From a virus, in IMG/VR virus record IMGVR_UViG_3300030085_003713, positions 1 to 39,938 of that record: a stretch of 39,938 bases of DNA; one strand, written 5' to 3'. Below are positions 1 to 39,938 of this stretch, in pieces. Every line of letters begins with the position of its first letter. The first letter of the stretch is position 1. The notes under the pieces were generated by a model that saw only the letters and a program-made list of their open reading frames with translations, did no database searches and was not told the DNA's origin. A program made the translations under genes and the position numbers.

Positions 1-2
1 AC

Positions 3-113
3 ACAATCGCTCCTAAGTTTCGTAAGATAATTCACTTAGCGGCTGCTGAGCAGTTCGGTGTTCATTATCGTTCAAACATGATAATTGATAAAGTATTGAA
101 GGAGGATGCGTAA
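3..113 (+). CDS. C-terminal end of an unidentified protein (5' end outside window)
   Basis: An open frame enters from the left edge and gives 36 residues ending in VLKEDA before a TAA stop. The stop overlaps the start of the next gene in a TAATG arrangement, which is the usual sign of translational coupling in this phage, so the frame is very likely a real gene end. The visible part is basic and rich in small residues. It is too short to assign to a family. Confidence 0.6.
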   Translation, partial: TIAPKFRKIIHLAAAEQFGVHYRSNMIIDKVLKEDA

Positions 114-619
114 TGGCAGCTACTTGTTATTTAGATATGGATGGAGTCATTGCTGACTTCTTCGGAAAACTTGCAGAAGAGTTTGACTCTGATCATTGGA
201 AGAGTATTAAGAATATCGAGCGAAGCTTGAATGAAATCTCTAATACTGATTTCTTCTATCGAATCGAACCTTTTCCTGAAACACCTGAGATTGTGAAGGC
301 AGTCAAAGATTGGTCTGAACATAATTGGGGAATCTGTTCTTCTCCTTTACGTAATGATCATTACAACTCAGCGTTTTGGAAACGTAAGTGGCTTACAGTT
401 CATGATTGTATGCCTGATGATATTGAGAAACTGATCTTTACTGGTAATAAGCATAAGTATGCTATTGACAGATTGACTGGTGAGCCTAATGTATTGATTG
501 ATGATAAACTATCAAATATTATTAAATGGCAAGAAGCTGGTGGTATCGGTATTCGTTTTCAAACTAATGAAGATGATGTTGATTATCTTGAAGAACGTCT
601 CAAAGAGATCTACAGTTAG
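113..619 (+). CDS. HAD-superfamily 5'(3')-deoxyribonucleotidase-like phosphatase
   Basis: The protein opens with the HAD nucleophile motif DMDGVIADF (D8 and D10 the expected catalytic aspartates). A late acidic motif LIDDKLSNI near residue 128 is followed by a GGIGIRF turn, as in the NagD/NT5C-like small HAD phosphatases. The 168-residue length fits the 5'(3')-deoxyribonucleotidase family, which removes phosphate from dNMPs. Inference: it tunes nucleotide pools during phage DNA synthesis. It starts inside the stop of the preceding gene (TAATG), with AAGGAG just upstream as ribosome binding site. The family call is firm; the exact substrate is not. Confidence 0.85.
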   Translation: MAATCYLDMDGVIADFFGKLAEEFDSDHWKSIKNIERSLNEISNTDFFYRIEPFPETPEIVKAVKDWSEHNWGICSSPLRNDHYNSAFWKRKWLTVHDCMPDDIEKLIFTGNKHKYAIDRLTGEPNVLIDDKLSNIIKWQEAGGIGIRFQTNEDDVDYLEERLKEIYS

Positions 620-636
620 TGTGACAACTTGTCACA
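620..636. repeat. 17-base palindrome, copy 1 (TGTGACA-ACT-TGTCACA)
   Basis: A perfect 7-base inverted repeat around a 3-base centre starts on the base after the TAG stop of the nucleotidase gene. The same element with ATA in the centre follows another TAG stop at 3324-3340. It abuts the TGTACA -35-like hexamer at 637. No T-run follows, so it is not a standard intrinsic terminator; a dimeric regulator site is the better reading. Confidence 0.7.
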
Positions 637-665
637 TGTACATGCACTTATAAATAGTGTAGGAT
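637..665 (+). promoter_or_regulatory. Candidate early/middle sigma70-like promoter
   Basis: TGTACA (637-642), a 17-base spacer and TAGGAT (660-665), with TG directly before the -10. The same -35-like hexamer at the same spacing occurs before 3402 and before gp32. The late box at 649-656 lies inside its spacer, so the downstream gene may be read both early and late. Confidence 0.5.
649..656 (+). promoter_or_regulatory. T4-type late promoter box TATAAATA
   Basis: Exact match to the T4 late consensus, read by the gp55 sigma factor with gp33 and the sliding clamp, about 30 bases before the ATG of the 84-residue protein. It is followed by GTG, as at 9425 and 20432. Confidence 0.6.
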
Positions 666-687
666 CGTTTTATATTATGGAGGTCAT

Positions 688-942
688 ATGACTATAGCAA
701 CTACTCAAGCCGAACGTTTAGCTCTTATCAAAAAGATTGCTGAGCGACGCACTAAAATGTCAAACGTAAAACGTAAGACACGTGCTTTGAAACCTAAGAT
801 CAAAAAGTCTAAGAATCTGAAAGATATGCCTTTGCCTAAAGAGTCTAATATCTATCAGTGGACTGATGCATCTAATTATGCAAAACAGTACTATGGTGAA
901 ACCATGTACGAAACCACTCGTTATGACAACGATTGGGACTAA
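688..942 (+). CDS. Small basic protein of unknown function
   Basis: 84 residues with a lysine/arginine-rich first two thirds (RRTKMSNVKRKTRALKPKIKKSK) and an acidic, aromatic C-terminal third ending in YDNDWD. It begins with ATG preceded by a strong GGAGG ribosome binding site. The charge pattern suggests a nucleic-acid or protein contact, but I recognise no family. It stands alone between a promoter region carrying both early-type and late-type signals and the structured gap downstream. Confidence 0.7.
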   Translation: MTIATTQAERLALIKKIAERRTKMSNVKRKTRALKPKIKKSKNLKDMPLPKESNIYQWTDASNYAKQYYGETMYETTRYDNDWD

Positions 943-1122
943 TAGGCGATGGGGAAAGCCTAGCAATTACGCTAAACGTACCCATAAAAACCTGGAATAA
1001 CAAAAAGCCCTCGAGGGTTATCTCTAGGTCGGTAGGAGCAGCTGGTACCGTAAACCCAGCCGGTTGCTGCATACGTCAAATGCAGATGAGGATTGGAGGG
1101 GCACTCGAGAAGCCCCTCCAAT
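943..1122 (+). ncRNA. Candidate structured RNA in a GC-richer intergenic gap
   Basis: The gap holds no convincing gene. It carries several potential helices: TAGGC/GCCTA (943-947 with 958-962), whose loop bases ATGGG (949-953) can pair with CCCAT (981-985) to form an H-type pseudoknot; ATAAC/GTTAT (997-1001 with 1017-1021) around the palindrome CCCTCGAGGG; GCTGG/CCAGC (1041-1045 with 1056-1060) within GCAGC/GCTGC (1038-1042 with 1066-1070); and a perfect 11-bp hairpin at the end. It is richer in G+C than its neighbours. It could be a leader element for the gene at 1140 or a free small RNA. I match it to no known riboswitch. Confidence 0.45.
1092..1122 (+). other. 11-bp hairpin with self-complementary loop, just upstream of a ribosome binding site
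   Basis: The arms 1092-1102 and 1112-1122 pair perfectly over 11 bases. The 9-base loop is ACTCGAGAA, that is, a self-complementary CTCGAG flanked by adenines. The ribosome binding site AAGGAG follows 4 bases later and there is no T-run, so this looks like a leader structure rather than a terminator. Confidence 0.7.
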
Positions 1123-1139
1123 TGATAAGGAGTTTATTA

Positions 1140-1480
1140 TGAGTATGCATATGATACGTGGTGTACAAGTTCATGGTAGCCGTCGTAAGGTTAAACGTAA
1201 ACCTGGATGGAAAGAAGCCATGGCACATCACGAAGCCTTTCTGAAAAAGATGGGCGTAAAAGGTAAGGCATCAGATCATCGATCAGAAATACCTGTTTAT
1301 AGAGAAGCTGGAAATTCTGAAGTTAAAACATCTGATGCTATACCTGGCACTTGTCCTAGGGGCAATACTAATCAATACACAGGCGATTATATTATAGGCA
1401 TTGGCACAATGCACAAATCTAATATGGTTCCTGTTACTCGTAAAGAGGATGCTAAAGCTATAGCAAAGATGAGACGATGA
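1140..1480 (+). CDS. Conserved phage protein of unknown function
   Basis: 113 residues. The N-terminal half is very basic (HGSRRKVKRKPGWKEAM). The second half holds VKTSDAIPGTCPRG, YTGDYIIGI and MHKSNMVPV, motifs I recall from a small protein conserved in many T4-like and other marine phages without known function. The reading frame stays open upstream to a TTG at 1064, but the ATG at 1140 is preferred because AAGGAG lies just upstream and the extension runs through the hairpin. It overlaps the next gene by 4 bases (ATGA). Confidence 0.75.
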
Positions 1481-1815
1481 GTAGTCTAACATTAGCATTA
1501 GGTTTATCAATGCATCTTGGTTTTGAGGGTGATTATAATCAGATACACCCGCATGTGAAATATCAAGAAGACTGGAAAATTGCTGGTGCGTACTATAATA
1601 GTATGGACAGAATGAGTCTATATGTAGGCTATAGATATGAATATAAAGACTTCGGTGCAGAATTTGCAGTAGTAACAGGATATGACGAAATTAATGATGT
1701 TGTACCTATGATTAGAGGAACATATAAAAACTTTTTTATTGCTCCAGGTGCTGAAGATGTGAATGGTAATATAGAACCTGGTATAGTAATCGGATTTGAA
1801 TATGATTTTAAATAA
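1477..1815 (+). CDS. Small conserved phage protein, probably all-beta
   Basis: 112 residues of alternating polar and apolar pattern with many aromatic and glycine residues (MHLGFEGDYNQIHPHV, YVGYRYEYKDFGAEF, GIVIGFEYDFK). This suggests an up-and-down beta sheet or small barrel, like outer-membrane barrels. The N-terminus is hydrophobic (SLTLALGLSMHLGF) but has no charged lead or clear cleavage site, so export is not shown. It overlaps the genes on both sides, so it is read within the same run. Function unknown. Confidence 0.7.
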   Translation: MSSLTLALGLSMHLGFEGDYNQIHPHVKYQEDWKIAGAYYNSMDRMSLYVGYRYEYKDFGAEFAVVTGYDEINDVVPMIRGTYKNFFIAPGAEDVNGNIEPGIVIGFEYDFK

Positions 1816-2491
1816 AGGCGATCATGATATATTGTATCCTTTTGGAGACTTTATATATCGTGGAAAATTAAATGAAGATGAGATAGTTTGGATTCAAAAT
1901 CTTGCAGAAAAATCAAGAGATAGTAACGATGCTAGTGATCATTTAGTAGGTAACATGAAAGATCAAAGGCGTCCTGATCCTAATCCAGATACACAAAAAT
2001 TTATCAAGATATTTCATCCTCATATATTGAATTATCATAAGCACTTGCAAGAAAAAACAAAAGTGTATTTAGAAAATAGTTATGATGAAGTTAGTGGATT
2101 CAGCAAGTTTATGAATGCAGATTTAAATACTATGAGATATCGCCTACAGATTGGTATGTGGTTTAATTATATGAAAGCAAATGAATTTAATCCTGTACAT
2201 GCTCACAACGGTGAAATTAGTGCAATATGTATGGTAAAAATTCCAGAAGAAATTAAAAAAGAATTAGATAATCCTGGACCAGGTAGACAAAATTTTAAAA
2301 TGGCAGGAAAATTAGAATTTATAGGTGTTTCTGCAAATGAAGCACCTTATCAAGTTACATCTGAAACAGGATATGTATATCTTTTTCCTGCTAATATGAG
2401 ACATCAAGTATATCCTTTTCATAGCGATGTAGAAAGAATTACTAGTAGTTGGAATTATGTAAACATAGAGATGGATCAAAAAAAGAGTTAG
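1802..2491 (+). CDS. 2-oxoglutarate/Fe(II) dioxygenase-like protein
   Basis: 229 residues from the ATG at 1802; a TTG at 1796 in the same frame is the less likely start. The core motif NPVHAHNGEIS (H133, H135, E138), followed about 65 residues later by YLFPANMRHQVYPF and ERITSSWN (H201, R212), is the double-stranded beta-helix pattern of phage 2OG-Fe(II) oxygenases: metal ligands early, distal histidine, and an arginine that holds 2-oxoglutarate. Such enzymes are frequent in marine T4-like phages and their substrates are mostly unknown (protein, nucleic acid or small molecule). It overlaps the end of the preceding gene. Confidence 0.8.
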   Translation: MILNKGDHDILYPFGDFIYRGKLNEDEIVWIQNLAEKSRDSNDASDHLVGNMKDQRRPDPNPDTQKFIKIFHPHILNYHKHLQEKTKVYLENSYDEVSGFSKFMNADLNTMRYRLQIGMWFNYMKANEFNPVHAHNGEISAICMVKIPEEIKKELDNPGPGRQNFKMAGKLEFIGVSANEAPYQVTSETGYVYLFPANMRHQVYPFHSDVERITSSWNYVNIEMDQKKS

Positions 2492-2493
2492 GC

Positions 2494-2655
2494 ATGGATT
2501 GGGAAAAGATTAACCGAGTCGAAGTTATAGATAATAATGGTAGACAGCTTGTAAGGCACGACGTCACTGAGCTTACATTTGATTTGCAAGATGACGGAAA
2601 GACTTTGAAGATGTTTATTAAGTATACACCTGATGAGGAAATAATGATAGACTAA
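2494..2655 (+). CDS. Small conserved marine-phage protein
   Basis: 53 residues starting MDWEKINRVEVIDNNGR and continuing with LTFDLQDDGKTLKMFI; I recall this pattern from cyanophage genomes, always unassigned. The start at 2494 is chosen over an upstream frame extension because MDW begins the conserved part and lies directly after the stop of the dioxygenase gene. Its stop overlaps the next start (TAATG), indicating coupling. Predicted beta-rich and acidic at the C-terminus. Confidence 0.7.
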   Translation: MDWEKINRVEVIDNNGRQLVRHDVTELTFDLQDDGKTLKMFIKYTPDEEIMID

Positions 2656-2963
2656 TGTTTACAATCGAAAACGATATGGACGAAACAGTCATTACAATTC
2701 TAAATGAATTAGGCGGTGAAGATGTTTCTGTATTAATGTACGATGATCTAGTTTATATACGGCAATGGAATGAAAAAATACAATTCTTTGATGTAATAAC
2801 TATGACATCAACTATGTACTACAAGCTAATGAAGGCTTGGACTTTACCAGAAGGCACATACACATTGGAGGTGAAAGATGCTTACGAGAAACGAAATGAA
2901 GGAGATGCTACTAACAGGACAGTGTCGAGTGATATTTACAAAACTAAACGGCGAGGAACGTAA
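2655..2963 (+). CDS. Conserved marine-phage protein of unknown function, overlapping the next gene
   Basis: 102 residues. The first three quarters (ENDMDETVITILNELGGED, YIRQWNEKIQFFDVITM, LPEGTYTLEV) resemble a small cyanophage protein family without known function. The last 28 residues are charged, lack regular structure and lie over the first 86 bases of the next gene in another frame. That tail is probably a lineage-specific extension rather than part of the conserved fold. Coupled to the upstream gene by TAATG. Confidence 0.65.
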   Translation: MFTIENDMDETVITILNELGGEDVSVLMYDDLVYIRQWNEKIQFFDVITMTSTMYYKLMKAWTLPEGTYTLEVKDAYEKRNEGDATNRTVSSDIYKTKRRGT

Positions 2964-3132
2964 TATGGTTTGTACGCTGAAGGAAGGCGTAATTCCTAAA
3001 GCTACCAAAGATCCTATCACACAAAAGAAAGTTCGTGATTTGAATGAAGAGGTTCTTGCTGTATGGGATGTGAATAAAGAAGGTTGGAGATCATTTAGGA
3101 TTTCTAATGTTGTTAGTTTTGTGTGCGAATAA
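2878..3132 (+). CDS. SH3-like beta-barrel protein (WYL_2/DUF2693-like)
   Basis: 84 residues with the series GQCRVIFTKLNGEERNMVCTL, a proline break (EGVIPKA) and VLAVWDVNKEGWRSFRISNV. This is the signature of the small phage family once called DUF2693, a single-domain SH3-like barrel related to the WYL fold. Members are thought to bind nucleic acid or regulate; no specific function is established. The start has a strong GGAGGTGAAAG leader, which supports it although it lies inside the preceding frame. Confidence 0.8.
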   Translation: MLTRNEMKEMLLTGQCRVIFTKLNGEERNMVCTLKEGVIPKATKDPITQKKVRDLNEEVLAVWDVNKEGWRSFRISNVVSFVCE

Positions 3133-3134
3133 AT

Positions 3135-3323
3135 ATGACTGAAATTCAATGGATATTATTAGGCGGTATTGCTATAGCTTCTTATATGATTGGTAGAGAA
3201 CGATCTAAGAAGCATACCGACGATGTTATAGCTGAAACTATTGACATGCTAATTTCACATCGATATATCAAAACAAAGATATTAGATGGAGAAGAGGTAA
3301 TGTTGAAAGTACATGAAGAGTAG
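3135..3323 (+). CDS. Small single-pass membrane protein
   Basis: 62 residues. Residues 5-20 (QWILLGGIAIASYMIG) form one membrane segment followed by basic residues RERSKK, so the rest should lie on the cytoplasmic side. The soluble part HTDDVIAETIDMLISHRYIKTK is a recurring motif in small marine-phage membrane proteins. The ATG at 3135 is preferred to a GTG 12 bases upstream. Function unknown; possibly inner-membrane remodelling or inhibition. Confidence 0.7.
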   Translation: MTEIQWILLGGIAIASYMIGRERSKKHTDDVIAETIDMLISHRYIKTKILDGEEVMLKVHEE

Positions 3324-3340
3324 TGTGACAATATGTCACA
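3324..3340. repeat. 17-base palindrome, copy 2 (TGTGACA-ATA-TGTCACA)
   Basis: Same inverted repeat as at 620-636, again beginning on the base directly after a TAG stop, and followed 10 bases later by a TGTACA hexamer. Only the 3-base centre differs between copies. Confidence 0.7.
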
Positions 3341-3350
3341 CATTTAACTG

Positions 3351-3379
3351 TGTACAAATGCGTAAAAATGTGATAGAAT
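3351..3379 (+). promoter_or_regulatory. Candidate early/middle promoter with extended -10
   Basis: TGTACA (3351-3356), exactly 17 bases, then TAGAAT (3374-3379) preceded by TG-A, an extended -10. It lies about 25 bases before the ATG at 3402 and probably drives the 3402 gene and gp33. Confidence 0.6.
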
Positions 3380-3401
3380 ACTATTATGAAGGAGAAATAG
3401 T

Positions 3402-3878
3402 ATGGTTAAAATTCGTAAAAAACGCAAGCCTATGTCAGAAGAACAGCGTAAAGCCGCTGGTGAACGTCTAGCAAAGGCACGAGCTAAGAGGCAAGCTGCT
3501 AATCCGCCTCAATACAAATACATCCACGAATCAGTCTTGGCATTGACAGAAGACGATCCGTTTTATTTTCGTAAGATCCAAGGTTGGATCAAGACGCAAA
3601 AAGAAGAATTGACAATTGCACGTAAAGATCTTAGAGGTAAGGTCAAAGGTGCAGAAGCACGCGTAGCAAGTATTCAAGCATATATCCGTAATCTCGAAAA
3701 GTATCTTCGTGATGGTGACTATGTTGATGACTACTATGGCGAATATCAACAGAATAGAATACGACATAAGTGCTTGCACCTATCATACGATGCTGATGGC
3801 AATGTCAAACGTACTCATGGTGTATTTTATCCAGACCTAGGTGTTACCTGGGATGACTTAACGATGGGAGACACATGA
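3402..3878 (+). CDS. Conserved marine T4-like phage protein upstream of gp33
   Basis: 158 residues. The N-terminus is strongly basic and helical (MVKIRKKRKPMSEEQRKAAGERLAKARAKRQAA), followed by a predicted coiled coil (residues about 60-105, KTQKEELTIARKDLRGK) and a C-terminal part HLSYDADGNVKRTHGVFYPDLG. I recall it as a conserved neighbour of gp33/gp32 in cyanophages, with no known function; nucleic-acid binding is an inference from charge. It has a strong AAGGAG ribosome binding site and overlaps gp33 by 4 bases. Confidence 0.75.
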   Translation: MVKIRKKRKPMSEEQRKAAGERLAKARAKRQAANPPQYKYIHESVLALTEDDPFYFRKIQGWIKTQKEELTIARKDLRGKVKGAEARVASIQAYIRNLEKYLRDGDYVDDYYGEYQQNRIRHKCLHLSYDADGNVKRTHGVFYPDLGVTWDDLTMGDT

Positions 3879-4111
3879 GCGAAGAGTTTCTAACTAAATC
3901 TAAATTTAGCAAATTGATCGAGGAATCTGTTATAGATAAAAAGCTATCCTATATGGATGCTATCCTCGACATTTGTGAGAAGAACAACATCGAACCAGAA
4001 GACGTTCGAAAGTTTGTGAGTCCTATTATCAAGGACAAACTTGAGGCTGAGGCAATGTCTCTTAATTTATTGCCTAAAACAAATTCACTGGATGATAGCT
4101 TTTTTGAATAA
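3875..4111 (+). CDS. 33: Late-transcription co-activator gp33-like
   Basis: 78 residues, short compared with T4 gp33 (112) but matching the reduced version in marine T4-like phages: FLTKSKFSKLIEESV, SYMDAILDICEKNNIEPEDV, EAEAMSLNLLPK. The C-terminus SLDDSFFE is hydrophobic and acidic, as expected for a sliding-clamp binding tail. Known role: gp33 links RNA polymerase to the gp45 clamp and, with sigma gp55, activates late promoters. The TATAAATA boxes in this window and its place directly before gp32 (T4 also has 33 near 32) support the call. Confidence 0.8.
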   Translation: MSEEFLTKSKFSKLIEESVIDKKLSYMDAILDICEKNNIEPEDVRKFVSPIIKDKLEAEAMSLNLLPKTNSLDDSFFE

Positions 4112-4116
4112 ATACA

Positions 4117-4145
4117 TGTACATTATGATTTATCCAGTGTATAAT
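4117..4145 (+). promoter_or_regulatory. Promoter for gp32
   Basis: TGTACA (4117-4122), 17 bases, then a perfect TATAAT (4140-4145), about 35 bases before the gp32 ATG. The -35 hexamer and spacing match the two other candidates near 637 and 3351, which makes this a recurring phage promoter type. Confidence 0.65.
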
Positions 4146-4163
4146 ATTTCAGTAACATTTCAG
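4146..4163 (+). repeat. Direct repeat ATTTCAG x2 in the gp32 leader
   Basis: ATTTCAG at 4146-4152 and 4157-4163, period 11, just downstream of the -10 and upstream of the GGAG ribosome binding site. T4 gp32 represses its own translation through an A/U-rich leader; this repeat may serve a similar purpose here, which is inference. Confidence 0.35.
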
Positions 4164-4180
4164 CAAATACGGAGTAACAT

Positions 4181-5095
4181 ATGAGTTTTGCAAATCTAAA
4201 ACGTAACCGCGATCAAATCTCTAATCTATTGGCAGCGGCCGAATCTATCGGAGCCAAAGGAGAAAAACAATCCTATGCAGATGATCGAATGTGGAAACCA
4301 ACGGTTGATAAAGCCGGTAATGGTTATGCTGTCATTCGTTTTCTCCCAGCAGGAGAAGGTCAAGATGTACCATGGGCTCGATATTGGGATCATGGATTTA
4401 AAGGTCCATCTGGTCAGTGGTATATTGAAAAGTCATTGACATCTATTGGATTGAATGATCCGGTCGGTGAGATGAACTCACTATTATGGAACTCAGGCAT
4501 TGAGGCAGATAAAGATAAAGCTCGTACGCAAAAGCGTCGACTTCATTATGTCTCAAACATTCTTGTTGTATCTGATCCAGGTAATCCTGCCAACGAAGGC
4601 AAGGTGTTCATGTATCAGTACGGTAAGAAAATCTTTGACAAGATTATGGATATGATGCAACCACAATTCCAAGATGAAGAACCGGTAAATCCGTTCGACA
4701 TGTGGGAAGGTGCTAACTTTAAACTGAAGATTCGTCAGGTTGAAGGATATCGTAACTATGATAAGTCTGAGTTTGCAAACAAAAGTGCAGTAGCTGAAGG
4801 TGATGAGGCTCTAGAGGCCATCTACAATCAGATGCACGATCTTTCTGAATGGACAGATCCAAGTAAGTATAAAACTTATGACGAACTAAAAGAGAAGTTA
4901 AATCGAATTCTTGGAATGTCTGCTCCTCAAACAGTTGCGGCGGCTGTATCACTAGATACGGTAACACCACCTACTGAACCAGCAGCGGCTGTGAATCCTC
5001 ACATTCCGCAAGAGCCTGTGACTGCTGAGCAAGTATCGGAAGATACTGAGGAAGATACTATGAGCTACTTTGCTCGGTTAGCTAACGCTGACTAA
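4181..5095 (+). CDS. 32: Single-stranded DNA-binding protein gp32
   Basis: 304 residues, like T4 gp32 (301). The basic N-terminal part (SFANLKRNRDQISNLL) serves cooperative binding. The core carries the OB-fold motifs NGYAVIRFLPAGEGQDVPW, HGFKGPSGQWYIEKS, DPVGEMNSLLWNSG and FKLKIRQVEGYRNYD. The C-terminus is proline/alanine-rich and acidic (EQVSEDTEEDTMSYF), the partner-binding tail. It coats ssDNA in replication and recombination. The protein has no cysteine, so the zinc ribbon of T4 gp32 (His plus three Cys) is absent, as in marine relatives. It ends over the stop of the opposing tape-measure gene. Confidence 0.95.
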   Translation: MSFANLKRNRDQISNLLAAAESIGAKGEKQSYADDRMWKPTVDKAGNGYAVIRFLPAGEGQDVPWARYWDHGFKGPSGQWYIEKSLTSIGLNDPVGEMNSLLWNSGIEADKDKARTQKRRLHYVSNILVVSDPGNPANEGKVFMYQYGKKIFDKIMDMMQPQFQDEEPVNPFDMWEGANFKLKIRQVEGYRNYDKSEFANKSAVAEGDEALEAIYNQMHDLSEWTDPSKYKTYDELKEKLNRILGMSAPQTVAAAVSLDTVTPPTEPAAAVNPHIPQEPVTAEQVSEDTEEDTMSYFARLANAD

Positions 5096-6717
5096 AAAGC
5101 ACCAGGGATTAATCGACCCATATAGCTTGATGCGTATGGGTCGGCTATCTCGTTATTTCCTGCATTAAGAGATATACTCGTCTGTGATTGAGTACTATTA
5201 TTAACTGATGGTGCAATAACATTTAGCGCAGCTTGTCGTTCGGCAATCGATGCATCCAATGCGGATCTTCGGGCAGCCAACTCGGCAAGCTGCGCTTCTG
5301 TATTGGATGCGGCATTTGCAATCATACGATCACTAAACTCTTGACCAGATGCCACGGCCTGTCTAGCATTAGTAATCATTTGATCACTTACAAAATAATC
5401 ACCTAGCATTGTACCTTTGAGTGATTCAAGAAGAGCAAGCTTTAATCTACTAGGTATTGTTGTAATCATACCTGCAAATGATGCAAGCTTTTCCATGAAT
5501 GCGCCTTTAGTTTCTATAAAATTCTTTTCTAGCATCATGCCTAATTCAAGTGGTTTTGTTTCAAACCATAACTTGACACGGCCGAGTGCACCCATGATAC
5601 TACCAGATACATTATTCCATGCATCTATCATTCCATCTTTTAAATCACTTATTTTTGCAGGTATATCAACAGTTAATGTATCAGTAATAGCATTCCATGT
5701 ATCTGTAATACTACCGGTAAATGCATTCCATCTAGTTGTAATACCAATTTTTAATGAAGTAATAGTTGACTTAATATAGCCGTCATCACCTATAAAGAAG
5801 TTAACTAATCCTTCCCATTTGTCTTTTAGACCAGTAGTAAATCCATTCCATACACCTATCATCTTAACAAGTGCGGTATCGATCATACCGCCTATAGACC
5901 CTAAAAAAGATCCGCTTTCTCCAAAATCAGCTCCAAACATTTCTAAAATATTTGTTATGGCGCTATCAAAGAAATTTTTAATACCGTTAAATAATGATGT
6001 ACCTATTGTAGATATACCAGCTTTCCAATCACCTATTAATAACTCATTGATTCCTGTTAGCACGCCTGAAATTGTTTCTGTGATATTAGCAAGGTTTTCT
6101 AATACAAAGTCTTGAATCTGTGTTTTAAAATTTGTAAACCAATCACCTATTGATGTAAATGTTGTTCCGACTGCTTCCATACCAAGGAGGGCATTAACAT
6201 TTTCTTTAATTGCATTAAATGTAGGTAATATATTATTATTAAATGTATCTTTAATTGTAGTTATAGTTGCACTGAATTTTTCATTCTCACCTATGTCTCT
6301 AAACATAGCATACATTGCACCGAATAGTAAACCAATCGGACCGCCGACTTTTAATAGTTTGACTAATGGTTTTAGTGTAGTCATTAAAGGACCTACAGCC
6401 ATTGATAATGGAGTGAGAAGTAATCCAAGCATTTTTGCCATACCACGAAATGGAGAAGTAGCAGCGCCAAGCACACCTTTACCTGCCGCACTCATCATTC
6501 CACCTATACGAAAACGACCAGCAGCTGCTGGAGCGGCTTTTGATTCGGCCGCAGTTTCTAGAGCTTCTTTGCCAGATACCATTTCATTACGGTTTGCGGC
6601 ATCTATAAATTGTCTGATTGCACTTGTTTGCTTACGTGTTTCATTATTATTAAACCGTAGCAATTCGATCATAGTATCGATTGAACCAGTTTTACCGCCG
6701 CCTTGTGTTTTAGCCAT
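5092..6717 (-). CDS. Tail tape-measure protein (gp29-like role)
   Basis: 541 residues, close to T4 gp29 (590). It has an Ala/Gly-rich N-terminal part, a hydrophobic stretch at residues about 96-139 (MLGLLLTPLSMAVGPLM, PIGLLFGAMYAMF) and a long helical region with repeated tryptophan motifs (IGDWFTNF, IGVWNGF, ITTRWNAF, ITDTWNAI, MIDAWNNV). A Gln/Ala-rich coiled segment follows near the C-terminus (EAQLAELAARRSALDASI). This layout is typical of tape-measure proteins, which set tail length and may pass into the host membrane. It is the last gene of the leftward late block and overlaps the preceding 53-residue gene by 8 bases. Assignment to gp29 is by size and context. Confidence 0.8.
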   Translation of the reverse strand: MAKTQGGGKTGSIDTMIELLRFNNNETRKQTSAIRQFIDAANRNEMVSGKEALETAAESKAAPAAAGRFRIGGMMSAAGKGVLGAATSPFRGMAKMLGLLLTPLSMAVGPLMTTLKPLVKLLKVGGPIGLLFGAMYAMFRDIGENEKFSATITTIKDTFNNNILPTFNAIKENVNALLGMEAVGTTFTSIGDWFTNFKTQIQDFVLENLANITETISGVLTGINELLIGDWKAGISTIGTSLFNGIKNFFDSAITNILEMFGADFGESGSFLGSIGGMIDTALVKMIGVWNGFTTGLKDKWEGLVNFFIGDDGYIKSTITSLKIGITTRWNAFTGSITDTWNAITDTLTVDIPAKISDLKDGMIDAWNNVSGSIMGALGRVKLWFETKPLELGMMLEKNFIETKGAFMEKLASFAGMITTIPSRLKLALLESLKGTMLGDYFVSDQMITNARQAVASGQEFSDRMIANAASNTEAQLAELAARRSALDASIAERQAALNVIAPSVNNSTQSQTSISLNAGNNEIADPYASSYMGRLIPGAF

Positions 6718-6871
6718 AGCCTTCTCTTCTTGCTTTATCTTGTTCTTCTTTTATAAACTCAATAAGCATGCTTACATAAACTTCTTTTTCCCAGGGTATC
6801 ATTAGGTCTATCTCACTCAGTGAATACTTATGATGTTGCATCAACTGAAAAACCGTATTATAGTAATCCAT
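6710..6871 (-). CDS. 53-residue protein between gp26 and tape measure (tail-chaperone-like)
   Basis: An open frame of 53 residues starting MDYYNTVFQLMQHHKYSL and containing SEIDLMIPWEKEVYVSMLIEFI lies between the gp26-like gene and the tape-measure gene and overlaps the latter by 8 bases. I recall the pattern 'HKYSL..I..M.PWE..VYV.ML..FI.EE' from small proteins at this place in many phages, where gp26-type proteins and these small partners act as tail assembly chaperones. In T4 this slot holds gp51, a larger hub assembly factor. No clear ribosome binding site is seen, so translation may be coupled to gp26, 23 bases upstream. Confidence 0.7.
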   Translation of the reverse strand: MDYYNTVFQLMQHHKYSLSEIDLMIPWEKEVYVSMLIEFIKEEQDKARREGYG

Positions 6872-6894
6872 CAGGTTCGTATGAGATAGACATA

Positions 6895-7602
6895 CTAGAA
6901 AAAAGATTGCATACCTTTCAATTCTATATTATTCTTATGGCCACACGAACAATCAAATTCTACATTGTGTTTCATAGTCGGAATGTTTTCAACAAACTCT
7001 CGGACCAATTCAAATTGTTCTGTGTTCATACTTTCAATAAACTCATCAACTGATTTAACATCTTCGGCCTGAAGATTAATATTCTCTTCTTCGGTCTTAA
7101 GACTTTTCATGCAGTGTCTGATCATAGCAAAAGTTTGTGCTGCTGTTGCACCGTCTTTAATTTCTGGATCATTGTATAGTTCATGATATGATGGATGCCT
7201 CATCTCGAGAATCATGTTAGGCATTAATTCAATCTCAGGATTTATTTCTCCATCGTCTACAACCTTTATATCATCTAAAGGTATCATGACTTCATTATTT
7301 GTTTCACATGCTTCGCATGCTATATTAACTGTTGTTGTCTCACCTACTGACTTGCCACGTATCTTTGTAAACAAATACTCTATATCATAAGTTGTTAACT
7401 TTTTAATGTCGAGATCATCAACAACACACGATCCAATCGTATCCATTATCGCATGAAGAATGTGATCCTCTTCATTTGATTCCATGGCCAAGAGTAGAAC
7501 CTTTTCTTCTTTTACAAGAAACGGCCGGAACCTAACCGTCTTTTTCATCGATGGTACGTCTACACTATACTTAGGCGTATCATTCAGTTTTGGCAGTGCC
7601 AT
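6895..7602 (-). CDS. 26: Baseplate hub / tail assembly protein gp26-like
   Basis: 235 residues (T4 gp26: 208). Matches the T4 gp26 baseplate family: VRFRPFLVKEEKVLLLAMES, LTTYDIEYLFTKIRGKSVGE and the ending HKNNIELKGMQSFF. Two cysteine pairs, C96/C99 (CEAC) and C218/C220 (CSCGH), could build a zinc ribbon. In T4, gp26 is needed for hub assembly; the family also behaves like a tail-assembly chaperone. It lies between the gp54-like gene and the small 53-residue gene in the leftward late run. Confidence 0.9.
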   Translation of the reverse strand: MALPKLNDTPKYSVDVPSMKKTVRFRPFLVKEEKVLLLAMESNEEDHILHAIMDTIGSCVVDDLDIKKLTTYDIEYLFTKIRGKSVGETTTVNIACEACETNNEVMIPLDDIKVVDDGEINPEIELMPNMILEMRHPSYHELYNDPEIKDGATAAQTFAMIRHCMKSLKTEEENINLQAEDVKSVDEFIESMNTEQFELVREFVENIPTMKHNVEFDCSCGHKNNIELKGMQSFF

Positions 7603-7614
7603 AATATAACCTCA

Positions 7615-8340
7615 TTAATTAAACTTATTCACGACCTTATTTATTAGTCCAGCCATGACTATTTCTTTCAACGAAGAAGGATCATTGTAGTATAAAGCCG
7701 ATTTCCAATTATCGTATGCAAAAGAAATTGTAATCTCTACAAGACCGTTAGCTTCGTTATTCAATTGTATTTCAGTCATTGTTGTAGGATATGCATGTAA
7801 TAATGTGCACTCATATACTACATTTTGACGTTTAAATAAATCAAATGATATTTCTCCTTGTGAGAAATCGATAGGACCGAACTTTGGTAATCTATTTCTT
7901 ATCTCAGGAGGTATTCCGGGTGGTAATGGAATTTCTTTTTTGAAAATAGGCATTGTAAAACCTTTTTTCAATTGCATGATTTGAATATCTTTGCCGTATC
8001 CGCCCCATCCTTTTTTGTAACCAGCTTCAAAAGTACCTTGATTAAATACCATGTTTTGCCAATGCTCGAAGTATTTTTTAACTCCATAATCATTGAGTAC
8101 TTGGAATGTCATAGAACATTCGTCATGCGCAAAACCATATGCAACCTTAGTGGCCTTTGGACCAACAATTCGATCACTAGTTAATATTTGTCTTCCAGGT
8201 AATATAACATTTCTACATAAAATATTTAAATCTCTTGATGTAGAGAATGGCATCTCTGGTAACTTTACCATGAACTGATTGTTCATAGCAACTCCACCCT
8301 TTGAAGATATAAGAGACTTTAACTCATCTATTGAACTCAT
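7615..8340 (-). CDS. 54: Baseplate tail-tube initiator, gp54-like (gp19/gp54 fold)
   Basis: 241 residues. NNQFMVKLPEMP, CRNVILPGRQI, CSMTFQVLNDYGVKKYFEHW and ITISFAYDNWKSALY follow the order seen in tube-fold proteins (gp19, gp48, gp54): an early beta hairpin, a central strand pair and a late FAYDNW strand. It is longer than the tail-tube protein gp19 (163), and its neighbours are baseplate/hub genes, so gp54 is preferred over gp19. Expected role: it sits on the hub and starts tail-tube polymerisation. It overlaps the upstream gene by 4 bases. Confidence 0.7.
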   Translation of the reverse strand: MSSIDELKSLISSKGGVAMNNQFMVKLPEMPFSTSRDLNILCRNVILPGRQILTSDRIVGPKATKVAYGFAHDECSMTFQVLNDYGVKKYFEHWQNMVFNQGTFEAGYKKGWGGYGKDIQIMQLKKGFTMPIFKKEIPLPPGIPPEIRNRLPKFGPIDFSQGEISFDLFKRQNVVYECTLLHAYPTTMTEIQLNNEANGLVEITISFAYDNWKSALYYNDPSSLKEIVMAGLINKVVNKFN

Positions 8341-8924
8341 CGTAGCATCCTTCGCGAATCGCTATAAACTTTTGATGCACTTCCTTTAGCCCATTGTGCA
8401 GTTGGTAGAAATGCAGCTATCTCCCATTCTGGAGCAGTGATTTCTGCAAACTGACTTTTTACATGAGCTGCAAGATAATGTTTAAATGCAGGTTTATAAT
8501 AACTTAATTTTGATGTACGTTTTAACTGAGCATATGACATTCTTATGCGTGTTGTCTCATCGTACTTTGAATTACTTTTATATTGGAGCAAACCATCAAG
8601 CATTTTCATTCTAAGTATGGGTGGTAAATAATGTAAATTCAAACCATAGAATCCACCTTCTGCTTTGTCTATTACAAATATTACTGGAAACTTATCGTAG
8701 TACGGTAACGTTTGCTTTGTCTTTGGATCATAAAAGAACATATACATTTTACCAGTCACAGTATTGCTGCGTGACTTGATACCATCTTCTTTCATGAGTG
8801 CTTCACGATTAATATTTGTTAATTGTTGTGCCTTACGACGGAACCACTCGCGACTTTCATCTGTACGAGGATTAATACCAGCTCTGAAGGCTTGCAGTTC
8901 TAATTTTTGGAATACATTGCTCAT
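8337..8924 (-). CDS. Putative DNA end protector, gp2-like
   Basis: 195 basic residues. Conserved-looking blocks are VFQKLELQAFRAGINPRT, GKMYMFFYDPKTKQTLPYYD, EGGFYGLNLHYLPP, YDETTRIRMSYAQLKR and HYLAAHVKSQF. I recall this pattern from a protein conserved in T4-like phages and believe it corresponds to gp2, which protects packaged DNA ends from RecBCD. In T4 gene 2 also neighbours gene 4. The product is therefore a moderate-confidence call; 'conserved virion protein' is the safe description. A late box abuts its start (see 8930-8937). Confidence 0.5.
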   Translation of the reverse strand: MSNVFQKLELQAFRAGINPRTDESREWFRRKAQQLTNINREALMKEDGIKSRSNTVTGKMYMFFYDPKTKQTLPYYDKFPVIFVIDKAEGGFYGLNLHYLPPILRMKMLDGLLQYKSNSKYDETTRIRMSYAQLKRTSKLSYYKPAFKHYLAAHVKSQFAEITAPEWEIAAFLPTAQWAKGSASKVYSDSRRMLR

Positions 8925-8929
8925 GCACC

Positions 8930-8937
8930 TATTTATA
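8930..8937 (-). promoter_or_regulatory. TATAAATA box overlapping the gp4-like stop codon
   Basis: Reading leftwards, TATAAATA includes the TAA stop of the gp4-like gene and ends only 5 bases before the ATG of the next gene. If active, the transcript would be almost leaderless, so it may be fortuitous. Confidence 0.3.
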
Positions 8938-9415
8938 CACGTTTTTTACGTTTATATGGCTTAAGAGGCTTAGTTGATTTAGGTAGTATGCCCATCTTTT
9001 CAAGAGTATGTTCAGTCCATATTTGAAATCCATATCCACGATCGGCAGCAAAGTTTTGTGCAGCCTTCCATTTATTCTGATTTTTTACATATGTTAGACC
9101 TTCTGATATGTATCTCTTAGTCCTCTTACCCGGGTACACGGGAGGAACGGTCTGATTAGATGGCTTTATTTCGACAAGAATAGTCTGACCTGACTTATAT
9201 GTTATCTTAAGATCCATAAAATATCTGTGATATTTCTTATCTACTTCGTACAGATATGGAATTACAGTTTCTTCACTAGACCAAGACTTTACTTCAGAGT
9301 TTTCGTCACACCATTTGAAGCAATATTTTTCCCACATAGACCTATAGACTATGTTAGTAAAGTCGCCTTTGTACTTCTTTGGGTTCTTAGGTTTGTATTT
9401 TCCAGAATAAGCCAT
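8933..9415 (-). CDS. 4: Head completion protein gp4-like
   Basis: 160 residues from the ATG at 9415 (MAYSGKYKPKNPKKYKG), which matches the N-terminus of T4 gp4; an in-frame ATG at 9442 would add only 9 residues and would lie upstream of most of the leader. Further matches are IVYRSMWEKYCFKWCDEN, WSSEETVIPYLYEVDKKYHRYFMDL and ILVEIKPSNQTVPP. The E..VIPY...D...HRYF.DL.......VEIKP series is a PD-(D/E)XK-like nuclease core. Gp4 finishes DNA-filled heads before tail joining. First gene of the leftward late block, with a late box at 9448-9455. Confidence 0.9.
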   Translation of the reverse strand: MAYSGKYKPKNPKKYKGDFTNIVYRSMWEKYCFKWCDENSEVKSWSSEETVIPYLYEVDKKYHRYFMDLKITYKSGQTILVEIKPSNQTVPPVYPGKRTKRYISEGLTYVKNQNKWKAAQNFAADRGYGFQIWTEHTLEKMGILPKSTKPLKPYKRKKRV

Positions 9416-9424
9416 AAAAATCGT

Positions 9425-9432
9425 TATAAATA
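9425..9432 (+). promoter_or_regulatory. Late promoter box TATAAATA (rightward)
   Basis: TATAAATAGTG about 33 bases before the gp48-like ATG. Its box lies within the leader of the leftward transcript from 9448-9455; both starts are expected near 9440. Confidence 0.75.
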
Positions 9433-9447
9433 GTGATGACAAATTTT

Positions 9448-9455
9448 TATTTATA
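9448..9455 (-). promoter_or_regulatory. Late promoter box TATAAATA (leftward)
   Basis: TATTTATA on the + strand, so TATAAATA leftwards, about 33 bases before the gp4-like ATG at 9415. Expected to drive the whole leftward tail block down to the tape measure. Confidence 0.7.
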
Positions 9456-9464
9456 GGATATCAC

Positions 9465-10544
9465 ATGCCACATAACTATGATCATATCAGCGTAGAAACA
9501 CTGCCTTACACCAGTATCATGGAATTTCCTATGGGCATTAGCTCTGATACATCAGATTCTAAATATAAAGCAGCATTGCACTTTCAGACTATTACAATAG
9601 ATCCTGTTACAGTTGAATCTTTTGGTAACATAGTTAAGACAGGATTAAAAGATACTTTAACACAAGCGACAGGTGGTCTTTTTGATAGTGCTGAATTAGA
9701 TAGCATAAAAACAGATGATAACAAAAAAAGACTAGAAACTATTAAACGAGTAGGTAAAGATCCTATTCCGACGGCCGCAGATCAAAGTAGATCAGTAGTT
9801 TTATATCTACCACAGGCTGTTGCACTTAACAATAACGTAGCATACGAAAATGTAAACTTAGGTGTTATTGGTTCAGCGACCGCAGCTGCAGTTGGTCAAG
9901 GTAGTTCAGTAGCTGATGCATTAATTAAAGGTGTTGGAGCTGGAATTGGTGGATTGAGAGATTCATTGAGAAGTGAAAATCCATTTGGTAGAGATTATGG
10001 TGCACTAATTGCACAACGTTTATCTGGTAGAGTAAGTGAAGCGGCGGCCCAAGGTATTTCATCTGTAACAAGAGTTGCAGCAAATCCTAATACAAGAAGT
10101 TTATTTAGACAAGTTACTCCAAGAGAATTTAGTTTTTCATTTACAATGATACCAGAGAGTGAGAGAGAAAGTAGAATGATACAACAAATCATTTATTTCT
10201 TTCAAACTGAAATGATGCCAGACGAGATTGGTATTGGACAAGTTGCTTACGGTTATAAATTTCCTAAGATGTTTCAGATACATGCTACATATGGTCAAAA
10301 CTATAAACAAATAATGACAAAGTTTTTACCATGTACACTGCAAGATGTGCAAGTCACATACAACTCTAATGCACAAGCATTTCATGAAGGTGGACATTTT
10401 AGTCAGGTAGACATAGTGTTAAAGTTTAACGAATATAGAACGCGTAATAAAGCAGATGTCGTGCATGAGCGTCAAGAAATATTAGGACGTGAAAACGCTG
10501 ATATAGATTATGAAACATATCCAAATTATAGAGGAATTAGATAA
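9465..10544 (+). CDS. 48: Baseplate tail-tube cap, gp48-like
   Basis: 359 residues (T4 gp48: 364). The second half holds FSFSFTMIPESERESRMIQQIIYFFQTEMMP, KFPKMFQIHATYG, KFLPCTLQDVQVTYNS and SQVDIVLKFNEYRTRNKADV, the tube-fold pattern of gp48. The middle (residues about 140-200) is Ala/Gly-rich. Gp48 caps the hub and, with gp54, forms the platform for the tail tube. First gene of the rightward baseplate block, behind a late box; coupled to the next gene by TAATG. Confidence 0.85.
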   Translation: MPHNYDHISVETLPYTSIMEFPMGISSDTSDSKYKAALHFQTITIDPVTVESFGNIVKTGLKDTLTQATGGLFDSAELDSIKTDDNKKRLETIKRVGKDPIPTAADQSRSVVLYLPQAVALNNNVAYENVNLGVIGSATAAAVGQGSSVADALIKGVGAGIGGLRDSLRSENPFGRDYGALIAQRLSGRVSEAAAQGISSVTRVAANPNTRSLFRQVTPREFSFSFTMIPESERESRMIQQIIYFFQTEMMPDEIGIGQVAYGYKFPKMFQIHATYGQNYKQIMTKFLPCTLQDVQVTYNSNAQAFHEGGHFSQVDIVLKFNEYRTRNKADVVHERQEILGRENADIDYETYPNYRGIR

Positions 10545-10753
10545 TGAAAAGAGATTTTGATGGTCCATTTGTAAGTGCATTTAATACTGATCCAGATGGT
10601 GTAATTAAACAAGAATTAATTACGTTTAGAGTGCACAATGGATATTTACAAAAAGAAACAACTACTCGTACATTCAATACTGACCAAAGCGATTGGCATG
10701 ATACACGTACCGTAGAACCATTAGTAGAGGTAGATTTAAGAAATGAGTGGTAA
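10544..10753 (+). CDS. Small conserved protein between gp48 and gp53
   Basis: 69 residues (MKRDFDGPFVSAFNTDPDGV, FRVHNGYLQKETTTRTF, WHDTRTVEPLVEV). It starts in the stop of the gp48-like gene and overlaps gp53 by 11 bases, so it is part of the baseplate operon. Beta-rich by pattern. I recall similar short proteins at this place in marine T4-like phages; no function is known. Minor virion component or assembly factor is inference. Confidence 0.7.
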   Translation: MKRDFDGPFVSAFNTDPDGVIKQELITFRVHNGYLQKETTTRTFNTDQSDWHDTRTVEPLVEVDLRNEW

Positions 10754-11486
10754 CTATTTTAAAGACTTTCCAGTTGTTGCATATAAATTTGGTAACAATG
10801 AAAAGGCTGTAAGATTCCAACAATTAAACGCATATGTTGATGTTGTAGAACAGGTTAAAGATGATCTTTCTATGTACATGGACTATACAATACTTGATGG
10901 AGACAGACCAGATCAGTTATCATACAAATTATATGGTGATATGAAATATTACTGGACATTCTTTTTAATGAATGACGATCTTAGAGAACAGGGTTGGCCA
11001 TTGTCATCTCATGAAGTTTCAGAAAGAGTACCTAAATATTATCCACATCAATTCGTAACTACAAACGATAATTGGTTTAAGGGAGAATTTAAAGTTGGAG
11101 CAATAGCAACAGGTAAAACGACAGGCGCCGGCGGTAAAATTATTCAAACTATACCAACCACAGGAACTATTATAATCGAGTCGAGCACGCAATTTAAACG
11201 TGATGAGTTAGTTGAAGCAGGTTTAGGTATCTTAGCCGAAACAGTAATTGCAAAGAAAACTGGTTATCAATATGACGCTGTACATCATTATGAAGATGCA
11301 AATGGCAAGTATATTGATATTAATCCTTTGACACTCGATCTTTTTAATATACCATCAAGTTATACTCCTGTTACATTTTATGAGAGATTTATAAAACAAA
11401 ACGATAAATTAAAAGAAATTAAAGTACTCAAACCTGAAACTGTTCAACAGGTTCAAACAGCGTTTGACTTAGCAATGAGATCATAA
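10743..11486 (+). CDS. 53: Baseplate wedge subunit gp53
   Basis: 247 residues (T4 gp53: 196). The N-terminal half has the gp53 series DYTILDGDRPDQLSYKLYGDMKYYWTFFLMNDDL; the later part FVTTNDNWFKGEFKVG includes an insertion of beta-rich sequence (about residues 115-175) compared with T4, followed by a conserved ITPLTLDLF-like block and a helical C-terminus (LKEIKVLKPETVQQVQTAF). Gp53 clamps wedge cores together at the hub. Overlaps both neighbours. Confidence 0.9.
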   Translation: MSGNYFKDFPVVAYKFGNNEKAVRFQQLNAYVDVVEQVKDDLSMYMDYTILDGDRPDQLSYKLYGDMKYYWTFFLMNDDLREQGWPLSSHEVSERVPKYYPHQFVTTNDNWFKGEFKVGAIATGKTTGAGGKIIQTIPTTGTIIIESSTQFKRDELVEAGLGILAETVIAKKTGYQYDAVHHYEDANGKYIDINPLTLDLFNIPSSYTPVTFYERFIKQNDKLKEIKVLKPETVQQVQTAFDLAMRS

Positions 11487-12781
11487 TGGCACAAACAGAG
11501 TCGTCTCAATTCAGGTTTCAATCAGTTATATTGAAAAAACCTGATAAAGGACAAGAAGTAGATTTTACTGCCGGTGCACTAGAGCTTCACATATATGAAT
11601 CTGTGAAGGTACCGTATTTGACAGCACGTATTCTCATTGCAGATACAGAAACACTTATAGAAAATCTAAAGCTTACAGGTACAGAATTAATAACTATTGA
11701 ATTAGTAAATGACGATTATGGATTTACATATACAAAAGATTTTTATATAACTCGAACTGAAGCTGAAGTAAAATTAGGTGATAATGCAGGTAAAGGATAT
11801 TTCTTCTATCTGGCTGAAGATATTTTTGTACTGGATATACTTAAGAAGGTCTCACGTGGCTTCAGAGGAACACCTGCTCAAATTATTAATAATGTGTTAG
11901 TCAGTGAATTCGAAAGAAATATAAAAACAGTAGGAAGGTTACCGAGAGAAGCTTCTTTTTCTTATGTCTCACCATATATTTCTCCATTAGCTATAATAGA
12001 AACTATAAGACAAAGAGCATCTGATACTATGGGATTCCCATATTTTGTCTATGCATCATTAAAAAGTCAAGATATTACAATGAAATCTCTTTCTACAATA
12101 TTAGAAACAGATCCTTTAAATGATATACCCTTCGTATATTCTACAAATCAAAATGCTAATCCTGGAGAGTTAGCAAAATTAGTAAACATAAAAGAATTAA
12201 ATTATAAGAATACAAATGATACTCTTGAAATGCTTCTTAAAGGAGCTATACAAACAAATTATAATGTTCTAAATATTTCTAGTAGCCAAATGAATCAAAA
12301 TCCATCTGTCAATATACCTAAAATATTACAAGATGATAATAACTCAATCTATAATAAAGATTTTAAAATTAGAGATAAAAAAATAGAAGAATATAATCCT
12401 CACGTTGTATATAGATTAGTTAATCATACTAATCAAGATGAACTTGGTTTGCATGATGAAGTAGATATAGAAACACATGTTAACAAAGCAAAGGCTCATG
12501 GAATAAGATCTGCTTTAAATAAACATATGATGGAAATTGTAATACCTGGCCTTGTAGGTTGGTATTCTAATGAACCATTTGTAGGAAATCAAATAGAGAT
12601 TACTGTACCAAGCAGTTCTACAGAAGGAGTAGAACAAACTACATCGGGTGCATATGTAGTACTGCAATCAAAGCATTCTTTTGTTAATAATAAATATGAT
12701 CAATTATTGACATGTAGTAAATTGACTCATAATACTCAACGCACATTAAAGCCTGGTCCATCCGGCTTTCTAAGTTTATAG
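11486..12781 (+). CDS. 27: Baseplate central hub gp27-like
   Basis: 431 residues (T4 gp27: 391). The first part (LELHIYESVKVPYLTARILIADTETLIENL, ITIELVNDDYGFTY) is a pair of beta domains like the hub barrels. The middle carries FVLDILKKVSRGFRGTPAQIINNVL and PLAIIETIRQRASDTMGFPYFVY, conserved in gp27-type hubs. The C-terminal part holds the third barrel (VIPGLVGWYSNEPFVGNQIEI). Trimers of gp27 form the ring that carries the gp5 spike. The next genes encode that spike, matching this role. Confidence 0.85.
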   Translation: MAQTESSQFRFQSVILKKPDKGQEVDFTAGALELHIYESVKVPYLTARILIADTETLIENLKLTGTELITIELVNDDYGFTYTKDFYITRTEAEVKLGDNAGKGYFFYLAEDIFVLDILKKVSRGFRGTPAQIINNVLVSEFERNIKTVGRLPREASFSYVSPYISPLAIIETIRQRASDTMGFPYFVYASLKSQDITMKSLSTILETDPLNDIPFVYSTNQNANPGELAKLVNIKELNYKNTNDTLEMLLKGAIQTNYNVLNISSSQMNQNPSVNIPKILQDDNNSIYNKDFKIRDKKIEEYNPHVVYRLVNHTNQDELGLHDEVDIETHVNKAKAHGIRSALNKHMMEIVIPGLVGWYSNEPFVGNQIEITVPSSSTEGVEQTTSGAYVVLQSKHSFVNNKYDQLLTCSKLTHNTQRTLKPGPSGFLSL

Positions 12782-12785
12782 GTGT

Positions 12786-13697
12786 ATGATGGCAGATAGA
12801 ATGGACACATTATTTTATGGCGATGGACTCAGATGGTTTATGGGTGTAGTAGTTAGTACAGATGATCCATTGAGAATGGGTAGATGCAGAGTTCGTATAT
12901 TTGGTATTCATAACGAAGATGTCGATGAAGTACCAGAAGCATTATTGCCTTGGGCTAGTTGCGTTGTACCGACAACAGAAGATGGAGTTAGTGGTTTAGG
13001 CCGTTCACCTCAATTAAAACCAGGCGCAGAAGTATTTGGTATTTTTGGAGACTATACTCAGTCTCAACAACCTATTATTATAGGTTCAATACCTCATACT
13101 GAAATACCTACTGAACAACAGTTAGGGTTAGAATCTAATAATAGACTAGGTGAAGCTGAAACAGTACAGACCGTTAATAGAGAAGCAGTTGATAATGCAG
13201 TAGTACAGGCTCTTGATAACTCACCGTCAGGTGGAAGTATCGCAGATGCTGATACTTTGGTCGGTACATCTAATACAGAAAAGGCATATAATTTTTTTAT
13301 TGCAAATGGATATTCACCTATACAGGCCGCAGCTATATGCGGCAATCTCATAGTTGAATCAGGAATGGATCCTACAATTATATCTGGTGTTCCTGGAGAA
13401 AATTCATATGGTATAGCACAATGGAATCCAGCCGCTGGTCGTTTACAAATTTTACAATCATATGCAACAGATAATAATTTAGACTATACAAAATTACAAA
13501 CACAACTAATGTTTTTACATTGGGAGTTTAGTACAGAGTCACCTAGGTTTTATAGATACGCAACATTTAAACGCATGACTAATTTAGAAAACGCTACAAG
13601 GCATTTTACAGTAAATTATGAGAGACCTAGTATACCGCATCATGCCCGTAGATTAACAGAAGCAAGAGCAGTTTTGGAGACTTATAATGTCGATTGA
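12786..13697 (+). CDS. 5: Hub/spike base: gp5-type OB-fold domain fused to a tail lysozyme
   Basis: 303 residues. Residues about 12-105 (FMGVVVSTDDPLRMGRCRVRI, PWASCVVPTTED, LKPGAEVFGIFGD, PIIIGSIPH) are the gp5/VgrG OB-fold. After an acidic linker, residues about 160-303 form a phage tail-lysozyme domain: KAYNFFIANGYSPIQAAAICG, NLIVESGMDP (E191 the likely catalytic acid), YGIAQWNPAAGRL. This lysozyme type differs from the T4 gp5 lysozyme. Role: local peptidoglycan cleavage during injection. Starts at one of two adjacent ATGs; overlaps the amidase gene by 11 bases. Confidence 0.85.
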   Translation: MMADRMDTLFYGDGLRWFMGVVVSTDDPLRMGRCRVRIFGIHNEDVDEVPEALLPWASCVVPTTEDGVSGLGRSPQLKPGAEVFGIFGDYTQSQQPIIIGSIPHTEIPTEQQLGLESNNRLGEAETVQTVNREAVDNAVVQALDNSPSGGSIADADTLVGTSNTEKAYNFFIANGYSPIQAAAICGNLIVESGMDPTIISGVPGENSYGIAQWNPAAGRLQILQSYATDNNLDYTKLQTQLMFLHWEFSTESPRFYRYATFKRMTNLENATRHFTVNYERPSIPHHARRLTEARAVLETYNVD

Positions 13698-15138
13698 TAT
13701 TGCAGAATTAAACGCAACACTATTAACAGCTTTTAAAAACTCTAATTTTATTATTGTAGGAGAAAAAGCTTTACAAGCTGCGAATGCTACTAAGCTTGAA
13801 ACTGAGACTAAATTAGATAGTGACAAAGCTGAGATAGGCGGTCTTAAGAGCTTGACTAACACAGTTGTCGGTCCATCAGTTATGACATTTACAACTATCT
13901 TAGCTCCTACAAAGGTAAATGATTCAGACGATTCTGATATTAATTTAATTACAGGTAGTCGAACAGTCAATGCTAGATTGAATACAGTTATTGGATCAGG
14001 TACTCCTACAGCAGTAGGGGATGCTTTAAAAACAGTAACAAATACTAATGCGAGTGCATTTAGAGCTAACTTAGAAACAATTGCAGTAGATAGTGCAAAA
14101 GATGAAGTAACAAATATAGATGCAATTATTAATGACGGAGTAGATAATTCAGTTGGATTTAGTCAATCTATCAATAGCTATAATAATAATTTTAATAATC
14201 TCATTGGCTTTGGTGCCGTTACTCTTTTAGGTAACTTGATACTAAGTAACCAATCAGGTATTATACCAGTAATCGACAAAGTAGCTCCTACAATTACTCC
14301 TAGTAAAAAACAAAATATAATAGACTTATTATTAGCAGGTAGAAAAAGAGAAGCTATTGAAGACTTAGAAAAAGTAAGTAACAATTTTACTGCAACACAA
14401 ATAGAATCTGAACTTGAGCAAGTAGATATTAGTCAGTCTAGTGTAATAAATCGTGCTGCATCACCAGAAGTTGGAAAGAAAACAACGCCTGATTATATAA
14501 TAGGTCAAGACGAAAAGAATTGGAAAAACGAAGACACTAATACTGCCACTGGTGCATATAGCTTCACTTATGTCGGATCTAAAGAAGAACTAGTTGCTGA
14601 AATGAGGGAAGCTAATCGCGCGATTACAGAGTTCGTTGCACATTGGACTGCTACATTTACAAACCAAGATATAGGATCAGAAGAAGTACATGCTTGGCAT
14701 AAAGAAAGAGGCTTTTTGGGTATAGGATATCATTACGTTATTCGTAGAGATGGTAGACTACAGCGCGGTCGACCATTGAATAATGTTGGTGCACATTCTA
14801 AAGCATATAACCATAACAAATATTCTATTGGTATTACAATGGCAGGCGGATATAACTGCCCTATCGGTACACCGAATCCTGAAAGATTCCAATCAGCAGA
14901 TAGTTTGACTGCTGCTCAAATGAAAACGTTTGAGATGTTTGTTGCAGCATTTTATGATGTTTGGCCAGGTGGGCAAGCATGGGGACACAATGATACTTCT
15001 GATCAAGGCAAGATAGATCCTGGATTTGATGTACAAGAATACGTATTTAATAAGTTTGGAAAGAAAAATGTGTATACAGATGGAACACTTCCTGAGTCAG
15101 CTATGCACCCAACAGAATTACAGGCGGCAAGATCATGA
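13687..15138 (+). CDS. Tail-associated N-acetylmuramoyl-L-alanine amidase (Amidase_2)
   Basis: 483 residues. The first ~290 are Thr/Asn/Asp-rich, low in motifs and probably a structural arm. Residues about 310-450 are an Amidase_2 domain of the T7-lysozyme/AmpD type: EFVAHWTAT (H319), GIGYHYVIRRDGRL, GITMAGGYNCP, WGHNDTSDQGKIDPGFD (H434, K442, D444). H319, H434 and D444 are the expected zinc ligands, with Asp as in AmpD. It cuts the amide bond between muramic acid and the stem peptide. It is embedded between the two parts of the spike (ATGA coupling to the next gene), so it is probably a virion enzyme rather than a free endolysin. Confidence 0.85.
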   Translation: MSIDIAELNATLLTAFKNSNFIIVGEKALQAANATKLETETKLDSDKAEIGGLKSLTNTVVGPSVMTFTTILAPTKVNDSDDSDINLITGSRTVNARLNTVIGSGTPTAVGDALKTVTNTNASAFRANLETIAVDSAKDEVTNIDAIINDGVDNSVGFSQSINSYNNNFNNLIGFGAVTLLGNLILSNQSGIIPVIDKVAPTITPSKKQNIIDLLLAGRKREAIEDLEKVSNNFTATQIESELEQVDISQSSVINRAASPEVGKKTTPDYIIGQDEKNWKNEDTNTATGAYSFTYVGSKEELVAEMREANRAITEFVAHWTATFTNQDIGSEEVHAWHKERGFLGIGYHYVIRRDGRLQRGRPLNNVGAHSKAYNHNKYSIGITMAGGYNCPIGTPNPERFQSADSLTAAQMKTFEMFVAAFYDVWPGGQAWGHNDTSDQGKIDPGFDVQEYVFNKFGKKNVYTDGTLPESAMHPTELQAARS

Positions 15139-17126
15139 CAACACAAAACGATGACTATCAGGATCGTATACGAAGATTTGGAAAAGGATTTACTGATGGA
15201 CAAGGTAAATCTAAAACTGCATTTGGTGATGCAAGTGGACAATATCCTCGTACAAAAAACTGGTATCAATCATCTATAAACGAAGCTGCTAGAGGTGGAG
15301 AAGGCCAAGAACTTACGATCGGAGGTGCAACTAAAGGCATAGACCTTGATATAGGAGAACGAGCATCTTCACAATATGGTATGGCTGATGTTCGTGAAAC
15401 AGCATCTGGACATGTAATAGAATTAAATGATACTCCAGCTGGAGAGCGAATACTATTCAAGCATAAGACCGGTGCTGGTATTGAAATGCGTCCAGATGGT
15501 TCTGTGCTTGTAGTAACATCAAGGAATAAAGTAGAGGTTACTCATGGTGATAACACAGTAATTGTAGAAGGTGAAGCAAACCTAACCTACAAAGGTAATT
15601 TAAATCTTAATGTAACGGGTGATTTTAATGTTAATTGTAGAGACTATAATGTCCATGCTCGAGGCAGTAAAACAGAGCAGATCGACAATAATTCGAAGAC
15701 GTCTGTATTTGGAAATTATGGTAATTCGGTTTCAGGTTCGTTTTTACAAAGTGTTGCAGGCAATACTACGAACCTTACTTTGGGTACGCAAACTCTTGTC
15801 ACAAAAGGGGATCTGGTAGTAGCAACCGAAGGTTCACAAGAAATAGTATCTAAGGGACGAAGTATATTCACATCAGAAGAACAAATTAATCTGTCTTCGC
15901 CTGATATTAATATTGTGGCAACAGACATTGCAGTTGCCGGTAATAGAGGTACAATCGGTGGAGGTACTACAGTACATTACGGATCTTCATTCCATGGTAA
16001 TCTTAAAGGTACTGCAGATCATGCAGTTACCGCCGGTAGCTTAGGAGGCGGAGCTTCAATTAGTATATACAATTCAGTTGGCGATTTATTAGTAGATGGA
16101 AGTGGTGGAGGAGGTAGTGGATCTGGTAGCATTACTCATACATCTACCGCAAATCCAACTGAAGGCATGACTAATTCTTATCTCACTGTAGGAGATCGTG
16201 GCATACGTAAAATTCATATTGATGTTAATGACTATCTAAAAAATCAACTTCTTTTACGAGACTTTAGTGTAGAAGACGTAAGATCTAAAATGAGAGAAAA
16301 ATCTATTCGTGATATGGCTGAATTTACAGCACACCAAGTTTCTAAAAATAAATTAAACTCATCATTTGCACAGACATCTCCAGGATCATATGGAAGAATA
16401 CGTTCAACATCTGCTCCTCAACCACAAAGACCAGTAAATCCTATAGGTGAAATAAAAGGTATTACGAGAGTACAAACATTTAAGACTACAAGAGGTAAAG
16501 CAAAATATGATATTATACCTCCGGCTGAATATCTTACAAATATCAATGGAGTAATAACTCCTAAGACACAAATTAATTATGGTACATCCATGGGTAAATT
16601 TATAGGTGGTAATGATACCGGTGATTTTAATAAAGTTGATGATAAAAATCAATTAGCAAAGAATTATTTTATTCATTCCGAGCTTATTAAAACTGTCACA
16701 TCATCTGGTCCACATCCTACTGCATTTGAAAATTATAGATTAGAAGTCGTTGAAGGATTCTATGCAAAAGAATTATACGGAATAGGAGCTCCAGGTAAAC
16801 TAGAAGATGAAACATTAACTGGTGATGGGATATTAGATTTAAGAACAAAGGGCAGAGCAGTAGTATATGAATTAGTTGATAAAGAAGGTAAAATAGATTT
16901 AGATGCTACTTATGATTTGGCCGCAGCTTGGGCTGAAGTAGGCTACTTTGATAAGCTTACACTAGATTATGACGTGTATGATCCAAGCGGAGTATTAAAT
17001 GCACAACTCATTGTTGAAACACCAAACATCACATCGTTCAACGATATACTGTTTAAACGTAAAATAACAACTACCTTTAATAATACAGTGCAATCTAATG
17101 ATGCATTAGTCGAAATAAAGTTATAA
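15135..17126 (+). CDS. Spike needle: gp5 C-terminal beta-helix with an extra C-terminal domain
   Basis: 663 residues. The N-terminal part carries the end of a VgrG/gp5-like module (GHVIELNDTPAGERILFKHKTGAGIEM) and then a beta-helix with alternating V/G/N repeats (VTHGDNTVIVEGEAN, NLNVTGDFNVN, residues about 110-300), as in gp5C. Near residue 323 a glycine/serine linker (GSGGGGSGSGS) leads into about 330 further residues that T4 gp5 lacks, including YRLEVVEGFY, DLRTKGRAVVYELVD and FDKLTLDYDVYD. Similar tails exist in cyanophage gp5, unassigned. The piece is a separate gene rather than a cleaved half of one gp5 polypeptide. Confidence 0.85.
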   Translation: MTTQNDDYQDRIRRFGKGFTDGQGKSKTAFGDASGQYPRTKNWYQSSINEAARGGEGQELTIGGATKGIDLDIGERASSQYGMADVRETASGHVIELNDTPAGERILFKHKTGAGIEMRPDGSVLVVTSRNKVEVTHGDNTVIVEGEANLTYKGNLNLNVTGDFNVNCRDYNVHARGSKTEQIDNNSKTSVFGNYGNSVSGSFLQSVAGNTTNLTLGTQTLVTKGDLVVATEGSQEIVSKGRSIFTSEEQINLSSPDINIVATDIAVAGNRGTIGGGTTVHYGSSFHGNLKGTADHAVTAGSLGGGASISIYNSVGDLLVDGSGGGGSGSGSITHTSTANPTEGMTNSYLTVGDRGIRKIHIDVNDYLKNQLLLRDFSVEDVRSKMREKSIRDMAEFTAHQVSKNKLNSSFAQTSPGSYGRIRSTSAPQPQRPVNPIGEIKGITRVQTFKTTRGKAKYDIIPPAEYLTNINGVITPKTQINYGTSMGKFIGGNDTGDFNKVDDKNQLAKNYFIHSELIKTVTSSGPHPTAFENYRLEVVEGFYAKELYGIGAPGKLEDETLTGDGILDLRTKGRAVVYELVDKEGKIDLDATYDLAAAWAEVGYFDKLTLDYDVYDPSGVLNAQLIVETPNITSFNDILFKRKITTTFNNTVQSNDALVEIKL

Positions 17127-17129
17127 ATA
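17122..17129 (+). promoter_or_regulatory. Late promoter box TATAAATA before gp25
   Basis: The box includes the TAA stop of the needle gene and lies about 18 bases before the gp25 ATG, so transcripts would start close to the ribosome binding site. Likely drives gp25, gp6 and the following gene. Confidence 0.65.
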
Positions 17130-17147
17130 GATGAAAAAGGTTGAGAT

Positions 17148-17585
17148 ATGGCACGAGTAAGATCATTTGAAGACGGTAATCTGAACAGTACTATTCGTAC
17201 ATCTAGATTACAAAACTTCTCTGATATTGACTTGCTTTTTGATAAAAAGCCAAGTGGTGACATATACAAAAAAACTGATGCGGCAGCAGTAAAGCAATCA
17301 GTTAAAAATATTATATCAACTAATCTATTAGAGAAACCATTCTTAAGTGATTATGGTGCTAATATAACAGGTATGTTATTTGAACTTGCACAAGGTGGTG
17401 CAACCTTTAGAATAAAAGAACAAATTAAAAACTCATTATTTAAATACGAGCCGAGAGCAGAAATATTAGACATAGATTGTAGACCTATGGAAGATGAAAA
17501 TTCTTTGTATGTTCAGGTTGTATTCACAGTGGTAAGTACGCGAGAAGAAGTGAGCGTTGAAACCACGCTATCGAGGTTAAGGTAA
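17148..17585 (+). CDS. 25: Baseplate wedge subunit gp25
   Basis: 145 residues (T4 gp25: 132). The GPW/gp25 family core is clear: FSDIDLLFDKK, VKQSVKNIISTNLLEKPF, YGANITGMLFELA and RAEILDIDCRPMED. Gp25 joins the wedge to the sheath and is the conserved sheath initiator of contractile tails. It precedes gp6 directly, in the usual order. Confidence 0.95.
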   Translation: MARVRSFEDGNLNSTIRTSRLQNFSDIDLLFDKKPSGDIYKKTDAAAVKQSVKNIISTNLLEKPFLSDYGANITGMLFELAQGGATFRIKEQIKNSLFKYEPRAEILDIDCRPMEDENSLYVQVVFTVVSTREEVSVETTLSRLR

Positions 17586-19409
17586 ATGACAACAACTATT
17601 ACATCTACAGAATTAGACTTTAATGCAATTAAGAATAATCTAAAAGCATCTCTTGCTAATAGTACAGAGTTTGCAGATTATAACTTTGAAGGATCGGGAT
17701 TATCTAATCTTCTCGATGTGTTAGCAACTAACACTCATATGAATGCATTAGTAGCAAACATGGCACTCAATGAATCATACTTAACAACTGCGCAATTGAG
17801 ATCATCTGTTGTATCTCTTGCCGAAGGTATCGGTTATATTCCGTCTTCGAAGGTTGCAGCACAAGCAACTGTAAATTTAAGTATTAATACTGGCGCTTTG
17901 GCCGGTCGACCACAAATTGTTACATTACCTCGAGGCACTAAATTCAATTCAACTGTTAATGATGTAAATTATACATTTGAAACTATTGCTACAGTAACAG
18001 CCGAAGATGACGGCTTCGGTTTATATCAATTTAAAACAGTTGATGGTGATACTAATATTGTAATCAAAGAAGGAGTATCCACGACTAAAACTTTCTTTGT
18101 AACAGAAAACTCAATAGATTCTGTATATGTTATACCAGATCCTGATATTGATATTACAACAGCTGTTGTTGAGGTATTTGATGACGCAACATCATCATTC
18201 TTCGAAACTTATATTAATTTAAAAGATGCAGATACAATTGATGATACTACTAAACTGTATATTTTACGAGAAGCTCCGAATGGATTCTTTGAATTATCTT
18301 TTGGTGATGGAAACACATTAGGTAAAGCTCCATCAGCAGGTAATAAGATTGTTATTAATTATTTGTCTACTAGTGGACCTGATGCTAATACAGCTGATAA
18401 TTTTAGTCCTGTTAATCAAGTTACAGTTTTATCAAACAATTATACTCTATCAGTAACTACTAATACAAAAGCACAAGCTGGTTCTTTATTAGAAACAGTT
18501 GACTCTATTCGTAAAAATGCACCATTCTCTTATGCTTCTCAAAACCGTATGGTTACAGCGGCTGATTATAGTACATTAATAAAAAGAAATTTTGGTCATC
18601 TTATAAAAGATATACAAGCATTTGGTGGCGAAGATGCATTAAAACCAGAATTTGGAACAGTTTTTATTTCGATAGAATTTAAGAGTACATTAACACAAGC
18701 TGTTGTAGATGCAGCAAAAGCTGATATTCTTTCTCTTGCTAAACAGTTATCGGTTATCTCATTTAATCTAAAATTCGTAGATCCGGATAAAACATTTATT
18801 GAGTCACAAGTCTTATTTCAATTTAATCCTAAATTCACATCGTCATCTCTTCAAGAGATTCAGGACCGTGTTGAAACATCGGTTAGAAATTACTTTGCAA
18901 ATAACACAGGACTATTTGGCCAATCATTCCGTAGATCTAATTTGCTCACTGAAGTTGATGCGGTATCTACTGCGGTTCTTTCGTCACGTGCATCATTATT
19001 GATGCAAAAACGTTACATACCAACATTAGGATCTAATGATTCAGTAGAGCTAAGATATGTTGCAGCAATTTCAGAACCTGAAGAAGAATCATTTGTTATT
19101 ACATCAAGTGGATTTTTTCATAAAGGTACACCATGTGTAATAAGAAATAAACTAAATGATTATAAACTACAATTAATTAGTACGGATGATAATTCAATAC
19201 TCGTTGATAATGTGGGTAGTTATGCTCCATCTACAGGAATAGTAAATCTCGTAGGACTTCAAGTTGATAGTATTATCGGTGGCGCCTCATACATTCAGAT
19301 TAAAGCAGTACCTGCTAATCAATCAGCAATCGATCCAGCTCGTAGTGATTTAATTGTTTACGACGATGGACCATCATTTGTTCAGGGTCTAGTAACAACG
19401 GCAAGCTAA
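17586..19409 (+). CDS. 6: Baseplate wedge subunit gp6
   Basis: 607 residues (T4 gp6: 660). NLLDVLATNTHMNALVANMALNESYL, LAEGIGYIPSS, FELSFGDGNTLGKAP and APFSYASQNRMVTAADYSTLIK are the gp6/baseplate J-type signatures. The C-terminal part is beta-rich. Gp6 dimers make the ring that ties the six wedges together and switches at contraction. It follows gp25 without a gap and leads into the gp7-position gene. Confidence 0.95.
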   Translation: MTTTITSTELDFNAIKNNLKASLANSTEFADYNFEGSGLSNLLDVLATNTHMNALVANMALNESYLTTAQLRSSVVSLAEGIGYIPSSKVAAQATVNLSINTGALAGRPQIVTLPRGTKFNSTVNDVNYTFETIATVTAEDDGFGLYQFKTVDGDTNIVIKEGVSTTKTFFVTENSIDSVYVIPDPDIDITTAVVEVFDDATSSFFETYINLKDADTIDDTTKLYILREAPNGFFELSFGDGNTLGKAPSAGNKIVINYLSTSGPDANTADNFSPVNQVTVLSNNYTLSVTTNTKAQAGSLLETVDSIRKNAPFSYASQNRMVTAADYSTLIKRNFGHLIKDIQAFGGEDALKPEFGTVFISIEFKSTLTQAVVDAAKADILSLAKQLSVISFNLKFVDPDKTFIESQVLFQFNPKFTSSSLQEIQDRVETSVRNYFANNTGLFGQSFRRSNLLTEVDAVSTAVLSSRASLLMQKRYIPTLGSNDSVELRYVAAISEPEEESFVITSSGFFHKGTPCVIRNKLNDYKLQLISTDDNSILVDNVGSYAPSTGIVNLVGLQVDSIIGGASYIQIKAVPANQSAIDPARSDLIVYDDGPSFVQGLVTTAS

Positions 19410-19410
19410 T

Positions 19411-20418
19411 ATGAGTAACTTAGATAAAACATTACGAGATATAAACCGACGCGCGATATCGGTAAATGAAAAGAAGAACATTGATAATGTTCTCCCTGAA
19501 TATTTTCATGACGAGTATCCAAAGTTTAGTAAGTTTATTGAAGAATATTATCATTTTCATGATAGCGATGATTCACCAGCTAAGTTAGTTGATGACCTAT
19601 TTCTCAATAGAGATATTAGACAAGTAGATATAGATTTATTATCATTTATTGAAGACGAATTACTTTTAGGTCAACAATATTTTGAAGGATTTCAAAACAA
19701 AAGAGCTGCGGCAAACTATTCAAGTACGTTGTACAAATCAAAAGGTACTAAGTATAGTATTCAACAATTCTTTAGAGTTTTTTATAATATTCCGGTTGAA
19801 GTAGAATACACAAAAGAAAATGTTTTTATTGTAGGTAATGTACATGATTTAGAACAAGAGAAAGCAAATCAAAACGCTGGCATTACACCATATGCACCAG
19901 TGATAAATATTTCTGCATCTAAGATTGGTCCTGACTCACGTAGATTTCTTACTAACGATAGACTATATCAGCAATATGCTTTGCTTATTAAAACTGCCTT
20001 ACCATTAGAAACATGGAAAGACATATACAAATTATTTGTACATCCAGCAGGCATGTTTCTTGGTGCTGAAGTTCAAATTATTAGTGAAGTACTAAACCCA
20101 TATGTTGGAATGCCGGATGGTATTGCGGATTCTTCATTCCCAATAACAGAAGGTACTGCTGTTGCTGCAATGGATCCTATACAACTTTCTTACGCTGTAT
20201 TTCAGGATGTTGGACAATCATATACAACAGTTCCTTATCAATTAGGGCAGCTTGCAGGATTCACAATGTTTCAACTAGGACAAACATTTGATGCGTTAGT
20301 AGATATGCTTGATCCTGGTTCACAAACATTTGATGAAGATAGTGCAATTGGTGATAGTTCATATCCAAGGTTCGATATTGCTGAGACAATGATTAATTTC
20401 AGTACAGATCATTTTTGA
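19411..20418 (+). CDS. Baseplate/virion structural protein in the gp7 position
   Basis: 335 residues. The N-terminal half (LPEYFHDEYPKFSKFIEEYYHF, DIDLLSFIEDELLLGQQYFEGF, YSSTLYKSKGTKYSIQQFFRVF) is a conserved block that in marine T4-like phages follows gp6, often as the start of a much longer protein. It sits where T4 carries the 1032-residue gp7, but is only a third of that size and I see no gp7-specific match. C-terminal repeats of VGQSYTTVPYQLGQLAGF and FQLGQTFDALVDM look like short structural repeats. Baseplate wedge component is the best inference. Confidence 0.75.
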   Translation: MSNLDKTLRDINRRAISVNEKKNIDNVLPEYFHDEYPKFSKFIEEYYHFHDSDDSPAKLVDDLFLNRDIRQVDIDLLSFIEDELLLGQQYFEGFQNKRAAANYSSTLYKSKGTKYSIQQFFRVFYNIPVEVEYTKENVFIVGNVHDLEQEKANQNAGITPYAPVINISASKIGPDSRRFLTNDRLYQQYALLIKTALPLETWKDIYKLFVHPAGMFLGAEVQIISEVLNPYVGMPDGIADSSFPITEGTAVAAMDPIQLSYAVFQDVGQSYTTVPYQLGQLAGFTMFQLGQTFDALVDMLDPGSQTFDEDSAIGDSSYPRFDIAETMINFSTDHF

Positions 20419-20431
20419 TCCGAAAAAAATG

Positions 20432-20439
20432 TATAAATA
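20432..20439 (+). promoter_or_regulatory. Late promoter box TATAAATA
   Basis: TATAAATAGTGG in the short gap after the gp7-position gene, about 28 bases before the ATG of the fibre-like protein. Likely drives the gp8 and appendage genes. Confidence 0.75.
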
Positions 20440-20466
20440 GTGGTAACTAATTTAAAGAGATAAAAC

Positions 20467-21456
20467 ATGGCTAGACAAAATATTAATACTGGTACAACCG
20501 CTAATGACGGTACAGGTGACTCATTACGCCAGGCAGGTAATAAGATAAATCAAAATTTCCAAGAATTATATACTATGCTTGGTGACAGCGACGTAATATC
20601 GCCGTATCTAATTATCGATTCTGATGCTATTATTTTTAATGGAGATAGTATTAATGTTCATAAAACTCATTTAAAAGTAGTTGATCCTACTCAGACTAAT
20701 GTTATTACTTTTCCAGATTCAAGTGGTACAGTATCATTAACAGGTAGTACTCAAACGTTAACGAATAAAAGTCTTGACTCTGCGGAACTAAAATTTCCTT
20801 CAATTAAAGATAATGATTCTAGTCATAACTATGAAATTGTTCCAGGTGCATTAACAGCAAATCAAAAATTATTCATGCCAGCTTTGACTGATAGTGATTC
20901 ATTTGTATTTGCAAAAACAGCTCAAACTTTAACTAATAAAACATTAGATTCTGCTACAGCAAATAATGTTAAAGTAAATAAAGTACTCGATACAAATGGA
21001 GCAACTATAAATCAATATACAACAGTAGCTAGTGCAGTTAATTTTATAGATGTTAATAATGAAGCAACTGGTAATCCTCCAGCAATAAATGCTAATGGAT
21101 CTGATACAAATGTAACTTTACAATTAGCTGCTAAAGGAACAGGTGGTATAGAGCTTCATTCTCGTATGATTGCCAATAGTGAAACTTTAACACAAGGTCA
21201 ATTAACAGCTGATCCAGCAGTCGATCTAGGTGTACCACTTACAATTTTTAATTCCGCTGTAGCTAAAAATGCTACTCTTGCAAACGGAGCTCAAGTAGGA
21301 GAAATAAAATATTTTGTTAATAGAGGCGCTGGTACAATAACACTAACGCCCGGAAGTTTAGCCAGTGGTACAAGTGTTAGCTTCACAGAGCACGATGCCG
21401 GATTTATGATATGGACCGGCGTGAATTGGCACTTAGCATCGAAAACTCAGGCTTAA
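20467..21456 (+). CDS. Fibre-like virion protein with repeated QTLTNK motifs
   Basis: 329 residues. The N-terminus ARQNINTGTTANDGTGDSLR..GNKINQNFQELY is a motif that recurs in marine-phage tail fibre/structural proteins, probably an attachment domain. Two copies of QTLTNK(S/T)LDSA (residues about 97 and 155) mark fibre-type repeats. The C-terminal part (GEIKYFVNRGAGTITLTPG, FMIWTGVNWHL) resembles a small beta tip. Placed between the gp7-position gene and gp8, it may be a short fibre or wedge-attached pin. Receptor contact is inference. Confidence 0.7.
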   Translation: MARQNINTGTTANDGTGDSLRQAGNKINQNFQELYTMLGDSDVISPYLIIDSDAIIFNGDSINVHKTHLKVVDPTQTNVITFPDSSGTVSLTGSTQTLTNKSLDSAELKFPSIKDNDSSHNYEIVPGALTANQKLFMPALTDSDSFVFAKTAQTLTNKTLDSATANNVKVNKVLDTNGATINQYTTVASAVNFIDVNNEATGNPPAINANGSDTNVTLQLAAKGTGGIELHSRMIANSETLTQGQLTADPAVDLGVPLTIFNSAVAKNATLANGAQVGEIKYFVNRGAGTITLTPGSLASGTSVSFTEHDAGFMIWTGVNWHLASKTQA

Positions 21457-21466
21457 GGATAGATAA

Positions 21467-22813
21467 ATGCCCGCAATAATTACAGATAATTTTAAAAGAC
21501 GCGTTATCGATACTCTTATTAACGATGTTGACAGTACAGGTGTAAACTATCATGTCGGAGTCGGTAAGTCAGAACCTTACGATTCAGCTGATGCAGTTGT
21601 TACACCAGTACAAAACATTCGTGAAATACGAAATGCGCAATTAGCAATGCAGTCTGTAAAAATCATTACAGACAAATCATTTGTTGTACCTAGATATAAT
21701 TGGTCTAAAGGTACAATATATTCAGCGTGGGATGATAATATTACAACATATCCTGCACAACCTTTCTATGTGTATACAGATGAGCAGTATGTTTACGTGT
21801 GTTTGGAGCAAGGCAGAAATGCGGCGGGGCAAGCTGTCACTTCAACAGTTAAACCGACTGGAACTGGAGATCATATAATCACAGCAGATGGATATACATG
21901 GAAATTCTTATATTCAGTAGGCGCTTTAAGAGAAAATAAATTTCAGGCATCAAACTATATACCAGTCACTAAAGTATTGAGTGTTGATTCATCTACTTCA
22001 TTAGATCTATCTACTCAGTATAATGTTCAACAAAATGCAACACCTGGTCAAATTGTTGGTTATAGAGTTACAAATACTGGTTCTGGATATACTTCAGCTC
22101 CAACGGTCACTATTACAGGTAATGGTACAGGCGCTAAAGCTACGGCATTTATTAACGGTGGTTCAGTTTCTAAGATTGAAATGGCAGAATCATCTGGCTT
22201 AAAAGTATTTGGTACAGGATATGACTTCGCGAATGTTACAATAACTGGCGGAGGTGGATTAAACGCAACAGCAGAACCTATTATATCATTTAAAGGTGGG
22301 TTTGGTGCAGATCCTAGAGACGATTTAAAGTCTACGGCCATTATGTTTAATGTGAAACCAGACGGTGATGAAGATAGTGACTGGGTTGTAGATAATGATT
22401 TTAGACAAATCATGTTAATACGTAATATTAAAGATTCGGCAAATGGAACAATATTTACAGGTAACACTGGATCGACATTAAAAAGAATGGATATTAATAA
22501 TATTAATAACGCTTTCACACGAGACCAAACAATAGTAGGTGCTACATCAGGTGCAAAAGCCGTAATTGATAATATAGATCCTGATTCACTTTATTATCAT
22601 CAAAATGAAACTACAGGATTTGGTACATTTCAAAATGGTGAAATTATAAACGAACAAAACGCAAACGGACAAGCAACTATTGTTACTGCTAACGTAGCTG
22701 CCGCTAGAGATTGTGATCCTGCTACAGGACAAATTCTCTATATAGATAATAGAGCAGCTATTACAAGATCTAATGATGCTTCCGAAGATATTAAAATAAT
22801 TATTCAGCTTTAA
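21467..22813 (+). CDS. 8: Baseplate wedge subunit gp8-like
   Basis: 448 residues (T4 gp8: 334). The N-terminal half has gp8-type blocks: FKRRVIDTLINDV, YHVGVGKSEPY, VPRYNWSKGTIYSAWDD, PFYVYTDEQYVYVCLEQG, YTWKFLYSVGALRENKF. A repeat-bearing middle (residues about 195-290, GYTSAPTVTITGNGTGAKATA and GGGGLNATAEPIISF) adds to the T4 length. Gp8 is a peripheral wedge protein that binds gp10/gp7. Follows the fibre-like gene by a short gap. Confidence 0.85.
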   Translation: MPAIITDNFKRRVIDTLINDVDSTGVNYHVGVGKSEPYDSADAVVTPVQNIREIRNAQLAMQSVKIITDKSFVVPRYNWSKGTIYSAWDDNITTYPAQPFYVYTDEQYVYVCLEQGRNAAGQAVTSTVKPTGTGDHIITADGYTWKFLYSVGALRENKFQASNYIPVTKVLSVDSSTSLDLSTQYNVQQNATPGQIVGYRVTNTGSGYTSAPTVTITGNGTGAKATAFINGGSVSKIEMAESSGLKVFGTGYDFANVTITGGGGLNATAEPIISFKGGFGADPRDDLKSTAIMFNVKPDGDEDSDWVVDNDFRQIMLIRNIKDSANGTIFTGNTGSTLKRMDINNINNAFTRDQTIVGATSGAKAVIDNIDPDSLYYHQNETTGFGTFQNGEIINEQNANGQATIVTANVAAARDCDPATGQILYIDNRAAITRSNDASEDIKIIIQL

Positions 22814-22824
22814 CGGTGTAACGA

Positions 22825-25800
22825 ATGCCCAATACATTTAACAAAAATACTTTTGCTACAACTTATAAAGACGATTGGGTTGATAGTGCAAACTATCATC
22901 GCATTCTCTTTAATTCAGGACGGGCACTTCAAGCACGTGAGCTAACGCAAATGCAAACAATTACCCAGGCTGAAATAGGTCGTTTGGGTAAACACTTATT
23001 TAATCAAGGCGCTGCGGTTAATCCTGGTTCAGTTGTTGTAAATAATGCATATGAATTTGTAAAGCTTCAAGATGCAACATTACCATCTGGTACATGGGTC
23101 GGAACATATCTGACTTCTGGTACTAATTCTATTGGTATGCAAGTTCTCGAAGCAATAGCGGGATCTGGTTCTGATCCTGTCACATTATTTGTTCGATATA
23201 CTGGAACAAGCGGTGGAACTGCTGGTACGATTCCTGTTCGTGTTTCTGCAGGGGAAACATTGACAGGTGGACCGGCAACTGTAACTGTACAATCAACAGA
23301 TACTATTGCTAATCCAGCAACAGGTCAAGGTACGAAAGTATCGATTGCATCTGGTGATTTCTTTGCAATAGACAGATTTGTATTTGCAAAAGAACAAAGT
23401 TTTATTCTTTCTAAATATACAAATAATCCTGATGCCACAATCGGATTTAAAGTATTAGAAGATATTATTACTACATCAGATACAAATGCTCTATTCGATA
23501 ACCAAGGTGCATCGCCAAATACATCTAGTCCAGGTGCTGATCGTTATCGTATTAGATTAGAAATTGCAGACGAAGCAGATTTAAATAGCGATGATAACTT
23601 TGTATATGTTGCAAAAATCAGAGCAGGTAAAATTGCCACACAAGTTACAGGCGTAGAAGATTATAATAAAGTAAATGATATTCTTGCTTTACGTACAACA
23701 GAGGAATCAGGTAATTATATTGCTCAAAAATTTGATTTAACTTTTGAAACAGATGATTCAGATGCAACTAAATTAAATTTTAATATTAGTCGAGGCGTAG
23801 CGTATGTTGATGGTTATAGATCTATTGTAGATGTTCCAAAATCATTACCAGTTGCTAAGCCACGTACTACTATAGCATCTAATAATAACGTTGTATCTGT
23901 CGATTACGGTAATTATGTAAAAGTCTATGGTAACAATAACCGTAGTATACCAGATTTTGGTGTATTTGAAACAGTCAATTTACGTACTAATACAGGTCAT
24001 GGTGGTTCAACAATTGGTACAGCTCGCGTAAGAGCAATTGTAGAAGATGGTTCTAATTATAAACTATATCTTTTCGATGTTAAAATGAATGCTGGTGTAA
24101 ACAAGCAAACCACAAGATCTATTGGTACAAGTAGTAGTAATTATTTTAATGCCATCATAGAAAATTCTCAGGTTAGATTTTATGACACTAACGATGATAC
24201 TCTTTTATTTCCGTTACCAGCAGGACGTCCACAATCGGTAACTGATATTTCTCTTACTGTTCAACGAATACAGAAAAATCTAACATTAGACGGATCTGGA
24301 AATGGTTCGCTTACAAACCTTACAACACCAGGTGAAACATTTGCCGATCAAGATTTATGGGCAGCTTCATCAGCCGCCGCTTCTGCATATGCTCCAACAA
24401 TTGTATCTGGCGGTAATGCTAGTACATCAGCTCAGATAGGTGGTGGTCCAGCAAGTACAAACGTTAATGTTGCATTCTATGTAAACAAAGCAAACGGTTC
24501 TGTAAGAAATAAAGTTTTAACAGAAACTACTGAAACAGTAACTCCTGATGGATCTACAGGTAATGTACAATTACAAAACGTAGACATCTATGAAATTATA
24601 CGTATGACTAACGTTGATTCAGATGGATCTAGCGTTCTAAATCGTTATACACTTGATAACGGCCAACGCGATACAATGTATGATCGTGGTAAAATGGTTA
24701 AGAAAACAGGCCAATCAACACCCGGTAATGATGTCTTTGTAAGATATAAGTACTTTGCTCATGGTGCGGCCGGTGATTTCTTTGCTGTAAATTCTTATAC
24801 AGGTCAAGTAGATTATAACGATATTCCAACATATACAACCACAGCGGGCACTAATTTTGAATTACGCAACGTAATAGATTTTCGCTCGTCTGTTAATACC
24901 TCTGGTACCTTTAGTGGTGGTAATGCAAGAATTAATGAATTACCACGTGACGCTGATACTGTACAATTTGACGTATCTTATTACCAAGGTAAAAATGCAA
25001 GAGTAATTATCGATCGGTTTAATAATGTATCGGTTCTTGAGTCAGAACCAGATCTAGTCCCCCAGTTCCCCCCAGTACCTGCTAACAGCATGGAACTATA
25101 TCGCGTTGAAATGAATCCTTATACGATTCATGACTCTGACCTATCAAAAGAACGAGTACCTGCTAAACGTTATACAATGGCAGATATTGGTAAATTAGAA
25201 AGTCGTATCGATAATCTAGAAGAAGTAACAGCTCTTAATATGTTAGAGCTAGAAACAGACACACTAGCTGTCTTAGATGCTTCCAATAACTCTCGACTAA
25301 AATCAGGTTTCTTTGTAGATAACTTTGCAGACCAATCACGTTCATTTACCGAAGATCCAGCATACCAAGCCGGTATCGATCTTGTAGAAAAACATGTACG
25401 TCCATGGCAAGCGCAGAACAGTATATTCTTAAAATATGATTCTGATAAATCTACAAACACTGTTTTAAAAGGTGATACTGTTTATAAGAAATATAGCCAT
25501 ACGACTTATATATCACAAACACTTGCTACAGAAACTGAGAACATCAACCCATTTGCGGTTGTTATAAACGAAGGTCTACTAGAGTTATCACCTACTTCAG
25601 ATAGTTGGGTTGAGCGTAAGTATCTTGCAGATAAAGATAATCCACAACAAACTAGGGTTGTTCCTTCAACAACTCAACGGCCGTTCTTGTTTAATGATTT
25701 TATATTTAACTGGACTGGTCAACAAGTTAATTTGCGTATGGGACAACAAGTTGGTACACGTACATTTAGACAAGGTAGAGATAATGTAACTCAAACAGAT

Positions 25801-27849
25801 AGAGTTATTGGTGATAGATCTGATCGTACATTAGTAAAAGATCATTTAATTGATAAAGTGTTTATTCCGTATATGCGTTCACGCAAAGTATATTTCCGAG
25901 CATTTGGTCTAAAACCATCAACACAAGTATTTGCATTCTTCGATAATAAGAAGGTTGAAGATTGGGTGAGATCAGAAACATTCCAGCGTGTATCAAATTC
26001 TGATTCAGATTATGGTAATGAACATGCACGCGCAACACAACACCCAGCCGGTAAGTCAACATTGACTACAAACAATGAGGGATATGTAGCAGGATCTTTC
26101 TTTATACCATCTACATCAGCTACAAGATTTAGAACAGGTACAAGAGAATTTAAACTTCTAGATATTTCTGTACCTAATGATGATAATGCAACATCGATTG
26201 CAACAGCTGCATTTACTTCGACAGGTATTCTTGAAACACGTCAACGCGAATATAATAATACACGTGTAGTAACTATCGGTGGTTCAGAGAATAGACGTCG
26301 ACGTCGTAGAATCGACCCACTTGCACAATCGTTCATGGTAGATGATGACGAAGGAGTCTTTATCACTAAAGTTGGTGTAAGGTTTGCATCTAAAGACGGT
26401 GTTGTTCCTGTTGCTTGTCAAATTAGACCAACAGTAAATGGCGTTCCATCTTCTGACGACATTGTGCCAAATGGTACAAAGGTTCTTTCGCCTGGTAGCG
26501 TAACAACAAGTACGAATGCAACAGCTATAACAAACTTCGAATTTGAAGAACCTGTATATCTAAACGGTAATACAGAATATGCAATTGTTTTACTTGCCGA
26601 TACTACAGCTTATACAGTATATGTTGCAAAAGCTGGTGACTTAGTATTAGGATCTACAGAGGCACGTGTATCAAAACAACCTAGCCTTGGATCTCTATTC
26701 CTATCACAAAACTCACGTACTTGGACACCTGATCAAGAAAGAGATCTTACATTTACAATTCAACGTGCTAGCTTCGTAACAGCAGATGCTTTCATGGTTG
26801 CTGAAAATAGAGAATTACCTAAGTTTATTCTTGATACCGATGGTTTACTTTCAACAAATGCTGACTCTGATATTCAGGTAGATGCTCTTGGACATGGTTT
26901 GAGAGTAGGCGATAAAGTTACTATTAGCGGAGCAACGGCAATAGCTGGTATAGCGGCAAGCGATATTAACGGAGATAGATCTGTCATATCCGCAGATGGA
27001 TATGGATTTACATTTAGAGCTGATAGTGCAGCAAATACTGCAACATTTGGTGGAGGACAAAACGTTTCAATTATACCAAACTATCAATTTGATGCGGTAT
27101 ATCCGATTGTAGAAGAACTTGTACCACCAAAAACAATTGTAACACACCAAGCTAAATTTATGTCCGGTAACTCATGGGCTGGGGCAGAAACAACTTATGG
27201 TAAAGATACATCATATACACCGGTTACAAATAATAAATTAACTGGTTTCGAAATACCTAAAATGGTAGCTAACCGTGTAAATGAAGTTGCTAACTTAACA
27301 TCTGGTACAAGATCACTTACATATAGAGTTAAAATGACAAACCAAAATGATCTTGTATCACCTATTATAGATACACAGCGTATGTCAATGGTTCTTACAA
27401 ATAATATGGTTGATAAACAAGCCGCCGCAGCTGCATCTGGATTTAATGTGCCTCTTAATTATCAGGCTGAAACAAATCCTCAAAGTGGTAGTTGGTTATC
27501 TAAACATATTACTGTTCCGGTAACTCTAGAAAATACAGCGGTTGGATTAAAAATTCTATTAGCTGCAAACAGACCTTCTGTTTCTGATTTTCATGTATAT
27601 TACAGAACAGATACATCAGTTACAACTGGTAATATATTAGACGCAAATTGGGTTTTAATTGCTCCTGAAAATTCAATACCATCTGATGATGATCCACAAA
27701 GATTTAGAGAGTATACGTATTTACCTGGTGGTGCAGGTGGATCGTTAGATGCATTCTCTGCATTTCAATTAAAAATTGTATTCGAATCTACTAATTCTAC
27801 TAAGGTACCTATTATTAGAGATCTAAGAGCGATTGCATTGGCCACATGA
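22825..27849 (+). CDS. Very large baseplate/appendage protein (DUF4815-like)
   Basis: 1674 residues, the largest gene here. The N-terminus (YHRILFNSGRALQARELTQMQTITQ, HLFNQGAAVNPGSVVV) is the DUF4815-like module at the start of many phage baseplate/fibre proteins; VAYVDGYRSIVDVPKSLPV and FELRNVIDFRSS follow. A helical segment near residue 790 (IGKLESRIDNLEEVTALNMLE) may be a trimeric coiled coil. After R1157-R1162 comes the conserved IDPLAQSFMVDDDEGVFITKV block with beta modules to the end. It likely takes the place of T4 gp10-gp12 as the wedge-attached appendage. Exact role inferred. Confidence 0.75.
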   Translation: MPNTFNKNTFATTYKDDWVDSANYHRILFNSGRALQARELTQMQTITQAEIGRLGKHLFNQGAAVNPGSVVVNNAYEFVKLQDATLPSGTWVGTYLTSGTNSIGMQVLEAIAGSGSDPVTLFVRYTGTSGGTAGTIPVRVSAGETLTGGPATVTVQSTDTIANPATGQGTKVSIASGDFFAIDRFVFAKEQSFILSKYTNNPDATIGFKVLEDIITTSDTNALFDNQGASPNTSSPGADRYRIRLEIADEADLNSDDNFVYVAKIRAGKIATQVTGVEDYNKVNDILALRTTEESGNYIAQKFDLTFETDDSDATKLNFNISRGVAYVDGYRSIVDVPKSLPVAKPRTTIASNNNVVSVDYGNYVKVYGNNNRSIPDFGVFETVNLRTNTGHGGSTIGTARVRAIVEDGSNYKLYLFDVKMNAGVNKQTTRSIGTSSSNYFNAIIENSQVRFYDTNDDTLLFPLPAGRPQSVTDISLTVQRIQKNLTLDGSGNGSLTNLTTPGETFADQDLWAASSAAASAYAPTIVSGGNASTSAQIGGGPASTNVNVAFYVNKANGSVRNKVLTETTETVTPDGSTGNVQLQNVDIYEIIRMTNVDSDGSSVLNRYTLDNGQRDTMYDRGKMVKKTGQSTPGNDVFVRYKYFAHGAAGDFFAVNSYTGQVDYNDIPTYTTTAGTNFELRNVIDFRSSVNTSGTFSGGNARINELPRDADTVQFDVSYYQGKNARVIIDRFNNVSVLESEPDLVPQFPPVPANSMELYRVEMNPYTIHDSDLSKERVPAKRYTMADIGKLESRIDNLEEVTALNMLELETDTLAVLDASNNSRLKSGFFVDNFADQSRSFTEDPAYQAGIDLVEKHVRPWQAQNSIFLKYDSDKSTNTVLKGDTVYKKYSHTTYISQTLATETENINPFAVVINEGLLELSPTSDSWVERKYLADKDNPQQTRVVPSTTQRPFLFNDFIFNWTGQQVNLRMGQQVGTRTFRQGRDNVTQTDRVIGDRSDRTLVKDHLIDKVFIPYMRSRKVYFRAFGLKPSTQVFAFFDNKKVEDWVRSETFQRVSNSDSDYGNEHARATQHPAGKSTLTTNNEGYVAGSFFIPSTSATRFRTGTREFKLLDISVPNDDNATSIATAAFTSTGILETRQREYNNTRVVTIGGSENRRRRRRIDPLAQSFMVDDDEGVFITKVGVRFASKDGVVPVACQIRPTVNGVPSSDDIVPNGTKVLSPGSVTTSTNATAITNFEFEEPVYLNGNTEYAIVLLADTTAYTVYVAKAGDLVLGSTEARVSKQPSLGSLFLSQNSRTWTPDQERDLTFTIQRASFVTADAFMVAENRELPKFILDTDGLLSTNADSDIQVDALGHGLRVGDKVTISGATAIAGIAASDINGDRSVISADGYGFTFRADSAANTATFGGGQNVSIIPNYQFDAVYPIVEELVPPKTIVTHQAKFMSGNSWAGAETTYGKDTSYTPVTNNKLTGFEIPKMVANRVNEVANLTSGTRSLTYRVKMTNQNDLVSPIIDTQRMSMVLTNNMVDKQAAAAASGFNVPLNYQAETNPQSGSWLSKHITVPVTLENTAVGLKILLAANRPSVSDFHVYYRTDTSVTTGNILDANWVLIAPENSIPSDDDPQRFREYTYLPGGAGGSLDAFSAFQLKIVFESTNSTKVPIIRDLRAIALAT

Positions 27850-28064
27850 TACCAGTTGAAGGAAAACCTGGTTGGGCTAGAGATCCAAAATCAGGCGCAG
27901 TTTTGAATATAAATAGCTCTGAGATAGAAGCGGCTAGAGCCCGTAAGATTGCTATGAAAAAAGAAAAGAAAAGACAGAGGCAAGTATACGAAGACGTTGA
28001 GTCACTAAAACAAGATATGGCAGACATAAAGTCATTGCTACAAACAATTACAGAGAAGTTATGA
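27846..28064 (+). CDS. Small helical protein in the appendage operon
   Basis: 72 residues. A short N-terminal loop (IPVEGKPGWARDPKSGAVLNIN) is followed by a charged helix (EIEAARARKIAMKKEKKRQR) and a coiled-coil-like tail (YEDVESLKQDMADIKSLL). The same arrangement is familiar from small marine T4-like phage proteins behind the large baseplate protein. Overlaps the preceding stop (ATGA). Likely virion or assembly factor; function unknown. Confidence 0.7.
   Translation: MIPVEGKPGWARDPKSGAVLNINSSEIEAARARKIAMKKEKKRQRQVYEDVESLKQDMADIKSLLQTITEKL
27908..27915 (+). promoter_or_regulatory. Possible internal late promoter box TATAAATA
   Basis: Perfect box followed by G within the 72-residue gene, about 150 bases before the next ATG. 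It could boost the four downstream genes. In AT-rich coding sequence chance is a real alternative. Confidence 0.3.
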
Positions 28065-28065
28065 T

Positions 28066-28557
28066 ATGGCAATTATAAAAGTAGTATTAACGGATACCGT
28101 TAACGGATTTAGATTAAAAACAAACGCTATTGCTGAAGGACTTGGCGATACTGCTTTGTTAGATACTTCCGGACCAGATAGTAGTGCTGTATCATCTATT
28201 AATTCATTAGATAGCGATATGGGTCGTCAACAAAATCTGTTCTATAAAGATTCTGCCGGTACATTTCTTACACTTGTTGATGCTATCAACAGAATCATAG
28301 ATAGCGATGGTGACATTGATTCAGACAGGATTCCACCTACAGCCATAGATTCTGATTCTATTACACATGATATGTTAAAATCAGATATTATTGATTCTGA
28401 CAATCTTATGGATTCTGTTGTTATGGGATCTAATTTTGATGCGATGACTGTATTTAAAGTTTTTAATTCTACTGGCACTGTATTGAGAAAATTATATGCA
28501 CCAGCTAGATTCGATAAAGATAGCGCCGATGCATTTAAATCTAATCCATGGGTATAA
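28066..28557 (+). CDS. Asp-Ser-Asp-rich virion protein
   Basis: 163 residues. The middle repeats 'DSD' units: SLDSDMG, IIDSDGDIDSDRIPP, AIDSDSITHDML, IIDSDNLMDS. The pattern 'IDSDxxxxxxI' recurs at near-regular spacing, as in trimeric marine-phage fibre proteins, and the acidic repeats could bind calcium. The ends (FRLKTNAIAEGLGD; VFNSTGTVLRKLYAP) look globular. Part of the appendage operon. Fibre adaptor or small fibre is inference. Confidence 0.65.
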   Translation: MAIIKVVLTDTVNGFRLKTNAIAEGLGDTALLDTSGPDSSAVSSINSLDSDMGRQQNLFYKDSAGTFLTLVDAINRIIDSDGDIDSDRIPPTAIDSDSITHDMLKSDIIDSDNLMDSVVMGSNFDAMTVFKVFNSTGTVLRKLYAPARFDKDSADAFKSNPWV

Positions 28558-28560
28558 ATT

Positions 28561-29499
28561 ATGGCAGTAAGACGACCATTAATTCTAGACGGTAATTATG
28601 ACCTGATAGAAATGACTGACGCTCAAATTGAAGATGTTCAAGATCGAGTGAGATATTTGTATGGTGGAAATCCATCTGTTACGCTTTCAGTTACAAGTAG
28701 TGGCGGATCATTAGGAACTATTTCTGATACGCGAAAAAAATCTGGTACAGCTAAAACAGATGCAAGTGATTATCCAGCTGAAAATGTAACGGGTGAACCA
28801 CAAACTGTAACTACAAACTATAGTAGAATTGATCAAGCTGCCGCTAATACAAGTGATACAACTGATACTAATAATGTAAGATTTCCGATTTATCAATCGG
28901 GTGGTAACATATATGCCATGACATTAGAAGATTTGAGAGATACATTTATTTTTGATGCCATTGATACTTTAACTGCTTCTGTAGGTCAACCTGGAATTTA
29001 TCGAATACATACAAGCACATCGTTATCAGGATATACAAATGTTAGTTCAACCGCTGTATTCTCGGATACACGTGCTGACACGAGTTCTTACTCTGCTTCA
29101 AACATTGGTACAGCAAATACTACACAGGACCATCCAACTACAATAACAAACTATTATTTAATGAGAGCTAACCAACAAAGTACTGCACCAACACATGGTA
29201 CAATGTTGTTTATTAGAAATAGCGATAATAATTTACAACAATATACGCAAGCTAGTATAGATAGTATATTAGAAAATGAAGTTAGAAATTGTGCATCAGA
29301 AGAAGCTGGAACAAGAATAAGATATAATTTTAATGGTTCAGGTACGAATTTAGGTAGTGGTATGGCTAACACTATTTTAAATGGTAGTGGTAATAGACAA
29401 ACACGATTTGTAAATGCTAACGATTATCGTGCACAAGAATTTCCAAATGGTTCGGCCACAACAGCAGCAACACACTATTTAAGGGTAACCCAAACATGA
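28561..29499 (+). CDS. Virion structural protein, likely fibre or baseplate pin
   Basis: 312 residues, rich in Ser/Thr/Asn. It begins RRPLILDGNYDLIEMTDAQIEDVQDRV, which recurs in marine T4-like structural proteins. Two similar stretches exist: GTISDTRKKSGTAKTDASDYPAENV and AVFSDTRADTSSYSASNIGT, each followed by a tyrosine-rich strand (internal duplication). C-terminal half includes GTMLFIRNSDNNLQQYT. Coupled to the next gene by overlap. No enzyme motifs. Confidence 0.7.
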   Translation: MAVRRPLILDGNYDLIEMTDAQIEDVQDRVRYLYGGNPSVTLSVTSSGGSLGTISDTRKKSGTAKTDASDYPAENVTGEPQTVTTNYSRIDQAAANTSDTTDTNNVRFPIYQSGGNIYAMTLEDLRDTFIFDAIDTLTASVGQPGIYRIHTSTSLSGYTNVSSTAVFSDTRADTSSYSASNIGTANTTQDHPTTITNYYLMRANQQSTAPTHGTMLFIRNSDNNLQQYTQASIDSILENEVRNCASEEAGTRIRYNFNGSGTNLGSGMANTILNGSGNRQTRFVNANDYRAQEFPNGSATTAATHYLRVTQT

Positions 29500-30020
29500 G
29501 TATTATAGACGATCACAAAGTGCATACTGCACGGTTTACAAATGACGAAAAAAAGGACGTCCTTATTGAGTTAGTCGATACTGAGGCTAATGCTAAAACT
29601 GATGACAATGATTTACAATTATTTGAGTATACTATTGAAGCTAAAGAAGGCGATCCAGAATTTGAAGCTCTTTTAAGACAAGTTACTATAGATGATATAC
29701 ACGAAGAAACGGTTAATTGGATTAGACGAGAACGTGATAGATTTGAAGCTACTGTTTTACAAATTGCCTATGAGCAAAACCTCATTCAAACAATAGAACC
29801 AATCACTAGTAATATTTGGGAAAGCATGACTGAATTAGTTTTTGCTGAATTTGATGAATCAAAACATAAAGAACAACTATTCATGTTTAAACTCAAGTTG
29901 TTTGAAGTTCCTGATATTAAAAATAGTAAAAATCGTGAGCTAAAAGCTAAACTTAGAAAGTCAAAAGATTTTATTGATGCTCTAAAATATATGACTCTTA
30001 TTGTCAGGCCTGAGGATTAA
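29496..30020 (+). CDS. Conserved acidic protein at the end of the appendage operon
   Basis: 174 residues, mostly helical and acidic (HEETVNWIRRERDRFEATVLQIAYEQ, FDESKHKEQLFMFKLKLFEVP, RELKAKLRKSKDFIDALKY). I recall a comparable protein behind the marine T4-like baseplate genes, without function. The C-terminal 17 bases overlap the opposing glycosyltransferase gene tail to tail. Chaperone or minor baseplate component is a guess. Confidence 0.65.
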   Translation: MSIIDDHKVHTARFTNDEKKDVLIELVDTEANAKTDDNDLQLFEYTIEAKEGDPEFEALLRQVTIDDIHEETVNWIRRERDRFEATVLQIAYEQNLIQTIEPITSNIWESMTELVFAEFDESKHKEQLFMFKLKLFEVPDIKNSKNRELKAKLRKSKDFIDALKYMTLIVRPED

Positions 30021-30783
30021 AATACATTTCAAATCTTTTATGTACGAAATGTAAGAAGTAACACGCATCGCTTACAGTGGGAATTGTATTATCAACGATA
30101 AAATTCCATTGTGGTCCGATGTTAGTAAATGGCAAATTAAACCTATCGATCATATATGACAAAGCTACTTCATTATTAAATGTCCAGCTAGCACACATTT
30201 CAGGTGGATAGAGATTATCTGCTAATGATTCTTCAAATGTTTCTTTAGCTTCTATAAGTCTATTTGTAAGGTCAAGTTCTTTGACCATTTTCTTGTTCAT
30301 TCCTACAACGCCTGTATTCAAGCACATACTTTCTCCACCAGTATCATGTAGAAGCAACATAGCCTTTTTATTTTGAGCCTTAGAATACATATCCATTCCA
30401 TGCCAATTAGCATCAGAATTTCTCCATGCAATAGTCTGCCTATCTAATTCACACACGACATTAAAAGCACAAATTGTATTTAAATCATGTTTATCAAAAA
30501 AGTTTTCGTTTCTTAGTGGAATTACATCATAGTCGAGATATAAAATTTCATCATAATCTTTTGCTAGTTCTTCGAACATAGTAAGTTTTTGAAACTGTAC
30601 ATCATCATATGCAGTAGAGTCAGGAGTAAATAGTTTATATTCAGCACCAATATGATTAGCATATGTAGATTTAACTTCACTCAATTGATCAGCATATTTT
30701 ATAAATGCTTCTCTTTTCTCAGGTCCTACAGATGTATGTTCATCTAGGTCATCCCTATATAAACTAAAGATTATTCTTTTCAC
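30004..30783 (-). CDS. Glycosyltransferase-like protein (GT-A fold, copy 2)
   Basis: 259 residues starting with GTG. KLTMFEELAKDYDEILYLDYDVIPLRNENFFD contains the DxD metal/nucleotide-sugar motif (DYD) in the usual GT8/GT-A setting; MCLNTGVVGMNKKM and WTFNNEVALSYMIDRF match the acceptor side of such enzymes. It is a paralogue of the gene just upstream in the operon. Likely transfers a sugar from a nucleotide donor; acceptor unknown. Last gene of the leftward biosynthetic run; overlaps its upstream neighbour by 20 bases. Confidence 0.75.
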   Translation of the reverse strand: MKRIIFSLYRDDLDEHTSVGPEKREAFIKYADQLSEVKSTYANHIGAEYKLFTPDSTAYDDVQFQKLTMFEELAKDYDEILYLDYDVIPLRNENFFDKHDLNTICAFNVVCELDRQTIAWRNSDANWHGMDMYSKAQNKKAMLLLHDTGGESMCLNTGVVGMNKKMVKELDLTNRLIEAKETFEESLADNLYPPEMCASWTFNNEVALSYMIDRFNLPFTNIGPQWNFIVDNTIPTVSDACYFLHFVHKRFEMYFNPQA

Positions 30784-31603
30784 AGTAATTCCTCACGTAC
30801 TCGAAGTCTTTAGATACACAATGTACAAACTTTGCGGACTTTGATATATATGACCAATTGTCCATAAAGTAATGCCAATCATCTAAAGGTTGATATTGTA
30901 CTTTATTTATATGTGTCTTATAACCCCATACTGTTTCATTATCATATCCAAACATTTTACGTATTGAATCGGGATAAAATTCATCGGTAGTCATATCACG
31001 CATAATATCTAATGTCTCTTGAAAATTTTCAAAGTATGCTAGCTTACGCAAATCATCAGACCTAGCGCATACAATACCAGTATTAAATACTTCTGGTTCT
31101 TTAAGATAGATTCCATAATCAGATAACATGCATCGCGTATTCCATAGCTTAGCCATGGGCGAACGTACATGATGATTATATTTTAAAGTATCCTGTAACT
31201 TTATGTCAGTCTGATTTGCGTGTGTACCAGTTAGTATGGCAACACCTTTATCTAAATCTATTTCATTAAAGATATTCTCTTTTGTAACTGGTATGACATC
31301 CATGTCAAGATATAAAATTTCATCGTAATCATCTATAAGACTATACATTAGTTGTATCTTCCAGAAGTTTACTATATTATAGAAACTAACTTCAGGATAA
31401 TTCTCTTCAAACCATAATCTATAATATAAAAACTTTTTAGTTTCAAAAAAATGTTTATATTCTACTCCAATTGAGTTTGCATACTCTACATGTTTATCAC
31501 GTAGCCAATTGTAATTTTCTTTAAATAAATCTACTGATTCAGGATGAGATACAACCTTGTCTTTTGGTATATCAATGTAAAAGCTGTATATAACTCTACG
31601 CAT
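30764..31603 (-). CDS. Glycosyltransferase-like protein (GT-A fold, copy 1)
   Basis: 279 residues from the ATG at 31603 (a TTG 6 bases upstream is possible). It shares with its neighbour the blocks EYANSIGVEYKHF, DDYDEILYLDMDVIPVTKENIF (DxD motif) and VFNTGIVCARSDDL, and the late FMDNWSYISKSAKFVHCV. The two are clearly tandem paralogues, diverged enough to suggest different donors or acceptors. GT-A glycosyltransferase by pattern; substrate unknown. Overlaps both neighbours, so it is part of one transcript. Confidence 0.75.
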   Translation of the reverse strand: MRRVIYSFYIDIPKDKVVSHPESVDLFKENYNWLRDKHVEYANSIGVEYKHFFETKKFLYYRLWFEENYPEVSFYNIVNFWKIQLMYSLIDDYDEILYLDMDVIPVTKENIFNEIDLDKGVAILTGTHANQTDIKLQDTLKYNHHVRSPMAKLWNTRCMLSDYGIYLKEPEVFNTGIVCARSDDLRKLAYFENFQETLDIMRDMTTDEFYPDSIRKMFGYDNETVWGYKTHINKVQYQPLDDWHYFMDNWSYISKSAKFVHCVSKDFEYVRNYCEKNNL

Positions 31604-32963
31604 AACCAATCACCATAAATCTCTTATAACCGTTTGGCATATCTAATGAGCCTTTATATAATACTCTTTTAAATTCACACATTCTAGCAAGTTCATCTTC
31701 ATCATTCACGCAATTTATGTGATCAGGAACATGGAACATATTATTGCTCTGAATTGCAAATACAGTAGGTTTTCTTTCACCATCATATTTTTTATAATTT
31801 TTATTAGCTATAATAACTGGTAGCGGAGGCATATGTTCAGATGACGTATTAATAACAACGTCTACATCACTGTCTCTTTTACCAGCTTCTAATACGTTTC
31901 CATGAATTGTATCTATGTTATCATTTAACAATCTACAAACGTGCAGTGCATTTTCATCTAGATCTATATTTTCAATCCACTGTATATTTTTAAATGCTGA
32001 CCGTAGAATCGTTGTAATAGGATGAGCAAACCATCCTCCATATAATTGTATTTTCTTAGGATTATGAATACATTTAATTAGATTTTCTACTAACCATAAT
32101 TTTGATTCATACTGATTAGGTGATAAACTATCTAAAAAATGATTTACATCACCTCCGCTATATGAACATTCCCACAAAGCATCCCATAGTTTTCTATCAA
32201 TGCCGGTATGATTAACATCTTTCCATTGATTATTAGACTCCCATTCCCAATATTTTTCTAGACCTTCATATCCATTATTATCTAGCCAATAATTTCCATC
32301 TGGTCCTGTCTCTCTTCTCCACCCATTAAATATACAAATAGGATAATCTGGTTCATAAAAAAGTTTTTCAGGTTGATTGTCATTAATTGGTTCAAAACAA
32401 TTATTTTCGTCTACACCATATAAGCGTGAGTAAATTATTCCCCTATCAAAATTCTTTACATAGTCTGGACATTCGTAAGTTATAAAGCCATCAATCCCAT
32501 TATACATGAACAGGTATTTCTCGGGATCTTTTGTAAATTTTCTCCATAGATAAGATAGATCACCCTCCCATGCAAGCACGGAAGAATTATTATTCATATC
32601 TAAATGTCCAAGGGGATAACTTTTCCAATAAGCTTTAACCATAGTAAGCTTATCTTCTTCTATAGAATCTATAATAATTGATGGATCGTTTTGTATTACA
32701 ACATCTAAATCAAAAAATAAGTGTTTACCGCGTTTTGAATCACCAAATCTATTTTCATCAAATAGTTGTAGTTTCCACCACCACTTTTCTAATTCTAAGT
32801 CTTCATCTAATTCTCTAATTTCTACTAGAGGCCAAATACCATCGGCATCATCTGTATGACATATAAATCTAAAATCATCGAAATATTTTGCACACATAGT
32901 ATAAAGTCTATTCACGTGTTCGTGATTAAACTTATCACCCCACTTTACGCATGATATAATCAT
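31596..32963 (-). CDS. Glycosyltransferase / methyltransferase-like fusion
   Basis: 455 residues with two halves. N-terminal about 280: YFDDFRFICHTDDADGI, ELEKWWWKLQLFDENRF and GKHLFFDLDVVIQNDPS, a GT-A type domain with the DxD motif DLD. C-terminal about 150: IQLYGGWFAHPITTILRSAF, IQWIENIDLDENALHVCRLL, IDTIHGNVLEA and VDVVINTSSEHM. This follows a class I Rossmann methyltransferase order (SAM loop, acidic loop, motif IV), although the first glycine loop is degenerate. Inference: one protein adds a sugar and methylates it or its acceptor. Confidence 0.7.
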   Translation of the reverse strand: MIISCVKWGDKFNHEHVNRLYTMCAKYFDDFRFICHTDDADGIWPLVEIRELDEDLELEKWWWKLQLFDENRFGDSKRGKHLFFDLDVVIQNDPSIIIDSIEEDKLTMVKAYWKSYPLGHLDMNNNSSVLAWEGDLSYLWRKFTKDPEKYLFMYNGIDGFITYECPDYVKNFDRGIIYSRLYGVDENNCFEPINDNQPEKLFYEPDYPICIFNGWRRETGPDGNYWLDNNGYEGLEKYWEWESNNQWKDVNHTGIDRKLWDALWECSYSGGDVNHFLDSLSPNQYESKLWLVENLIKCIHNPKKIQLYGGWFAHPITTILRSAFKNIQWIENIDLDENALHVCRLLNDNIDTIHGNVLEAGKRDSDVDVVINTSSEHMPPLPVIIANKNYKKYDGERKPTVFAIQSNNMFHVPDHINCVNDEDELARMCEFKRVLYKGSLDMPNGYKRFMVIGYA

Positions 32964-34428
32964 TTATAACCAACAAGTCCATTTGTGTATTATTAAAGGT
33001 ATTTATTGCTTCTTCAGGAGTTTCAACTATAGGCTCTTGACAATTAAAACTAGTATTTAGAATCATTGGAACTCCAGTAATTTTATAAAATTCATTTATT
33101 AAATCATAATATTTTTTATTTTGTTTTTTATTGACAGTTTGAATTCGAGCAGTTCCATCTATATGCGTTATACCTGGAACTTTATTACCTTTAACTCTCA
33201 TGATTCTTGACATGTATGGGCTTGGTTCTGGAGTATCAAACCAATCTTGATAATAGTCTTCTAATACTGATGGAGCGAATGGCCTAAAGTCTTCTCTATC
33301 TTTTATTGTTCGGTTAATAATATCTTTTATTTCAGGATTACGAGGATCAGCAAGTATACTTCTATTGCCTAATGCTCTGTGTCCACTTTCTGATTTACCT
33401 TGAAACCAACCGACAATTTTACCATTAGCTATCTCTTGAGCGACCTCTCTAATATCTACTTTTTCTTCGCCTTTATAATTATACTGTTTACCAGCATATA
33501 CTGATGGTTTATGAATATTTTTATTTAGTATATAATCAGCATGCATGTAAGTACCAATTGATTGTCCTTCGTCTCCAGGTGCTGGAGGAACGTGTACTCT
33601 ATCCCAATTCTCATAAAACATTTCATTCATATAGCCATTATAACCTACACCACCGGCAACACAAATTCTATCAGAAGTTTTTAGATCATATACTGCATCT
33701 CTAATTCTTTCTTCCGTTGCTAATTGTAAAGTATATGCAATATTTTCTGGTCTTTTCTGTCTTATCTGAGAAGTCAATTCTGACCAAGGTTTCATTTTAC
33801 CTGTCTTCCAATAGTCATCTAAAATCATATGTAAATCCATATGGTGAATTTTACCATAACCAGCAAGTCCCATAACTTTACTTGCACCTAAACTGCCAAA
33901 TCCCATTTCCTTTGAGAACCAATCCCAAACTTCACCAATATCTAATTTTAGATTATATGGTTTACCATGTTTATCAAAAAATACAGTATTATATTTGTAC
34001 CCTCTCCCATCTATTGCAAGAATATCTGTTTCTTTAAATTCTGACGTAAGATAAGCATAAGCAGCATGTGATTGATGATGGTCTATATAATAAATATTTC
34101 CATCACGTTTATAATCCCATAAATGTTCTGGTTCCCAGTCCATAAAGCTTTCTAAAGCTTTTAGTTTAGGCATTTGATTTACACCACCGATAGTGGTTGT
34201 AAATGCATATATCTCATGTTTCTCTGGTTGCCAATACTCTTCATAAAAATCTTGGCCAGCACTGTTATCTTCTTTATTCATTTTATCAGCAGTGCTATGA
34301 TGAGGATAAGCATCATAATGCCATGGTATATTATGTTTACGTCGTGTATATCTTTCTCTTTGATTATGCCATACACCGTCATAAGTATTGTGATCATGTG
34401 GACCGAAGGCTGCGCTAAAGATTTTCAT
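32935..34428 (-). CDS. NodU/CmcH-type O-carbamoyltransferase
   Basis: 497 residues. The N-terminal part has the ASKHA-like YIDHHQSHAAYAYLTSEF and DILAIDGRGY; the middle MGFGSLGASKVMGLAGYG and CVAGGVGYNGYMNE; the C-terminal part GWFQGKSESGHRALGNRSIL and ADPRNPEIKDIINR, EDFRPFAPSVL, MILNTSFNCQEPIVETPEEA. These are diagnostic of carbamoyl phosphate-dependent O-carbamoyltransferases (NodU, TobZ, CmcH), which carbamoylate hydroxyls of sugars or antibiotics via carbamoyl-adenylate. Full length for the phage type. Candidate acceptors are a glycan made by its neighbours or a hydroxymethylated base. Confidence 0.92.
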   Translation of the reverse strand: MKIFSAAFGPHDHNTYDGVWHNQRERYTRRKHNIPWHYDAYPHHSTADKMNKEDNSAGQDFYEEYWQPEKHEIYAFTTTIGGVNQMPKLKALESFMDWEPEHLWDYKRDGNIYYIDHHQSHAAYAYLTSEFKETDILAIDGRGYKYNTVFFDKHGKPYNLKLDIGEVWDWFSKEMGFGSLGASKVMGLAGYGKIHHMDLHMILDDYWKTGKMKPWSELTSQIRQKRPENIAYTLQLATEERIRDAVYDLKTSDRICVAGGVGYNGYMNEMFYENWDRVHVPPAPGDEGQSIGTYMHADYILNKNIHKPSVYAGKQYNYKGEEKVDIREVAQEIANGKIVGWFQGKSESGHRALGNRSILADPRNPEIKDIINRTIKDREDFRPFAPSVLEDYYQDWFDTPEPSPYMSRIMRVKGNKVPGITHIDGTARIQTVNKKQNKKYYDLINEFYKITGVPMILNTSFNCQEPIVETPEEAINTFNNTQMDLLVINDYIMRKVG

Positions 34429-34954
34429 AAATGTATTGTCCTATTTTTTCATGACCGATTGCTGATGGATGACGATCAGCATCACTAATAAAGTCTTCAT
34501 TAGCTTTAAATTCAGCTTTGCTAAAAAATCCTATTGTATTACCTTGAACATTATCTCTATCTTTCGGATAAAGTTCTATCATTTGAAAACTATGATATTC
34601 TATACCTTTAGTTTTACAAACTAGTTCCATCAGTTCTTTATAGTTATTAGTTTTTTCGATATGATAATCTATATCACCTCGTATATCTAATCTATCATTT
34701 TTCCAATTGCCACGAACCTTATAATCACGTCTATCTGATTTTGACCATGCAGCAATTACCATATCTGGATTATTATCTTTTAAATAATTATATAGACTAG
34801 TAAAAATATATTCATTGCCAGCACCTCCCATAGCAATGTTTGTTAATTCATAACCGAGTTTATCTGCGACATAATTACACCAACGTTTTTTAATGCCGTC
34901 TCTTTTAAAATTATCTTCTGTAAAACTGCATCCGCCGACTAATAATTTTTTCAT
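34415..34954 (-). CDS. SGNH/GDSL-type hydrolase
   Basis: 179 residues. Block I GGCSFTED puts the nucleophile at S10; MGGAGNEYI provides the block II glycine; IAAWSKSDRRDY stands for block III; DADRHPSAIGHEKIG is block V with D160 and H162 as the other catalytic residues. Such enzymes remove or transfer acyl groups, for example O-acetyl on sugars. In this operon, acetyl editing of a glycan is the natural reading. Overlaps the carbamoyltransferase start by 14 bases and the upstream gene by 4. Confidence 0.8.
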   Translation of the reverse strand: MKKLLVGGCSFTEDNFKRDGIKKRWCNYVADKLGYELTNIAMGGAGNEYIFTSLYNYLKDNNPDMVIAAWSKSDRRDYKVRGNWKNDRLDIRGDIDYHIEKTNNYKELMELVCKTKGIEYHSFQMIELYPKDRDNVQGNTIGFFSKAEFKANEDFISDADRHPSAIGHEKIGQYIYENL

Positions 34955-35769
34955 AATACAGTTCCAGCCTCCATGATTTTTAAGATCTGTTCATTTGGGC
35001 GTCGTTCTACAAATTCAGTACAGGTCTTACAATAGTCTTCAAATTCAAACAATTCAAAGTTCATCATCTTTTGTAAGTTTTCATATGTAGGCTCAAAGAG
35101 CCTTGATCCTTTAATAACTTTTTTACTACAATGCCTAATCATTTTAAGTTCAAAGTCTATGACGGGTACCTTAGGAAATGCTGCACACATACGTCTATCA
35201 AACTCAGGTGCTTGAGAAGTCTTGCCCCATTCTGGTGATCTGCTATTAAACTCTTTTAGTATTGTATTCTTATGATCGATCTCAGGCAGGTCAAAATTAT
35301 CTCTATAATTAAAATAGCCCGGTGTCTTGATAATTAGATTATAATTATTTAAATCATTTTCTTCGAAGAATGGATAGTTACCTAACTTCTCTATCTTGTC
35401 TTCATGGAAATCAAGTACGAGATGCTCTACATAATATATGTTTGGATCTTCAAGGACATACGGATGAAACTTACGTACAAGAGAATTTGATAGAACAGAT
35501 AGCTTTACATTATCGTATTCTTTTATTTTGGCAATAACTTCTTTTAGATTCTTAATGAGACCGGGTTCTCCACCAAGTAAATTCACGTTTACTCTATAGC
35601 CTTCAAAACCATTGAGTGTATTAGTAAGAAACTTCATGTCAACATGCAAGTTACGCATCTCTAGTGTCCATGCTGTACAATAATGACATGATTTATTACA
35701 GGATTTAGATAGATAAAAATCTACACCTAAATATCCTTGTTCTCTAATATCTTGAATAGAAGGTATCAT
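34951..35769 (-). CDS. Radical SAM enzyme with C-terminal cysteine cluster
   Basis: 272 residues. The CxxxCxxC motif SCNKSCHYC (C24, C28, C31) binds the [4Fe-4S] cluster; LLGGEPGL is the GGEP motif that binds SAM. The C-terminal part contains RRMCAAFPKV, IRHCSKK and DYCKTC, four cysteines that could bind an auxiliary cluster as in SPASM/twitch enzymes. It would do radical chemistry on a small molecule, sugar or peptide; the substrate cannot be read. Overlaps both neighbours by 4 bases. Confidence 0.85.
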   Translation of the reverse strand: MIPSIQDIREQGYLGVDFYLSKSCNKSCHYCTAWTLEMRNLHVDMKFLTNTLNGFEGYRVNVNLLGGEPGLIKNLKEVIAKIKEYDNVKLSVLSNSLVRKFHPYVLEDPNIYYVEHLVLDFHEDKIEKLGNYPFFEENDLNNYNLIIKTPGYFNYRDNFDLPEIDHKNTILKEFNSRSPEWGKTSQAPEFDRRMCAAFPKVPVIDFELKMIRHCSKKVIKGSRLFEPTYENLQKMMNFELFEFEDYCKTCTEFVERRPNEQILKIMEAGTVL

Positions 35770-36149
35770 GTTTCTCTTTGTTGTGTAATTTCACCGTCTT
35801 TATAAAAAGTTTCTTTTTTATGTTGAGGAGTTTCTCTTTTTTTACAAACTATATGACACATAGGAAAGCCTATTCCTTTTCCTAACTTTTCATAAAATTC
35901 AATCCATTCATCAGTTAAAAGTATTTCATCAATACTATCGTAATCATATATTCTACTAGCAAGCAATAATTGTCCATATTCTATATCTTTTCTATTGACT
36001 TGATTATCAAGCCAACAGCATGGAATAAGTTCCATTCTATTTGTAATAGCATAAGATTCCTGTCTACGATCGAAACATTTAGGATCTAGTTCAGACCTTT
36101 GGTCTATTTGATCTATCTCAGGTCCTTCGTATTTAACTTCTTCTGCCAT
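35766..36149 (-). CDS. Stand-alone SPASM-like iron-sulphur domain
   Basis: 127 residues with five cysteines in SPASM-like spacing: C25 (DPKCFDRR), C44-C45 (MELIPCCWLDNQ), C98 and C102 (FPMCHIVCKK). The motif 'LIPCCW' followed by a distal C-x3-C is typical of the C-terminal auxiliary domain of radical SAM enzymes that act on sugars and peptides. Here it is a separate gene joined to the radical SAM core gene by a TAATG overlap. The two products probably work as a complex. Confidence 0.75.
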   Translation of the reverse strand: MAEEVKYEGPEIDQIDQRSELDPKCFDRRQESYAITNRMELIPCCWLDNQVNRKDIEYGQLLLASRIYDYDSIDEILLTDEWIEFYEKLGKGIGFPMCHIVCKKRETPQHKKETFYKDGEITQQRET

Positions 36150-36817
36150 TATAACCTCAATGCATATTCTGAAGATGGTTTTAAAGGATCGCCATTACTC
36201 AACCATCTTGATGAACTAATAACAGCAAAATCAACCCCTAAATCAGACGCCATATCTCTACATGTGTCAATATCGTTTTCATTAAATTTAAACACAATCA
36301 TTTGCCAAATTGGTGGATCTTCTAAATATTTTTTTCCTAATTTTAAAATTTCTATCATCTTATCACCATCTTGATTTATACGATATTTAGGACTATCTTT
36401 TGGTAATCCATCAAGGCCGATCCACCATTTTGCTCTTGGATTTGCTTTAAAAGCTTTAGGATACCACCTAAGTGGTTTACCGCCTGATGCATGATGAACA
36501 GATACAGATCTAGGTCTAACTTCTACATCTACTTGATTCCTTAAATAAAAGGAATGCGTATGTTCTAAAAATTCTATAAATTTTGGATGATGAACAGGAT
36601 CAGATACTTGGCCACAAAAGTTTATGTGTTTAAACCGTTCTGTAACTTTTTCAAATTCTTCAAATGGCATATCACTGCCTGGAACCTTTAATCCTTTTTC
36701 AGTGAACGATGAGAATCTTTGACATCTAGGACATTCTAATGGACACCGATGGGTAATATCTAAATTTACCCCCTGGCGCCTCATCATATATGTTAGACCA
36801 TTAGTATCGTCTGGCAT
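36149..36817 (-). CDS. Radical SAM core protein (partner of the SPASM-like protein)
   Basis: 222 residues. NLDITHRCPLECPRCQRF gives the CxxxCxxC cluster motif (C25, C29, C32). FCGQVSDPVHHPKFIEFLE takes the place of the GGEP motif. WWIGLDGLPKDSPKYR is the strand and loop typical of SPASM-group enzymes. The protein ends at the point where a SPASM domain would start, and that domain follows as the next gene. The family includes sugar-modifying dehydrogenases and epimerases; substrate unknown. Overlaps the aminotransferase gene by 25 bases. Confidence 0.85.
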   Translation of the reverse strand: MPDDTNGLTYMMRRQGVNLDITHRCPLECPRCQRFSSFTEKGLKVPGSDMPFEEFEKVTERFKHINFCGQVSDPVHHPKFIEFLEHTHSFYLRNQVDVEVRPRSVSVHHASGGKPLRWYPKAFKANPRAKWWIGLDGLPKDSPKYRINQDGDKMIEILKLGKKYLEDPPIWQMIVFKFNENDIDTCRDMASDLGVDFAVISSSRWLSNGDPLKPSSEYALRL

Positions 36818-37878
36818 AGTTTATCGATCTCTTCTTCTGTTAACCATGGGTGAATAGGTAATGACATTACTGTATTAGCAGCAATCTCAGCATTAGGTGT
36901 CATATCATTACGATAGTCTGTATTATTGTACAATCCGTTTGCATATAATAGTTTTTCGTAATGAATAGACGGATTAAATCTTAAGACATCTTTGACTGTA
37001 TCTTTAATTCTTTTACGTTTGTTCTTTGTTTCACATCTCATCACAAACTTATGCCAGTTATTTATGTTACCAGGTTTTGGCATCTTAGGTACAATAAAAT
37101 CTTCGCCCAATTCGTCAATATAAAATTGTGCAATCTTATTTCGTTGCTCAGTCCATTTATCTAATTGTGTTAGTCTATATGAAATAACATCTGCATTTGT
37201 AATAAACATCTTTGAGTTTGTACCTAGAACCTCAAAGTCTTTATCTTTACCGTGACGTCTAACCTTACGTACGTATTTAGCAAAGTCTTCATTATCGGTC
37301 ATAAACATACCGCCGCCTGAAATACCTGCCACAACTTTATTACCGTTAAAACTAAATGATGAACAATCACCGATAGAACCTGCTGGTCGACCTTCGTATT
37401 TACAGCCAATAGACTGTGCAGAATCTTCAATAAAGAACATACCGTATTGTTTACATAGTTCCTCGATCTCTGTTGTATCAGTCATGTTGCCATATAAATG
37501 CGTATAGATGACAGCTTTTGTTTTAGGTGTCATCATACGTTGCACACTATTTGCTGATAGATGATAAGTATCTAATCCAATATCACAGAAAACTGGAGTT
37601 GCTCCGACCATGTTAATACAAGTCGAAGATGAAATCCATGAGAAACTAGATACGATTACTTCATCGCCTGGTCCAATACCACATGCTTCTAATGAAAAAC
37701 GTAAAGCATCAGTAGCGCTGTTGACAGCAACTGCATACTTTCTACCAGTTATTTCTTTGATTTGTGATTCTAATTCTTCTGTACTACCTTCAACTTCTTT
37801 GACCATTGCTTTATCAAAGATTTCGTAATACTTAGATTTGTTTTCAAGATAATCAATATCCCATCCGTTGTAATTCAT
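36793..37878 (-). CDS. DegT/DnrJ/EryC1-type PLP-dependent sugar aminotransferase
   Basis: 361 residues, usual length. Family blocks: YAVAVNSATDALRFSLEACGIGPGDEVIVSSFSW, GATPVFCDIGLDTYHL, AVIYTHLYGNM, FFIEDSAQSIGCKYEGR (D152 contacts the PLP ring), SFSFNGNKVVAGISGGGM (K181 the Schiff-base lysine), MSLPIHPWLTEEEIDKLC. Such enzymes turn keto-sugars on nucleotide carriers into amino sugars for O-antigens, capsules and antibiotics. This points the whole operon toward an amino-sugar-like product. Overlaps both neighbours. Confidence 0.92.
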   Translation of the reverse strand: MNYNGWDIDYLENKSKYYEIFDKAMVKEVEGSTEELESQIKEITGRKYAVAVNSATDALRFSLEACGIGPGDEVIVSSFSWISSSTCINMVGATPVFCDIGLDTYHLSANSVQRMMTPKTKAVIYTHLYGNMTDTTEIEELCKQYGMFFIEDSAQSIGCKYEGRPAGSIGDCSSFSFNGNKVVAGISGGGMFMTDNEDFAKYVRKVRRHGKDKDFEVLGTNSKMFITNADVISYRLTQLDKWTEQRNKIAQFYIDELGEDFIVPKMPKPGNINNWHKFVMRCETKNKRKRIKDTVKDVLRFNPSIHYEKLLYANGLYNNTDYRNDMTPNAEIAANTVMSLPIHPWLTEEEIDKLCQTILMV

Positions 37879-38716
37879 TATAAGCCTCTATTATAGGTTG
37901 TATGTCAGGGGTTTGTGGATCACGATTCCAATAAACAGAACCACCATCTATACCATCAAAGTTTCTCAAATATATAATATCTTTATTGTAGTATTTACAT
38001 TCCATGAACAGACGAGGTGCTGGGTCAAAAGTTCTTTTATTATAAACATAAGTCTCAAATATTCCGAGCACATTATCTACTGGACAAAATATATTATTCC
38101 AATCTCTATTTATATAGTCCTCATCATATGATAAAATTCCATGATCTGGATAGTTAGGTACTATTTCTAAAAGCTCTGAGTAATATTCTCTATTAGTACC
38201 TAAGAACAGATGATTAAATTGTACATCATTTATAGGGTCTTTGTACATACTAAAGTTAATAGTTTTTTCAAAATGTTTACCTATACCATCAGGATAAACA
38301 TCTGTGTCACATAAATCATATACGTTCTTTGTTTTAAAATGTTCTAGTGCAAGTCCATAAGAATCATTATCGTTAGTACTATAAACAGAAATAAGTTTAC
38401 CTGAAAAAAGAAGGTGAGTAAGTAGTCTACGATCTTCATCATATAAATGCCTTTCTCTATATGGTATTGATATCATACTTCGGCCAAGAATCATTGTTAC
38501 ATCATCATCCTCAGGCCAACAATCGTTGATCTCTACATTTTTAACATATATGTATTTTTTTTCTAGTGAATCTAAATAATGCTGAGGTTTGTAATTACCT
38601 CTAGTAATAATTACAACTTGAGCTTCAATGCCGACATCATTAAGCATACAGCAATATTCATAACTATAATGTAGTAAGCCATCAACTGGCTTACTCGTAA
38701 CTACAATGTTTATCAA
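37853..38716 (-). CDS. Unassigned protein, possibly a GT-B-like glycosyltransferase
   Basis: 287 residues with a TTG start that overlaps the preceding stop (the next in-frame choices would cut the N-terminal strand). MINIVVTSKPVDGLLHYSYEYC and IEAQVVIITRG look like the first strands of a GT-B Rossmann fold. The C-terminal part FDPAPRLFMECKYYNKDIIYLRNFDGIDGGSVYWNR has the position and charge of a donor-binding loop. No certain family match. Located between a PP-loop enzyme and an aminotransferase, a sugar-transfer role is plausible. Confidence 0.55.
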   Translation of the reverse strand: MINIVVTSKPVDGLLHYSYEYCCMLNDVGIEAQVVIITRGNYKPQHYLDSLEKKYIYVKNVEINDCWPEDDDVTMILGRSMISIPYRERHLYDEDRRLLTHLLFSGKLISVYSTNDNDSYGLALEHFKTKNVYDLCDTDVYPDGIGKHFEKTINFSMYKDPINDVQFNHLFLGTNREYYSELLEIVPNYPDHGILSYDEDYINRDWNNIFCPVDNVLGIFETYVYNKRTFDPAPRLFMECKYYNKDIIYLRNFDGIDGGSVYWNRDPQTPDIQPIIEAYNELQRMGY

Positions 38717-39453
38717 GTCTCAAATGCCCATTGTTTCTCATGACACCAGAAGCATTGACCGCATGGTTCAGTATAGTAATTTGTTTCGTCTGGAAATCCA
38801 ACACAAGAGCTAGTAAATGGATATAAAGTTTCCATAAGATTGTTATCTTTATATACGCCAGCAACAAACTTTTTATCTACATTTATATACGGTTGATAAA
38901 TGACGTGTTTCCAAGGGTTTTGTGTTTTATCATCACGTCGGCGTTCTGCTACATCATAGAATCCATACTTCTTTTGTTCTTCTATGGGAGGATTACCTGT
39001 CATTCCAGTCATCATTAATGCATTAGGATATTTTTGTCTAAGATCGTTTTCATGTTTTCTTTTCATTAGAATCTTAACTAAGCCTGATGTTGTAAGAGCT
39101 CTGCCAACTTTTGTTCCATCAGGCATCTCTACCATTTCTTCTTCCCATTTTTCTTCTGCAAGCTTGCGCCATTCAGGATCATTTATATCAAATGTAAATA
39201 CTTCATGTTTATCTATTTTATTATCTGGAAATGTTTCTCTCATAAATTGAATTACATCCAATGAGCACTCATAGTCAAAAGGTGCAGTAACATCACGACC
39301 TGTATAAGGAGTTACTTTTATAGATGGAAAGTTTTTACATATTAGATAAAATAGAGAAGCCGAGTCTAATCCACCAGAAACAGCAAGTAGTACGTGATCT
39401 GGAATTTTTTTATCGAATAGGTCTATCGTTTGATTGCCATACGTATGTTTCAT
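38713..39453 (-). CDS. QueC-like PP-loop ATPase
   Basis: 246 residues. LLAVSGGLDSASLFYL (SGGLDS at 26-31) is the PP-loop of N-type ATP pyrophosphatases, which activate a carbonyl by adenylation. The C-terminal part SSCVGFPD, EPCGQCFWCHEKQWAF carries four cysteines in the C...CxxCxxC zinc site placement of QueC, the 7-cyano-7-deazaguanine synthase. No QueD, QueE or QueF is visible here, so a true preQ0 pathway is not shown. It may amidate or thiolate another substrate. It lies directly after the twitch-type radical SAM gene. Confidence 0.75.
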   Translation of the reverse strand: MKHTYGNQTIDLFDKKIPDHVLLAVSGGLDSASLFYLICKNFPSIKVTPYTGRDVTAPFDYECSLDVIQFMRETFPDNKIDKHEVFTFDINDPEWRKLAEEKWEEEMVEMPDGTKVGRALTTSGLVKILMKRKHENDLRQKYPNALMMTGMTGNPPIEEQKKYGFYDVAERRRDDKTQNPWKHVIYQPYINVDKKFVAGVYKDNNLMETLYPFTSSCVGFPDETNYYTEPCGQCFWCHEKQWAFET

Positions 39454-39455
39454 AA

Positions 39456-39938
39456 TTATCCTTCATAATATTCTTCTAGTTCAGGAAATTCTTCAAATAG
39501 ATGCATTTCCCATTTTGTACCTACATAAGCTGCATCTTGCTTAAGTAAGTATTTAATTGTATCCTGTATATTAACATCATTTTCTGGTGGAAGTGCTAGC
39601 GCGTGTTGAATATCTGGATAATCTTCATATAATGGCATTAGCTTCTGTTTAATTGCAAAGGGCAAGTTGTTAACCCTTAAATGCTTAGGTTGTTCAAGCA
39701 TAGCCCAGTTGATTTGATGTATTTTAGGATTATTAGTACAATAGTCAATTACTTTATTAAATCGCATAACACTTAAAAATGATACGAGTCCATTAAAATC
39801 GACGACGACATTATCATATGCATTACATGTATCAATGTTTCTTTCTACTTCATCCCACTCTGTTCTACGTCTCATATATTCTATATCTCTACCGATTCCA
39901 TCGATTGATGCAACCATAGCTACGTTTTTAAAATGCGG
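39456..39938 (-). CDS. C-terminal part of a twitch-domain radical SAM protein (start outside window)
   Basis: The frame is open to the right edge; 7 residues precede the first internal Met. VASIDGIGRDIEYMRRRTEWDEVERNI is the SPASM/twitch-class strand and helix (general form 'SIDGxGxxxEYxRxxTxW..VExN') common in phage and bacterial radical SAM proteins, followed by INWAMLEQPKHLRVNNLP. The cluster-binding cysteines would lie upstream, outside the window. It ends with FEEFPELEEYYEG. Adjacent to the QueC-like ATPase, 2 bases apart, so probably functionally paired. Confidence 0.75.
   Translation of the reverse strand, partial: PHFKNVAMVASIDGIGRDIEYMRRRTEWDEVERNIDTCNAYDNVVVDFNGLVSFLSVMRFNKVIDYCTNNPKIHQINWAMLEQPKHLRVNNLPFAIKQKLMPLYEDYPDIQHALALPPENDVNIQDTIKYLLKQDAAYVGTKWEMHLFEEFPELEEYYEG

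Follow-up and report, generated by a model that had tools for sequence, protein, structure and literature searches.

A late gene cluster in a T4-like pelagimyophage predicted to make and attach a modified sugar

Background

Pelagimyophage genomes contain a host recognition cluster, a variable island located between VrlC and the neck genes which carries tail fibres and glycosyltransferases, and radical-SAM cassettes and GT8 genes have already been described for this region (PMC7029224). The sections of that work considered here report the glycosyltransferases and radical-SAM cassettes, and no conserved DegT/radical SAM/carbamoyltransferase pathway (PMC7029224). Within the same VrlC-neck slot, the Pelagibacter phage Mosig EXVC030M (MT647606) has homologues of nine of the genes and domains analysed here (D, E, F, G, H, I, J, K2 and L, with letters as in Table 1; 31–57% identity), in a shuffled order that includes nitroreductases and without a detectable homologue of gene C. 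Nol-like carbamoyltransferases of cyanophages in the Kyanoviridae are homologous to J (about 28–48% identity over the matched part), and that of S-CAM8, for example, is without annotated partners of the D, E or H type. In one region, the T4-like Campylobacter phage CP220 brings together several F-like radical SAMs, a gene with weak homology to D (gp077), nucleotide-sugar transferases and a tail fibre, but it has an amidinotransferase instead of the DegT aminotransferase and carbamoyltransferase, and its homology to the genes studied here is weak (22–27% identity). Finally, aminocyclitol pathways (butirosin BtrN, spectinomycin SpeY, tobramycin TobZ and glutamine:scyllo-inosose aminotransferase) supply the same enzyme classes and the nearest structures for H, J and E, whereas the phage set is a late operon with several glycosyltransferases, in which no cyclitol synthase was identified. 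The combination of radical SAM enzymes, a PP-loop enzyme and carbamoylation, unfamiliar to the first-pass annotation of this DNA, was likewise absent from the literature searched.

Results and discussion

The window, the whole 39,938-nt stretch of DNA analysed, is part of an 80,930 bp contig of a T4-like pelagimyophage. Twelve tightly overlapping genes, all on the minus strand, run from position 30004 to contig position 40884 (Table 1). As described by the first-pass annotation, all junctions overlap (in order from 30004 by 20, 14, 29, 14, 4, 4, 1, 25, 26 and 4 nt) except for a single 2-nt gap at 39454–39455, and the gene families that it named were recovered: two GT8 enzymes, a glycosyltransferase with a methyltransferase-like domain, a carbamoyltransferase, an SGNH-like protein, radical SAMs, a DegT enzyme and a QueC-like protein. 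The run indeed continues beyond the window edge, where a 10-N scaffold gap at contig 39939–39948 splits the radical SAM gene A/B, which is a single continuous ORF in a near-identical contig and in one relative (L009 and L008). The ORF at the edge was thus rejected as a separate protein and is considered an assembly-gap artefact, and because it is half of a gene cut by the gap, the operon consists of 12 genes and ends at 40884. No membrane proteins were found among the operon genes; a stretch of C that was flagged as membrane-spanning (1.73) was interpreted as a strand buried within the PP-loop fold and not as a helix.

Table 1. Genes of the operon and flanking features (window numbering, continued on the contig beyond 39,938)
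Feature	Position	Strand	Assignment	Basis
M	30004..30783	-	GT8-like glycosyltransferase, GT-A, DxD present	Pfam PF01501, E 4e-7
L	30764..31609	-	GT8-like glycosyltransferase	Pfam PF01501, E 5e-6
K	31596..32963	-	Fusion of K1 (N-terminal, GT-A-like) and K2 (C-terminal, SAM-dependent methyltransferase-like)	
J	32935..34428	-	NodU/TobZ-type O-carbamoyltransferase (predicted), core gene	PF16861, E 1e-67; PF02543, E 2e-18
I	34415..34954	-	SGNH-like hydrolase/esterase, accessory	Weakly supported assignment
H	34951..35769	-	Radical SAM with auxiliary-cluster cysteines, core gene	Motifs, AF2 model
G	35766..36149	-	SPASM/twitch-like cysteine domain as a separate protein, paired with F	Conserved cysteines
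F	36149..36817	-	Radical SAM core; forms a split radical SAM together with G	Motif, NCBIfam, alignment
E	36793..37878	-	DegT/DnrJ/EryC1 PLP sugar aminotransferase, core gene	PF01041, E 7e-87
D	37853..38716	-	GT-B fold glycosyltransferase (modelled), phage-specific family, core gene	AF2, Foldseek
C	38713..39453	-	QueC-superfamily PP-loop ATPase, accessory	Motifs; weak PF06508, E 0.002
A/B	39456..39938	-	Twitch-domain radical SAM, C-terminal half	Gene continues to contig 40884
VrlC homologue	22825-27849			32% to Mosig VrlC
Tail-fibre-like and collagen-repeat ORFs	43629-48883			
Neck proteins	contig 64053 and 64810			phrog_211, phrog_460

Relatives were gathered from IMG/VR by alignment queries; exact-peptide searches with single proteins gave few. 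In 54 non-redundant loci seeded with H, J and E were each present in 53, K2 in 49, D in 48, F in 41 and C in 20, with the partner genes all on the strand of H and median junction overlaps of 1–38 nt. Seeding with D retained the same partners: among the 31 groups that extend 8 kb or more downstream of D, E was found in 30, J in 29, H in 27, and F and K2 in 26 each. The core genes thus co-occur in dozens of independent phage contigs, as expected for the single coherent pathway that had been proposed, and are not individually scattered. Inactivation of several catalytic sites, which would speak against such a pathway, was not seen either: the catalytic motifs are intact, and dN/dS medians were 0.06–0.15 in every family with pairs, indicating purifying selection, with the exception of C, where a value of 0.31 derives from two pairs only, too few for a median.

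The aminotransferase E contains the motif SF[NHS]xxK of the catalytic PLP lysine in 80/80 relatives, as befits a DegT enzyme, and its nearest PDB structure is glutamine:scyllo-inositol transaminase (E 1e-59), with QdtB/perosamine synthetase also close. Both the N and C domains of Carbam_trans are present in J, together with the HHxxHA metal site and the GxRALGNRS motif, and with novobiocin carbamoyltransferase/TobZ as its closest PDB structures (E 1e-45 to 1e-47), J is predicted from its sequence to be an O-carbamoyltransferase acting on a sugar hydroxyl. The two parts of K are separate genes in several relatives; K1 (residues 2–151) matches the glycosyltransferase family phrog_1962 (E 5e-9), while the exact transferase type of K2 is uncertain because the match to Spermine_synth is weak and found with one relative (E 0.0012). 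The G[CDG]S block was conserved in all 32 relatives of I, with DxH in 30/32 and the canonical DxxH in 9/32, and the L008 relative matches Lipase_GDSL_2 (E 0.0012). No match to D was found in Pfam, NCBIfam or PHROGs, and its AF2 model (pLDDT 94, pTM 0.90) was compared with the PDB using Foldseek; the best matches were the GT-B enzymes LmbT (4e-4), SenB, T4 AGT and WaaG, with whole-chain TM-scores of only about 0.3–0.5, and D is predicted to be a GT-B glycosyltransferase on the basis of this high-confidence model. For the remaining glycosyltransferases, an LD.D motif was present in 29/29 relatives of L, which follows K2 in 20 locus groups, and a D.D motif in 23/23 relatives of M.

From these enzymes we infer a pathway leading to a carbamoylated, radical-SAM-tailored amino sugar. 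E would convert a keto sugar or keto-cyclitol from the host nucleotide-sugar pool to an amino sugar, and H, assisted in this phage by the accessory F+G pair and A/B, would oxidise, epimerise or otherwise remodel it. It counts against this scheme that none of the operon genes was recognised as encoding an enzyme that makes the keto sugar. J may then carbamoylate a hydroxyl, K2 may transfer another group from SAM, probably a methyl, and C may form an amide or amidine at the expense of ATP, while I would remove or transfer an acyl group. The sugar would be joined to its acceptor by D, with K1, L and M (GT-A) lengthening or capping the chain. The acceptor is most likely a co-made virion protein of the tail fibre or baseplate, which could alter adsorption or protect the fibre. 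We estimate the probability that this late operon makes and attaches a modified sugar, most likely to a virion protein, at roughly 0.5.

On the contig, VrlC and the neck proteins flank the host recognition cluster in which the operon is located. A T4-type late promoter, TATAAATA, is present at contig 40926–40919 on the minus strand, 42 nt upstream of the A/B start. The motif is not over-represented in the window (9 versus 8.9 expected) and only its placement is non-random, with 16/23 late-promoter motifs on the contig sitting 8–90 nt before the start of an ORF on the same strand (1.0 expected), and the exact motif also found at 8/35 of the relatives' operons, which is above the expected value of about 0.35 but still a minority that counts against the proposed reading. 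The region of the collagen-repeat tail fibres also holds a GT25-PLOD-2OG hydroxylase fusion (contig 62086–64014) resembling animal collagen-lysine enzymes, and additional genes for radical SAM, 2OG-oxygenase and flavin-halogenase proteins adjoin the tail fibres. Collagen-like fibres were rejected as a general acceptor because the repeats, strong in this phage, are essentially absent from the flanks of relatives, where only a short stretch in Mosig was found.

Neither D nor H was present in 296 other Pelagibacterales genomes, so that, at this resolution, the operon is not a pathway taken over from the host; derivation of the genes from the host or from a host LPS pathway was rejected for lack of D or H homologues in the sampled host genomes. 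A wider sample of about 780 genomes from the class and phylum likewise lacked H, and of 50,697 phage records only that of Mosig contained it. Two of three matches in genome collections carry tail genes, and the third carries only the same gene set; the D matches there were judged to be phage contigs or to hold the phage genes alone.

The same sugar pathway could have the LPS or another surface glycan of the host as acceptor, such that infected cells and debris stop binding phages, and GT8 genes of pelagimyophage host recognition clusters are read as LPS-modifying in the published account (PMC7029224). Surface-glycan loci typically contain NodU-type carbamoyltransferases, DegT and GT8 enzymes, and cytosolic LPS-core glycosyltransferases work without a membrane protein. 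However, the operon lacks a flippase, polymerase, acyltransferase or membrane anchor, and the lack of D and H in the 296 SAR11-order genomes argues against a copy of a host pathway at that resolution. Furthermore, exclusion functions in T4 are early, whereas this operon has a late promoter, although late expression would also be compatible with LPS as the acceptor. We consider host-surface disguise unlikely, if still a serious contender. Of the outcomes suggested by the first-pass annotation, late expression, the lack of membrane proteins, the absence from sampled host genomes and the collagen-lysine fusion lean towards virion glycosylation rather than disguise.

The radical SAM proteins could alternatively act on peptides, with F+G, H and A/B maturing side chains of the fibre or baseplate upon which the glycosyltransferases, carbamoyltransferase and aminotransferase build. 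The CxxxCxxC motif and auxiliary-cluster cysteines of radical SAM/SPASM-Twitch enzymes are present in H, F+G and A/B. All 85 relatives of H have CxxxCxxC and GGEP, with invariant cysteines at C24, C28, C31, C195, C214, C247 and C250, and its AF2 model (pLDDT 86) is best matched by the RiPP maturases SuiB and CteB, with SpeY, BtrN and DesII, whose aminocyclitol or amino-sugar substrates support the sugar pathway, and also viperin among the fold neighbours. A role for H as viperin or in another form of defence was rejected, as the pVip and viperin models cover the radical-SAM core (residues 16–96) only and H has four further invariant cysteines. CxxxCxxC was conserved in 79/79 relatives of F, which matches NCBIfam radical-SAM maturase models at E 1e-5, the weak matches including the peptide-maturing PqqE; G follows directly after F in 27 locus groups, with a median overlap of 4 nt and invariant cysteines C25, C44, C45, C98 and C102. 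The N-terminal part of A/B matches N_Twi_rSAM (E 5e-46), below the curated cut-off (157.5/170 bits) with only half of the gene. Since the fold neighbours of H include peptide maturases and viperin, a sugar is its proposed rather than its proven substrate, and the additional tailoring genes beside the tail fibres would also suit a peptide. Conversely, the partners most constantly found with H are sugar enzymes of the DegT, NodU and GT-B types, and no precursor peptide was identified, which makes modification of virion peptides improbable.

A nucleoside-like product or decorated DNA, also envisaged in the first-pass annotation, could arise from a 7-deazaguanine-like pathway with C as QueC. C does belong to the QueC superfamily (PF06508), sharing the SGGxDS loop (38/38 relatives) and C-terminal zinc-type cysteines (C(x)nCxxCxxC in 32/38), and T4-like phages modify their DNA, with the T4 alpha-glucosyltransferase among the fold matches of D. 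QueC is defined by C(x)8CxxCxxC, YxQxHxxE, VPxRN and YPDC motifs (PMC13329287); in contrast, the cysteines of C are spaced as C217(x13)C231xxC234xxC237 and the other three motifs, required by QueC, are absent from its sequence, and C was rejected as a canonical QueC or 7-deazaguanine enzyme and is probably an ATP-dependent amide- or nitrogen-forming ligase. As C is also present in only 20 of the 54 H loci, the operon yielded no homologue of QueE, QueD or FolE, and the late promoter and position among tail genes fit poorly, nucleoside or DNA modification is very unlikely as the function of the operon. A diffusible aminoglycoside-like molecule, set free on lysis or with the host as its target, would be in keeping with the DegT, BtrN/SpeY-like, TobZ-like and glycosyltransferase classes of aminocyclitol antibiotic pathways, but is equally improbable given that no exporter, self-resistance gene or cyclitol synthase was identified and that four glycosyltransferases in a tail-gene slot favour a polymer-bound sugar.

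Conclusions

SAR11 bacteria rank among Earth's most abundant organisms, and tens of kb in the genomes of their large phages are given over to enzymes of unknown purpose. With a fixed core that is conserved under purifying selection in dozens of phage genomes and absent from the sampled hosts, what had been a list of 'auxiliary metabolic genes' becomes a single pathway open to test, and a cultured phage, Mosig EXVC030M, carries D-E-F-G-H-J-K2. It is our tentative proposal, to which we give somewhat less than even odds, that marine T4-like phages of a widespread family own a pathway, missing from the sampled host genomes, which places a radical-SAM-tailored, carbamoylated amino sugar, new to cells, on their own tail fibres. 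If the product does sit on the tail fibres, this would link radical-SAM chemistry to adsorption, and would extend virion glycosylation by a new sugar.

Operon organisation and gene content

The window forms bases 1–39,938 of an 80,930-base virus contig, and the operon could be traced beyond the window edge. The first-pass annotation had described twelve genes on one strand that ran past this edge and overlapped at every junction apart from one 2-nt gap, and both observations were borne out on the contig, where the 12 genes run on the minus strand from 40884 to 30004 with overlaps of 1–29 nt. Letters A to M follow the direction of transcription, with A and B denoting a single gene, which is interrupted by a 10-N scaffold gap (contig 39939–39948) but is continuous in a near-identical contig (L009) and in a relative (L008). 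The contig carries T4-like markers (gp32, T4 baseplate homologues, a T4-type terminase and neck proteins), and among named phages Pelagibacter phage Mosig EXVC030M is the closest to it.

Features of the operon and of the probable collagen-type modification system on the virus contig
Feature	Contig position	Strand	Assignment	Remarks
A/B	to 40884	-	radical SAM enzyme, twitch-type	
C		-	QueC-superfamily PP-loop enzyme	phosphate loop and four cysteines retained
E		-	DegT aminotransferase	nearest solved structure: glutamine:scyllo-inositol transaminase
F		-	radical SAM core	partner of G
G		-	free-standing SPASM-like domain	partner of F
H		-	radical SAM enzyme	four additional invariant cysteines
I		-	SGNH-like	last block non-canonical
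J		-	NodU/TobZ-type carbamoyltransferase	metal motif and carbamoyl-transfer motif present
K		-	glycosyltransferase fused to methyltransferase-like domain	
L		-	GT8-like	
M	to 30004	-	GT8-like	
Fusion protein	62086–64014 (L005:1087–3015)	+	GT25, PLOD-type glucosyltransferase domain and C-terminal lysyl hydroxylase part	642 aa
Two tail-fibre-region ORFs	45850–47619, 47621–48883 (L003:16851–19884)	+	Pfam collagen repeats	

Protein D had no family match in Pfam, NCBIfam or PHROGs, and is a GT-B glycosyltransferase as judged from a structure model built on a 48-sequence alignment (pLDDT 94). A 974-aa viral protein (BFVD A0A1B1IX00) includes the D domain (51% identity, TM 0.97), so that in some viruses D is one part of a larger fusion. 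The model of H resembles SuiB, SpeY, BtrN, viperin and DesII. Assignment of C as a canonical QueC was rejected, as the substrate motifs defined for QueC (PMC13329287) are not retained.

Linkage and conservation of the gene set

When other phages were searched for the gene set, as the first-pass annotation had suggested, an IMG/VR query with the H alignment gave 189 relatives, 80 of which were fetched, and removal of near-duplicates left 54 locus groups containing H. Homologues of J and E were each present in 53 of these, with the methyltransferase-like part of K in 49, D in 48 and F in 41; all counted homologues of C, D, E, F, G, I, J, K, L and M share the strand of H, and neighbouring genes overlap by a few bases. 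Since H had selected these loci, the comparison was repeated with D: of the 31 groups that extend for 8 kb or more downstream of this gene, 30 contained E, 29 J, 27 H, 26 F and 26 the methyltransferase-like part of K, although this serves as an ascertainment check rather than a fully independent sample, as the two sets have contigs in common. Gene order is shuffled from phage to phage, which argues that linkage is maintained by selection and not by recent descent alone. Median dN/dS was 0.06–0.15 in the families with usable pairs, except for C (0.31, from two pairs), and the core was also found on a 261-kb contig with a terminase only 34% identical. Such co-occurrence in both sets of loci supports the earlier proposal that the genes make up a single coherent pathway.

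The constant members are the aminotransferase, a radical SAM enzyme, the carbamoyltransferase, the methyltransferase-like protein and the predicted GT-B glycosyltransferase, with F and G (which travel together), A/B, C, I, the GT8 genes and nitroreductases varying among relatives. Genes of the large nitroreductase-fold family, which numbers 95 copies across 38 locus groups, are interspersed in the module of relatives such as L002, L012, L013 and L072, among others, and are missing from the window cluster. Two putative cobalamin-binding radical SAM enzymes, judged by eye, lie beside the module in L013 (1348–2910 and 5819–7327, minus strand).

In a collection of 84,980 species genomes, D was found at three loci, two with tail genes and the third on a 7.6-kb contig holding the phage gene set only. 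Profile searches detected neither D nor H in 296 other Pelagibacterales genomes, nor H in about 780 additional genomes sampled from the class and phylum. As far as tested, the pathway is private to phages; more distant bacterial relatives could exist. The cultured Campylobacter phage CP220 (L100, 68914–85000) has a partly similar cassette, in which several radical SAM genes lie close to a tail fibre along with nucleotide-sugar transferases and an amidinotransferase, and its gp077 is a weak D homologue.

Location and timing of expression

VrlC (22825–27849) and, further along the contig, the genes for neck proteins (64053, 64810) delimit the region in which the operon is located. In pelagimyophages this region is the 'host recognition cluster', known to contain GT8 genes and radical-SAM cassettes (PMC7029224). 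None of the operon genes encodes a convincing membrane protein. The motif TATAAATA, which is the late promoter of T4, lies 42 nt upstream of gene A; 16 of its 23 copies on the contig are 8–90 nt before same-strand ORF starts (circular-shift mean 1.0), and it is found near the first gene in 8/35 operons of relatives, with approximately 0.35 expected.

A divergent operon (40908–43555, plus strand; radical SAM/SPASM p1, p2, 2OG-oxygenase-like p3, p4) starts 24 nt from gene A and recurs in relatives, for example L017, L020 and L058. A second long minus-strand run (48845–61515) encodes four radical SAM proteins, several 2OG-Fe(II) oxygenases and a Trp-halogenase-like protein (50330–51682); the first gene of the run has an internal start, immediately preceded by TATAAATA.

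Candidate product and acceptor

The constant enzymes constitute a tool set suited to building and attaching a decorated amino sugar, and the operon enzymes would make such a sugar and then transfer it to an acceptor; we infer the identity of the sugar, its acceptor and the sequence of reactions. Among the outcomes offered previously, virion glycosylation is favoured, host-surface disguise stays a live rival and modification of DNA is an unlikely role. Modification of host LPS has been suggested in published work (PMC7029224), but the late expression among tail genes, and the lack of a membrane partner and of a host counterpart, favour a virion acceptor.

The same contig encodes a collagen-type fusion protein, whose GT25 domain is of the collagen galactosyltransferase type and whose C-terminal part matches human LH3 over the lysyl hydroxylase domain; an acidic run and an HxD motif are visible, and homologues occur in several cyanophages, including S-PRM1 and S-CAM9, and in Roseobacter phage CRP-6. 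Its likely substrates are the two collagen-repeat ORFs, which contain 24 and 13 G-X-K-G triplets, respectively. The literature searched gave no phage report of fibre-lysine hydroxylation or glycosylation by such proteins; comparable proteins, R699 and L230 of mimivirus, have been characterised (PMC9546862). Given the fusion protein and the collagen-repeat ORFs, the phage probably hydroxylates and glycosylates lysines of its fibres, which makes decoration of the virion by the neighbouring operon more credible.
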